DNA from: Procambarus clarkii
Taxonomy: Eukaryota; Arthropoda; Malacostraca; Decapoda; Cambaridae
NCBI RefSeq assembly: GCF_040958095.1
Contig: NC_091193.1
Coordinates: 35,435,617 to 35,499,616 of the forward strand
Direction: 5' to 3'
Length of the DNA stretch: 64,000 bases
In this document: positions 1-64,000 of the stretch, one piece after another
Numbering within the stretch: position 1 is the stretch's first letter
Layout of the letters: every line of letters starts with the position of its first letter
Notes under the pieces: model-generated
Seen by the model: only the letters and a program-made list of their open reading frames with translations
The model's database searches: none
What the model was told of the DNA's origin: nothing
Position numbers and translations under genes: made by a program

Positions 1-2401
1 GCAGGGCAACCATAATCGAGCTTAGACAGGACGAGAGAGGCATGTAAAGCAAGGAGAGTGCGTCTATCTGCCCCCTAAGAAGTATGGGACAATACCCGAA
101 GGAGGGTAAGGGCCTTAGAGCACTCAACACGGAGGTAAGAGATATGGGGAGACCAAGACAAATGAATGTCAAGGAATAACCCCAAAAGCTTCGCGGAATC
201 TTTGTACTCAAGGGGATGACCATAAAGTGACAAAGAGGGACGAAGAACGACCCGTTTCCGAGTAAAAGTCATGGCACAAGTCTTAGAAGTAGAGAACTTG
301 AATCCATGATCGGTGACCCAAGACAACATGGCATCAATTGCAAGTTGAAGTCGGCGCTGAAGGAGAGGCGAATCATCTCCCTGACAGCAAAGGGTAAGAT
401 CATCAACATAGATAGCGGAGAAGACACCTGAAGGAAGAGAGGAAAGAAGACCATTGAGGGCAACCAGAAAAAGAGAAGTGCTCAGAACACTACCCTAGGG
501 CACACCTTCATATTGCTGAAAAGAAGCAGAGAGAGCGGTACCAAGGCGCACCCGAAAGGAACGACGAGAGAGGAAGCTGCGGAGAAAGAGAGGGAGATGA
601 CCACGAAGGCCAAAAGAATGAAGTTGAGATAGAATATGATATCACCAAGTGGTGTCGTAAGCCTTTTCCAGGTCAAAAAGGACGGCAACAACGGAGGTCT
701 TCGCAGCACAAGCAGTACGAATATTGACCTCCAAGTTCACCAGGACATCTATCGTGCTGCGGCACTTGCGGAAACCAAATTGAGAAGGGGAGAGGAGGTG
801 ATGGTGTTCCAGGAACCACATCAGACGAACGTTAACCATACGTTCAAAGAGTTTGCAGACACAACTTGTGAGGGCAATAGGGCGAAAGTCCTTAGGGGAA
901 GTAATCAGAGACCCTGGTTTGCGAACAGGGAGGACAACGGTATCGAGCCAGTCCTCAGGGACTGACGACGACTCCCAGATCCGATTATACAGACTCAGTA
1001 AATACTGAGACGTGCATGGAGGGAGATGGCGAAGCATCTCATAATGAATACCATCGGAGCCCGCCGCTGTAGAACCGCAGAGAGCCAGGGCAGAACGAAG
1101 TTAAGAGAGAGAGAAGGGATCATTATAGGGAAGCCGAAGACGAGTGCAGAAATATATAGGACGAGACTCAAGGACAGGTTTACGAAGAAGGAAAGATTAG
1201 GGAAGATGAAGACCAGAGCTGATAGAAGAAAAGTGGGAACCCAGTTCGGAAGCGACCTGCAACGGGTCCGCCACGAGAGTACCATGGAGGTGAAGGACCG
1301 GTGAAACATCGGGAACAAACTTACCCGCTATCTTATGGATACGCTTCCAGATCTGAGGCAGAGGGGTTTCGGACGTAATTGTTGAGACATAAGATGCCCA
1401 ACATTCACGCTTAGCCATACGGATGGCCCTACGGGCCTCCGCACTCGCTTTCCAAAAGAAAAGAAAAGAATCGGCCGTCTGTCGACGGCGGTGCCTCTTC
1501 CAGCCTGCACGCTTACAGCGGACAGCCCGAGCACAATCCGCATCCAACCAGGGAACTCACTTCTACGGACCCCAAGAGGAAGAGCGAGTAATAGAGCGGA
1601 GGGCAGCGTTGAAGACAGTGTGATGAAAAAGGAGGAGAGCACGAGGGAGAGGCAGAAGGGAGAGGTCAGAGAGAGTACCACTGAGGGTAAATAGGTTCCA
1701 GTCCGCCTTAGCAAACTGCCACCTAGGGAAGGAGAGGGAAGGGCGAAAAGAGAAAAAGGAAACAAGGATGGGGTTCTTGATGACCTCCATGGTCACTGCC
1801 AAGGAGGTCATCAAGAACCTGCCACGTGAAATCTAAATAAAGAGAAGAAGAGCAGAGAGAAAGATCCAGACAGGAAAGGGTGCGAGTCCGACTGTCCAAG
1901 TGAGTAGGCTCACCAGAATTCAGAAGAGACAGGGAAGAAGAGAGGATAAACGGCTCAAGAAGGCGACCTCGGGTATTCGTCAGAACATCACCCCGAAGAG
2001 AATGATGACAATTGAAATCACCCAGCAGGAGCACAGGCTCCGGCAAGGAGTCCAGGAGGTGTTTCAAATCAGGAAGATAAAGCGGGACACTTGGGGGGAG
2101 ATAAATGGAACAAACTGTGTACCATTTCCCCACAAAGATACGAGCAGCAGAACAATGGAGAGGCGGAGGAAAAAGTAAGGGGACAAAGGGAAAATCAGCG
2201 CGAATCAAGAGAGCAGAAGAATTAGGAGCCCCAGCAATGGCTGGGGGGGGGGGGGAAGGAATAGCCACGAAAACGGCCAGGACAAGCACCAAGCATCGGC
2301 TTCTGGAGACAGACACAAAGGGGCAAAAACCGCGAAATTAGAAGTTGGAGTTCGAGGAAATTGGCGTAATAACCTCGAACGTTCCATTGAAGAATAGACA
2401 T
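1..2401 (-). pseudogene. LINE ORF2: endonuclease and reverse transcriptase, partial
   Basis: The start ATG at 2401 begins an AP-like endonuclease (motif QWNVRG at the N-terminus, then GDFNCH and a terminal SDH near 1815). A linker leads into the reverse transcriptase: the fingers motif FRPIALT lies near 900, motif A reads FDLEKAYDTTW near 650, and the catalytic YVDD box is at 399-410. The frame shifts at a G homopolymer (2246-2256) and again near 1815, where a 17-bp inverted repeat interrupts the endonuclease end. Within the reverse transcriptase one frame runs from about 1037 to 75 with two stops: a TGA directly after the DTTW residues, and a TAG in the VPQG motif. Both look like C-to-T changes. 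The C-terminus is beyond the window edge. Confidence 0.8.
1772..1819. repeat. Perfect 17-bp inverted repeat, 14-bp loop
   Basis: The arms at 1772-1788 and 1803-1819 are exact reverse complements, separated by 14 bp. The structure lies at the end of the LINE endonuclease domain, where the expected protein sequence is disrupted, so it looks like a local fold-back duplication rather than part of the ancestral element. Confidence 0.85.
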
Positions 2402-2469
2402 CGACGAGAAGAGAAAGGCCAACAACAGAGAACAAGGAAGGAACAAAGACGAATGAGCAACATAGCACG

Positions 2470-4414
2470 TTAAAGAATATCAGGGTCGGAATCAGGGTCA
2501 GCAAAGTCAGCGTTAGGGGGCATGGGTATACTGAGCAAGGAAGGAAGCGGGAGAACAGACCAGAGGTGGGAGGGCGGGGTCCGGAGGAGGAGGAAGAGGA
2601 GGAGACAACGGAGAGGAGCAGTCAAGGACAGCAGCAGGAAGAGGGGAGCGCACCTCAGCAAGGGCAGCAACCGAGAGGGAAGCAGGGGTCAAAGAAACCT
2701 CCATAGCAGGAACAGGGGGCACAACCACCGAAACGGGAGGGGAAGGAGCAATAGAGCCAGTAGCAGGAGCCGAGGAAGAAAGCGAAGCCTTCTTACCCGC
2801 CGGGGAGGAGGAAGGAGAGGACCCAGGCTTACGCTTCTAACGTAAAGAGACCGGTGACCCAGCACCTATGTACTGGGCAATGGATTCCAGCGACTCAACA
2901 GGAGAAGCTGAACGAGAGCACACACGACGGCCGTTAGAAGAGTGATGGACATCCGCCTGCACCGACAGGCAGCGGAGAGAGTCAATAGATGGAGGAGAAG
3001 GATGGGAAGGAGGATCGGAGGGAGACGAGGAAGAAGACGCAGGAGACATGACATACTAGGTTGGAAGAAGGGGAACCCCAGACAGAGGACCAGGAGGGGG
3101 ACCCTTCGCGACAGAACTCAAAGGAACAGGGGAGGGGGCAGTGGGCGTATCAGGGTCCAAGGCCCGGAAACGGTTGTGAGTCTGATGAAGGTGGGAAGGA
3201 CGAGGAGAGGAAGAGCGCAACACGCGAGCATAAGAGACGTTAGCATAAGGCGGGAGCCGACGAACCTGGCGCCTCGCCTTGGGAAAAGATAAACGCTCCT
3301 GGGGCTTCATGTTGAGGACGGCTGCCTCAAGTTTGTAATGGATACAGGCACGGGAGAAGGTAAGATGGGCCTCACCGCAGCTGAGGCAGCGAGCTTGGGG
3401 AGAAGTGCACTCCGACTTAGAGTGACCTTCATCCCCACACAAAGGACAGAGAGAGACAATTCCAGAGCAGCGGAGGGCACCATGCCCAAACCTCCAGCAC
3501 TTGTTACAAAGCCGAGGAGAAGGACTATACTCCTGGACAGAGCACCTGGCACCAGCAAGAATGACAGAGGATGGAAGGGTCCTACCATCAAAGGTGATCT
3601 TCACAACTCGAAGGGGTTGACGGCGACGACCACAAGGGGGACGAGTAAACGAGTCTACCTAGAGGACAGAATGGCCCTGGGCATCAAGGATATGTCGAAT
3701 ATCGTCGTGGCAGTCTCGCAGATCTCGAACACCGATCGCAACATGGGGCGGGAGGAGAATAGTGCCAACACTGGCATTCAACTGAACGTTCTTTGAGACC
3801 CGAACAGGGATCTCGCCAAGGCAGGATAAGGCAGCCAAGCGGGAAGCTGCTTCCTGAGAAGGAGCAGCAACGACGCTTGTACCGAGACGAGTGTGGTTGA
3901 AAGTTACAGACGCATCCACGGAATCAACGAGATGCCGATGGAAGGAGAAATCGTCAGGCGGCGCAGAATCAAGAGGGAGGAGATCAAAGTATTTGGCCCA
4001 CAAAGCAGGACCAAATAAGGCCTGATACGCATCAGTACAGGAAGGAAACGAGCGAGTGCGGCCGTGGCGCCGACGGCGTTGAGAACCCCCAGAGAGAGAG
4101 GGGTCAAAAGGCGCAGTAGTCACAACGAGAGACTTAGCCGCACCAGGGGACGAAGTGGTCACCACTGGGGGCGTGAGGCTCGACCCAACCACAGAGGAGG
4201 GAGGAGAGCTGGGGGAAGAATTCAGGACGGACAAAGGAGGAGCAAGGTCGGGGCCCAATGCAGTGGGGGCTACAGAGCCCGGTCTTCCAATACAGGTCGA
4301 CTCGGGGGCTTGGTCGCCCACCCCACGAGCCTGAGAGGGTACAACAGAAACATTCAACGACACATAGACGTAGAGAAAGAAATTCATCCACGAATGTGCC
4401 CCCATACTCACCAT
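2470..4414 (-). pseudogene. LINE ORF1 (gag-like, three CCHC zinc knuckles)
   Basis: This would encode the RNA-binding structural protein of the LINE. The N-terminal half is Ser/Pro rich and is followed by a folded region (about 4100-3600) typical of arthropod I/Jockey ORF1 proteins. Next come three consecutive cysteine/histidine knuckles (about 3510-3350), beginning with the residues CNKCWRFGHGALRC. The C-terminal third is Ser/Pro rich with a basic Lys/Arg patch near 2830. One reading frame can be followed nearly throughout, but it is broken by in-frame stops at 3659-3661, 3056-3058 and 2837-2839, and it shifts frame in a run of G near 2515. The ATG at 4412-4414 is the first in the open frame; the true start is uncertain. 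Confidence 0.75.
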
Positions 4415-5086
4415 GGAGCCACAATTAGAGGCAGGACACCCAACAGGAAGCTATTGCCGATCATGTCGGGGGGCCCCCTAGGGGTGCGTCGTGAGTATAC
4501 GACCCACAAACGCCACCTTAAAAACCGTCAGTCCGTCGAGATCGGGTTCAGCGACGAAAGGGGGATTGACAATAAAAGGTTCCCCTCGCTCGAGACGTCG
4601 GGTACTACAGTTCTACGGGTGCAAGAGTATGCCTCCTCAAGTACCCGGGCATCAAAATAGAAGAAGACCAAAGGAATCACCAAAACAAGCAAAAGGTCGG
4701 CAGGAAGAGACAAGCAGATAGGAGAAGAGGGGGGAGAAAAACGAAACAAAAGGAAAGGGAAAAGCGATTCGGCACAATTAGGGAAGACAGCAGCAGGAGT
4801 GCAAGGCCACCAAAGGACAGAGGACTGTCCCACAGAACATCACACTCCAGCAGCCGTCCACTAAGACCCCTCACTGCGCCAACGGGCCGGATGGGGAGGG
4901 GGGCTGCAGAACCCAAATGGAAGAAGAGTTCCACGGGAATTTCCAGTCCTTTTAAGGGTCTGAGTTTGGTGTGATCGATTAAGGTGTACCAGTTATGTCA
5001 AGCTGCCCGAACAGCTGGCTCTCTGGGTTCGAATCTACTGCAGGGAGGGTGTCAATGTGTGTTTACAAAAAAACTTGCGAGTTTAT

Positions 5087-5129
5087 GCAAGTAGCCCTGG
5101 TGGCCTTAAAGGCCACCAGGGCTACTTGC
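5087..5129. repeat. 43-bp near-perfect palindrome (21-bp arms, 1-nt centre)
   Basis: The arms 5087-5107 and 5109-5129 are exact reverse complements around one central base. The core GGTGGCCTTAAAGGCCACC recurs in a second palindrome at 5220-5248. Between the two lies a short repetitive stretch based on CTGTGTACTACT. Confidence 0.9.
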
Positions 5130-5219
5130 CCTGTGGCCTTGTGTACTTTGTGCCCTGTGTACTACTGTGTACTACTGGACACACTGAGTAGGCCCTGTGT
5201 ACTACTTGCCCTGTGTACG

Positions 5220-5248
5220 TTGGTGGTGGCCTTAAAGGCCACCACCAA
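5220..5248. repeat. 29-bp palindrome sharing the core of 5087-5129
   Basis: The 14-bp arms 5220-5233 and 5235-5248 surround a single central A. The core is the same as in the palindrome about 110 bp upstream. It directly abuts the broken end of an ORF1-like reading frame on the minus strand. Confidence 0.85.
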
Positions 5249-5249
5249 A

Positions 5250-5800
5250 AACCATGTTCGTGGCTGCCCTGCATGGAATGCCCACATATTGTAGAACATC
5301 AAGGTAACCGTGGAGAGAACAGGTGACTTGAGCCGTAGGGCGAGAGTCCGGGTTCCACACAAGACACCACGCCACCTGCCAGAAGAGACGGAGTTCATCC
5401 GGATGGAAACTATAGTCCCAAACTGGGTAAAGTACCGTCAAAGCAAGGCCTCTGTGAACTCGAACGGTACACAATGCAGTACCACATATGTCACCGAGCA
5501 GCATTGATCAGAGATAGCGATGGTACCACCGTCCCCAGGGAGAGTAAATGAGTGCCCATCATAACAGGCCACAAAGTCCTTATAAACAGCAGTGGAGTGA
5601 AACTTCACAAGTGCCCGATGGGTAGTTAACAGTTGGAGCCCATACACATCGGCAACACGAACATGTAGCATATCCAACGGGACAATCTTAAGGGCAAGGT
5701 AAGACACGCGTACAGAAAATTCCAGACCCACGGTCTCAGAGCGGCGAACAAGGGGGAGGGAGGTCACCATGGCGCTGACGCAACAAGAACACCCTTCCAC
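5250..5800 (-). pseudogene. Retroelement ORF1-like fragment, cut before its zinc knuckle
   Basis: One minus-strand frame can be read from 5800 to about 5250 with a single TGA near 5438, probably from CGA. The residues GLQLLTTHRALVKF, then GGTIAISDQ, then RYFTQFGTIVSIRMNS and a terminal AGQPRT resemble the RNA-binding domain of arthropod non-LTR ORF1 proteins, in which the next residues normally open a CCHC knuckle. Here the sequence turns into the palindromic repeat instead, so the copy is truncated. It is in a different family from the LINE at 1-4935. Family recognition is from memory of motif style. Confidence 0.5.
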
Positions 5801-8800
5801 AGGGAACGTTTAGCAAAGACTGGGGAGTGCTTGGCGAGCACATTTACGCCCCCCTGGCGGCCAGGCCGCCAATCTCCTCAATGGATTTTTTGTAGATCAC
5901 ATTCACTGTGCCATCATGCCAGTGAATGGCCGTAAAGTTCAGCTGGCCGAAGCATAATGAACTTCTCTCAGTTTTTGCTGGCCGATTACATCAGCTTAAG
6001 TGACTGAAAATTCATCAACCAACCTGTTATAATTACTGTTAGTTTCATTTGTTATTTTATGTTTGCCATGTATATTTCGTGTTCGAAACAGCAGAAAAAT
6101 GCAGGTAAAATATATAAAATTAAATAAATTTTCAGGATTGGGCAATGTTACTCCAGTTTTGGGGTTCTTATGACATTGGTCATTTTCTCGAGCAGTAGAG
6201 CATTAATTGCTGACCTTATCACTTCACCTATTACCTTTATATTTTCCTTTAGTTATTGTTTCCTCAGAATATGTTTTAAAATATTCCATTGTTTTCAGTC
6301 ACTTCTTACCTTCCTCAGCAGCGACATTGTTCGAGGGAGGAGGTGTGGGGCACTGGGGGTTGTTTTGACTTATTGCTAACAGCTTTGTTCACGAGGGTTA
6401 CATGGAAGGTTGGACCCTCCCACCATACAACTATTTGTATAATTCATTGATTCGTGTAATGCATAACTTGATCTTGTATTAATATTAGACAGCTTATCAT
6501 TCTCCTGGTAATATATAATGTTGGGGTCTAAGCTCGCGAGCTTTCTTACACGGAAGTGTGCTTCTTACTACCACAAAGTCTTCATGATGTTGGTTTCCTC
6601 AGTTGTTGCACTGTCTCTACGCTACTCGATGTTTAAAGGTAGTACACTCATTTCTCTGGTAGTTCTGGATGTACCGTTCGTATCATGCTAACTACTGTAA
6701 ACGTTGTCAGTCTCACTCTGCCCGTTAGACACTGAATGTGCATGTTGTAGAGTGTCCATTTTGACTGGCAAGACATTCCAGATTTCAATTATTTGTTACA
6801 GTTTAACAGGTAGTAAAGATGTGTAGTGAGGTGGCAATTATCACCTTACAGAATGGAAGTGCATTTACCACTGAGACCATCACCCACAGTACCTGATACT
6901 CATATGTTTTACCAAGTGACAGTCATCTACACGACACCGCTCACCATTCCTGTCCTTCTGTACTACAGAGATTGATGGCATTCTCTACTTTTCATTTACA
7001 TTAGAATTGAGCAAAATTTGACGGCAGGTCCAAAAGAAAATTTAGCATCGTTTCTGGCACAGAAAATAAGAATTTTCTAGATATTATTCTGTGGAAGCCA
7101 ATAAGAGAACAAAAACACAAACTGATCTATGTCAAAGGTACCAGCTTCACCTGGTATTTTATCAATGAACAAATGATTAATAACACACTGGGAAAACATG
7201 ATTTCTAATCATCCTGAAAATTAGGAGGAGCGCTACTGTAAATGGAAGAAAGAAGTTCTGATAGTAAGGTGCAGAACTTTGGTCTAGTTCCCATGAGTGA
7301 ATCGTGTGTGGCCAATATGTAACCTGTGGCAGAGTTATCACCTTGCATTACAGTGCTAGAGGGGGAGGCCAGAGGTCGCAGTTAATGGTATTTTTTTTCC
7401 AATACACGACAGTCTGTCTCTCTAGTGGTTGCGGAATGCATTTTGAATGACTCAGTAGAACTCTAAGAAATGAATAGCATTTTTGGAGATAGGACCTATA
7501 TGAACAGATTCTTTAGTAGCGGCATCTGTGAGTTAATTATAAGCAATACCAATATGGCTTGGGGACCCAGCACAATTCTACAATAATATACCTACCACAG
7601 AGGGGGAATAGCTTGTATAGGATTTGTTCAAAACATGATGGAAAGGGTTAACCCCCACACTGCACAGAGCAGGTTTAAGCACTAGATCAAAGGTGCGCAG
7701 AGTGCCTTAGGGCGCTCGTAGGTATAGCGTAGAATTAAAAAGTTCCACGTGGTTACTCGGGTATGAAATGGATGCCTGAGGCCTCCTGGTGGTGGGGAGC
7801 CCCAGGTTTAAGGTAGCAACCATGTCTGATGTATCATCTACTAGCTCCCGGTCTACGGTCAGCCGCTGTGTTGCAAAATGACTTTTAGGGGACAAAATAG
7901 AAGACATGTTGTTTGATGAACGACCGATTACTGATGATTTAGATTACAGCTCAGAGAAGTACTGTCATCATTTTCACCCCATTCATTCCTTCCTTAAGTA
8001 GTTAGGGTTAATCCCGTGGGTCTTCGCCCCCTTGTACTTGGGAGCCACTGCCCACCCTAGGGGCCCCCAGTCTACCAAGGGCTGGCCTTGAATTGCATCC
8101 CTGGCGAGTGGGGAAATCCAACCTCACCTCTGTTGCTCTCGGTCGGACTTGCCCACTGTGACACTGGAAGAATACACAGGTAAATCCTTAAATCTTTAAG
8201 TCAAGGTCGACAGCTGGGTGTTCATACTCGTGTCCCAGCAACTCTCCTCAGTGGTCTTATTTGTTATCACAAACCAAGGATTCAATGTCAGATGCAATGC
8301 AGTGCCACATAAATGGTCTACTCAAATAGCCCTAGAGACGAAGGCTCACTCAAACCCAGTATAAAAATTGATGATAAGTTTACCGAATAAAACTACACTG
8401 GATCCGCATAAAGAAGTGGAACTGTCAGATGGCGGCAGCACTCCTCACGCGCCTCTGGCAACACAGTCAGCTGGACGATTCAAAACTTCGATCCTGACCT
8501 CTTGAATCCAGCCCCTTCCTCTAGCTGCCCAAAATGTCACAGCACCCACACACATACATTAATATATATTACCTCATGTATATATGAATAACCTGGCACC
8601 TAGCCTAACGCTACCACCCTGGCAGTAATAATAAAGACAATGCTCACGACATGAATGATATCCTAGCTCACCTAGACCAAGGGGTAATGGAAGGGAATTT
8701 TTGTACCATAACTCTTTCTACTACATAGTCGACATATCCTCTGGCGAGGATAGCTTAGGTCTACGGTCCTAGCGTTTGGTCCTCCGTTGATTAGGGTCCT

Positions 8801-9591
8801 TTACACACAAAGTCATCAGCCGACTTGTAGATGCGCGTCCTAGCCGTACTCACTATGCAGGCAGGTCCTCCTCCTCCTCCTCCTGAGGTACTGGAGACAG
8901 GTCCCTGTGCACGCCGTCTTCTTCCTTCCACACTAGCACTGTAGACAAACTTACAGTTTGGTTCAATGTCTCCTTCTCAGTCTTCCAGTGGACTTGACCA
9001 CGGGCACAGCAGCTCGCCTAATGCGTTTGAACGTGGCCCGTGGGGTTGAGGGGGTGTCCTCCCGACGTTCACCTCTGCCGCAGACTATCAGTAAAAGTGC
9101 TCTTGGCGCTCTAACACCAGCCAAGCTCTGCTTCCATGTACTTCACAGGAATCAGATAATCTCCCATGACGTCTGCGGTACTAATGCGGCTGCTTGAGTC
9201 CACTGGATGGGGCTTCCTAGCCTCCAAATTGGGACCTCACTCCAGCGTTTCTGCTCTCGATGACGGGCTGTGACACACTATGCCCGTAGCGCCGGACCGC
9301 TCAGAGCCCTCCACCTTGTGATGTCACGCATCCCGAGTGCTCCTCGTCATTGGTCTATATTGTCACGTGACCCAACCTGGCGTCAGAATCAACTAGCGGC
9401 AGGCGTCACGCTCCTTTGGCGGGAAGTGGAAAGCCTCGACGCCATTTTGTAACACCAAAAGGGCGTAAGCTACTAGTGAAACCAAACTAAATCGGCTAAT
9501 TCATTGCCAACACGATAACTTTCTATACCTTTATATATATCAAAATGTTCTCTGAGCATCAGAGAACGTGCAAATCGTAGAGATATGACTC
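5801..9591. other. Non-genic stretch, nothing recognised
   Basis: The short open frames here (for example 6170-6379, 7707-7907, 8958-9197) have no domain, motif or splice support. A CCTCCT run is at about 8868-8885. The sequence between 8000 and 9450 is more GC-rich than its surroundings, but I cannot name anything in it. Confidence 0.5.
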
Positions 9592-10035
9592 TTGATACCG
9601 GGACAGGAAAGACATAGGGGTGGGACACCATCACAATACCTAATACAGGGGTCTGACACGAGTGATGGGGAGTATGCGGTGGATGATGTCGAGAGTGTGT
9701 ACAGTACACGCACCTCGACCGGCCTCCCAAGCTGCCCTGGGTCAACACCACTAGAGTTACCATCACCATCTGTCACCGGACGTAAGTCTACTGGGTGATA
9801 CTACATGTTATGAGTAATTTTCTGGATTCAATGCCATAGACTCAGATACAAGCAGTGATGATGAACTGAATACAAGGGGGATATGGTGTTACTATGCGGA
9901 GTTTTGCTGCCCCAGCACAAGCACTGCCCCTGCCCAAGGCAGCGCCAGCATCTCACGCGGCCTGACGACAATGTGTCCTCGTCATCAGGTGTTTGCGGTA
10001 GGCCTGTACTATGCAAAACAGTCTAATCTCCTGGC

Positions 10036-11703
10036 ATGCCCACGCGCAGCTCTAGCACAAGACGTAGTAGCCGTGGTGTTGGCACCCGTGCTGGTGGTGA
10101 TCGTGCTGCTGTTGACCGTGGTGTTGGCACCAAAACCAAAAAGACGAGTGTAATTGTTTGGCAGGATTGTGAGAATTTTGTCACACAAATTCCAGCATTT
10201 GATTATACAGATGTTGGTGTGATACCCTTATTCCCCTATACTAATGAGGATATGCCTGAAATTGATTATTTAATGGCATATTTCGATCAACCATTCATGG
10301 ACCATCTCGTTGCAGAGACAAACCAATACGCTCTGGAATTCATTGACTCTGGAATTTTACCTGCCTCTGGATTGACACGTTGGAAAGACACGACTATTGA
10401 GGAAATGTATGTGATTTTAGCGTTGACCATGATGATGAGACATGCTGATAAACACATGATCCAGGATTTTTGGAATAAAGACAGCCTTATTCCTACCTCC
10501 TTATTCTACAGGGACATGTCTCGTGATAGGTTCCTGTTGCTTCTCAGGTGCCTCAACTTTGAGAACAATGCTAAGGAAGACAGACACGACGGACTGTGGA
10601 AAGTGCGGAAGATATTTAGTGAATTGAGAGGAAAGTTTCGTGACTATTTTGTACCAGTACAGAGTGTCTTGACTGATGAATCGCTAATCCTCTTCAAGGG
10701 ACAACTCACGTTCACGCAGTACATTCCATCAAAGCGGCACCAGATGAACAAATCCACAAGGGCAGTGACGAGGATTCGAACCTACGTCCGAGAGCATCCC
10801 AGACGCTACCTTAATCGACTGAGCTACGACATGGTAGTTGTGTACAGCAACTTACATGTCGAAATGGACAAGATCCACACGGCTTCTCAAGCAGCGTCGT
10901 GAAAACACTCATGGAACCGTTTCTGAACAAGGGGCATATCCTCTTCACAGACAACTATTATACCAGCGCCTTGCTAACCAGAGTCCTCCTTGTCCACAAC
11001 ACCGGCGAATGTGGCACTGTCAAGGCCCACAGGAGGGAAATGCTAGTGTTTGGCATTGGTATTGCAGTGGCTGATTGCCAACTGAGAAAGTGTGATAAAA
11101 TATTTTCAGTGTGCTGGAGGGACAGACGCGTGGTGAATATGTTGACAACTATTCACAACGGTGTCATGTTGGACAATTATTCACTTTGCAACCTTGTTGC
11201 AAAGTGAACTTTGCAACAAAGTTGCTAATGTATAAACCTGATTGTGTCATTGATTACAATGTAAATATGCGGTTTGTAGATAAATGTGAAATGATGGTTG
11301 GTGCCGTCAAGTGCATGAGAAAATCTGTGAAGTGGATAAAGAAATTGTTTTCCACCTCGTTGACGTTGCAGTGCTGAACTGTTTCAACACGTATCTCGTG
11401 AAATATGGCAGGAGACAACCTATCCGTACATTCAGTGTTGCTCTAGTGTCACAACTAATGGTGAGGTATGGGTGGAGGGCAATGTTGTGCCGCATGGGGG
11501 TGCCAGCAACAAGGCCTCACTCAGTTCCAGACAGACTCAGGGGTAAAGAATACCTTGCTGTACACAAGCTTGGTTATATGACAAGCAAAGGAACACGAGA
11601 AAAGGGTAAACATCCCTGCGTTGTTTGCAAGAACACGCAATGTAGGGAACAGAAGCGAAGATCCATCTGCACTTGGAGCGTTGAGTGCAAGGTCGCCTTG
11701 TGA
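10036..11703 (+). pseudogene. piggyBac-family (PGBD) transposase, broken
   Basis: This is a DDE_Tnp_1_7 transposase, the enzyme that excises and reinserts piggyBac elements at TTAA. The N-terminal dimerisation and core region runs from about 10190. The three catalytic aspartates can be placed: in LTDES at 10675-10677, in FTDNYYTS at 10951-10953, and in WRDRRVV at 11121-11123. The later block with CVIDYNVNMRFVDKCEMM (about 11240-11300) and the Cys-rich tail beginning CVVCKNTQCREQKRR (about 11620) are also present. The gene is dead: a SINE has replaced roughly 30 codons after YIPSKRH, the frame changes near 10880, 11210 and 11330, and the tail is cut. N-terminal sequence may extend up to about 9840 in other frames. 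Flanking terminal repeats were not located. Confidence 0.85.
10740..10832 (-). mobile_element. tRNA-derived SINE inserted in the piggyBac transposase
   Basis: Read on the minus strand this begins like a tRNA, with an A box (TAGCTCAGTCGATTAAGG) and a B box (GGTTCGAATCC) about 30 bp later, followed by the tail GGATTTGTTC. That layout is the internal RNA polymerase III promoter of a tRNA-derived SINE, and it matches a repeat I recognise from decapods. It separates piggyBac protein blocks that are contiguous in intact family members. It is not a functional tRNA gene: there is no proper acceptor stem and 3' end. Confidence 0.7.
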
Positions 11704-12779
11704 TCTGTTGACTGCTTCAGTGATTATCACACACTTACGCAATTCTAAGTGTGTTGACAGAAATTGAAATAAGTTTATTGAGGTAAAATACACACAAAGG
11801 GATGAGGTAGCTCAAGCTATTCTCACCCCGTTTGTGTTGACAGTGATGTATATAGTCTGTGATAGTGTACAGTGTGTTAAACAAGTTGCAAATGTAAATA
11901 ATTGAACATATAATATAGAAAATATGAACAATATTTGTGGACACATTTGTGATACATGTAACACATTTTCTTTGAACAGAACGGATGTTCTATTTCCTGA
12001 ATATTGTAAACCTGTTCAATATATATAGAATTAGCCAGAAAAAAAGAAATGCATTTGTAAATGTACAGAAAAAATGATCATAAAATTATTTGCGGCAACT
12101 CGCGCTTGTTGAATCTGGTGCACGACTGCCTGCGGGAGGCTACGGAACGGACAACCACTAAGCTGTGACGGCACCCAACATTTTCTGGACACCGCCGCGG
12201 CTAAAGAAAGTACATTTGTGCAATATTTTCAACATATATGTGATCAGGGGAGGGTATTTAACAATTTTCGAAGAAAAAATAATTTTGTCAAAGAATTTCT
12301 TTTCTGCGCACAGCGGGAATATCATATTTTAAGACAGCGCAGCACGGTGGTTAAAGAACTCCAGAGCCACATAGGACCTGCGAGAATCAGCTTAAAAACA
12401 AATGAACCTTTCTTCATAAATAGGAACTGGCATGTATACGAGAACACATTTTGTGTAAAATTAGCGAAATTGCATGAAGTTCAGCAGTAACATGAAATCG
12501 CTTACAGAGGATGGCGGCACTAAAAAGTTTGATAAGGAAAAATAACTGAGCAGCCAGAGTTTTCAGCAGACTTTGACTCTTCCGTAAAATGAACAGTAGC
12601 AAGTGAATGGCAGATAAACTGTTAGAAGAAAGATTATTTCATAATTGTAGAAAGACTCTCATGAGATATGCCTATACCGATCACGGATCTTAAAACGACG
12701 CAACACCGGTTGCCTGAGTAGTTTAGGGATGCTGATTCCATGCCGTTGTGCACCTTTAATATTTTCTTCTAAGAGAATG
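11704..12779. other. AT-rich non-genic stretch
   Basis: AT-rich sequence follows the piggyBac fragment. The section at about 11765-11840 (GTTTATTGAGGTAAAATACAC and onward) looks like a dispersed crustacean repeat. No coding evidence was found. Confidence 0.4.
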
Positions 12780-12955
12780 CTCTGGATTGGAGGAGGATGA
12801 AAGGAACCAGAGCAAAATAAAGATTTGGGATGGGACGGGGGGAAGGAATGGTGCCCAACCACTTGTGGACGGTCGGGGATTGAACGCCGACCTGCATGTA
12901 GCGAGACCGTCGCTCTACCGTCCAGCCCAAGTGGTTGGACATGGGTCGATGGAGA
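12780..12955 (-). mobile_element. tRNA-derived SINE, second family
   Basis: On the minus strand a tRNA-like head (A-box region GGACGGTAGAGCG, B box GTTCAATCCCC at 12875-12885) is followed by a unique tail containing CCATTCCTTCCCCCCGTCCC. The arms CCAACCACTTG and CAAGTGGTTGG form a stem around the head. I recognise the combination as a decapod SINE. The 3' limit is approximate. Confidence 0.65.
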
Positions 12956-14308
12956 ACCCAATGAATATGTGAAACAGCTAGAGTCTAGTTTAGATGGCAT
13001 TAGAGAGCATAAACAAAAACTCGTTCACTATCTGCAAGTCCCCCTTCCTCCCCTCTAACAAGATATAGGTAAGGTAAGACCTTGAGAGCAAGGACCCAGA
13101 GATAATTGACATAGGACGACCAAGACAGGTTGAAGTAAGGGTCGAAAAACTTTGCATACATGCTGGTGAGAGTAGCATGGAAGGAGAGGTGTTGGTGAGA
13201 GTAGCATTTATGGAGAGGAACTGGTGTTGCAGGTGAGATAAGGTGAAACGTTATCTTCATCTAAGGTGCTGTTGCTACTGATAACTTGTATAACTTTTTA
13301 AATGTTTCAACTCTGTAGTCATTGACCTCCTATGAGTACCGGCAAAACCTAATTCAGGTGTAAAAACCTGATTGACAGTGGCCTTGACGTTAGTATTAAC
13401 AATGGACTGTCGCTAAATTGGAAAAAATTGGTTGCTGACTTTATATGATGAAATATCACAATTTTGTTTGTGTTTTAGATGAATTAATTATTTATCAGAC
13501 TAAATGAGAAATATAAGTTGGAGTGTTTGTACGCAGGAAACATTTCTTATTTCAGAACATTTTAAAACCGAAATTTTAAATTTATATCAAGTTTAAATTT
13601 CATCACATCAATGTTGTATGCGAATTTGTAAAGATGATAATTAAACGTTCAAACATAAGGTCTTAAAAATAAATAGTTGAATGATTAAACGTAAACGGTT
13701 TTAAATGTTAATGCTATTCATTTAAATTTTGGAATTATTAGATTTATAAACTTAATTGAATTCTGATGAGATAAAGAAAAAGAGAGAAAAAAAAGAGACA
13801 GAGTTTGAGAAAAAAAAAGTGATAGTGAAAGAGTTGGAGAAAAAGTAAAAGTGAGAGAGAGAAGAGAGGAGATGGAGGGAGAGAGAGAAAGAGTTTGACA
13901 AAAAGAAAATGACCAGACCACGTGGGAGCGTAGTGTCACGAGGCCAATGTTTACATATATGAATCTAGGTATACTTGGACTATAGTGAACAGTGATACAG
14001 TAAATTAGTGAATGGTAACACAACAGACATAAGGAAACAGTGACTGATGGCACTTAGTGGACAGAGAAATATCCACGTGGAGTGACGACGGATCCCCTGA
14101 TGGACCTCGACATAAGAACATCATTATATTCTCGCCTAGTTTGTGTGAACAGAACAACTTGGCTGGTAGGTACAGCTTCTAAGTCAGTTATCTGGTGTTC
14201 AGAGGGAGGAAAAATATAATAAATATCTTTTCAGTGTATCATATATAATTAAAATCTCAAAGTGGCTCATTCCGGGTGGAAGTCGACACAAAAAGGTCAC
14301 TCGTGACA
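12956..14308. other. Non-genic stretch with a purine-rich tract
   Basis: No coding signal is visible. From about 13770 to 13915 the plus strand is almost entirely A and G (GAGAGA/GAAAAA mixtures), a purine tract that may adopt triplex structure. The rest is AT-rich. Confidence 0.5.
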
Positions 14309-14372
14309 TCCACACAAACACACACACACAACCAATCGCACACACAAACACGCACACACACACACACACACA
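14309..14372. repeat. (CA)n microsatellite
   Basis: Interrupted CACACA repeats lie directly upstream of the CR1-like element. Confidence 0.9.
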
Positions 14373-14387
14373 TGATGGTTTAATCAG

Positions 14388-16250
14388 AGATGTAGGCTAG
14401 CTAAGCAGCAAAGTAAAAGGGCATGGAGAAACTATAGGAATAACAGGACACTGGAGAGCAGAGAAAGATACCAGAATGTCAGGATGAGAAGAGAGGCAGA
14501 AAGACAATACGAAAATGACATCGCAAGCAAGGCAAAGACTCAGCCTAAATTGTTGCCTAGCCACATCAGGAGAAAAACAACAGATAAGGAACAGGTTATG
14601 CAATTAAGGATAGGGGCGGAAGGATTCACTACAAATGACAAGGAAGTGTGTGAGGAATTGAGTAAGAAATTCCAGGAGTTCTTCACCTTAGAGCAAGGAG
14701 AAATTCCAGAGGTAAGTGTGGGAATAGCTAACCAGGAACCACTGGAAGAGTTTGAGATTACCAGCGGGGAAGTAAGGAAGTGTTTACTAGAGTTGGATGT
14801 GACAAAGGCTATAAGCCCAGATGGAATCTCCCCCTGGGTTCTAAAGGAAGGAGCAGGAGAACTGTGCCTACCACTCTCCATAGTGTATAACAAATCACTG
14901 GCAAAAGGGGAACTGCCAGATATTTGGAAAGCAGCTAACGTAGTCCCGATATACAAGAAAGGGGATAGACAGGAGGCACTGAACTACAGGCCTGTGTCCC
15001 TAACCTGCATACCATGCAAGCTGATGGAGAAGATTGTGCGAAAAAAACTAGTGGAGCATCTGGAGCGAAGGAACTTTGTAACACACCATCAACATGGTTT
15101 CAGAGATGGCAGCTCCTGTCTCACAGGGTTACTTGAATTCTACAACCAGGCAACAAATATAAGGCAAGAAAGAGAAGGGTGGGCCGACTGCATATTTTAG
15201 GTTTGTCAGAAAGCCTTTGATACAGTGCCACACAAGAGGCTAGTGCGAAAGTTGGAGACGCAGGCTGGAGTGAAAGGGAAGGTACTCTGGTGGATAGAGG
15301 AGTACCTAAGCAACAGGAGACAACGAGTCTGTGTGAGGGGTGAGGTCTCAGATTGGCGAGACGTTACAAGTGGAGTCCCGCAGGGGTCAGTCCTTGGACC
15401 TATACTGTTTCTGGTATATGTAAATGATCTCCCAGAGGGTATAGATTCGTTCCTCTCAATGTTTGCCGACGATACAAAAATTATGAGGAGGATTGAAACA
15501 GAGGATGATAGTAGGCGGCTACAAGATGATCTAGATAGACTGAGTGAATGGTCCAACAAATGGCTGTTGAAGTTCAACCCGAGTAAATGCAAAGTAATGA
15601 AACTAGGCAGTGGAAACAAGAGGCCAGACACAGGATACAGAATAGGAGATGAAGTACTTAATGAAACAGAGAGAAAGATCTAGGAGTTGATATCACACCA
15701 AACCTGTCTCCTGAAGCCCACATAAAGAGAATAACGTCTGCGGCATATGCGAGGCTGGCTAACATCAGAACGGCGTTCAGGAACCTGTGTAAGGAATCAT
15801 TCAGAATCTTGTACACAACATATGTAAGACCAATCCTGGAGTATGCGGCCCCAGCATGGAGCCCGTACCTTGTCAAGCACAAGACGAAGCTGGAAAAAGT
15901 CCAAAGGTATGCTACAAGACTAGTCCCAGAACTAAGAGGCATGAGTTATGAGGAAAGGCTGTGGGAAATGCACCTTACGACACTGGAAGACAGAAGAGTA
16001 AGGGGGACATGATCAAAACCTACAAAATCCTCAGGGGAATCGACCGGGTAAACAAGGATGAGCTATTCAACACTGGAGGAACGCGAACAAGGGGACACAG
16101 GTGGAAGCTGAGTACCCAAATGAGCCACATAGACATTAGAAAGAACTTTTTCAGTGTCAGAGTAGTTAGTAAATGGAGTGCACTAGGAAGTGATGTGGTG
16201 GAGGCTGACTCCATACACAGTTTCAAATGTAGATATGATAGAGCCCAGTA
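14388..16250 (+). pseudogene. CR1-like reverse transcriptase
   Basis: This is the reverse transcriptase and C-terminal region of a LINE ORF2. Visible blocks are SPDGISPWVLKEGA (about 14815), NYRPVSLTC (about 14985), GVPQGSVLGP (about 15373), the catalytic FADD at 15462-15473, and the C-terminal domain ending in FNTGGTRTRGHRWKL (about 16065). Lesions: a stop near 15198 inside motif A removes the catalytic aspartate normally found before QKAFD; a frameshift near 15660 and another near 16005 split the C-terminus. The disabled frame runs to the stop near 16250. It cannot encode an active enzyme. Confidence 0.85.
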
Positions 16251-16345
16251 GGCTCAGGAATCTGTACACTAGTTGATTGACGGTTGAGAGGCGGGACCAA
16301 AGAGCCAGAGCTCAACCCCCGCAAGCACAATTAGGTGAGTACACA
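14388..16345 (+). mobile_element. CR1-like non-LTR retrotransposon, 5'-truncated
   Basis: The coding part of a CR1/Jockey-type LINE starts abruptly in the region just before the reverse transcriptase, so the copy is 5'-truncated (the endonuclease is missing), as is usual for LINE insertions. The 3' untranslated tail contains GATAGAGCCCAGTAGGCTCA and ends in AATTAGGTGAGTAC followed by (AC)n. The same 3' end occurs twice more in the window, at 25955-26345 (plus) and 54896-55730 (minus), showing an abundant family. Confidence 0.85.
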
Positions 16346-16362
16346 CACACACACACACATAA
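16340..16362. repeat. (AC)n tail of the CR1-like element
   Basis: A short ACACAC run follows the conserved 3' end of the CR1-like copy. It is probably the template repeat at which the element ended. Confidence 0.7.
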
Positions 16363-16375
16363 TAAATATCTTGTT

Positions 16376-16470
16376 AAAAATTCTGTGGCCCGGGTTCGGT
16401 TCCCGGATCAGGCACAAACAAATGGGCATAGTTTCTTTCACCCTGATGTACCTGTTACCTAGCAGTAACT
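16376..16470 (+). mobile_element. SINE fragment (B box and tail)
   Basis: The B-box-like GGTTCGGTTCC at 16393-16403 is followed by CAAATGGGCATAGTTTCTTTC and ACCTGTTACCTAGCAGTA. I recognise this tail from decapod repeats. The 5' tRNA half is missing. Confidence 0.55.
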
Positions 16471-16548
16471 CTTAGTCTCCTCCACACCCACTCCTAGTCT
16501 CCTCTACACTCACAACCAGTCTTCTCCACACTCACTTTTAGTCTCCTC
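16463..16548. repeat. 22-bp minisatellite, left remnant
   Basis: Units of about 22 bp with consensus CTAGTCTCCTCCACACCCACTC. The array resumes at 24752 on the far side of an LTR element, so the element split it. Confidence 0.85.
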
Positions 16549-16717
16549 TGTTACCTATCGTTCGTTACGGCTCGAAACCCTAACAACAGCATGGACCTTA
16601 ATTATCTAGGGCTACTACAAACTGCTGTTCTCAAGAGCGGGTCACTAGTGTAACCCCATGATAAGTACAACGCAACGTTATAAATTTCTCCCGTAGGACT
16701 GAAGAAATAGACATATA

Positions 16718-16748
<31 letters not shown>

Positions 16749-17349
16749 TAACAATATAATCAATATTATATCAAGTATAGATGGACCACTATTAAAGTAA
16801 AATCAAAATACTGTCTCTCCCAAAATAAAAATCTACTACATGACACAACAACAAGTAATCAGACTTATCTCCCACATGTTATTCCTTCTGGTCCCTTGAA
16901 GCTACTAACTACTCGGCTGTCGCTACCCATAATCCTCTCCCCCTCTGCCTCATCCAGGATGAGGGATGGAAAATACAGACTTTTTAATATTTAAAACTAA
17001 TTGAACAACCACTTGTTCTCAAAACACATAAGAATGCAAATTAAATATAATAGTTACTTTCAAAATATATAAGTTACAATGCCACCTGCTTAATTACAGT
17101 AAATTAACACAATATACTTAAAGTAAAAGTGACATCTGGAACTCCCATAACTGAACAGGTCCAGCAATTCTAATTTCCCGAATCTAACAGGTATTAGACG
17201 TGTGAAGAGCCACCGCGCTCCTGTCACCACTGACATTGCCACACCACACGATAATTTACCAAAATATAATATGTGTACATATATGATGAAATGGAACAGA
17301 ATAAGTTTATTTTAAATTTATATACGTATCCAGCTAGGAGTACGTAACA
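16549..17349 (-). repeat. 3' LTR of element A
   Basis: 801 bp, TGTTAC...GTAACA, with a (TA)n run near 16722-16749. It differs from the 5' LTR at roughly 16 positions plus small length changes by eye (about 2 percent), so the insertion is not very recent. Confidence 0.85.
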
Positions 17350-20300
17350 CTTCCACCTCCAAGAAAAAAATTGCAATGAATTGAAGATCAATGGCATTTT
17401 TTCCAAAGTAAAATGTATGACACTTGAGATTTATGGTATTAAGTACACCAAACATGTAAAAGTAATAAGAACACATTTCTGGACAAAAATGAAAACACTC
17501 CAAATATATTCTTACAGGAAACTCAGAAATTTCAGTGTTATGACTATGTTCTACAAATGTTTCACTGTAGTATGCAAATTTATCTCTCCAGGGTACTATC
17601 TCATTTATTTCACTTTGTTTCAGATCATATTTCACACACCTATCAACAACATTATCATGAATAGAATTGTCAATAAAGGTAGCTGCTTTCACACAGTTAT
17701 CACGGCAATTTATCTTTCTATCTATTTCTACTATTTCTCTAAGATCATTCCCGTATTTCCATGTTATCCCTTTTTCACATGGTGAATTTTTCCAAGACAG
17801 ATTCCATTTTCCATTACTCCCTTTTTCTGGAGCTGAACTGCTTAATTGAAGCTGACTGGATGTACAGTAGATTTGGGACTTCTCCTGGGTATGCTCTGAC
17901 AAAGACATCTGCTCTTCATCACTCTTGATCCTCCACACCTATTCCACGCGAGAGTATGTGGAACACATACTCTCGCCCAATGGATACTAAAATTAGAGAA
18001 ATTAACATTAAACCTCACAATTATGTATAAAACTTTCCCATTCATAGAACCTTCCGAAACACAACACAACAACTTAGCAAACCTTTGACCTTCAAACCAA
18101 GAAATACAACCCAAGATAAGTGCAAAGGCTACCTGATCGAACTGACTCAGATGATCCATAAGGAACACAGAAATCAATTTCCTCATAACTCTGTCATAAC
18201 GACCAGTGAAAGAAAACAGGCATATGCCTAGGCACCATATCTCAATCATAACTCCGAAGACAAGTTCACACCCTCTGATGGTGAACTTGAACACAACACA
18301 CACTTTCATCAACCGTCTAGTCTTCCAAGGGACTAAATACAACATGCCAAAAACTTGACAACCCTCACCATCACTTCCCAAGTGATTTACGTCTGATGAC
18401 AAACAATCAACCAAGAAGTTTAAGGGTCTTAACATCTTGAAGATGCACAGCAGATCACCTGGGAAACCCCCAAGGACAATCTGAAACCCTTTACAATGAT
18501 TAACACTAGGTAGGATAACTTTATCCCCCAACTTGAAATTCACACCTGAAGCCTCAAACATCTGCTCCCCAGTTTGATTTAATCCTTCACCATCATTATG
18601 ATGCTGAAAGTCAACTCCAATATGACTCTGAAAGTCAACACCACACTTAAGTGGAACATACACTTTTATCACTCGTGCATCAAAATAAACTGGATCTGAA
18701 TATAGAGACACTGCTCTAGTATAACTCACCACTTCCTCAGAACAACTGGATGCACAACCTACTTGAGTAAACTCTCTCTGCTCAACCTCAAGGCTGGACA
18801 AAGATGTCCCACAGTCCATTACTTCACAAGAAAATGGCTCCTGCAGAATAAAAGTAGATTTCAACATCCTACACACACTCTGACTCATTTTACACAATGA
18901 GAAATACTTACTCCACATGTAATGAGAATCACAAACCATAAAACTCCGCAACTTAGATCCAATTGATACTTTACTACTCTCAATTACAGTAAATTAACAC
19001 AATATACTTAAAGTAAAAGTGACATCTGGAACTCCCATAACTGAACAGGTCCAGCAATTCTAATTTCCCGAATCTAACAGGTATTAGACGTGTGAAGAGC
19101 CACCGCGCTCCTGTCACCACTGACATTGCCACACCACACGATAATTTACCAAAATATAATATGTGTACATATATGATGAAATGGAACAGAATAAGTTTAT
19201 TTTAAATTTATATACGTATCCAGCTAGGAGTACGTAACACTTCCACCTCCAAGAAAAAAATTGCAATGAATTGAAGATCAATGGCATTTTTTCCAAAGTA
19301 AAATGTATGACACTTGAGATTTATGGTATTAAGTACACCAAACATGTAAAAGTAATAAGAACACATTTCTGGACAAAAATGAAAACACTCCAAATATATT
19401 CTTACAGGAAACTCAGAAATTTCAGTGTTATGACTATGTTCTACAAATGTTTCACTGTAGTATGCAAATTTATCTCTCCAGGGTACTATCTCATTTATTT
19501 CACTTTGTTTCAGATCATATTTCACACACCTATCAACAACATTATCATGAATAGAATTGTCAATAAAGGTAGCTGCTTTCACACAGTTATCACGGCAATT
19601 TATCTTTCTATCTATTTCTACTATTTCTCTAAGATCATTCCCGTATTTCCATGTTATCCCTTTTTCACATGGTGAATTTTTCCAAGACAGATTCCATTTT
19701 CCATTACTCCCTTTTTCTGGAGCTGAACTGCTTAATTGAAGCTGACTGGATGTACAGTAGATTTGGGACTTCTCCTGGGTATGCTCTGACAAAGACATCT
19801 GCTCTTCATCACTCTTGATCCTCCACACCTATTCCACGCGAGAGTATGTGGAACACATACTCTCGCCCAATGGATACTAAAATTAGAGAAATTAACATTA
19901 AACCTCACAATTATGTATAAAACTTTCCCATTCATAGAACCTTCCGAAACACAACACAACAACTTAGCAAACCTTTGACCTTCAAACCAAGAAATACAAC
20001 CCAAGATAAGTGCAAAGGCTACCTGATCGAACTGACTCAGATGATCCATAAGGAACACAGAAATCAATTTCCTCATAACTCTGTCATAACGACCAGTGAA
20101 AGAAAACAGGCATATGCCTAGGCACCATATCTCAATCATAACTCCGAAGACAAGTTCACACCCTCTGATGGTGAACTTGAACACAACACACACTTTCATC
20201 AACCGTCTAGTCTTCCAAGGGACTAAATACAACATGCCAAAAACTTGACAACCCTCACCATCACTTCCCAAGTGATTTACGTCTGATGACAAACAATCAA

Positions 20301-20870
20301 CCAAGAAGTTTAAGGGTCTTAACATCTTGAAGATGCACAGCAGATCACCTGGGAAACCCCCAAGGACAATCTGAAACCCTTTACAATGATTAACACTAGG
20401 TAGGATAACTTTATCCCCCAACTTGAAATTCACACCTGAAGCCTCAAACATCTGCTCCCCAGTTTGATTTAATCCTTCACCATCATTATGATGCTGAAAG
20501 TCAACTCCAATATGACTCTGAAAGTCAACACCACACTTAAGTGGAACATACACTTTTATCACTCGTGCATCAAAATAAACTGGATCTGAATATAGAGACA
20601 CTGCTCTAGTATAACTCACCACTTCCTCAGAACAACTGGATGCACAACCTACTTGAGTAAACTCTCTCTGCTCAACCTCAAGGCTGGACAAAGATGTCCC
20701 ACAGTCCATTACTTCACAAGAAAATGGCTCCTGCAGAATAAAAGTAGATTTCAACATCCTACACACACTCTGACTCATTTTACACAATGAGAAATACTTA
20801 CTCCACATGTAATGAGAATCACAAACCATAAAACTCCGCAACTTAGATCCAATTGATACTTTACTACTCT
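17091..20870 (-). repeat. Exact tandem duplication, 2 x 1,890 bp
   Basis: Positions 17091-18980 and 18981-20870 appear identical. Predicted peptides on both strands match residue for residue at an offset of 1,890. The unit begins inside the LTR (its last 259 bp) and runs into the internal region, so a partial LTR ending at 19239 sits inside the element. The joint has a few bases of shared sequence (CTCAA). Confidence 0.9.
17350..17360 (-). promoter_or_regulatory. Polypurine tract of element A
   Basis: Minus-strand GGAGGTGGAAG lies directly before the 3' LTR, the expected place and composition for plus-strand DNA priming. Confidence 0.65.
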
Positions 20871-21120
20871 CAATGGTTTTACCAAAATTTCCTCCCATGA
20901 CTTCTGGAGCTGCCTGGAGTACTGTCTGCTCACAATCAATAATAACACTACCAAGCTGGGTCACATCCTCACAGACAACTGAAGAGGGAGGCTCAATGGT
21001 TCTCCATCTACTCGACAGAAGCTGATCCTCTGGCTGCTTTCCCACACTCTCCAGAACTGGATCTACAGTACAGACTGTCTCCTTGCTTCTCTCTGAAATC
21101 TTAGGGTCAGTTCTACTCAA
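19732..21120 (-). CDS. Unrecognised 462-residue frame downstream of protease, element A
   Basis: A long open frame lies between the protease and the polypurine tract, where pol or env would normally be. I see no reverse transcriptase (no YXDD), RNase H or integrase (no HHCC or DDE) motif. It contains several Cys residues and one short stretch, NFKLGDKVILP, that loosely recalls the C-terminal part of integrases; this may be chance. The 3' part of the frame (from about residue 94) lies in the tandem duplication and reappears as a 369-residue frame at 17842-18951. It may be non-coding spacer that has stayed open by chance. Confidence 0.35.
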   Translation of the reverse strand: MSRTDPKISERSKETVCTVDPVLESVGKQPEDQLLSSRWRTIEPPSSVVCEDVTQLGSVIIDCEQTVLQAAPEVMGGNFGKTIESSKVSIGSKLRSFMVCDSHYMWSKYFSLCKMSQSVCRMLKSTFILQEPFSCEVMDCGTSLSSLEVEQREFTQVGCASSCSEEVVSYTRAVSLYSDPVYFDARVIKVYVPLKCGVDFQSHIGVDFQHHNDGEGLNQTGEQMFEASGVNFKLGDKVILPSVNHCKGFQIVLGGFPGDLLCIFKMLRPLNFLVDCLSSDVNHLGSDGEGCQVFGMLYLVPWKTRRLMKVCVVFKFTIRGCELVFGVMIEIWCLGICLFSFTGRYDRVMRKLISVFLMDHLSQFDQVAFALILGCISWFEGQRFAKLLCCVSEGSMNGKVLYIIVRFNVNFSNFSIHWARVCVPHTLAWNRCGGSRVMKSRCLCQSIPRRSPKSTVHPVSFN

Positions 21121-21229
21121 TGCACATAAATTAAGGGAATCTGAAGCGAGCGGGCAAGTAACAGGTAGTTTGACCTCCTCCCCTATACTATCACCTTGAC
21201 TAGGGTGAGGCAGGGCCTCTACAACAGAC

Positions 21230-22234
21230 TTACTCTCGACAACTGATTCTAAACTTGGAGTGAGCGGGAATACTTATGCCAACCCGACATCTTGTCCTAA
21301 ACCGTTCACTTGGCTGGAATACAATAGTCGTGGATTTTAAGTTTCTCTCAACTCCTGGCACAACGTCCGTAGTGAGCGGGCAAGACAATGGTACATGGAC
21401 ATCCTTTCCCAATTTATTGGAATAAAGCAGAGTCATAGTATCAGGCTTACTCTCAACAACTAGGTCGGCCACACAGGAATCTGGAACAACCACATCCCAC
21501 TTCTCCACTGAAGGGGTACTGGTTACTGGAACAAATGCTTGAGTAACAACATTAGAACTGACAACTGGATTTATAATAGTACTGACATCAGCACAGGTAG
21601 AATGGACAAAACCATCTTCTACAACAGGTTGTTCATTCATAGAACTAATTTCAGCACAGGCAGAATAAACATGGTCTGTAACTGGCTGTTTACACAAACG
21701 GGGATCAATCTCACCCACAACATGATTTATGGCCACATCATTACCCAATATAACATCCACACCTGGGATGGGCAACTGTGTACTAACACCCACAATGCAT
21801 AAACTTGGTGTAATGGTGGATCTGAAATTAATGTCTATTAGAGGTACAGTCTTACATCCTGCAACACTCTGAAGAACTACAAACTTTCCAGTCTCTCTCT
21901 TTTCCACATCAGAAAGAATACTGGATGAAATTATGGTTTGGGAAGCACCTGTATCACGAAGAATAACCACTGGCTTCCACTTCCCATTAATACACAAAAC
22001 TTCACCTGAAGACATATATGGTGAATACTGTTTCACCCAATTGGGGTTCACAGTTACATGTTTATTAGTAAGTTTATTTTGCACACCTCTACAACAAATG
22101 AGACCAGTTGGTCGTAACTCAGGGTGCAATATAAAACAGGAATTAATTCCATGGCCTTTTCTCTTACAATGGGAACAAGACCTTACAGTGGACACACTGG
22201 TAGAACCAACTAGAAGGTTTAGAAGTAACCTCAT
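21230..22234 (-). CDS. Zinc knuckle and aspartic protease of LTR element A
   Basis: This frame overlaps the gag end and is reached by a +1 shift; it has no convincing start codon of its own. It opens with a CCHC knuckle (CSHCKRKGHGINSC; spacing CX2CX4HX4C). A retroviral-type aspartic protease follows, with active site LRDTGASQTII and the later ILGND motif. The C-terminal 150 residues are Val/Ser/Thr rich and not recognised. The frameshift could be programmed or a mutation; the in-frame integrity on both sides favours the former slightly. No reverse transcriptase follows. Confidence 0.75.
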   Translation of the reverse strand: MRLLLNLLVGSTSVSTVRSCSHCKRKGHGINSCFILHPELRPTGLICCRGVQNKLTNKHVTVNPNWVKQYSPYMSSGEVLCINGKWKPVVILRDTGASQTIISSSILSDVEKRETGKFVVLQSVAGCKTVPLIDINFRSTITPSLCIVGVSTQLPIPGVDVILGNDVAINHVVGEIDPRLCKQPVTDHVYSACAEISSMNEQPVVEDGFVHSTCADVSTIINPVVSSNVVTQAFVPVTSTPSVEKWDVVVPDSCVADLVVESKPDTMTLLYSNKLGKDVHVPLSCPLTTDVVPGVERNLKSTTIVFQPSERFRTRCRVGISIPAHSKFRISCRE

Positions 22235-23639
22235 TATTATTTGACATTCCTGACAATGAAGTAGCAGGGTTAGGTTTTGTAAGAGAAGAGCTCATGGGAG
22301 TAACTGGAGCACTAGGACTGGATGGATTCTGATAAGGAGTTCGGTGAGCATTATAATTTAATCTACGACTAGACTTAGGTGAAGTGGCCGTAAACTGGGC
22401 CTTAGTCAACAACTCATGCTCATCCGCGAGCTTTGACAGTTCATAAATGTCTGTTACATTCTTTTGTTCTGCCATAAAAGTAGACAACTTGTCTGGGAGA
22501 CATGACAATACTTCTTCCATGATAAGAAGATTCTTTAGAGCATCATACTCGGTTACTGAAAGTGACTTTAACCATCTGTTGCAAAAATTCATCTTTTGAC
22601 GAGTAAAATCAGCTTTTGTCTGATCACTTACCCTCCTTAGGTTCCGAAACTTCTGCCTGTGTGCCTCTGGATTTATTTGATACGCATTTAAGATCTTTTT
22701 CTTTACAAATTCATAATCAAAGCCATGAGCGTCAGGTAGGGATGTAAAAACCTCCTGACTACGCCCCTTAAATTGAGACTGCATGATTGCTACCCATTGA
22801 TCCCTTGGCCAGTTCATACTGATTGCAATCTTATAAAAATGTGCAAAGAAAACCTCAGGATCCTCCTCATTAAACTTTAGTAACTCTCTATACTTATTCA
22901 TCCTTATGGGATTGTTATCACTATTTGTTGAAACATTACTAGTATTTCCATGCCCAGCTGCCATACGCTGTGATTCAAGCCTGAAGTTTGTGTCAGGTAT
23001 TTGTTGTTGAATCTCTAATTGCCTAGTTTGTTCCTCGGCTTGTTGCTTCTTTGTTGCTTCTTGTTGCAACTGCATTAAACCTTTCTGGTTTTGTGCTGCA
23101 ATTTCTAAACGCCTAGTCTCAAGCTCCCTCTGCTGAGCTTCAGCCTCTAATAATTTCTGTTCCTTTAAAGCTTCAATCTCTAATAATTTCTGTTCCTTTT
23201 GAGCTTCAAGCTCTAATTGTTTCTTTTCCTTTTGAGCTTCAAGCTCTAATTGTTTCTGTTCCTTTTGAGCTTCAAGCTCTAATTGTTTCTGTTCCTTTTG
23301 AGCTTCAAGCTCTAATTGTTTCTGTTCCTTTTGAGCTTCAAGCTCTAATTGTTTCTGTTCCTTTTGAGCTTCAAGCTCTAATTGACGAGCTTCTAACTCA
23401 AGACGCTTTAACGTCATCTGATCACTTGACTCCTCTCTTAACTCCTCCAGAATTTCTTCGTCTAACACTCCATTCTCAACAAAATGCGTCACAATGACTT
23501 TCATAATTTGGGTTTTAACCATTCTATTGTTGGCGATCAAATCCAACTGATTTGCCATTTGTACTAACTCAGACTTTTTTAGGCTCTTAATTCCCTCAAA
23601 GTCTGGATGAGCCAACAACGACAACACTTGACTCTCCAT
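22164..23639 (-). CDS. Gag of LTR element A
   Basis: This is the capsid-type structural polyprotein. The ATG at 23637-23639 is chosen over one 12 nt upstream because the residues following it (MESQVLSLLAHPDFEGI) look like the natural N-terminus. A short helical N-terminal domain is followed by a long charged coiled coil (about 23165-23395) made of an 11-residue repeat based on LELEAQKEQKQ. The capsid-like domain then contains FNEEDPEVFFAHFYKIA, AYQINPEAHRQKFRNLRR and LADEHELLTK, a pattern shared with gag proteins that resemble SCAN domains. The frame ends at 22164 and overlaps the next frame by 71 nt. It is intact in frame, so it may be translatable. Confidence 0.8.
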   Translation of the reverse strand: MESQVLSLLAHPDFEGIKSLKKSELVQMANQLDLIANNRMVKTQIMKVIVTHFVENGVLDEEILEELREESSDQMTLKRLELEARQLELEAQKEQKQLELEAQKEQKQLELEAQKEQKQLELEAQKEQKQLELEAQKEKKQLELEAQKEQKLLEIEALKEQKLLEAEAQQRELETRRLEIAAQNQKGLMQLQQEATKKQQAEEQTRQLEIQQQIPDTNFRLESQRMAAGHGNTSNVSTNSDNNPIRMNKYRELLKFNEEDPEVFFAHFYKIAISMNWPRDQWVAIMQSQFKGRSQEVFTSLPDAHGFDYEFVKKKILNAYQINPEAHRQKFRNLRRVSDQTKADFTRQKMNFCNRWLKSLSVTEYDALKNLLIMEEVLSCLPDKLSTFMAEQKNVTDIYELSKLADEHELLTKAQFTATSPKSSRRLNYNAHRTPYQNPSSPSAPVTPMSSSLTKPNPATSLSGMSNNNEVTSKPSSWFYQCVHCKVLFPL

Positions 23640-23926
23640 CGTTACTAACACTTGGTACTTGATTCACAACAACAATTAAAACAATGGCACTGCACTACAC
23701 TTCACTGTAAAATTGTCAGAACACTAAAAATTCGCTTGGCCTCACTGCAAAAACAAAATATATAGGATGACTTACCTCAAAATCGTGAAACGTTGTTACT
23801 TGACACACAGGAAGGCTTGCTTGGCACATGGAATAGTTTGTAAAGAAACACATAGACACTTAACACACTAGTACCTAGGAAGGCAAGGTTAGATTAGCAC
23901 AGTTAAGTTTAAGTGGGAACAATATT

Positions 23927-23944
23927 TCCTGGCACAGGCCCCCA
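23927..23944 (-). promoter_or_regulatory. Candidate primer-binding site of element A
   Basis: The minus strand starts TGGGGGCCTGTGCCAGG, 7 nt inside the 5' LTR. A TGG start fits pairing with a tRNA CCA end. Which tRNA is unknown. Confidence 0.4.
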
Positions 23945-23951
23945 TAACTCT

Positions 23952-24746
23952 TGTTACCTATCGTTTGCTACGGCTCGAAACCCTAACAACAGCATGGATC
24001 TTAATTATCTAGGGCTACTACAAACTGCTGTTCTCAAGAGCGGGTCACTAGTGTAACCCCATGATAAGTACAACACAACGTTATAAATTTCTCCCTTAGG
24101 ACTGAAGAAATAGACATATAACTTTATATATATATATATATATATATTAACAATAAAATCAATATTATATCAAGTACAGATGGTCCACTATTAAAGTAAA
24201 ATCAAAATACTGTCTCTCCCAAAATAAAAATCTACTACATGACACAACAACAAGTAATCAGACTTATCTCCCACATGTTATTCCTTCTGGTCCCTTGAAG
24301 CTATTGACTACTCGGCTGTCGCTACCCATAATCCTCTCCCCCTCTGCCTCATCCAGGATGAGGGATGGAAAATACAGACTTTTTAATATTTAAAACTAAT
24401 TGAACAACCACTTGTTCTCAAAACACATAAGAATGCAAATTAAATATAATAGTTACTTTCAAAATATATAAGTTACAATGTCACCTGTTTAATTACAGTA
24501 AATTAACACAATATATTTAAAGTAAAAGTGACATCTGGAACTCCCATAACTGAACAGGTCCAGCAATTCTAATTTCCCAAATCTAACAGGTATTAGACAT
24601 GTGAAGAGCCACCGCGCTCCTGTCCCCACTGACATTGCCACACCACACGATAATTTACCAAAATATAATGTGTACATATATGATGAAATGGAACAGAATA
24701 AGTTTATTTTAAATTTATATACGTATCCAGCTAGGAGTACGTAACA
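23952..24746 (-). repeat. 5' LTR of element A
   Basis: 795 bp, the partner of 16549-17349. Because the coding frames are on the minus strand, this right-hand copy holds the promoter for the element. Confidence 0.85.
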
Positions 24747-25914
24747 TCCTTCACACCCACTCCTAGTTTACTCCAAACTCATTCCTAGTGTCCTCCACAC
24801 TCACTCCTAGTCTCCTACACACCCACACCTAGTCTCCTCCACACTCACTCCTATTCTCCTAAACACCCAATTCTAGTCTCCTCCACACCCACTCCTGGAA
24901 TACTCCACACTCTCTACTAGTCTCCTTTATACTCACTCCTAGTCTCCTCCACACCCACTCCTAGTCTTCTCTACACCCACTCCTAGTCTCCTCCACAGGC
25001 ACTCCTAGTCTTCTCTACACCCACTCCTAGTCTCCTCCACAGGCACTCCTAGTCTTCTCCAGAGGCACTCCTAGTCTCCTCCATCCCCACTCTTAGTCTT
25101 CTCCACACTCAATTCTTGTCTCTTCTACACCCACTCCAATCTCCTCCACAGGCATTCCTAGTCTCCTCCATCCCTACTCCTTGTTTCTTCTACACCACTC
25201 CTAGTCTCTTTCACACTCACTCCTAGTCCCCTACACACCAACTTCTTGTCTCCTCTAAACCACTCCTAGTCTCCTACACACCAACTCCTTGTCTCCTCTA
25301 CACCACTCCTAGTCTCAATCACACACTCTCCAAGTCTCCTCCAATTTTACTCCTAGTCTCCTCCACACCCACTCCTAGTTTCCTCCACACTCACTCCTAG
25401 TCTACTCCACACTCACTCCTAGCCTACTCTACACCCACTCCAAGTCTCCTCTACTCTCACTCCTCGTCTCCTCTACACAAACTAATAGTTTCCTCCAAAC
25501 TCACTCCTAGTCTCCACCACACTTCCTCCTATTCTCCTCCACACCCACTCCTAGTCTCCTCCACACTCAATTCCAGTCTATTCTACACCCACTCCAATCT
25601 GCTCCACATGCTCTCCCAGTCTCCTCCACACCCACTCCTAGTTTCCTCCACACCCACTCCTAGTCTCCTACACACCCACTCCTAGGCTCCTCTACTCCAC
25701 TCATAGCCTCCTCCACACCCATTCCTAATCTCCTCCACACCCACTAATAGTCTCCTCCACACTCAATTCTAGTCTCCTCTACACCCACTCCAATCTCTTC
25801 CACACACACCCCTAGTCTCCTCCACACCCACTCCTAGTCTCCTCTACACCACTCCTAGTCTCCTCCACATCCATTCCTAGTCTCAAACACACCCACTCCT
25901 AGTCTCCTCCACAC

Positions 25915-25949
25915 ACACTCCTTGTCTCCTCCAAGGAGACAAGGAGTGT
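25915..25949. repeat. 16-bp inverted repeat at a CR1 insertion joint
   Basis: ACACTCCTTGTCTCCT is followed after 3 nt by its exact reverse complement, directly before the CR1 fragment. The minisatellite sequence has been copied backwards at the 5' joint of the insertion. Confidence 0.8.
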
Positions 25950-25954
25950 GGAAA

Positions 25955-26345
25955 GAGGAAAGGCTACGGGAAATGAACCTTACGACACTGGAAGACAGAA
26001 GAGTAAGGGGAGACATGATCACAACCTACAAAATCCTCAGAGGGAATCGACCGGGTAAACAAGGATAATCTATTCAACACTGGTGGGATGCGAACAATGG
26101 GACACAGGTGGAAACTGAGTACCCACATGAGCCACAGGGACGTTAGAAGGAACTTTTTCAGTGTGAGAGCAGTTAACGGATGGAATGCATTAGGCTGAGA
26201 TGTGGTGGAGGCTAACTCAGTACACTTTTAAATGTAGATATGATAGAGCCCAGTAGGCTCAGGAATCTGTACACCAGTTGATTGACAGTTGAGAGACGGG
26301 ACCACAGAGCCAATGCTCAACCCCCGCAAACACAAATAGTTGAGT
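25955..26345 (+). mobile_element. CR1-like 3' fragment in the minisatellite
   Basis: The last 390 bp or so of the family seen at 14388-16345: the coding end (peptides resembling LTTLEDRRVRGDMI and KLSTHMSHRD), the 3' untranslated sequence with ATAGAGCCCAGTAGGCTCA, then AATAGTTGAGTACACC. It is 5'-truncated and frameshifted. Confidence 0.85.
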
Positions 26346-27308
26346 ACACCCACTCCTAGTCTCCTCCACACTCACTACTAATGTCCTCCACACACACTCC
26401 TAGTCTCCTCCACACCACTCATAGTCTCCTCTACACGCACTCTTCATCTCCTCTACACCCACTCCTAGTTTCTTCTACACCAATTCCGAGTCTCCTCCAC
26501 AGACACTCTTAGTCTCCTCCACACCCACTCCTAGTCTCCTACACACACCCACTCCTTGTCTCCTCCACCCCCTCCTCCTAGACTCCTCCACACCCATTCC
26601 TAGTCTTCCCTACACCACTTTTAGTCTCCTCCACACTCACTCCTAGTCTCCCCCCCCACTCCTATTCTCCTCCACACCCACTCCTAGTCTCGTCCACACC
26701 CACTCCTATTCTCCTCCACACCCACTCCTAGTCTCGTCCACACCCACTCCTAGTCTCCTCCACCCCCACTCCTATTCTCCTCTGCACCCACTCTTAGTCT
26801 CCTCCACACCCACTCCTAGTCTGCTCTACACCCACTCCTAGTCTCCTTCCTTCGAACTCCTAATCTCCTAGTCTCCTCCAATCTTACTCCTAGTCTCCTC
26901 CACACTCACTCCTAGGCTCATCTAAACCCAATCCTAGTCTCCTCCACACCTACTCCGAGTCTCCTCTACACCCTCTCCTTGTCTCCTCTACAGTTACTTG
27001 TATTCTCCTCTACACTCACTCCTAGTATCCTCTTCACCCACTCCTAGTGTCCTGCACACTCACTCCTAGTCTCCTCCACACCCACTCCAAGTCTCCTCCA
27101 CACCCACCCCACGTCTCTTCCACACTCACTCATAGCCTACTCGACACCCACTCTTAGTCTCCTCTACTCTCACTCCTAGTCTCCTCTACACCATCTCCTA
27201 GTCTCATCTACACCCACTCCTCGTCTCCTCTACACTCACTCCTATTCACCTCCACACAACAACAATCGGCCACTCCTAGTCTCCTCCACACCCACTCCTA
27301 GTTTCCTC

Positions 27309-29837
27309 CTGTTGGAAAGTTCCAACACTAATACATCCTTATTGTATCAAAATATATCATCATTGTATACTAGGCATAGTAACTAATAATTCTAAACTAA
27401 CTAATTAAATAAAACTAACTAATTCTACTAATTGTAGTACTAATAAAAATTAATAATTTCCTATTAATTAATGCGCGTCATTTCCCAAATTCTTCCCACA
27501 TCGAGTGACATTATTGCGTCCGATAATACCCAGCAAGGCATAATTATTGCCAACATGCCAGAGAATTGAATAATATTCTCAACCTTTGTCAGTATTCTTT
27601 ACAAGAATTAATACCTGATAATATAACTAGTGATCCTATAACAACAAATTATCAACTAAAAGATCACTATATAACAGTTTATCTGTTATCTTAAACTATC
27701 ATGGAGGAGACAGAAATTCTCTCCATTCCTCGTTTAATAAGAACACTGTTCATATTTATTATTATTCAGCGAGAATGTAAACAATATATAACTCCCTATA
27801 ATTCTGACCCTATTCTCATTAACGTATTAAGTAGAGTAATTACAAGGAAAAGAATTTTCCGTTTCTACTAAAATATGTTGCGCATGCGCGAGAGAAGGAT
27901 TGAGGGAGGACGCGAGACCTCCACGCCTGTGGACGGCGGCTGAGACAACGTGGCGGCCATAAATCCAGGGAGAGGCGAAATTTTCACCACCTACACGATC
28001 GGCCGTTGCTATTAATCGGGCCTGGAGTGTGCAATTAGTCCATTAGCGATCCAAGGATTACATCGGTGGACAACGAGCATGTTAAGTGGTCTAGTTTTCG
28101 TATAGGAGCTCATTATGTGTTAACTTTACCCTTAGTCCTTCGTTACGTCGTGATCCCTCCAAAAATGACAAGTACGTCCACAGGGAATTTAATTTGTCCC
28201 TTCCATTGAATCGTAATGATATAATTTAACTTGTGTAGACAATATTTATACCACATTGGGTTTCGAGCGTGTGTTGGAGCAGCCGTGAGTGCAACAATTT
28301 CCCACACTACGCTAGAGGGTCACGTGTTCCAGCAAATTCCAGATGACGCCATTTCAACACCATGCTTCCGTTCACTGTCACAGCTAAGCAGCTGAGATTA
28401 TTTCAATTTAGTTATTGCTTACTTATGAACAGTTGAAACCTAATAATAATTTGAAATAATATTTCATTTACGGGAGCTAGGAAGTCAATTCTACAGCCTC
28501 ATGAACTTTAGATAGGAACAATTTTCGTATCTAACCATTATTTAATATTCTTGTTACTAACCAAATTATCAAATGTTTATATCATTTATATATCTTAGTA
28601 AGAGTTACTCATTTTATTCGAGGAAGAACCAGCCTCGATGAAGCGTACTAGGAGTCAATCAACTTCTAGTATTAACCCTTAATTGTGAAGTTTGGGAAAG
28701 TTTAACAATTGAATAGTAATTTAATCTACAGCCCATTAATATTCAATAAATAATTCTTAATGATTTCATTATCCACAGGCGCTGGTATATTTCAGTCCTC
28801 TCTCTATTGTTTATTTATATGTTTCCCTATTCAGTAAAAATAGGGTGGTCCTTCGAGTAATTCGAATCAATCAATTAAATATCAATATATTGAGAGTTAG
28901 CTTTCCTTCACGACACAAATTTGGTCCTTCAAACCTAATAGATAGCTGAGAATCAAGCTATCCTAATTAACCATTACTAATTACTGTGTGTAGTAACCTA
29001 GGCTAACCATATTTCATTATCTGTGGCTACCGGCAGTGTACCACATATGTTAGCCTAACTCACACCAATTTATTTGCTGTCTATACCTCATGTATAAGGT
29101 AGCACTAGTGGGGACATAGTCAGTTTCCCACAACACTCAGACCTATACCTCACACTGAGGTAAGTATCTTCAGGTCACCTGGAGCAACAGCTCACAATTT
29201 CTATAATAACTCTACATTAACACCTGCGTTAGATTGACGTCACCATCTAACCACTATTCATACACTCAGACCTATACCTCACACTGAGGTAAGAATCTTC
29301 AGGTCACCAGGAGCAACAGCTCACAATTTCTATAATATCTCTACATTAACACCTGCGTTAGATTGGCGTCACCATCTAACTACTATTTATCTAGGTGGTA
29401 ATGACACCCATCCTACTCGACACCCAGCTGAGGTAATTAATCACCTTAAAACAACAATTTCCTCATTTAAACTTGTTAGCAGTTCAGTAGTGTTCACATT
29501 AGTGGAACTTCGCCAACTGAGTAATAATAATCGTTATGGGAATAGGTCCAGAATATTAGCAAAGGGCTGCTAAATATATAAACTTTCGGCTGAGGAAAAG
29601 AGTACAATTGGATGCCACTTACATTCAATTTACAGCCACACTATACAGGCAAAACCTGCCAAGAGATAATATACACCTGTCAGGTGAGTCTAGGTCTCAT
29701 GTAGTTGATAAATTGGTCAACGCAATTAACCATCATAAAAGGTTGTGGCTAGCAAGCCAAAATTAACTATATTTATTTTATATTTTCACTTGTGTGTGCA
29801 AGTGCACATTTATACATTACACAATCTTGAAAACCCA
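27309..29837. other. Non-genic AT-rich stretch with a GC-rich patch
   Basis: The stretch starts at the end of the minisatellite with a palindrome, GTTGGAAAGTTCCAAC. The patch at about 27875-28020 is GC-rich and contains GCGCATGCGC at 27880-27890, a sequence that resembles an NRF-1 site. No open frame of interest. It could be an unrecognised LTR or promoter remnant. Confidence 0.35.
29133..29390. repeat. 129-bp tandem duplication
   Basis: Copies 29133-29261 and 29262-29390 are nearly identical. Each contains ACTCAGACCTATACCTCACA followed by GAGGTAAG, which looks like a splice donor but has no coding context. Confidence 0.85.
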
Positions 29838-29838
29838 A

Positions 29839-29929
<91 letters not shown>
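29838..29929. repeat. (CA)n(TA)n microsatellite
   Basis: A short CACACA run continues into about 70 bp of TATATA, abutting a hairpin MITE. Confidence 0.95.
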
Positions 29930-29931
<2 letters not shown>

Positions 29932-30304
29932 GTACCTAGTAGCCAGAACGCACTTATCAGCCTACTATGCAAGGCCCGATTTGCCTAATAAGCCAAGTTT
30001 TCCTGAATTAATACATTTTCTCTAACTTTTTTCTTATGAAATGATAAAGCTACCTATTTCATTATGTATGAGATCAATTTCTTTTTATTGGAGTTAAAAT
30101 TAACGTAGATATATGCTCGAACCTAACCAACCCTACCTAACCTAACCTATCTTTATAGGTTAGGTTAGGTAGCCGAAAAAGTTAGGTTAGGTTAGGTTAG
30201 GTAGGTTAGGTAGTCGAAAAACAATTAATTCATGAAAACTTGGCTTATTAGGCAAATTTGGCCTTGCATAGTAGGCTGAGAAGTGCGTTCTGGCTACTAG
30301 GTAC

Positions 30305-30308
<4 letters not shown>
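29928..30308. mobile_element. Hairpin MITE with internal TTAGG-like repeats
   Basis: The 381-bp element is bounded by terminal inverted repeats of about 75 bp starting TGTCGTACCTAGTAGCCAG; the right end is the reverse complement with a few mismatches. It is flanked on both sides by long (TA)n, consistent with a TA-targeting element. The centre holds CCTAACCTAACCTATC and its inverted counterpart GATAGGTTAGG-like sequence, so a smaller hairpin of telomere-like repeat sits within the large one. I recognise the family from crayfish sequences. No coding capacity. Confidence 0.8.

Positions 30309-30386
<78 letters not shown>
30307..30386. repeat. (TA)n microsatellite
   Basis: About 78 bp of TATATA between the MITE and the start of the 25/26-bp minisatellite. 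Confidence 0.95.
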
Positions 30387-30388
<2 letters not shown>

Positions 30389-31085
30389 GGGGGCACCCAG
30401 CTGTTGTTTGTGCTCCAACACCCACTTTTTGGTGGTGCCCCCACACCCACCTGTTGCTATTGCCTCCACACCCACCTGTTGCATGTGCCCCCACACCCAC
30501 CTGCTGCTGGTGCCCCAACACCCACAGGTTGCTGGTGCCCACACACCCATCTGTTGCTGGTGCCCCCACACCAACCTGTTGCTGGTGCCTTCACACCCAA
30601 TTGTTGCTGGTGTTCCCACACCCACCTGTTGCTGGTGCCCCCACACCCACCTGTTGCTGGTGACACCACACCCACCTGTTGCTGGTGCCTCCACACCCAC
30701 CTGTTGCTGGTGCCATCCACACCAACCTGTTGCTAGTGCCACAACACCCACCTGTTGCTGGTGCCACCACACCCACCTGTTGCTGTTGCCAATCCCCCAC
30801 GCCCAACTGTTGCTAGTGCCCCCCCACACCCGGCTGTTGCTACTGCCTCCACACCCAACTGTTGCCACCACACCCACCTGTTGCTGGTGCCCACCACACC
30901 CACCTGTTGCTGGTGCCCCCAACACCCAGCTGTTGCTGGTGCCCCCAACACCCAGCTGTTGCTGGTGCCCCCAACACCCAGCTGTTGCCACCACACCCAT
31001 CTGTTGCTGGTGCCCCCACACCGAGCTGTTGCTGGTGCCCAACACACCCACTTATTCGTGGGGCCCCCATCACCTACTTTTGCTT
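30387..31085. repeat. 25/26-bp minisatellite, left block
   Basis: Tandem units with consensus CACCTGTTGCTGGTGCCCCC plus ACACC. All frames on both strands are largely free of stops, so long peptides such as VPPHPPVAGAPTPTCCW repeats appear; they are not genes. The block closely matches 48840-49260 in the right-hand array, variant unit by variant unit. Confidence 0.95.
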
Positions 31086-32121
31086 TGTTACGGCCCTCTC
31101 GGGACGCAACGGGGTCCTTACTCTGATGTTGTTAGAGGAAGATATATGTATCCATTCCCAAGCCAGTAGTGGCTATCAAGGGATGAGATCCGTGACGCAA
31201 GTAACTTAAAGGGAGTAGGGAAAGATAGCTAAGAACTTAATATTATAATTATTACCATCACCGTTTAAATATATAAAATAAATGAGTGCACAAAGGGGAG
31301 GGGTATTAACACTTGACAAGGGGATTAATCCTCAATCGATGTCTTCTGCTGAAGACGCTGGTGCCATAACTCTCGGTGCCGAGTCCTTGGTGCTTTCTTC
31401 GTGGCCTCACAATTAATTCTCCAAAGAAGTTGAGCCTACCCTGGCCACAGGTCAGCCAAAACACGGGTCCACTGGGGGCACCGCCGTGGAGGCCGTCAAC
31501 CACACGTCCAGCTGGTCTGCTGGCAGGTTCTTAGCCAACAAGGCTGGTACGGCCACTCCACGAACGATAAAAGGGGAACGCCCTAGACAGGAGCCTCGTG
31601 TGACACCACAAATCACTCTCCTGTCTTCAGTACCCCAGTGGATGATCGTCTCCAACAGTCGGTCCCGGGTAAATCCTTTTACTGCCACTCCACTGGCAGG
31701 CTAACACACCACAGTGTTCTTCCGGGGGGACGACGTCACAACAGCTGCAGCAAGGTTCAAGGTATGGAGACTGGCTGCCTCGGGTAGACTGACTCGGCTC
31801 CCATCACAGTAGTCCCAGGTCGACTCTGTAAGCAGACACGTCATCAATAACCGGGACACTAAAACACCTCACTTACGGGCTCGGGCACAAACACCTGACG
31901 TATCCAGTCCATAGATGGCGCTGTCGTCGGAGCACCACCTCACCAGAGGTCAGGAGCGGCTGTGTTGTGAGCTGCACAGGACTGGAAACTGGCCCTCGTA
32001 GCTGGTTCACGGCGTCCTCACCAGGTGTCGTTGTCCTTTTGGAGGGGGTTTCGGGAGCTGACCCACAGATGGCGCGGTCGTCACGGCTCCATGCTCGGAC
32101 ACTGGATCCGGGTTCGTAACA
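31086..32121 (-). repeat. 3' LTR of element B, full length
   Basis: 1,036 bp, TGTTAC...GTAACA. It contains a 155-bp segment missing from the other LTR, between two copies of AGATGGCGC(T/G)GTCGTC (about 31912 and 32068). Confidence 0.9.
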
Positions 32122-32131
32122 CCTCCCCACC
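32122..32131 (-). promoter_or_regulatory. Polypurine tract of element B
   Basis: Minus-strand GGTGGGGAGG lies directly against the 3' LTR. Confidence 0.7.
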
Positions 32132-32582
32132 AAAAAGAATTTGGTTTGGGGTTCTATAAAGAGAAACGCAAACCAAATTAGTACGGCGACACAACTCCAA
32201 ATGGACTTACTTATACTATGCACTGGAGTGATGAGACTGTCTTGTCCACAGAACTGTACTGAGGAAAAACCCTGGCACAAAGGGACTTTGAAAATGGCCG
32301 GCGATGACCTGCCTGACGTAATCTTCCACACCACCTCTGCAATGGCAAACAGGGGCATCATCTCACACCTCTCGAGTAAGGATTGGTTTCGACACGATCT
32401 GGGGTGACTCGACACTTCCCTGTGTCGTGGCACCGATGATGGCTGGTCCCAGACAGTATTTCTAGTACCGGTCCGGTGGTCCTTCAGGGAGACGGGCACC
32501 TGGAATACAGGGGTCTGATAATTCAGAGTGACAGCGACAGCGGGTAAAACAGTACTTACAGCATACTCTACTAGGTCCACAC

Positions 32583-35135
32583 CTAGTTCCAACGGGGCTG
32601 TTCGTACATCGCAGATGGCATTCGCTCTGCCACCGTCAGGTCGACCAACGTTCCGTATAACGCTGCATGAGGCTCAGCTATCACGCGGGGGGTGTCAACC
32701 TGCCGGAAACAGTCACTCATATTATCATATGTCGTACCTCCTGTATCAACCATCACCTTCCAGGTCCCTTCTTCAACCGCAACACTTGCAGAGCACGTCT
32801 CTAATCCCTGGGATCTCTTCACGATGTTCACGGGAGCCATCATCTTTCGGGTCGTCCACTGATTCTTACTGAGAACACAGAGAACACCTAGGAGAACAAA
32901 ACAAAATATCGCTAGGAAACATTTGGTTACCTTAGGGACAAGTTTCCTGAGTCTGTCATGTCCATAGCCGGCAACATCCACTAGCCTGGCTTGGACCGAA
33001 GAGGGCACTAGACCTGTTGAACACACCGCACATACCTCTGACGTCTGGGGAATCTCTGGCTGGTTCAATACACGCTGTAACTTGCCATACCCCAAGCCCA
33101 CCTCAGCCTTCGCTCCAGACTCGTTGGTATCCGTGGGTGTCTGCACACAAGGCCTCTCTTCTAGCTCAGGTACTTCTGCCATCGTAACCTCATGTTCCTT
33201 GTCGAGAGAAGAATCAGGAGACACTGCTAGATAACTGTCGATCTGCGGGTGAGAGGACAAATTAGACATGTTCAAATCCGGGTCTATCTCTACCTGGACA
33301 TTACCATGGCCTGTCGTTACCTCAGACCTTGATGTTCTGGCTGACTCGTCCGCTATCTTGGGATGATTGGTGCTCCAATCGGTCACCAAGTCGTTGGCTA
33401 GTACCACGTCAATCCCAGCCACAGGGAGGGTATCGACTACTGCCAACACACATGTGCCACTGAAGTAAGGCGAGTCGAGATGCACCGGCACTAAGGGGGC
33501 GATATACTGCGTTCTCGGAAACCCATCCAGGACAACCTGTTGTCTCCCGTCCACACTTACTCCCTCGGGTAACGAGCTCTTCACGATCAAGGACTGGGCT
33601 GCTCCACTATCTCTGAGCACTACAACTGATCTACCAGTATGATCACTCGATACATACCCGCCTGAAGTGTGAGGGGAAAACAAACGTGGTCCTTCCTGCA
33701 TCGTTGTCGACTGGCTTCCTGCTGGTGGTGTAACACAGCTCATCATCATCACCTCCCTACGTGCGCTGCCACCTCTTCTGCCTCGGCACCTAGCAGCTAT
33801 GTGCCCTTTCTGCCCACAAGTCCAACACACCATGTTCCTCCTCGGACTACGGTGTTTCGGACTACTAGGACTTGTTCTTCGAGGGCTACCTGGGGGCGTC
33901 TTCTTAGCACTTGGTGGGACGGGTCTTTCTTCTTCTTCGTCGTGAGGTCTGTCAAAACGGCGTTGGTAATGCCTTGGGACGTACTTAGCAGAAGGCCTCT
34001 GCGTCAGGATATACTCTTCAGCCATGGTGGCTGCCGCACTCAAGGTCTCTACCTGCTGTTCCTCTAAGTACGTCTTCAGGTCTCCAGATAAACAATCCTT
34101 GAAGTCCTCGAGCAGAATCAGCTGCTCGAGGTCTTCCTTGGTCTGCACCTTCCGAGAGGCACACCATTCTTGAAAAAGTCGCTCCTTGATGGTGGCGAAT
34201 TCGGTGAAAGTGTGCTCTGAGGTCTTCTTCAGGTTTCGGAACTTCTGCCTGTACGCCTCAGGTACCAATTGGTACGCCATGAGCACAACTTTCTTCACCA
34301 TATCGTAATCGCCGGAGTCGTCAAGGGATAACGTAGAGTAGGCGATTTGGGCCTTCCCAGTCAAGACTTACTGTATCATGATGGCCCAATTCTCCCTTGG
34401 CCACTCCAAAGAGGCAGCGACTTTCTCGAAGGCTGCGAAGAACTTCGAAACTTCTCTCTCGTTGAATTTGGGGACCATTTTGATATTCCCTACTGGATCG
34501 AAACCGCTTGCTCCAGTTTGTCTCTGACCAGCGCCTAATCGTAATACTTCTAGTTCATGTTGTCTCTGTCTTTCTTTTTCTTCTCTTTCTCGTTCTTCTC
34601 TCTCTCTTTCTCGTTCTTCTCTTCTTTCTTCTCTTTCTCTCTCTTCTCTCTCTCGTTTCTCTTCTCTTTCTAATTCTAAACGCCTCATCGCCAATTCTTT
34701 TTCTTTCATCTCCATTTCTTTATTTTTCATCTCCACTTCTTTATCTTTTAATTCTCGTTCTACTTCTAACTTCTTCCACTCTATCTCGCGTTTGATCTCT
34801 AGGGCACGCATTTTGACTGTTAGGAAGCTGATATTAAGCTCACCTGCATCACTGTCAATGCCACTGCCCTTATCTTCCTTTTCCGTGGAAGCTATTTCCT
34901 CACCTTCCCTTGTACTAGGAGTCTCGCCTTCCTGTTTCTCTTCTGCCTTCAGGTGCCGGTGAACCTTGGACAAGATCTCCACACGGGAATCACTGGCACG
35001 GATTTTGATCTCCAGGTAGGCGCTCACTAGTACAAGCTCTGGTTTGCTCAGATATTTTAATCTGGCAAGACAGTCCACTCTGTTCAGAAAAGCCTGAACA
35101 TCGTCCAGATCATCGATGGTAGCTTTTTCTGCCAT
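32583..35135 (-). pseudogene. Gag-protease polyprotein of LTR element B, one nonsense codon
   Basis: The ATG at 35135 (MAEKATIDD) opens a single frame of about 850 codons, broken only by TAA at 34365-34367. Domains in order: an N-terminal helical region; a highly charged Arg/Glu helix (about 34780-34560) built of EREREERE-like repeats; a capsid-like region with FNEREVSKFFAAFEKVA and AYQLVPEAYRQKFRNLKK; a CCHC knuckle CWTCGQKGHIAARC (about 33790-33831); and an aspartic protease with LRDSGAAQSLI (about 33590-33621) and VLANDL. Near 32900 a hydrophobic run (CFLAIFCFVLLGVLCVL) looks like a membrane segment. With the stop suppressed or absent in sister copies it would be a normal gag-protease. No reverse transcriptase is fused to it. 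Confidence 0.8.
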
Positions 35136-35204
35136 TGTCACAGATGGAACACTTAGCACTTAACACACTGCTTACACGTTAGCACTTAACACACCGAGCA
35201 CAGT

Positions 35205-35450
35205 TCTACGTCAATATTGCACTTTATTGCACCAAACACTGCACTTGCCAATATTGCACGTAATCACTTCGGGCACCGCACTACGCAATATCGCACTTAA
35301 TCACAGCGAACCCTTCGCTCTACAATATTGCACTGAATCACTGAGCACCGCACTAGTCAATATTGCACTTAATCGCTTAATCACAGCGAGCAGCGCACTG
35401 CACAATATCGCACTTAGTCACTCTTGAGCACCGCACAGTACGTATAACGT
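35205..35450. repeat. Short repeats in the leader of element B
   Basis: Imperfect repeats built on CAATATTGCACTTAATCAC and GAGCACCGCACT, between the primer site and gag. This may be a packaging or regulatory leader; the function is unknown. Confidence 0.6.
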
Positions 35451-35533
35451 CACAATCGTCACACAGGGGGAATTATATACAGGGATTACGCCACTTCACC
35501 ACCCCTGTCAAACATACTTAACAAGGGGACGGA

Positions 35534-35551
35534 TCCCGCTGGGGATGCCAA
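35534..35551 (-). promoter_or_regulatory. Candidate primer-binding site of element B
   Basis: The minus strand reads TGGCATCCCCAGCGGGAT, 4 nt inside the 5' LTR. It would pair with a tRNA ending in CCA; the tRNA is not identified. Confidence 0.5.
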
Positions 35552-35555
35552 TTAT

Positions 35556-36436
35556 GTTATGGCCCTCTCGGGACGCAACGGGGTCCTTACTCTGATGTTG
35601 TTAGAGGAAGATATATGTATCCGTTCCCAAGCCAGTAGTGGCTATCAAGGGATGAGATCCGTGACGCAAGTAACTTAAAGGGAGTAGGGAAAGAAAGCTA
35701 AGAACTTAATATTATAATTATTACCATCACCGTTTAAATATATAAAATAAATGAGTGCACAAAGGGGAGGGGTATTAACACTTGACAAGGGGATTAATCC
35801 TCAATCGATGTCTTCTGCTGAAGACGCTGGTGCCATAACTCTCGGTGCCGAGTCCTTGGTGCTTTCTTCGTGGCCTCACAATTAATTCTCCAAAGAAGTT
35901 GTGCCTACCCTGGCCACAGGTCAGCCAAAACACGGGTCCACTGGGGGCACCGCCGTGGAGGCCGTCAACCACACGTCCAGCTGGTCTGCTGGCAGGTTTT
36001 GAGCCAACAAGGCTGGTACGGCCACTCCACGAACGATAAAAGTGGAACGCCCTAGACAGGAGCCTCGTGTGACACCACAAATCACTCTCCTGTCTTCAGT
36101 ACCCCAGTGGATGATCATCTCCAACAGTCGGTCCCGGGTAAATCCTTTTACTGCCACTCCACTGGCAGGCTAACACACCACAGTGTTCTTCCGGGGGGAC
36201 GACGTCACAACAGCTGCAGCAAGGTTCAAGGTATGGAGACTGGCTGCCTCGGGTAGACTGACTCGGCTCCCATCACAGTAGTCCCAGGTCGACTCTGTAA
36301 GCAGACACGTCATCAATAACTGGGACACTAAAACACCTCACTTACGGGCTCGGGCACAAACACCTGACGTATCCAGTCCATAGATGGCGCTGTCGTCACG
36401 GCTCCATGCTCGGACACTGGATCCGGGTTCGTAACA
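35556..36436 (-). repeat. 5' LTR of element B, internally deleted
   Basis: 881 bp. Compared with the left LTR it lacks 155 bp; the breakpoint lies at one remaining copy of the short direct repeat AGATGGCGCTGTCGTC, as expected for slippage or recombination between short repeats. Confidence 0.9.
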
Positions 36437-36650
36437 TGCTTGTGCCCCCCACACTCATCTGTTGCTGGTGCTCCCCACACCCAGCAGTTACTGATGCCCC
36501 CCACACCCACCTGTTGCTTGTGCCCCCACACCCACCTATTGCTGGTGCCCCCCCTCTCCCACCGGTTGCTGGTGTCCCCCACACCCTCCTGTTGCTGGGA
36601 CCCCACACCCACCTATTGCTGGTGCCCCCCCTCTCCCACCGGTTGCTGGT
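36437..36650. repeat. 25/26-bp minisatellite, middle block
   Basis: 214 bp of array left between the two inserted elements. Its variants (CAGCAGTTACTGATG, CTCTCCCACCGGTTGC) match 49277-49367 in the right-hand array. Confidence 0.9.
36645..36650. repeat. Target site duplication, left (GCTGGT)
   Basis: Directly abuts the left terminus. The same hexamer occurs once at the related uninterrupted site at 49362-49367. Confidence 0.8.
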
Positions 36651-37125
36651 AGTAGTGGGAAGTACGACGTAGAGCGGCAATTTTGTTTTTTTCGACTGCC
36701 GCTCTACGTCGTAGGTGTATTTTCAACTTTTAGACCGGCAATTTTGTTTTTTTCGACTGCCGCTCTACGTCGCAGGGGTATTTTCAACTTTTAGACCGGC
36801 AATTTTGTTTTTTTCGACTGCCGCTCTACGTCGCAGGGCTATTTACAACTTTTACACCGGCAATTTTGTTTTTTTCGACTGCCGCTCTATGTCGTAGGGG
36901 TATTTTCAACTTTTAGACCGGCAATTTTGTTTTTTTCGACTGCCGCTCTACGTCGCAGGGTTATTTTCAACTTTTAGACCGGCCGTTTTGTTTTTTCCGA
37001 CTGCCGCTCTACGTCGCAGGGGTATTTTCAACTTTTAGACCGGCAATTTTGTTTTTTTCGACTGCCGCTCTACGTCGCAGGGCTATTTTCAACTTTTAGA
37101 CCGCCCGTTTTTTTTTTTCCGGGGT
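36651..37125 (+). repeat. Left terminal inverted repeat with seven 61-bp subrepeats
   Basis: The terminal sequence AGTAGTGGGAAGTACGACG is followed by tandem units of about 61 bp containing CGACTGCCGCTCTACGTCG and AACTTTTAGACCGGCAATTTTG. Seven copies of the AACTTTTAGACCGG-type core begin near 36727, 36788, 36848, 36910, 36971, 37033 and 37091. The inner limit is where similarity to the right repeat stops, after CCGGGGT. Partly similar degenerate units continue to about 37240. Confidence 0.9.
36663..36713. repeat. Terminal hairpin, left end
   Basis: TACGACGTAGAGCGGCA (36663-36679) and its exact reverse complement (36697-36713) surround a 17-nt T-rich loop, 12 bp inside the terminus. The outermost subrepeat half is inverted relative to the rest. 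Confidence 0.85.
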
Positions 37126-38345
37126 CTGTCTACGCACCCCTAGTTTCACGAACTTGAAGTACGACATAGACCGTACGTTTATGTTTTTCAGGGGCCAGTC
37201 TATGCACCCTGGGTTTTCTACAAGTCGCTCTATGGTCCCTGCCATTTTCTCTCAAGGGGATTAAACGGCCGCCCCAAGTCATCCCCAAATTTCGTTGGCT
37301 CAGTGACCCTGCACAGACATTGCTAATGGTCAATGACGTCACCAGCTAGCCGCTCAGCGTTCCTGCACGGGCATGTTCGAGGGGATTAAAAAGCCGGTCT
37401 ATGAGTCGTATGTTTTGCGATACAACAGTGACCTTAAAACCTAATGTAAAATACCATCATCCCTAGTCTATTTTTAATTTCATATTTACTTCCAACCATC
37501 GCCCATTACATTTATCAAAGAGGATCATGTATGTGAGGGAAGAACATAACTTCAGCACTGCAAGAAGTTATGTGTGTATTTTCAAGTTCGTCCCCTGCTG
37601 CCTGTATTTACCCAGGTCTTTTTCCTAAATATAAACTTATCGAATTCATTCCTATTCTGTTTCATGTTAATACGTATAATAGGTTAATAATATTCCCCTT
37701 TACTATGACCATTCAGTCACACCTCTATCATGTCACCCCTATTTCTTCTTCGTCGTCGTCGTCGTTCTAGAGAATATAATTTGAGCTTTGACAATCTTTC
37801 TTGAAGGATCGTTTATTATGCATAGGGCAAAAAAAAATAAAACTGCTATCAGTCTTTTATATGAAAAAATAGAGGCCTGGGCATTGGTGATTTCAATGCG
37901 AGTTCGGTAGTAACCCTATTCTTATGCACGTCTCACATTCGCTCAAAACATACCTCCCACACCATACTGTAGCATTTAACAAATAAAAAAAAAAACTCAT
38001 TCAGTAAAAGCAAGCCTCTCATATTTGAAATAAGGCCTTCTGCAGTTACCGCCTTTTGTGACGTCATCATCCCTAATGTGGCGCGAGGCTTCAACGGGCT
38101 AAATGCGGATCCCAGGAGGTTCACACATAAGTGTGAACTCTTAATCTGGCTTAATACCTCAACTGTACTCTGTGCTTCATCAAAGTTTATATTCAGCTAC
38201 AATAGCTCGTATTTTTGCTCATTGCTTATATTTTCTGTTATTCATAAACCCGATCAAACCTTCCTAACCTAACCTATCCTAACTTATTATATATAACAAA
38301 CAAATACATTCTACAGAACAGTTATTGTTGTTGTTTAGTGACATC
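37126..38345. other. Non-coding left part of the Polinton-like element
   Basis: No convincing frame. It contains TGACGTCA at 37334-37341 and 38059-38066. Short open frames at 37570-37770 and 37933-38124 have no recognisable content. Confidence 0.5.
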
Positions 38346-39020
38346 ATGAAAAGCGAACTCAGGTATAGGGATAATGTATTGCTGGCCATTAGCATATAGG
38401 TGTGAAGGTATTACTGCACCTTACTGGTCAACTATGTATGACGTCACCAGACAACCAATGCTACCTTTGGCGTCCTACTGGCATGTGTATTTGATGTTAT
38501 TATTCAAAAATGACTAGACTATCCATCCCCACCTAACCTAATCAGAGGTTTAAGAACATACATTTTAGTCATCCACAACTGTAATCATTATTCAGTGATA
38601 AGTTCAAAACTCAAATAGACACCCCAATGTTGTACTGCAATTTATAAAGAATTGTATGTTTTACCGCACAGTAGGTAAGTTATCGTGAAAAGCGACCTCA
38701 GGTATAGGGATAGGGTATTGATGGCCATTAGCATATAGGTGTGAAGGTATTACAGTACCTTACTGGTCAACTATGTATGACGTCACCAGACAACCAATGC
38801 GACCTTTGGCGTCCTACTGGCATGAGTATTTGATGTTATTATTCAAAAATGACTAGACTATCCATCCCCACCTAACCTAATCAGAGGTTTAAGAACATAC
38901 ATTTTAGTCATCCACAACTGTAATCATTATTCAGTGATAAGTTCAAAACTCAAATAGACACCCAAATGTCGTACTGCAATTTATGAAGAATTGTATGTTT
39001 TACCACAGAGTAGGTAATTT
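38346..39020. repeat. Tandem duplication of about 340 bp
   Basis: Copies starting at 38346 and 38686 (TGAAAAGCGA(A/C)CTCAGGTATAG) are nearly identical, each with one TGACGTCA (38439-38446 and 38778-38785). Confidence 0.9.
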
Positions 39021-39385
39021 ATCCTAATATCCATCCTCATCTGGGGCTTGAAAATGAAATTATTTCATACATTTTTATTATTTACCCGTAGAAAAACATA
39101 GTTTGCATTCTAGTGATATGACAAAATATGCATTTCACGTTAGAAAGAGCAATAAACCAGATGCTGATTGCAACAATCGCCCAAGTGTAGCTGCTGCTGT
39201 TTCATTGCAGGGGGAGAGCAACATTTCAGTTCCTCAGGCATTTTCATAAACGAGGGAATTCCTCACAGTAACAGCAATTATTCAGTGCTGTATATAATTT
39301 ATGCACTTTATACTACACAAAACTGTTTTCACGTACATCTGGCAAGTTAGTACAGTGAAAAAACAAAAATGCATTTAGAGATGTA

Positions 39386-40080
39386 TATCCTAACCTATCC
39401 TATCCTATCCTAACCTATCCTAACCTATCCTAACCTATTCTAACCTAACCTATCCTAACCTAACCTAGTCTAGCTAACTGGTGCTATCACATTCTATCCT
39501 CCAATCCAAACCTAACCTCTCCTAACCTAACCTAACCTATCCTAACCTAACCTATCCTAACCTAACCTAGTCTAGCTAACTGGTGCTATCACATTCTATC
39601 CTCCAATCCAAACCTAACCTAACCTAGTCTAGCTAACTGGTGCTATCACATTCTATCCTCCAATCCAAACCTAACCTATCCTAACCTAACCTATCCTATC
39701 CTAACCTAACCTATCCTAACCTAACCTAGTCTAGCTAACTGGTGCTATCACATTCTATCCTCCAATCCAAACCTAACCTATCCTAACCTAGCTGACTAGT
39801 GCTATCACATTCTATCCTCCAATCCAAACCTAACCTATCCTACACCATCCAGCACTGCCATATCCCATCCTACAATCCAAACTAAACCTAACCTAACTTA
39901 ACTGTCTGGTATTACCACATCCTATCCTCCAATCCGAACCTATCCTATCCTCCAATCGAAACTGAACCTAACTTAACCTAAACTGGCCCAAGACCAGCTA
40001 GTTCTTATATATCTAGTCCTAACCTCCAATCCTGGCGTATTCTATAACCACACCTATCCTATCCCATCCCAATCCTATCC
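39386..40080. repeat. CCTAA/CCTATCC array with a higher-order unit
   Basis: Telomere-like CCTAACCTAACC and CCTATCCTAACC repeats alternate with a longer unit that includes CTAGCTAACTGGTGCTATCA and TTCTATCCTCCAATCCAAAC. The longer unit appears at least five times with decay toward 40080. It resembles the arthropod telomere repeat TTAGG on the other strand but is interstitial. Confidence 0.85.
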
Positions 40081-40375
40081 TATCACAGGCATTCTTGTCC
40101 TTCTTTTATTTATATCAAGGATTGTATATTTCGCATTTTATCATTTAAAAAAAAAATTACAGTTGCTCAGGTAAAAACACATATAGATCATTTTATATTA
40201 TTTTATTGTAATAATATTTCACATCATACATAACTTTACATATTTGGAATACGCGCATAAAAGGGGAATATGCAATTTATTTATTTCATTTTTGTTTTCT
40301 GCATGATGGCCATAGAGCTTTGTTTGCACGTTAGGATTGCTTATTTAAATCTCATCTCAGGGGCGTTTATATAGA

Positions 40376-40754
40376 TTATGGGTTCTCTAATTTTCTTCTT
40401 TTTCTTCTTCCCCTAGCTGGTAAATCGGCCACATCTCGTTCGGGTAGACGTTGTTCCCTTGTGCGCACCAAGACAAAGACCTTTTTCTGTTTTCTCAATA
40501 CATATACTAAATGTGCTAATGCAGGATAGTATGCATTTATCCACTCTTCTTCTTGTTTGTTACTCCATCCTATACCACAATCGATGCCTGCCCCATATGG
40601 CATTATTACCCGTTTAATCGCATTATTACGTTTCGTCAAGCTTATAACTCTTTGAATGGCTAATTTAAATGCCCATCTTCTGCCGATGATAGTATCCTTC
40701 TGCAATCCCAACACTAAATCTTCATCTTTACTGTGATTCATGAGCATCTGCTTT

Positions 40755-40785
<31 letters not shown>

Positions 40786-41155
40786 CATTACTTGCATCAT
40801 CAATAGGTAAACCTGCAGCATATTGACAAATAACTGCTATAAGATGAGGTTGTACTTCTGGATCAGGGGATAAAGCAACTATTATATCCCCTGGTTTATT
40901 ACGATCTTTAAGAACCGCACAATGTGTTTCAGGACATATTTCCTTCTGCAAACGGCAAAAAGTGTATTTTTTCTCGAGCAGATGGGAAAATCCCCCAGAA
41001 AACTGGTGTGTTGCTGTCAAGTCATAGATAAGGCAGTCTCCCGGCTTAAAATTATAATCGTTAATAAAGTCAGCTTCTATTAGGGCAGCCTTGAGCTGGC
41101 GATATTTAGCAATAGTGTACCCGGACAGCATCTTGACCCGACTGTCTAAAATCAT
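40376..41155 (-). CDS. Macrodomain protein, TARG1-like, 259 aa, intact
   Basis: Likely binds or hydrolyses ADP-ribose attached to proteins. The macrodomain fold spans about residues 36-232: a beta strand GDCLIYDL, the loop region QFSGGFS in place of the usual glycine-rich substrate loop, and near the end RVIMPYGAGIDCGIGW, which matches the (I/M)PRIGCGLDRLxW-type motif of TARG1/OARD1-like macrodomains. Asp192 lines up with the catalytic aspartate known in TARG1. A poly-Asn stretch (residues 124-133, ATT repeat) is an internal insertion. The Arg/Lys-rich C-terminus (residues 248-255) could be a nuclear localisation signal. The gene is intronless; a TTAAAAAG motif lies just upstream (41176-41186) and AATAAA follows the stop at about 40276-40281. 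Family assignment is by motif; activity is inferred. Confidence 0.7.
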
Positions 41156-41409
41156 TTACGCTCCCAACTATTGTACTCTTTTTAAGCCCCTCCCACATTC
41201 AACAGGTTGGGAAATACAATAGGTTTAGATAAAATCCTATGTATCTCTCTTGTAAGCGTCACCCACATTCATCGGACAATAAAATACAATTGGTAAAGAT
41301 GAAATACAGTTATACATTTTTAGTGTTTATTATTACACACACACATAAAAATATGCATATATTCGAATATACAGAGTCTTTAAAATATACTAGAGGGTAA
41401 TAACATTGG

Positions 41410-42563
41410 CTAAAATAATCTCCTAGATACCTTATTTTCTTTTTCTAAATTTTGGGGATAGTCGTCAGCTAATATCCTTTTAAAATTTGGATCGTCCTCC
41501 CATCGCTGTGCATATTGGGAAGGAGAATTGCTACTACTATTACTGCTGCTGACACAAGTTCGTATAAACGATATATTCCTCAAATCCCTATTCTTAGAAT
41601 TTGCTTGTTCTACATCATGACTCACTTCACCGAGGTTCATAAAAATATCATCATCGCTGTCTGATATTGTTTCCACTACTATACACTTAGATGTGGAAGG
41701 ACCCTGTAACTTCGAAGTGACCTTGGAGGGAGAAGCATTAGTTTTCATAGGACGTGCTCCATTACTTTTCACATAGGGGGTTGACCTTCTTAATTTTCTC
41801 CTTTCGACCCTGCTCCTCCTACTGGGGGTCATCGTAGGCGTATCCCACACGCGCCAAGGACCCCCAGCTGTACTAGCAGCCGCAGCAGCCCCAGATAACT
41901 CTGCATTTTCAAGCAGGTACATGTCAGGAGTTTTCTTTATGGACGACGCTAAGATACTTGGGGATAAGGGCGTTGAATCCAACTCTTCAGTCACTGGAGT
42001 GGATGTTTGACGTTCGCACAAGGCCGGCTCATCAGAAAACAGGGGGTTCAGAGTCAGGTCTGGTACAGACTCATCCTTTGATTGCTGTCGTCGTCGTCGT
42101 TGATGTTGTTGTTGTTGGACAGGGCTACATGCTCTCGCAGCCAGTGACGAAGTCAGGTTTAAGGAGGAATATGTCCTCTCAAACAGTAAAGACTCCGAGG
42201 GCGTGTTTAGGGGATTTAAGTCCGTCTGTGTAGATTTCGTAGCATAGATTGGGTGAGAGGCTACCTCCTTCTCAGTAGTAGTAGTAGTAGTAGCAGCAGC
42301 TGCATCAACAGATGGCGAGTTTGAAGTTTCAGGCGAGCTTAAGTTCTGGGCAGCAGCTGGAGTAGTAGCAGAAAGAGGGATTTTAGAAGACCTTGAAAGG
42401 AAAGCCGTTATAGTTTCTGGGGTCAGGTTTGTTGCTGATATAATGGCCGGACCCATGATGACATATATATTCCCAGCAGATGTGAACTGGGCACCTCCCT
42501 TAATAATTTCTGAAAATATGAGAAGAAAAGGAGCCATAAGTTTCTATAGCAATAACCTCATAC

Positions 42564-42652
<89 letters not shown>

Positions 42653-42668
42653 GTTTAAGTAATCAAAA

Positions 42669-42714
<46 letters not shown>

Positions 42715-42767
42715 ATATATGTGTATATATTACATTAGTCACTATGCTCACCATTGAAATTCTCCAT
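41410..42767 (-). CDS. Serine-rich protein of 371 aa with a hidden first exon; function unknown
   Basis: Coding exon 1 is 42752-42767 (ATG plus 13 nt), followed by a GT donor at 42751-42750. The intron of 242 bp contains a long (TA)n and an A-tract of about 40. The acceptor CAG is at 42512-42510, and exon 2 runs 42509-41410 to the stop. The joined frame begins MENFNEIIKGG. Exon 2 alone also has an ATG inside the intron, which I consider spurious. The protein is low complexity: runs of Thr, Ala, Gln/Arg; a basic patch (SRRSRVERRKLRRS); and IVVETISDSDDD, which looks like a SUMO-interacting motif followed by acidic residues. This suggests a nuclear protein. A TATA box lies upstream at 42850-42857. 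No domain was recognised. Confidence 0.6.
42560..42710. repeat. (TA)n and poly(A) in the intron
   Basis: (TA)n at about 42564-42650 and an A homopolymer of about 40 at 42672-42710 lie within the predicted intron of the 371-aa gene. Confidence 0.9.
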
Positions 42768-42849
42768 TTCTTCAGCCGCAAGCAGTAGAATGCCGAGGTG
42801 AGTAGCGAGTGTAGTCGAATGTTTGTATTTTGTCCCCCTTACGTGAGGG

Positions 42850-42857
42850 TATTTATA
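42850..42857 (-). promoter_or_regulatory. TATA box of the 371-aa gene
   Basis: TATAAATA on the minus strand, about 83 bp upstream of the ATG, with a possible initiator CATTCG at 42821-42816. Two TGACGTCA sites lie just upstream. Confidence 0.65.
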
Positions 42858-42887
42858 CCCAACCAAGTATTAACCCCGCCCAATACG

Positions 42888-42919
42888 TGACGTCACACCC
42901 AATAAGCCGCGTGACGTCA
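42888..42919. promoter_or_regulatory. Paired CRE/ATF-type palindromes TGACGTCA
   Basis: TGACGTCA at 42888-42895 and 42912-42919, 24 bp apart start to start, 30-60 bp upstream of a TATA box. This is the typical place for CREB/ATF-family binding. Binding is inferred. Confidence 0.6.
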
Positions 42920-43040
42920 CCATGGAAGTTTTGTTTATGTCGATAGGTTAAAAAGTCGCATTTCAGTAGGATTAAGGGATAAATAAAAATATAAATGTTC
43001 ATGCACATATGTTTTTAATATTCAATAGATATTGACAATT

Positions 43041-44565
43041 TCAAGAAATAATTGGTCTGATTACATATAGAATATTTTGTCTGCAAATGGGACAGTTTTG
43101 CAGAGATAATAGGCACCAAGTACATGCTACCATATGATTGCAAGGTAGCAACACTACATCAATCTTATTTACCATGCAAATTTTACATATCATATCTTCT
43201 ACATTAGAAAAAGCCGTTGTTGCGGCCCCCATTTCAGCTGTAACATCCGTTCTAGGCATTATCTGATGCTCCAGATATGTAGGTATGCTAATATTTTCAA
43301 GTATTCCCATATCTTCAACAGCATTTGCGGGATTGGCTGTAGTTGCCCCATCCTTCAAATTTTCCCTTGTTTTTTCTTCAATATGTCGTATAGCCAGTTC
43401 TAGACAGGTGGATTCGGAAATGAGTGGCAATAAATCCTTGGTGACATTGAGATGTTCTCGAAGAATAGCTCTTGCACAGTCTGAGGGTATACCCTGGAAT
43501 CGTATCAGTTTTTGGAATGCAGGTATACCCTCTAACAATCTACTTATTAAACTTTCATCAATGGTCTTCTTAGGTTGCTGTGGAGGTTCCTTAACGTCCT
43601 CAATAAAATCACGTCCTTTCTTTATGTTGACAAAGGTACAATCAGGATAACTCCTGGCGTGCAATATCCAGGGTATGTCAGTCTCCTCGAAATTATTAAT
43701 CCCATTTCCACAGAAGAAGCAAAGGACATGATCGCTGATGCCTGAAAAAAAAAAAAAAAAATATGAAATACGGCATAGAGTAGGGTGTTCACAAAAAAAA
43801 CTAAAGTATATTCCCCTGTATATCTACAATTCTAAAATCCCGTTTTTAGCCGAATAAATTGAAGAGCTTATTATTATTATTATTAAAAATATTACACATA
43901 CCGAGGGAAAAGAAACCTGCTTCCGCTAGTTGACTGGATGTTTGTTTCACACACCCAGGCCAGGTCAGGTCAAAGGTTTCCAATCTGCTCTTGTATGAAG
44001 AAAAACGAGGATAGGCAGGGGCTCTATATTTAATCACCCCCATCATCTGTAAATTACACTCATCCTTCGACAGAGCTGCTAAAAAAAAAGCATATATTAT
44101 TATTGACGGGATATCCAACAGTCTAATGTGATAGATGAGAAAATATTACACATGCAAACCTTTTTTTGTTGTTTTTTTTTTGCTAGTAATATTACATGTT
44201 TAAAAAAAGCCATTACCTTTAGCTTCGCGTAAATTGGACGAGAAAAAGAATATTCCATATTGAAACGCAATTTCGCTAATTTCTAAGGGAACGTTTTCCC
44301 ACTTGGTACCAATAATGAAAGGACAGAATGGCGATGCACTCTGGTGTCTGCTGCGAGGAGTGTCCCCCTCAACCCATGCTCCTATCACATAATTACAAAA
44401 GGCGCAACAACAGTAATCAGTCGCTCTCAGATAATAGAACCCATCCCGCACTAGAGCCAAGGGAGCCAGCCACGTGACAGTCCAGTTAATAAAAGTATCT
44501 AATCGAATTCGCTCGCATTTTAGGCTATCCTTGCTGTAGAACTTCTTAGCACGTGCTTGTTCCAT
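43041..44565 (-). CDS. Inhibitor-of-apoptosis protein: two BIR domains and a RING, three exons, 408 aa
   Basis: Exons: 44565-44217, 44078-43902 and 43741-43041, with GT-AG introns of 138 and 160 bp; all phases join to one frame of 409 codons with the stop. BIR1 (exon 1) has zinc ligands C54, C57, H74, C81; BIR2 (split across exons 2 and 3) has C183, C186, H203, C210; both fit CX2CX16HX6C exactly. The C-terminal RING has ligands C361, C364, C376, H378, C382, C385, C392, C395. A helical segment between BIR2 and RING may be a UBA-like domain. IAPs bind caspases or their activators through BIRs and ubiquitinate through the RING. The groove position that is Trp in many BIRs is Trp64 in BIR1 and Phe193 in BIR2. 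Exon 2 has a TTAGCAG (NAGNAG) acceptor, allowing one optional residue. The gene appears intact. It could derive from the host or from a large DNA virus. Confidence 0.85.
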
Positions 44566-44600
44566 TGTGTATATTCTACCTCCCAGGCTGTATTGAGGAT

Positions 44601-44611
44601 ATATTTATATA
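44601..44611 (-). promoter_or_regulatory. TATA box of the IAP gene
   Basis: TATATAAATAT on the minus strand, about 36-46 bp upstream of the ATG, followed by CCTCAATACAG as a possible initiator. The leader would be very short. Confidence 0.65.
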
Positions 44612-45217
44612 CCCCTTCTCTCTCTCGGGTGCTGAATATCGCCATATATGCATCTTTTAAATGTAATTGACCAGACCGTCCCTAACCTGACCTTAGGTGT
44701 TAATTCTTTTTTAATATATAGACTAAAACGGCTCTAGATGCACAGGTAAATAGCAACTCGGCTAGCTTAAGAATTTTTAGCATTTAAAAAACTTATTATT
44801 TTATGTAGACACCAATTGCACTAGACTTTTCTTGCATATCTCCCTTGAATTTCAACAAAACCCATATAGCATACAGTAGCGCATAGAGGAGGATAAATCA
44901 TGTTAGGACGTGATCTTATGCGGTGTGAGTGACCTGCGAGTGGGCGGGGCGGGCAAAGGTAATTAAGGGGTAGTGGGGTTAGGCTGGAGGGTTAATATTG
45001 GGGTGCTACATCGTAAGAGACCTGAACAGAGTTGCCGGTGATATGTAATAACAAATATGTTTTTATATTTATTGTAGGTCCTCTTATGAAATAAGTAGCA
45101 TATTTGCAAAGGTAAAACCCCTAAGCACTACAGAGTGTGAATTTTAAAGTAATAATACTGGCTGGTTTTGAGAAAAAAAAATAGGTAATACTTTCTGTAT
45201 TCGCACTTAGGGATAGA
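44612..45217. other. Divergent intergenic region in the Polinton-like element
   Basis: Lies between the IAP gene (leftward) and the macrodomain pseudogene (rightward). Beyond the two TATA boxes I see no conserved signal; no TGACGTCA here. Confidence 0.4.
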
Positions 45218-45223
45218 TATAAG
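45218..45223 (+). promoter_or_regulatory. TATA-like box of the second macrodomain gene
   Basis: TATAAG, about 85 bp upstream of the ATG at 45305. Weak on its own; supported by the same arrangement at the other genes in the element. Confidence 0.4.
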
Positions 45224-45304
45224 CTCATACGACACAGGATTTGGGGAGTATTAGCCAGCCTGCCAGTGTTACTTGTCCATCCGTTCGCCGCAGCTGCTGA
45301 AAAC

Positions 45305-45934
45305 ATGAATTCACAAGTTGTAACTCGTGAGGGATATTTGACTGACGATGTGTATTGCAATAAGGAATCCTGTCTTGTGTATGGGGTGAACTGCATATCC
45401 TGCGACTCCTACGGTATATCTAAGGACTTAGCAGAAAAATATACATACGCCAGTGTGTACGAATCTCGCGAACGTTTATATGATCTTAAGAGATGCGTAC
45501 CTAAAGATAGACCTAAACCAGGAACAATTAACATCTCTAATTCTCGTGGACAAAATCTACCTTATATTATAGCCGCAGCCACCTAATATGGAATAGGAGA
45601 ACATTTAGAGAAGAATGAAATTGCTCAGGATATTTGCAAAAAATCTAAAGACAGAGCAATGGTAGCCGGTTTAAGAAAAGATACTTCAGATAATCGTTTG
45701 TCGTACTTTAAAGAGGCGATGAGTGCCGTGATAGATTTTATCCAGAAAAACCCTGAAATTTCGCGAGTAGTACTGCCCCGAGGTATTGGGCGCACATGTG
45801 CTCGGAGAGATGAAGTATAGGAAATATCCTATCTTCCAGTCATTGAAGAAATGCATAGGAAATTAAAACCCTTTAGTATTGATGTTATATTATTGAGTAA
45901 TGAAGACAATAAGAAAAAAACTACCACTCGGTAA
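45305..45934 (+). pseudogene. Second macrodomain-like gene, two stop codons
   Basis: One frame of 210 codons from ATG 45305 to TAA 45932-45934 is interrupted by TAA at 45584-45586 and by TAG near 45818. The parts align by eye to the intact macrodomain protein at 40376-41155: the strand CLVYGVN, then KDRPKPG, then GLRKDT and RVVLPRGIG near the end. The residue at the position of the catalytic Asp is not Asp, and the second stop falls just after it. So both the substrate-end motif and the frame are damaged. It is an ancient paralogue rather than a recent copy, because identity is low. I leave the broken frame as it stands. Confidence 0.6.
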
Positions 45935-45979
45935 CCTACCTGATGCGCAGTAAGACTGGGGCGCACACTCCTCTAGAGG

Positions 45980-45987
45980 TATAAATG
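45980..45987 (+). promoter_or_regulatory. TATA box of the third macrodomain-like ORF
   Basis: TATAAATG, 46 bp upstream of the end of the leader before the ATG at 46033. Confidence 0.5.
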
Positions 45988-46032
45988 GATGGAGTTTTAC
46001 CAATGTGTGGACATTAACCCCTGCTTGCAGCT

Positions 46033-46212
46033 ATGGATATTCCTACCCGCATTGGCGACTTTGCTTCTTTAGCTATTTATAATAACAAGGACTGTTTGCT
46101 GTACGATTTAGATGCCACAAGTGAGCAGATGAACCCCCAGGTACAAACATTATGGGAGCGATTCCCGTATGGTAGATTACATAGACAGAATATGCCGTAC
46201 AAAAATAAATAA
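46033..46212 (+). CDS. 59-aa ORF matching a macrodomain N-terminus, truncated by the right terminal repeat
   Basis: ATG 46033 to TAA 46210-46212. Residues 16-29 (YNNKDCLLYDLDAT) parallel CLIYDLTAT of the intact macrodomain gene, and a later (F)PYGRLHRQN matches the KYTFCRLQ region. The frame then ends 3 bp before the start of the terminal inverted repeat, so the rest of the domain is missing. This looks like a gene whose body was cut when the element end formed. It has its own TATA box. A functional short peptide cannot be excluded. Confidence 0.5.
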   Translation: MDIPTRIGDFASLAIYNNKDCLLYDLDATSEQMNPQVQTLWERFPYGRLHRQNMPYKNK

Positions 46213-46214
46213 AA

Positions 46215-46690
46215 ACCCCGGAATAAAAAAAAAACGGCCGGTCTAAAAGTTGAAAATAGCCCTGCGACGTAGAGCGGCAGTCGAAAAAAACAAAATTGCC
46301 GGTCTAAAAGTTGAAAATACCCCTGCGACGTAGAGCGGCAGTCGGAAAAAACAAAACGGCCGGTCTAAAAGTTGAAAATAACCCTGCGACGTAGAGCGGC
46401 AGTCGAAAAAAACAAAATTGCCGGTCTAAAAGTTGAAAATACCCCTACGACGTAGAGCGGCAGTCGGAAAAAAAAAAATTGCCGGTCTAAAAGTTGTAAA
46501 TAGCCCTGCGACGTAGAGCGGCAGTCGAAAAAACAAAATTGCCGGTCTAAAAGTTGAAAATACCCCTGCGACGTAGAGCGGCAGTCGAAAAAAACAAAAT
46601 TGCTGGTCTAAAAGTTGAAAATACCCCTACGACGTAGAGCGGCAGTCGAAAAAAACAAAATTGCCGCTCTACGTCGTACTTCCCACTACT
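46215..46690 (-). repeat. Right terminal inverted repeat with seven 61-bp subrepeats
   Basis: The reverse complement of 36651-37125, again with seven units (GGTCTAAAAGTTGAAAATA cores). It differs at scattered positions, so the two ends are not identical but clearly homologous. Confidence 0.9.
46628..46678. repeat. Terminal hairpin, right end
   Basis: The same 17-bp arms, at 46628-46644 and 46662-46678, mirror the left end. Confidence 0.85.
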
Positions 46691-46696
46691 GCTGGT
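46691..46696. repeat. Target site duplication, right (GCTGGT)
   Basis: Directly abuts the right terminus and continues as GCTGGTGCCCCCC minisatellite. Confidence 0.8.
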
Positions 46697-49600
46697 GCCC
46701 CCCACACCCACTTGTTGCTGGGGCAACCCTAACCCAGCTGTGGCTGTGCCCCCCACACCCACCTGTTGCTGGTGCCCCCCACACCCTCCTGTTGCTGGAG
46801 CCCCCCACACCCACCTGTTGCTGGTGCCCCCACACCCAGCTGTTGCTGGTGTCCCCCACACCCACCTGTTGCTGGTGCCCTCACGCCCATCTGTTGCTGG
46901 TGCCCCCCACACCCCTCCTGTTGCTGGTGCCCCCCACCCACCTTTTGCTAGTTCTCCCACTCCCACCTGTTGCTGGTACCCCTCACACCCAGCTGTTGCT
47001 GGTGCCCCCCACACCCACCTGTTGTCGGTGCCCCCCACATCCACCTCTTGCTGGATCCCCCACACCCAGCTGGTGCCCCCCACACCCACCTGTTCCTGGT
47101 GCCCCCACACCCATCTCTTACTGGTGCCCCCGCACCCAGCTGTTGCTGGTGCCACCCCTACACCAATCTATTGCTGGTGCCCCCCACACCCTCCTGTTGC
47201 TGGTGCCCCCCACACCCACCTGTTGCTGGTGCCCCCACACCCAGCTGTTGCTGGTGTCCCCCACACCCACCTGTTGCTGGTGCCCTCACGCCCATCTGTT
47301 GCTGGTGCCCCCCCACACCCAGCTGTTGCTGGTGCCCCCCACACCCACCTGTTGTTGGTGCCCCCACACCCACTTGTTGTTGGTGCCCCCACACCCACCT
47401 GTTGTTGGTGCCCTCACACCCTCCTGTTGTTGGTGCCCTCACACCCTCCTGTTGTTGGTGCTCTCCACACCTACCTGTTGTTGGTGCCCTCACACCCACC
47501 TGTTGTTGGTGCCCTCACACCCTCCTGTTGTTGGTGCCCCCCACACCTACCTGTTGTTGGTGCCCTCACACCCACCTTTTGCTGGTGACCCCCCCCCCCC
47601 ACCCTCCTGATGCTGGGTCCCACTTACCCGCCTGTTGATGGTGCCCCCACAGACACCAGTCGCTGGTGCCCTCACACCCAGCTGTTGCTGGTGCCCCCAC
47701 ACCTAGCTGTTGCTGGTGCCCCCCACATCCAGCTGTTGCTGGTGCCTCCACATCCAGCTGTTGCTGGTGCCCTCACACCCAGCTGTTGCTTGTGTCCCCC
47801 CACCCACCTGTTGCTGGTGCCCCCACAGACACCAGTCGCTGGTGCCCTCACACCCAGCTGTAGCTGGTGCCCTCACACCCAGCTGTTGCTGGTGCCCCCC
47901 ACATCCAGCTGTTGCTAGTGCCTCCACATCCAGCTGTTGCTGGTACCCTCACACCCAGCTGTTGCTAGTGCCGCAACACCCACCTGTAGCTGTTGCCACC
48001 CGCAAACCCACCTGTTTCTTGTTTCCACACACCCACCAATTGCTGGTGCCCCCACACCTACCTGTTGCTGGTGCCCCCACACCCACCTGTTGTTGATGTC
48101 CCCACACTTACCTGTTGCTGGTGCCCCCACACACCTATCTGTTGCTGGTGCCCGCCACACCCACCTTTTGCTGGTGCCCCCCCACACCCACCTATTGCTG
48201 ATGCCCCCCACACCCACCTGTTGTTAGTGCCTCCCACACCCACCTGTTGCTGGTGCCACCTACGCCCACCTGTTGTTGGTGCCCCCCACACCCACCTGTT
48301 GTTGGTGCCCCCACAACCAGCTGTTGCTGGTGCCCCCACACCCACCTGATGCTGGTGCCCCCACACCCACCTGTTGATTTTGCTCTCTCACCCACCTGTT
48401 GCTGGTGCCCCCCTACACCCACCTGTTGCTGGTGCCCCCACTCACAGCTGTTGCTGGTTCCCCCCCCACCCACCTGTTGCCCACACTCCCAGCTGTTGCT
48501 GGTGCCCCCCACCTCCTGTTGCTTGTGCCCTCACACCCAGCTGTTGCCCCCATACCCACCTGTTGCTGGTACCCCTCCACCCACCTCTTGCTGGTTCCCC
48601 CACACCCAGCTGTTGCTGGTGCCTCCCACACCCACCTGTTGCTTGTGCTCTCTCACCCACCTGCTGCTGGTGCCAGCTACACCCACCTGTTGCTTGTGCG
48701 CTCTCACCCAACTGTTGCTGGTGCCCCCCTACACCCAGCCGTTGCTGGTGCCCCCACTCCCAGCTGTTGCTGGTGCCCCCTCACACCCACCTGTTGTTGG
48801 TGCCCTCACACCCACCTGTTTTTGGTGCCCTCACACCCACCTATTGCATGCGCCCCCACACCCACCTGCTGCTGGTGCCCCAACACCCACCGGATGCTGG
48901 TGCCCACACACCCACCTGTTGCTGGTGCCCCCACACCAACCTGTTGCTGGTGCCAATCCCCCACACCCAACTGTTGCTAGTGCCCCCACACACCCGGCTG
49001 TTGCTAGTGCCTCCACACCCACCTGTTGCTGGTGCCACCACACCCACCTGTTGCTGTTGCCCTCCACACCCACCTGTTGCTGGTGCCCCCAACACCCACC
49101 TGTTGCTGGTGCCCCCAACACCCACCTGTTGCTGGTGCCCCCAACACCCACCTGTTGCTGGTGCCCCCACACCCATCTGTTGCTGGTGCCCCCACACCCA
49201 TCTGTTGCTGGTGCCCCCACACCGAGCTGTTGCTGGTGTCCAACACACCCACTTATTCGTGGGGCCCCCATCACCTACCTGTTACTGATGCCCCCCACAC
49301 CCACTTGTTGCTTGTGCCCCCACACCCACCTATTGCTGGTGCCCCCCCTCTCCCACTGGTTGCTGGTGCCCCCCACACCCTCCTGGTGCTGGGACCCAAC
49401 ACCCAGCTGTTGCTGGTGCCCCCCACACCCACCTGTTGCTAGTGCCCCCCAAACCCTCCTGTTGCTGGTGCCCCCCACACCCACCTGTTGCTGGTGCCCC
49501 CACACCCAGCTGTTGCTGGCGTCCCCCACACTCACCTGTTGCTGGTGCCCTCACGCCCATCTGTTGCTGGTGCCCCCCACACCCCTCCTGTTGCTGGTGC

Positions 49601-52275
49601 CCCCCACCCACCTCTTGCTAGTTCTCCCAGTCTCACCTGTTGCTGGTACCCCCCACACCCAGCTGTTGCTGGTGCCCCCCACACCCACCTGTTGTCGGTG
49701 CCCCCCACATCCACCTCTTGCTGGATCCCCCTCACCCAGCTGGTGCTGGTGCCCCCCACACCCACCTGTTCCTGGTGCCCCCACACCCATCTCTTACTGG
49801 TGCCCCCGCACCCAGCTGTTGCTGGTGCCACCCCCACACCAATCTATTGTTGGTGCCCCCACACCCACCTGTTGTTGGTGCCCCCACACCCACTTGTTGT
49901 TGGTGCCCTCACACCCACCTGTTGTTGGTGCCCTCACACCCACCTGTTGCTGGTGCCCCCCCCCACCGACCTGTTTCTGGTGTCCCCACACCCACCAATT
50001 GCTGGTGCCCCCCACAGCCACTTGTTGTTGGTGCCCTCACACCCACCTGTTGTTGGTGCCCTCACACCCTCCTGTTGTTGGTGCCCGCCACACCTACCTG
50101 TTGTTGGTGCCCTCACACCCACATGTTGCTGGTGACCCCCCCCCACCCTCCTGATGCTGGGCCCCCCCCCACCTACCTGTTGCTGGTGCCCCCACAGACA
50201 CCAGTCGCTGGTGCCCCCACATCCAGCTGTTGCTGGTGCCTCCACACCCAGCTGTTGCTGGTGCCCTCACACCCAGCTGTTGCTGGTGCCCTCACACCCA
50301 GCTGTTGCTGGTGCCTCCACACCCAGCTGTTGCCCTCACATCCAGCTGTTGCTGGTGCCCTCACACCCAGCTGTTGCTGGTGTCCCCCCACCCACCTGTT
50401 GCTGGTGCCCCCACAGACACCAGTCGCTGGTGCCCTCACACCTAACTGTAGCTGGTGCCCCCACACCCAGCTGTTGCTGGTGCCCCCCACATCCAGCTGT
50501 TGCTGGTGCCTCCACATCCAGCTGTTGCTGGTACCCTCACACCCAGCTGTTGCTAGTGTCGCAACACCCACCTGTAGCTGTTGCCACCCGCAAACCCACC
50601 TGTTTCTTGTTTCCACACACCCACCAATTGCTGGTGCCCCCCACACCTACCTGTTGCTGGTGCTCCCCACACCTATCTGTTGCTGGTGCCCGCCACACCC
50701 ACCTTTTGCTGGTGCCCCCCCCACACCCACCTATTGCTGATGCCCCCCACACCCACCTGTTGTTGGTGCCTCCCACACCCACCTGTTGCTGGTGCCACCT
50801 ATGCCCACCTGTTGTTGGTGCCCCCACACCCACCTGTTGCTTTTGCTCTCTTACCCACCTGTTGCTGGTGCCCCCCTACACCCAATTGTTGCTGGTGCCC
50901 CCACTCACAGCTGTTGCCCCCCACCTCCTGTTGCTGGTGCCCTCACACCCAGCTGTTGCTGGTGACCCCATACCCACCTGTTGCTGGTGCCATCACACCC
51001 AGCTGTTGCTGGTGACCCCATACCCACCTGTTGCTGGTGCCCCTCCACCCACCTCTTGCTGGTTCCCCCACACCCAGCGGTTGCTGGTGCCTCCCACACC
51101 CACCTGTTGCTTGTGCTCTCTCACCCACCTGCTGCTGGTGCCCCCTACACCCACCTGTTGCCTGTGCTCTCTCACCCACCTGTTGCTGGTGCCCCCCTAC
51201 ACCCAGCCGTTGCTGGTGCCCCCACTCCCAGCTGTTGTTGGTGCCCCCCCACACCCACCTGTTGTTGGTGCCCTCACACCCACCTGTTTTTGGTGCTTTC
51301 ACACCCTCCTGTTGCTGGGCCTCCACACCCAGCTGTTGCTGGTGCCCCCCACACCCACCTGTAGCTGGTGCCCCCCACACCCAGCTGTGGCTGTGCCCCC
51401 CACACCCATCTGTTGCTGGTTCCTCCACACCCACCTGTTGCTGGTGCCCCCACACCCACTTGTTTCTGGTGCCCCCCCACACCCACCTGTTGCTGGTGCC
51501 CCCCCCCCACACCCACCTGTTGCTGGTGCCCCCATTCCCACCTGTTGCTGGTGGTCCCCATACCCACCTGATGCTGGTCCCCTTCACACCCATCTGTTAC
51601 TGGTGCCCCCTACACACACCTAATGCTGGTGCCCCCCACACCCACCTAATGCTGGTGCCCCCCACACCCACCTGTTGTTGGTGACCCCCACACCCACATG
51701 TTGCTGGTGCCCCCCACACCCACCTGTTGCTGTTGTTCCCCACACCCACCTGTTGCTGGTGCCCCCCACACCCAGCTGTTGCTAGTTCCCCCCAAACCCA
51801 CCTGTTGCTTGTTCCACCCACACTCATCTGTTGCTGGTGCCCCCACACCCAGCTGTTGCTTGTTCCCCCCAAACCCACCTGTTGCTGGTTCCACCCACAC
51901 CCATCTGTTGCTGGTGCCCCCACACCCACCTGATGCTGGTGCTCCCATACCCACCTTGTTGCTTGTGCCTCCCACACCCAGCTCTTACTGGTGCCCCCAC
52001 ACCCACCTGTTGCTGGTGCCCCCACACCCAGCTGTTGCTGTTGCCCCCCACACCCACCTGTTGCTGTTGCCCAAACACCCACCTGTTGCTGTTGCCCCCA
52101 CACCCACCTGATGCTGGTGCCCCCACACTCACCTCTTGCCCCCACCCACCTGATGCTGGTGCCCCCACACCCACCTGTTGTTGGTGCCCCCACATCTAGC
52201 TGTTGCTGGTGACCCCACACCCACCTGTTGCTGGTGTCCCCTACACCCAGCTGTTGCTGGTGCCCTCCACATGTT
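46691..52275. repeat. 25/26-bp minisatellite, right block, 5.6 kb
   Basis: About 215 tandem units of the same consensus as at 30387. Long frames up to 635 codons on both strands are by-products of a unit with no stop in any frame. Variant units show higher-order duplication: for example the series around 47041 recurs near 49708, and the one at 48001 recurs at 50589, offsets of about 2.6 kb. The minus strand is rich in GGG and GGGGG runs. Confidence 0.95.
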
Positions 52276-52289
52276 GCAGGAAGCAAATC

Positions 52290-52598
52290 ACCTAGTACAA
52301 TGACGGTTGACAGTCCATTTGCAGACAGTAGGGTGTTGATTGTCTTTGCAATCTTGCTGTGGTTTGATCCGGCAGTCATTCCCGTTAGGTGAAATAGTTC
52401 AGTAGTCGTACTGTAATCGTTCACAAGCCGTGACTGGTGTAGGTTGTGGCTGTGTTGGTGGTGGAGGCGGACCCTGGAAGTGGCTTCTCGGAGAATTAGG
52501 CTGTTGGACAATGGCGCCACTGCCATGTAAGACTTGATTGGTTGTGAAACGTCGCTGGAGGACTGGTAGTTGAAGCCTGGCGGGCAACTCACATTTTA
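52290..52598 (-). other. Coding-like fragment of unknown origin
   Basis: The minus-strand frame reading from 52592 into the minisatellite carries ordinary-looking protein sequence (for example STTTELFHLTGMTAGSNHSK and TVIVLGDLLPAT) before entering the repeat. It has no domain I can name and no start or splice evidence. Probably part of a repeat family or a gene relic. Confidence 0.3.
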
Positions 52599-52611
52599 TT
52601 GATCTCGGTCT

Positions 52612-52972
52612 GCATCTGGACTCTTTGGTCTCTTCCTGCTTCTGAACTCTTTGGTCTCTTCCTGCTTCTGGACTCTTTGGTCTCTTCCTGCTTCTGGACT
52701 CTTTGGTCTCTTCTTGCTCCTGGACTCTTTGGTCTCTATCTGCTTCTGGACTCTTTGGTCTCTTCCTGCTTCTGGACTCTTTGGTCTCTTCCTGCTTCTG
52801 GACTCTTTGGTCTCTTCCTGCTTCTGGACTCTTTGGTCTCTTCTTGCTTCTGGACTCTTTGGTCTCTTCCTGCTTCTGGACTCTTTGGTCTCTTCCTATT
52901 TCTGCACTCTTTGGTCTCATCCTGCTTCTGGACTCTTTGGTCTCTTCCTGCTTCTGGACTCTTTGGTTTAAA
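52612..52972. repeat. 26-bp minisatellite, about 14 units
   Basis: Unit TCTGGACTCTTTGGTCTCTTCCTGCT. Because 26 is not a multiple of 3, one 26-residue peptide motif cycles through all frames, giving open frames on both strands (for example 52399-52920 minus and 52599-53306 plus). These are not supported as genes. Confidence 0.95.
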
Positions 52973-52975
52973 CAT

Positions 52976-53660
52976 TAGGGTTTCCATTATCGAGAATATG
53001 AAACCTCAACGGATTGTCGATGTTTCCCTAGGATCCAGATCTTCCTGTCTGATCAGACAGTCAGGGGAAATGAAGTGTGTTCCAGCAGAGATATGCATGG
53101 TTTGTGGAGTGCATTTCAGTCCCCGTAGTGATGGTCGAGGGAGCAGATGCTACACTTCCCTGCAGGCGGTGTACACTTCCAGGTGTACTGGTAATATTTG
53201 CAACCTTGTCGAAGTGGATGAACCTCTCTCCCTCGTTACTTGCCTTAGTGGTGTGAATATAACAAAGAATCTGAATCAGTTGTCTTCAACAAGGGTCTCT
53301 TCATGAACAGAGTTGAAGGTGAGTTTCACTGTTGATCGCTAGCTTCATTCTCAGTTATTTTTCCTGCAACCCCAGTTAGTGCAGTTTTGTGTCCCGATGC
53401 TATCGATGATGTCGACTATAGGTTGGTCAGTAATCCAGATGCTTATACACCGACCAAAAACAGCCGTCACTACCAAGTATCGTGGAGGTGGAAGAGAGTG
53501 CCTCTCGAGAGCATTATCACTAGAGAATAGGGGGCAGGGCTCTATTGCCATTTTCTTTTATGTCAATCGGTGCAACACCAGTGATGCTACCAAGAGTATG
53601 AAATATCTCCGTCCAGGTAATGGTCTGGGTCCTCGGAACTGCACCATAATCTTGTAAAGC
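52976..53660 (+). other. Unrecognised frames after the 26-bp repeat
   Basis: Plus-strand frames at 52976-53306 and 53379-53657 have normal amino acid composition (several Cys residues) but no domain, start or splice signal I can defend. Confidence 0.25.
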
Positions 53661-53998
53661 ATGGTACCTGTTGACATGTACTATAAGCGAGAGCTAAAGA
53701 CTTAGTAGTTCAACTGGTATACTCACAATGGCCCTCAGTACCAATGAAATAATGCTCCTCACACTCTGTAAGGCTCACCTGCTCGCTTGAAACTGCATCT
53801 CTCCCAAGTTGTTTTACATTCAGCTACTCAAAACATAAAGTTCCAAACAGCACGGGCTACAGCCCGTCCTCCAAACAAAGACCCAAAAGTGATTCCATGC
53901 ACCGGCCAAACCCCCTGTTTATGAATGAAAAACGGTTTACACACGACTCACAACTCCTGACGTTCGAACACTTCCGGAACAAGTGCTTCACTGACGAA

Positions 53999-54590
53999 TT
54001 TTGTTCGAACCACAACGCAGTAAATGCTTCACCCACGTTGTACAAATACAAATATTCGCTAACAGAACCTAAACACCTAACCTAACCTATGCCTATATAT
54101 GCACAATATGCTAATATACTATAATGTTAATTTATATTTGAGAAGATTCTCGTTTTAAATGAACAGCATGTAAAAATTAATGAATGCATCAGTGGGGTCG
54201 ACCGCTGGATGTAATGGACTTGAGTCGAGGAGGGGTTGTGGGCTATGGTGAGCCTGTCGTACTAACCTGGCACAGGAGCGGGGCTGTAACTGATCTCTCC
54301 CAGTGAGCGGCAGTAATATATGCAGTCCGTCCTCATCAACAATAAATTTTGTTCGAACTAAAATGCTGTAAATGCCTCACCCATATACTACAAATACAAA
54401 TAATCGCCAACAGAACCTAAAAACCTATCTTAACCTAATTAATACCTAAATTTGCAATAAATGCTAAGATATAACAATAATAATTTATGTTTGAGAAAAT
54501 TCCTATTTTGAATGAACAGCATGTAAAATTGTCGAATGCATCTTTGGGTTCTACCACTGGATGGAATGGTCTTGGTCTGTGGAAAGGTTG
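53999..54590. repeat. Duplicated repeat, 348-bp offset
   Basis: Segments starting TTTTGTTCGAAC at 53999 and 54347 run about 240 bp with moderate divergence, both followed by GAATGCATC and a CCACTGGATG-like sequence. Confidence 0.75.
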
Positions 54591-54895
54591 ATTCATGAGC
54601 TCAATGGGGAGGTGGCAGATACCACCAACTAGAATATCTGAGGAGGGTTTCCAGGCAACACTAATTCATATATGTTTTTGTGTTTACATTTCTTGTTAGG
54701 AAAGTATTATTCAGGTTTTGGATGACTGCAGAACTCTGTACACCTACTGAGAGGCAAAAGAGCAAGACAAGGAGCAAAGAAATATACGACACACCTTAAT
54801 TAAGGACCACCAGGGATCCATATCCATTTCAGTGGTGGATAAAATCCAACTGGACTGTCGTGACTCATTTGTTTATGACATGTAGTGCATGTGAG

Positions 54896-55730
54896 AGCGT
54901 GTACTCAATTGTGCTTGCGGGGGTTGAGCTTTGGCTCCTTGGGCCCCCCTCTCAACTGTCAATCAACTGGTGTACAGATTCCTGATCATATCTGGGCTCT
55001 ATCATATCTACATTTAAAACTGTGTACGGAGTCAGCCTCCACCACATCACTGCCTAATGCATTCCACCTGTTAACTACTCTGAAACTGAAAAAAGTTCTT
55101 TCTAACGTCCCTGTGGCTCATTTGGGTACTCAGTTTCCACTTGTGTGCTCTTGTTTGCGTACTGACAGTGTTGAATAATTTATCCTTGTCTACCCTGTCA
55201 ATTCCCCTGAGGATTTTGTAGGTAGTGATCATGTCTCCCCTCACTCTTCTGTCTTCCAGTGTCGTAAGGTGCATTTCCCGCAGCCTTTCCTCGTAACTCA
55301 TGCCTTTTAGTTCTGGGACTAGTCTAGTGGCATACCTCTGAACTTTATTCAGCTTCGTCTTGTGCTGTACAAGGTACGAGCTCCATGTTGGGACCGCATA
55401 CTCCAAGATTGGTCTTACGTATGTGGTGCACAAGATTCTGAATGATTCCTTACACAGGTTCCTGAAGGCTGTTCTGGTGTTAGCCAGCCTCGCATACGCC
55501 GCAGACGTAATTCTTTTTATGTGGGCTTCAGGAGACAGGTTTGGTGTGGGTATCAATTCCTAGATCTTTCTCTCTTTCCGTTTCATTAAGTACTTCATCT
55601 CATTTTCTGTATCGTGTGTCTGGCCTCCTGTTTCCACTGCCTAGTTTCATTACTTTGCATTTACGCTGGTTAGACTTTAGCAGCCATTTGTTGGACCATT
55701 CATTCAGTCTGTCGTGTCTGTCCCATGCAA
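54896..55730 (-). mobile_element. CR1-like 3' fragment (minus)
   Basis: The C-terminal coding part and 3' end of the family at 14388-16345. The 55071-55556 frame contains LVPELKGMSYEERLREM and the FNT...KWKLSTQMSH block. The upstream part (55600-55730) lies in another frame and has lost the reverse transcriptase. The 3' end at 54896 reads AATTGAGTACACG. Confidence 0.85.
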
Positions 55731-57714
55731 TGATTGAAGGTGAGAGTCGTTGGTGAATTCTTTTACGCATCAATATCAAGCTGCAGTCGGACACCCAGTT
55801 AAGTCCATTGTGACTGTTAGGCAAAGTGCCAGAAGTGTTGGTTGAGGATAGTCGGAAGATGAGGTAGAGGCCCAGTGACGTGTTGATGGTCATCATTATT
55901 AGTATAATATTTCGGTGAACTGTTGTAATCATGTGAACTCTTATATTGAATGTCTATAAGGATAACCACCTTCCAAGAGTGTATAAATACAGAGAACTTA
56001 GGTTATTATGTATGTATTAACCATACATTTTGTTCTTGTAGCTACTGAATATATACGTTCTTGCACTTATTAACTTATCCATCCATGAGCACTATATTTA
56101 GGGAGTGGAAGCTGCATCCCAGAGGTAACTCTGAAGACATATTGGTAATGGATATTTTCAGTGAGAGCTGCTCTAATTGCAGGGAAGATGTTTATATAAA
56201 TTAGTTCATTTAACACTATTCTGGTGGTAAGATTCAGGTAGAGAGTCGAAGGGTAACATTGAGGTACCATCCACATTTCGTTTTATTATATTTAGGTTAA
56301 TTAGATGTCACAGTTCTTTTAGATTAAGATGATTCACTCCTTGCCTCTGCGGATCTGATAATTCTTGAGAGAAAATTCAGATTTCTGGCTAGTTACATTA
56401 ATTTTAAGATAAAATCGAGTTGGGAAATAATAAACTGAGAGTGGGTAGTGGGTCACCTGAGTGAATATAACTGAGAGAGGACTTCCTTACGGGTTATGCA
56501 GTAAATGTGGTATATGCCAACAGGTTCTTGTTGATGTTAATTCAACATGGTCCCATCCTACAAAACATTAAACGTGGTTTGGTGACTTATTATGGTGCCA
56601 TTGGCATCACAGAGGTGTCAGTTGGGGCGATTGTTTTAGTGTTTCTTTTTATTATTTTCTGGGGAGGGGGACCGGTGGAGACAAGGGTGTCTGGAGCCCT
56701 ATAAGTTGAAAGAGACTTGTGTGATCATATATCAATTTGGTTGATGCAGGATATCCGCAGTGATCATCTTGTTTATCTGACAATGATAACACATTGTTGC
56801 ACAATGGTTAGATGCCAACTAGTGAAGAGAGATACCATAAATTATAATAATATTTATCAGGCGTAACCTCGTGTTGTTCATGCCTTAAGCTTGCATGGTA
56901 AGATAACGAATGGTGGTGTTCAGGGTATCTGTGAAGGTCATTGTTAACCGATGACAACAACGATGTCCCTCATGCCTCCATCAGCCATTCTCAAATATCA
57001 TCAGTTACATACCAGTTATGGATATATTGGTTGTATGGTGATGGCAACAATGATTATCTTGCCTCGAGCTAGTATTGCCAACATATTATTGCCAAAGTTT
57101 ATGGTGTATGAAGCTCAAAAAGGTTATATTGGTTAACTGACGATGGCAAGACTGGAGCTATCGGTTCACCCTTGTAAAGTCAGCTATTGTTCGTTGGTCA
57201 GCTCTTGCTGCATCCTGCATAATGCTCTTCTTATGTATATAATAATAATAATAATAATGTTAATATTTAAAATAATAATAATAATAATAATAGTATTATT
57301 ATTTAAAATAATAATAATAATATTTATTAGGGGGAAAGTACATACATACAAAATGGTATACGAGAAGAATGTTGGATCTCTAGGTAGGACAAGTATATAC
57401 TATGCTTCAAGCCACTAATACACTCAGTGTTTCGGGCATGACAATAGCACCACTGTCGCTCTCGCCACAAGTAATAAATTGTGAAATAAGAACTGGTTGG
57501 TCGTAAGATATTTTATTGGTCTATTCTTAAAAAAAACTATCACGATCTTCCCTCTTAAATTTAGGGTGAAAACAGTTTTACAAAGTATTTAGAGTCGGAT
57601 CACGTCACTAGTATATAAAAAAAATCAACGAGAACAGCTTATTTCAATAATTTACAGAAAGTATTGGAATAGTGATGGTTTATGCATAATAACAATTGTG
57701 GTATCTGTTGACAG
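55731..57714. other. Non-genic stretch
   Basis: No feature except an (AAT)n microsatellite at about 57237-57322. Probably intron if the ankyrin exon downstream is real. Confidence 0.4.
57237..57322. repeat. (AAT)n microsatellite
   Basis: Interrupted AAT/ATA trinucleotide runs. Confidence 0.9.
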
Positions 57715-57813
57715 GCATGACAGCCCTTCTCAGGGCAGCCATAGGTGGTTACGACAACACTGTGAAGGTCCTCCTCGACGCTGGAGCAGACGTCAACGCT
57801 AAAGATAATGATG
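57715..57813 (+). CDS. Ankyrin-repeat exon, 99 bp
   Basis: An acceptor (CTGTTGACAG) before 57715 and a donor (GTAAAAG) from 57814 bound 99 bp that translate to one ankyrin repeat: GMTALLRAAIGGYDN, TVKVLLDAGADVNAKD, ND. The core TALLRAA, the VKVLLDAGADVNA and the 33-residue length are the ankyrin consensus. Both splice phases are 1, so the exon can be duplicated or skipped without changing frame. No neighbouring ankyrin exon is visible within several kb. It is either one exon of a long-intron host gene or a stranded copy. Confidence 0.7.
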
Positions 57814-57954
57814 GTAAAAGTTACACATATGCATTCCAACATTATATAGCAATGCAACATAGCACACTGCACGTATCATGTGACAAAATTCAATATTTAT
57901 ATTTTATAATCAGTACCATAAGAGATAATGTCTGCTAGTCTGTTGAAAGTCAGA

Positions 57955-58330
57955 GATCACACAGATGGGGCTAGCCTTACCCACATTGAAAGAGGGAATG
58001 GTCTGGGGAACGGGATGAACATAGGCTGGTCGGTGTCACCCAAATTTAAAAGGGAATAACGTGCCAGTGCCCCATTCTTACCACCATTATGATTTTTGGC
58101 ACTGTCAGCTAATTATGCAGCTAAATATTTTCAAAACAAGTTTTTCAAATCATTATTTTCATATGGTAATATGCAGCATTATTCACTGATCTCGGGAAAA
58201 TTAACTGAAACTTTTTGCTGTCAATAATTTGCCCGTACTCCCATAAAACAAACGATCTTTACACAATATCAAAGGTTTCGAGCAACGGCTTTCTAACAGA
58301 CTAAGGGTGAACTATTCGTTTTTTTAGTAT
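57955..58330. repeat. Dispersed repeat, copy 1
   Basis: Contains GAATGGTCTGGGGAACGGGATGAACAT-type sequence that returns at about 59385 and is followed in both places by AGAGAGAGACAGACAG and GATGGATAG repeats. Confidence 0.7.
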
Positions 58331-58384
58331 TTCACACAACAGCGCTCTTTTTACTGCTGACCACCCACACAAAGACAATTATAT

Positions 58385-59280
58385 ATTTTATAGAAGAAAG
58401 AGACAGACAGAGAAAGAGAGATAAAAACAGATAAAGACAGAGACAAACAGAAACTCTGACTCACAGCTAGAGATAGACAGGCAGAAACAGACTCTCTCTC
58501 TGCCTGTCCTCTGTCTATGACACAGAAAGAGAAAGAGAGGGGCAGAAACAAAGTCAGAAACAGATATAGACAATAGAGAGATGGACGGATATAGGTGGAT
58601 GGATAGATGGATAAGAGGGTGAATAAATGCATTGATAGATAAATGGATACAAAGATAAGTAGATGGATGAAGGGATAAATGCATAGATAAGTAGATGGAT
58701 GGATAGACGAAAAGATAGATGAACAGATAGATGTAAAGCAGTTGGATGGGTAGGAAGATGATTAGGTGCATATTTAGATAGATGACTAGATATATAAATA
58801 TATGGATAAATAGATTAATAGATAGGTGGATAGAAAGCTAGATGGATAGATATATAAAATGCTAGATGGATATATAGATGAATGATAGATAGCTGCACAA
58901 AGAGTGGACTTAAAGATAGATTTTGATATATATGGATTGATGGACAAAAAGATTTAATGAGGGATTGATGGATAGACATATAGATAAATGGATAGATGAA
59001 TGGATGGAAGAATGGATAGATTGATGGACAGGTAGATAGACGGATTCATAGATCGATAACAAGATGATTTTATGTATGGCAAGATGGGGAGATGATCGAT
59101 AAACGAATGGGTTGATTTTTAAGTATATAGATGGATAGATAGTTGGTAAGATTGTTGGATAGATTGACCAACATATAGATGTAGAGAAAGATGGATAGCT
59201 ACACAGATGTATGGATTGATAAATGAATTGATAGACAAATTGTGGGATATTTAGATGGACAGATGAGAGACACACACAGA
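58385..59280. repeat. GACA/GATA/GGAT simple-repeat tract
   Basis: About 900 bp of degenerate AGACAG then GATGGATAGAT tetranucleotide-based repeats. The minus-strand frames here are stop-poor artefacts. Confidence 0.9.
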
Positions 59281-59740
59281 CAGACCCGGGCAACGCCGGA
59301 TTATCCTTCTATTTCATGCTATAGGAGAGAACCTTCGTCTGTTAACATTTGGAGGCCACACGGTTAGGGCTAGACTCACGCAATTTGGCAGAGGGGATGG
59401 TCTGGGGAACGGGATGAACATTGGCTAGTTGAGGTCTCAAGACTTATAAAGGAACAGTGTGTCAATGCCAAATTCTGACCCTTCCACGACGATTTTTGGC
59501 CGTGTCGGACGGCTACACAGCTAAATATTATCAAAATTTTATAGAAAAGCATTTAGGTAATATGGGCATTTTTTACTGATCTTAGGAAAATTAACAGAAA
59601 TTTCTTGTTGTCAATAATTTTTCCAGTACATCAAAGGTTTCTCCTAACCTCCGTCCTTTATCAGAGTAAAGGGGTAACTATTCTTTTTGTAGTTCACACC
59701 ACTGAACTCCTCGCACTGCTGACCACCACACATAGACAAT
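59281..59740. repeat. Dispersed repeat, copy 2
   Basis: Starts with ACCCGGGCAACGCCGG and shares the block with 57955-58330 at reduced identity. Confidence 0.7.
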
Positions 59741-59754
59741 TATTTTGTTTATCA

Positions 59755-60050
59755 GAGAGAGAGAGAGAGACAGACAGACAGACTGACAGATATAAAGACA
59801 TAAAGAGAGAAAGACAGGGATAGGGACCGAGAAACAGAGAGACTGACAGACACAGCTGAAGATAGAGACAAAGAGGTAGACAGAGACGGAGAGCAGATAG
59901 ATGGAATGATAGATAGGTGGATGGATAGATGGATAGGTAGATGGATAGATTGAGGGATGGATAGATGGATACACTGATGAGTAGGTGGATGAATATATGG
60001 GTAGACAGATGAGTAGATAGATAAATGGATGAATAGGCAGATGGAGTGAT
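59755..60050. repeat. GACA/GGAT simple-repeat tract, second copy
   Basis: The same composition as 58385-59280, shorter. Confidence 0.9.
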
Positions 60051-61079
60051 ATAGTTGTGATATTTTTCTCTACGCCTACCTCCCTTAGGAGGTGGACTAC
60101 AAGTTTAAAGTCTGCTCACGGCAGTTAAGCATGAGTCCAGTAGAAAAAGGAAAAGCGGGAGCAAACCGCCAGGCCTCCACCACCAAGGGTGAAAACCTGT
60201 CCACAATAGGCCGCTGGCTCCTCCTAGTTAAACAGGACGTTAAAACTAATAAAGGGTAACCGACGGGTTCTCACAATCAAATATTTATATTTGATGTGGC
60301 GCTAAGAATTGGAAATCGAATTCCCAAGAACAGCCGCCTTATCAAGATCACATCAACATTTAATAATAATATGCAGAAATATGGTGGAATAATATGGTTG
60401 AAGGGTTGACATCAAAGACTGTTTTCTATAACATAACAATTTATTATTAACAAGAGACTAACTACTACATTACCGAGTTTACGTTACGTTATTGTCAATC
60501 TAGTGGCACGATAAAAAACAGCTAAATAGCAACCCTTGCTGTGAGGCTGCATACTGAACTAACCTGAACACAGGTGTGCCCACTGATGACGCAATATCGC
60601 AAATCAAAGAAAAATATCACAGACTAAGTTACACCACAGCGAATGGTTACGTTATTGTACATCAAGTGGCATTTGCAACACAGCTATTCAACAGCCCCTC
60701 GAGAAGTGACAGCAGGCTCCATCTTGCTGACACGTCGGACTGACAACACGAACTAACTGAACAAATGAAGGATAACCACTGAAGACAAGGACACAAGCAG
60801 GCAATCAATAGTGTCTCGGTTTCCCTGACAGCTACTACAATCACAAACTTAGGGGTCCTCCCGCCCCCCAGGAGAAACCCACGTAACTAGGCGGGAGTCC
60901 AACAGTGACTCCCCCCTGTCACAACCCAGTGTGAACACTCTTTGCAACTCCCAACAAGAAGTTGCCCTGTTGTAACCCGTAACAAATATAGGCAAGGCGG
61001 GATTCTGGGACACAGCTCCACAGATCCCTAGATGACTCTACTCTCGTCACCAGACGACAACCAAAAGAAATTGCCTTAA
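60051..61079. other. Non-genic stretch
   Basis: No coding or repeat signal I can name. A GC-richer patch near 60850-60920 contains runs of C. It may belong to an unrecognised LTR. Confidence 0.35.
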
Positions 61080-62090
61080 GTGATTAATTACGTTAATTGA
61101 CTGATCGCAGCAGTCAACAACAAAGTACTACGGTAATTACAAACAATTGTCTCCCACTAGACAACAACATGATGATACTCTACGTTAATCTTTAACACTT
61201 GTCTCACTCTTGTAAACAATAACTCAATATATATACATCACACTTGACTCCTTGCAAGTATTCAGTGAGTAATTCTCAATTAAGGTCAAACGGACCACTA
61301 ATTACATCCCCATTGAGTTACGTTAACTAAGCCTACCCTAACTTGGTAGCTTCTCCACAGTCTGTGTCAAAAAATTACTAGTGAGTGTTAAGTACCCTAA
61401 TTAGGTCACTAATTACTTCTGAGCCATTAATTAACTGTCACCAGGACCGATAATTAATCATCCAGAAATACGTCTCACTCCGCACTGTCTAAGCAGGTCT
61501 CATCAAACACTGTGAATTCACGGGAAAGGAGTTAATTACCCTAATTAACATGATGTGCCAATAATCCACTGTCTTCAGACAGGATATTATTAATACAACG
61601 ATTTATGCTAGCTCCATGACCTCTCTTTACCGAGTCACCGGAGCTCTCCAATGTTAATTACTCTGCTAATTAACCTGAGCCACTAATTGCTATACCCCTG
61701 AAAGGTAATTAGTCTCGAGCATATTACGTTAACACAAATACTGACAGAACCTCTCCCACTACGTGAATTCATGATGAGAAGGCTAATTACATAATTAGCT
61801 AGAGTGGTCAATTAATTGTCACATGGACAATTAATTGCTCCCGAGACGTATCTCATTCCAGCTTAACACTGTTCTCTCTTAAGAGCCCTCACTCACTCCA
61901 CAATACAAGTGTGCACCCCTTATCCAGTTAATTACCCTTTACTTAATTAACTCACTGAATCCTTAAGTCCTCAATACAACTTAAAGAAACAAAGTAACCC
62001 CAGCGTTACATAGGTCACACTACAATGGCATGCAACATCATAAAAGCACTGCCCACATATGGTTGCGGCTACTGCAACTCGCTAATTACT
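61080..62090. other. AT-rich tract dense in TAATTA
   Basis: Seventeen TAATTA hexamers at 61085, 61134, 61309, 61398, 61409, 61427, 61451, 61533, 61541, 61654, 61667, 61706, 61782, 61791, 61929, 61943 and 62083 (approximate starts), plus two CAATTAATTG. TAATTA is the core of many homeodomain binding sites. Confidence 0.6.
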
Positions 62091-62990
62091 GTGCCCACAC
62101 AATAATGAGACACGGTTGTGCAACACACAAAAAGTATACTAATATTACTGCCCCCCTCTTTTACTTGCACCCGATTGCAAAGAAATACTGTGAACACACA
62201 CACACTTACCTCAGCAAGGCAATTAACCCATCAATTGCCTGCTCTCAATAAGTACTGTGAATTCCCCTGAATAATCCTAGAGGTCCCTTAAACCCTCAAC
62301 ACAGTTCCTGGGGCAATAATATCGTATAAACTGATAACAACACTGCACAAACCTGCAACATACTGATGCCGTCAGCATACCCCACATGCTAATGACATCA
62401 TTAAGCAATCAGTCAGCAATCACACCTACTGACTTACCACACAACACAGTACATAAACATGCAAATGAACACATAGAATTGGCATTCACATAATCAATGA
62501 AAATTAATCATCAAGTAAAATGTAGCTAACTACACAGTCCTCAGGGGTCCCCACTGACATCCCTGCCTACCTCTAATGATTATAATTTTACAGTACTCTA
62601 TGGCATTATCCCAGTCTGAATAATTATATTGAATCGACAGGCTGGATCACTTATATGGTAAATCTCTACACTGACTGGTTACATACTCTAGTCAGTCTAC
62701 TTATACATGCAGTGTGGTCCCGTGTATAATATCTATCTCCAGGTACCGCCCCTATCCAACACCTGGATCCCACTGACAGCTGTCACTCAGCTGCTTTTCT
62801 AGCCTGGCGACTCTCTGAGATACTCTTACCGGGAATTTCTACCGGTACCCATCACACTGTAATAGTATTCATTTCTACTGCCCTCTTTTCCTTATCTTTC
62901 CTCATTTCCCAAGTTACTACCACACTAGCTGACAACACTTAGCTTGCTTGCTCCTCATGCGTCGACAAGATGTGGCCCTAGGCTGTCCCG
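62091..62990. other. Non-genic stretch
   Basis: Nothing recognised; moderate AT content. Confidence 0.4.
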
Positions 62991-63960
62991 GGAAAGTGGC
63001 CACAGCGCCCCTCCCGAGCTGAGAGAGGGGGGGGGTGGGGTTTTTGGCCGGCGCGCGGGCAGGCGGCTGGGTGGCCTGGGGTGGCCAGCGCGCGGGTGGC
63101 CTGGGGTGGCCACGGGTAGCGCATGACGTCATAGCACCCCACCGGCTGAGCTGGCGGGCGGGGTGGGGGTAGGGTTTGGCCGGCGCAGGTGGCCTGGGTG
63201 GGTGGCCACGGGCGGGCGCGCACATGGGTGCCGCCCACAGGAGTACCCACGCGGCTGGGGAATCACAACCCTATCAAGCTAGAACCTGCCTTGTTCTACA
63301 CTGGGGTGACAATGGCCGGCGGCGTCCCCACACTGACGCAGCCTGGTGGAATGCAAAGTCCAACATGGGCCTGTAATATCACACTCACTTACACTGCCCA
63401 ACATCAATTGTCCATTGCCACTAGACAGGATACTCGACCCACCTGTTACACCATGAGGCTCTGCCCGCCTGCATCATGGGTGCACACAGTCAACTGTCTC
63501 CTAGCTTTTTACTGTTTCTTCCGTAAATCCTTGGCCCCAATTCAATTAATTGGGCCCTGACACAACCCCTGATGGCAGGTGTGCCATATGCAATGAGAAA
63601 TTTGGACGACAGAAGCGATTAACGGGGGGGTGGAGGTGGCTGGCGTGCCACCCCCACCAAACACTCCTTCCTCCCCTGGCCGCCCAATTCAAACTAACTC
63701 CCTGGCGGGCGGGAAAACTCAAGATGCCCATACCTTCTCCCTACCTTGTCTCGACCAATCAGCTTGGAGCCGGCACGGCTCCTCGTGCCGGATTCAACCA
63801 TAGCTCTTCGCGCCAAAACTAGGCTTGGAGCACACATGCCGGACCAATCAGGCTCACTCACCCTCGAGCGTCCTGTGACGTCACAAGGAGGGGGAGGCCT
63901 ACCTAGTGGCGTGATGTCTCCCATGTGGGGGGGGGGGGAAAGGCAGCGTTCACCCCACTC
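62991..63960. other. GC-rich region with G homopolymers and TGACGTCA
   Basis: GC content rises sharply, with GGCCGGCGCGCGGGC, repeated GGTGGCCTGGGGTGGCC and TGACGTCA at about 63123 and 63872. It could be a CpG-island promoter or a GC-rich repeat. No frame is convincing. Long G/C homopolymers near 63926 and 63964 are prone to assembly error. Confidence 0.4.
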
Positions 63961-64000
63961 TCCCCCCCCCCCTGTAAAACCGTTGGGAGAGTCAAGTACC

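Follow-up and report, generated by a model that had tools for sequence, protein, structure and literature searches.

Do Polintons have satellites, and do animal transposons come with genes for keeping their host cell alive as they replicate? The usual picture of Polintons is that of autonomous virus-like transposons, and both questions become testable with an insertion in the genome of Procambarus clarkii (GCF_040958095.1, contig NC_091193.1). The insertion, 10,040 bp long, occupies positions 36651–46690 of the 64,000-nucleotide stretch of DNA that was analysed, referred to here as the window. A sequence-only reading had described it as a non-autonomous, Polinton-like element carrying IAP and macrodomain genes in place of Polinton genes; the Polinton ends, the non-autonomous status and the IAP stand, and the macrodomain label is not supported. 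Specifically, we find a cassette with a predicted anti-apoptotic function on Polinton-ended elements that have no detected polymerase or integrase. These elements belong to two families with unrelated arms, one of which shares its ends with a full-length Polinton, and the cassette is also found in two further lineages.

Results

Boundaries, termini and arms of the element

The length, the 475-bp inverted termini, the AG...CT ends and the 6-bp target duplication are as first described. The structural features of the insertion are the following:

36645..36650, unstranded: left target-site duplication, GCTGGT
36651..37125, plus strand: left terminal inverted repeat (TIR), (AGT)2 at its start, 7.4 units of 61 bp
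37120..40400, plus strand: inner portion of the long inverted repeat at the left, found at both ends of the related copy C399; the right end here is without it
39386..39951, plus strand: tandem array of CCTAACC/CCTATCC units, arthropod-telomere-like
46216..46690, minus strand: right terminal inverted repeat, (ACT)2 at its end, 7.4 units of 61 bp
46691..46696, unstranded: right target-site duplication, GCTGGT

The two termini are 98% identical (466 of 473 aligned positions, with 7 mismatches and 4 gap columns), and their outermost six bases are AGTAGT at the left and ACTACT at the right. Of the lengths from 1 to 14 bp, the GCTGGT flanks match at 6 bp alone. The element has inserted into a minisatellite with a 25-bp unit that includes TGCTGGTGCCCCC, so that the uninterrupted site is visible in the neighbouring units. 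Both termini are built of 61-bp tandem arrays, a feature that the sequence-only reading did not mention.

Comparison with C399 reveals a further feature absent from that reading. The inverted arms of C399 are 4.0 kb long and 99.4% identical, and relative to this copy the window element lacks about 4.3 kb, comprising the rest of gene C (see below) and most of the right arm of about 4 kb. The window copy is itself decayed, as seen in this loss and in the stops within gene B.

Other copies and a full-length partner

In the 4.03-Gb genome of the window, a terminus search in which 40 of 247 candidates were scored yielded 13 paired copies of the terminus, the window's own included. A perfect 6-bp duplication flanks 12 of these 13, and with one pair from the second Polinton-ended family the total is 13 of the 14 pairs examined. 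Likewise, (AGT)2//(ACT)2 or AG...CT termini are present in all 13 paired copies and in 12 of the 13 unpaired ends that were fetched. Large parts of 37120–38995 of the window match the fetched pieces of each of the 12 other paired copies. It is very unlikely that the inverted ends are an assembly joint, because these 12 other paired copies exist. An unexpected property of the set is that 9 of the 13 paired copies are near-complete palindromes.

One of the 13 paired copies, C22a (16,006 bp), bears a family-B polymerase (PolB; DNA_pol_B_2), an rve integrase with a Chromo domain and an A32-type ATPase (Pox_A32), and is the full-length partner whose existence the sequence-only reading had proposed to check; its other proposed check, for further copies with 6-bp duplications, was likewise positive. 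Its ends are 94% identical to those of the window element across 468–469 terminal bases, and its subterminal DNA is 93.6% identical over 1,539 bp. Possible capsid and protease frames of C22a gave no Pfam match; searched against PDB sequences, two of its frames (290 and 385 aa) gave a best E of 0.091 and no match, respectively.

The contents of the window element are different. Apart from BIR and RING, a Pfam scan of 65 open frames of its interior returned just a weak match to DUF561, with no polymerase, integrase, ATPase, protease, capsid or transposase domain, and ten C22a frames compared with the element by tblastn found no match. Judged by its gene content, the window element is a non-autonomous Polinton derivative, since the polymerase, integrase and ATPase of C22a are undetected in it.

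Genes of the element

The payload consists of a spliced IAP with two BIR domains and a RING, three mutually related genes (A, B and C, of which B and C are broken) and ORF2:

40376..41155, minus strand: gene A, 259 aa, open, a member of the A/B/C paralogue family, without a known domain
41410..42537, minus strand: ORF2, a 375-aa reading frame, Ser-rich, of no family
43041..43741, minus strand: IAP exon 3, the second half of BIR2 and a C-terminal RING
43902..44078, minus strand: IAP exon 2, an open frame between GT-AG sites, boundaries predicted
44217..44565, minus strand: IAP exon 1, BIR1, its ATG preceded at about 46 bases by a TATA-like box
45305..45931, plus strand: gene B, an A paralogue that points away from the IAP, with in-frame stops here
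46033..46209, plus strand: gene C, the N-terminal 59 codons only, ending where the right terminal repeat begins

Five gene-like frames had been noted previously, and these do correspond to five genes or remnants, with the revisions that the IAP gene consists of three exons joined by splicing (boundaries as predicted from the sequence), that B contains stops and that C is truncated. The identification of the IAP was correct: searched exon by exon, it matches BIR at 8.8e-14 and 2.1e-8 and RING at 9e-14. Exon 3 has no match among phage records, and IMG/VR scans for relatives found none. TATA-like boxes precede the IAP, C and ORF2; upstream of gene B no such box was seen. ORF2 has a probable short first exon at 42752–42767, following its TATA-like box. 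Intact copies of B and of C occur elsewhere in the genome.

A recurrent cassette

These genes are a repeated unit rather than a one-off combination, a point that the sequence-only reading did not contain. The IAP lies head to head with B, followed by C, with A nearby, and this IAP-B-C(-A) cassette occurs in four lineages, between which the B and C proteins are 41–61% alike. Two of these lineages have known ends: the window family and a second Polinton-ended family with arms unrelated to those of the first. Given 150 IAP and 140 A places, 0.21 IAP-A pairs within 20 kb are expected and 30 were found, with none of the 30 in convergent orientation. The cassette is not a constant component of the elements, as 11 of 15 tested, including C22a, are without any of its genes, and in C399 IAP exon 1 is split.

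Within the family, dN/dS is 0.13–0.28 for the IAP exons, A, B and C, on small counts (for A against copy C46, 10 synonymous and 11 non-synonymous substitutions; for B, 2 of each). Between the cassette lineages dS approaches saturation. Gene A of the window has values of 0.23–0.28 against three copies, and those of ORF2 are 0.47–0.54. The cassette genes look to be under constraint, on few substitutions.

Discussion

We consider it probable, at roughly 0.77, that the window element and its relatives are Polinton satellites that are mobilised in trans and carry an anti-apoptotic payload. Such a satellite would retain the cis-acting ends, (AGT)2...(ACT)2 within long inverted repeats, and would have its replication, integration and particle genes swapped for the cassette. 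Protein-primed PolB and integrase would then come in trans from a full-length Polinton whose ends nearly match, a supply that we propose because the ends are shared with C22a, the bearer of both genes. PolB would start at the terminal AGT repeats via a jumping-back mechanism, and the integrase would insert the linear DNA and so give the 6-bp duplication, as the shared ends suggest. Furthermore, the domain content of the IAP predicts that it binds caspases or pro-apoptotic proteins, and it would thereby probably keep the cell from dying as linear Polinton DNA replicates.

Several other readings deserve consideration. These elements might be internally deleted Polintons that captured host genes by chance, the genes being passengers without a function for the element. 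The broken B and truncated C of the window copy, the split exon in C399 and the 11 of 15 elements without the cassette fit this view, as does the fact that IAPs are ordinary animal genes. However, passengers do not readily account for the same head-to-head arrangement of IAP and B, then C, in four lineages with B and C only 41–61% alike, for the lack of convergent pairs among 30 or for dN/dS of 0.13–0.28 (with small counts), and we regard this explanation as unlikely. Similarly unlikely, in our estimation, is that the elements, rather than being parasites of Polintons, make up one of two segments of a divided Polinton-like virus that spread together. Segment one would then comprise the polymerase, integrase, ATPase and particle proteins, segment two, made up of these elements, would hold cell-survival genes between the same packaging and replication ends, and the palindromic copies would have arisen by snap-back during this same protein-primed replication.

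That the window element is a piece of an endogenous nimavirus, a crustacean virus with intron-containing BIR genes and insertion into repeats, is much less probable still. Majaniviruses have BIR genes, some eukaryotic-like intron-containing genes and repeat insertions, as described in PMC10871703, and the window element lies inside a minisatellite and contains a TAACC-like array. Against this are the bounded units with Polinton ends, the 6-bp duplications flanking 12 of the 13 copies, the Polinton partner with the same ends, the general Pfam scan of 65 frames with only BIR, RING and weak DUF561, and the TIR of a sesarmid nimavirus, given in PMC10871703 as a different, 46-base sequence. The least credible of these possibilities is a cut-and-paste element of the foldback type (Galileo/P or Foldback-like), which would likewise have long, internally repetitive inverted termini. 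The TIRs of 61-bp tandem units recall those of Galileo, which are long and internally repetitive according to PMC3573991, and the near-palindromic copies resemble foldback elements, but the 6-bp duplications, the (AGT)2 ends and the PolB/integrase copy with the same ends do not fit, nor does the absence of a transposase domain among the 65 frames.

It is informative to place the proposed satellites alongside known systems. The 6-bp duplications, (AGT)2//(ACT)2 ends and long TIRs of the window family, together with the PolB, rve integrase with chromodomain and A32 ATPase of its member C22a, are those of a Polinton/Maverick; what differs is the window element itself, in which no core gene was found and whose payload is an IAP and the A/B/C paralogues. 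Some adintoviruses (animal Polintons) reportedly carry cell-survival accessory genes. Adintoviruses are genomes with PolB and capsid, whereas here the survival gene is on an element in which neither was found. Satellites of the type we propose would resemble helper-dependent satellites and virophage-type parasites in keeping cis-acting ends and borrowing functions in trans, and would differ from them in that no capsid gene was seen in the window element. In vertebrate Mavericks, PMC8097293 gives (AGT)2//(ACT)2 as the commonest end motif, with 6-bp duplications and TIRs of 46–1,447 bp, compared with arms of about 4 kb in C399, and ties terminal repeats to jumping-back in protein-primed replication. 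The majaniviruses of penaeid shrimp likewise have BIR and intron-containing genes on mobile DNA inserted in repeats, but differ, according to PMC10871703, in their genomes of hundreds of kb, their tyrosine recombinases or Ginger2-like integrase and their other ends. Among the titles and abstract openings listed by PubMed Central, there was no Polinton-type element with an IAP/macrodomain payload.

The near-perfect palindromes among the copies suggest re-integration of snap-back replication products, and are possibly a trace left in an animal germ line by protein-primed replication.

The A/B/C genes form a conserved family, with no assigned fold or known domain, that probably acts with the IAP; the family is abundant in the window's genome and looks constrained. 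The earlier macrodomain/ADP-ribose label for these mutually related frames found no support. With E values up to 5 allowed, none of 17 family members matched a Macro domain in Pfam or NCBIfam; a profile of the 17, run against PDB sequences with an E limit of 10, picked up two weak, unrelated chains and no macrodomain, and hhalign of the profile against E. coli YmdB and four phage macrodomains gave a probability of 0.3%. Two predicted AlphaFold models were of low confidence (mean pLDDT 32 and 46), too low for structural matches to carry meaning, and the best 50 of 1,156 Foldseek matches for a low-pLDDT model were RecA/Rad51-type chains with a query TM of about 0.3 or less, with no macrodomain among them. 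Weak Pfam matches among the 17 members were to TRAF_BTBD17 (0.0033, three members), Baculo_LEF-2 (0.0088, three members), NAD_binding_10 (0.033, two members) and others.

Ends, insertion site and related copies

The element carrying the putative payload has the inverted ends and target duplication of a Polinton, as the sequence-only reading had it. Its 475-bp inverted termini, made up of 61-bp tandem arrays, are identical at 466 of 473 aligned positions; its first bases are AGTAGT and its last ACTACT, and GCTGGT flanks it on both sides; among flank lengths of 1 to 14 bp, only 6 bp gives a match. The insertion site is a 25-bp minisatellite, the units of which display the site without insertion. 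The features concerned are:

36651–46690, the element, 10,040 bp
39386–39951, inside the element, a CCTAACC/CCTATCC array that resembles arthropod telomere repeats; its region sits in both arms of C399, a sister copy

The same reading had pointed to 6-bp duplications around further copies, and to a partner with polymerase B and integrase, as places to look, and both were found. A search of the species' own assembly (4.03 Gb, 2,308 contigs) with the left terminus, with 40 of 247 candidates scored, gave 70 matches. Among the candidates scored are 13 paired copies of 5.3 to 16.0 kb (the window's included, and a double element on contig C22 counted once) and 13 unpaired ends, all of them fetched, 12 of which keep an AGTAGTG or CACTACT end. 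Perfect 6-bp duplications, of 12 different sequences, flank 12 of the 13 paired copies; C27 has no duplication, and its flanks are inverted repeats. End motif and duplication length agree with those of Mavericks, for which (AGT)2//(ACT)2 is the commonest end type in vertebrates according to PMC8097293. At C22:33376004–33389833 (loci L011–L013 and L074–L076) two family elements stand back to back with the junction ACTACT-AGT-AGTAGT, and a single outer 6-bp duplication, CCTGTA, serves the pair.

A full-length partner

The partner, C22a (16,006 bp, duplication TCCCAG), resembles the window element at 94% in the terminus and at 93.6% over 1.5 kb of subterminal DNA. It encodes DNA_pol_B_2, recovered again by an independent family search in a 1,068-aa frame without stops, as well as a Pox_A32-type ATPase and an rve integrase that bears a chromodomain. 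Three further frames (385, 290 and 199 aa) are candidate capsid and protease genes, whose products may resemble the capsid proteins of Polintons and a protease of the adenain type; Pfam gave no supporting match for the three, nor did PDB sequences for the two searched against them. A tblastn search with ten C22a frames matched neither the window nor pieces of 14 other elements, and Pfam (E up to 0.01), applied to 65 open frames from the interior of the window element, returned only BIR and RING types and one weak DUF561. Given no C22a-frame match and no core-gene domain in those frames, the window element is a non-autonomous member of the Polinton family and not an autonomous Polinton, and the earlier description of it as a derivative holds. 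It belongs to that family through its ends and the DNA common to the full-length copy, and not through gene content.

Across the genome, PF03175 (DNA_pol_B_2) has 95 matches (91 of 1,428 candidates scored). Most are listed as stop-free frames, and many have scores that barely differ and frames of about 1,250–1,300 aa, which suggests that other Polinton-like families were recently active.

Palindromic copies

Nine of the 13 paired copies (C29, C36, C38, C68a, C26, C73, C70, C6 and C27; loci L051–L059, L063–L073 and L077–L080) are near-complete inverted repeats of 5–15 kb. In pieces without the outer few hundred bases the mirror match spans 80–95% of each half; the largest outer arm blocks are 98.5–100% identical, and the centre of C36 97.0%. 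Apart from two frames of 134 aa in C6, the nine contain no open frame of at least 130 aa, and no cassette gene was found in them. At eight of the nine, a perfect duplication stands between flanks that are otherwise dissimilar, so these insertions are real; their palindromic form is that of the assembly and may yet reflect assembly folding. They would likely have arisen by snap-back copying in protein-primed strand-displacement replication, followed by integration.

Payload genes

The payload comprises an inhibitor of apoptosis (IAP), three paralogous genes (A, B and C) and ORF2, for which no family match was found. The IAP assignment of the sequence-only reading is borne out: exon 1 encodes BIR1, and exon 3 the latter half of BIR2 together with the RING. 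From GT-AG boundaries we infer a middle exon of 177 bases, and the three predicted exon lengths sum to a multiple of three. A is 30% and 40% identical to B over pieces and 29% to C; other copies hold intact B and intact C, and a 17-member A/B/C alignment has 13 invariant columns. That these are macrodomain genes, as had been proposed, found no such support: none of the 17 members matches Macro in Pfam or NCBIfam, a search of 177,635 PDB sequences with their profile turns up no macrodomain, and an hhalign comparison with E. coli YmdB plus four phage macrodomains yields a probability of 0.3%, the fold models being too poor for deciding the fold. A very distant kinship is possible, since some of the motif spacing (PG..., PYG.G...W) may echo that of macrodomains.

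Within lineage 1 (window or sister copies), Nei-Gojobori dN/dS is 0.23–0.28 for A (three comparisons), 0.13 for IAP exon 1, 0.21 for IAP exon 3, 0.27 for B, 0.22 for C and 0.47–0.54 for ORF2 (two comparisons), on small counts (exon 1, four synonymous and two non-synonymous; B, two and two). Between lineages 1 and 2 the ratios for A (0.20), C (0.13) and IAP exon 3 (0.18) are unreliable because dS is 1.9–2.6; dS is saturated, giving no ratio, when lineages 1 and 2 are compared in IAP exon 1 and lineages 1 and 3 in A.

The sister copy C399 (15,917 bp) holds the gene block in reverse orientation, at about 92–98% identity, between inverted arms of 4.0 kb that are 99.4% alike, and its IAP exon 1 is interrupted by a ~1.2-kb insertion. 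By match coordinates, ~4.3 kb of C399 is missing from the window copy: the remainder of gene C and the greater part of the right arm.

Recurrence of the cassette

Genome searches gave 151 matches with A (147 of 2,634 candidates scored) and 150 with IAP exon 3 (150 of 1,316). The cassette falls into four lineages: the window's (1), those of the copies C37 (2) and C64 (3), and one at C22:24.66 Mb (4). Any two are 44–61% alike in B and 41–58% in C. Lineage 2 contains dozens of copies of A, about 52% identical to the A of the window; lineage 3 compares with lineage 1 at 50% in IAP exon 1, 44% in B, 38% in C and 41% in A; the figures for lineage 4 are 40% (IAP), 58% (B) and 55% (C). In all four, IAP and B stand head to head with C next. 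Gene A comes after C in lineages 2 and 3 and on the far side of IAP in the window; in lineage 4, the 2.2 kb that were read do not include it.

The C37 copy starts with AGTAGTGAATAAGG, ends with its complement and is flanked by TATATA duplications; its arms, of about 3.1–3.3 kb, are left and right without similarity to the window element. It bears IAP, B, C and A, and a Pfam scan of 7 of its 11 frames of at least 130 aa finds BIR and RING above cut-off and no core gene; C22a frames find no match in it. Within lineage 2, locus L093 is 96.3–99.2% alike to eight others across aligned stretches. Just inside the arm, both lineage-2 copies read have a 177–180-aa frame, family unassigned (L093:528–1070, L092:530–1060). 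For C64, element ends were looked for and not found.

Counted over 150 IAP and 140 A places, each list being the top-scoring portion of a larger set of candidates, 30 IAP–A pairs lie within 20 kb, against 0.21 expected at random placement; 20 are divergent, 10 on the same strand and none convergent. In the best-scored lists one IAP–PolB case lies within 20 kb, about 0.14 being expected by the same arithmetic. This pair, an IAP exon match at C8:40303599 and a PolB match at C8:40322299, lies on one strand, 19 kb apart, and may mark an element that bears both PolB and an IAP.

Taking these observations together, we put at roughly three in four the probability that the window element works like a helper-dependent Polinton satellite carrying a cell-survival payload. 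It is unlikely, by comparison, that such elements are internally deleted Polintons whose captured host genes have no function for the element. Since the cassette is missing from 11 of the 15 elements tested, and element ends are known for only two of its four lineages, we hold this passenger explanation slightly higher, and the satellite one slightly lower, than we otherwise would. IAP genes on crustacean mobile DNA viruses are already known (PMC10871703). Among the titles and opening abstract lines listed for PubMed Central literature on Polinton/Maverick and apoptosis, no IAP cassette on a polymerase-less Polinton-ended element was found.

Other features of the window

17318–18993 and 19208–21273, two blocks that repeat one set of frames
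21230–23663, frames adjoining these blocks, of what we take to be gag-like appearance
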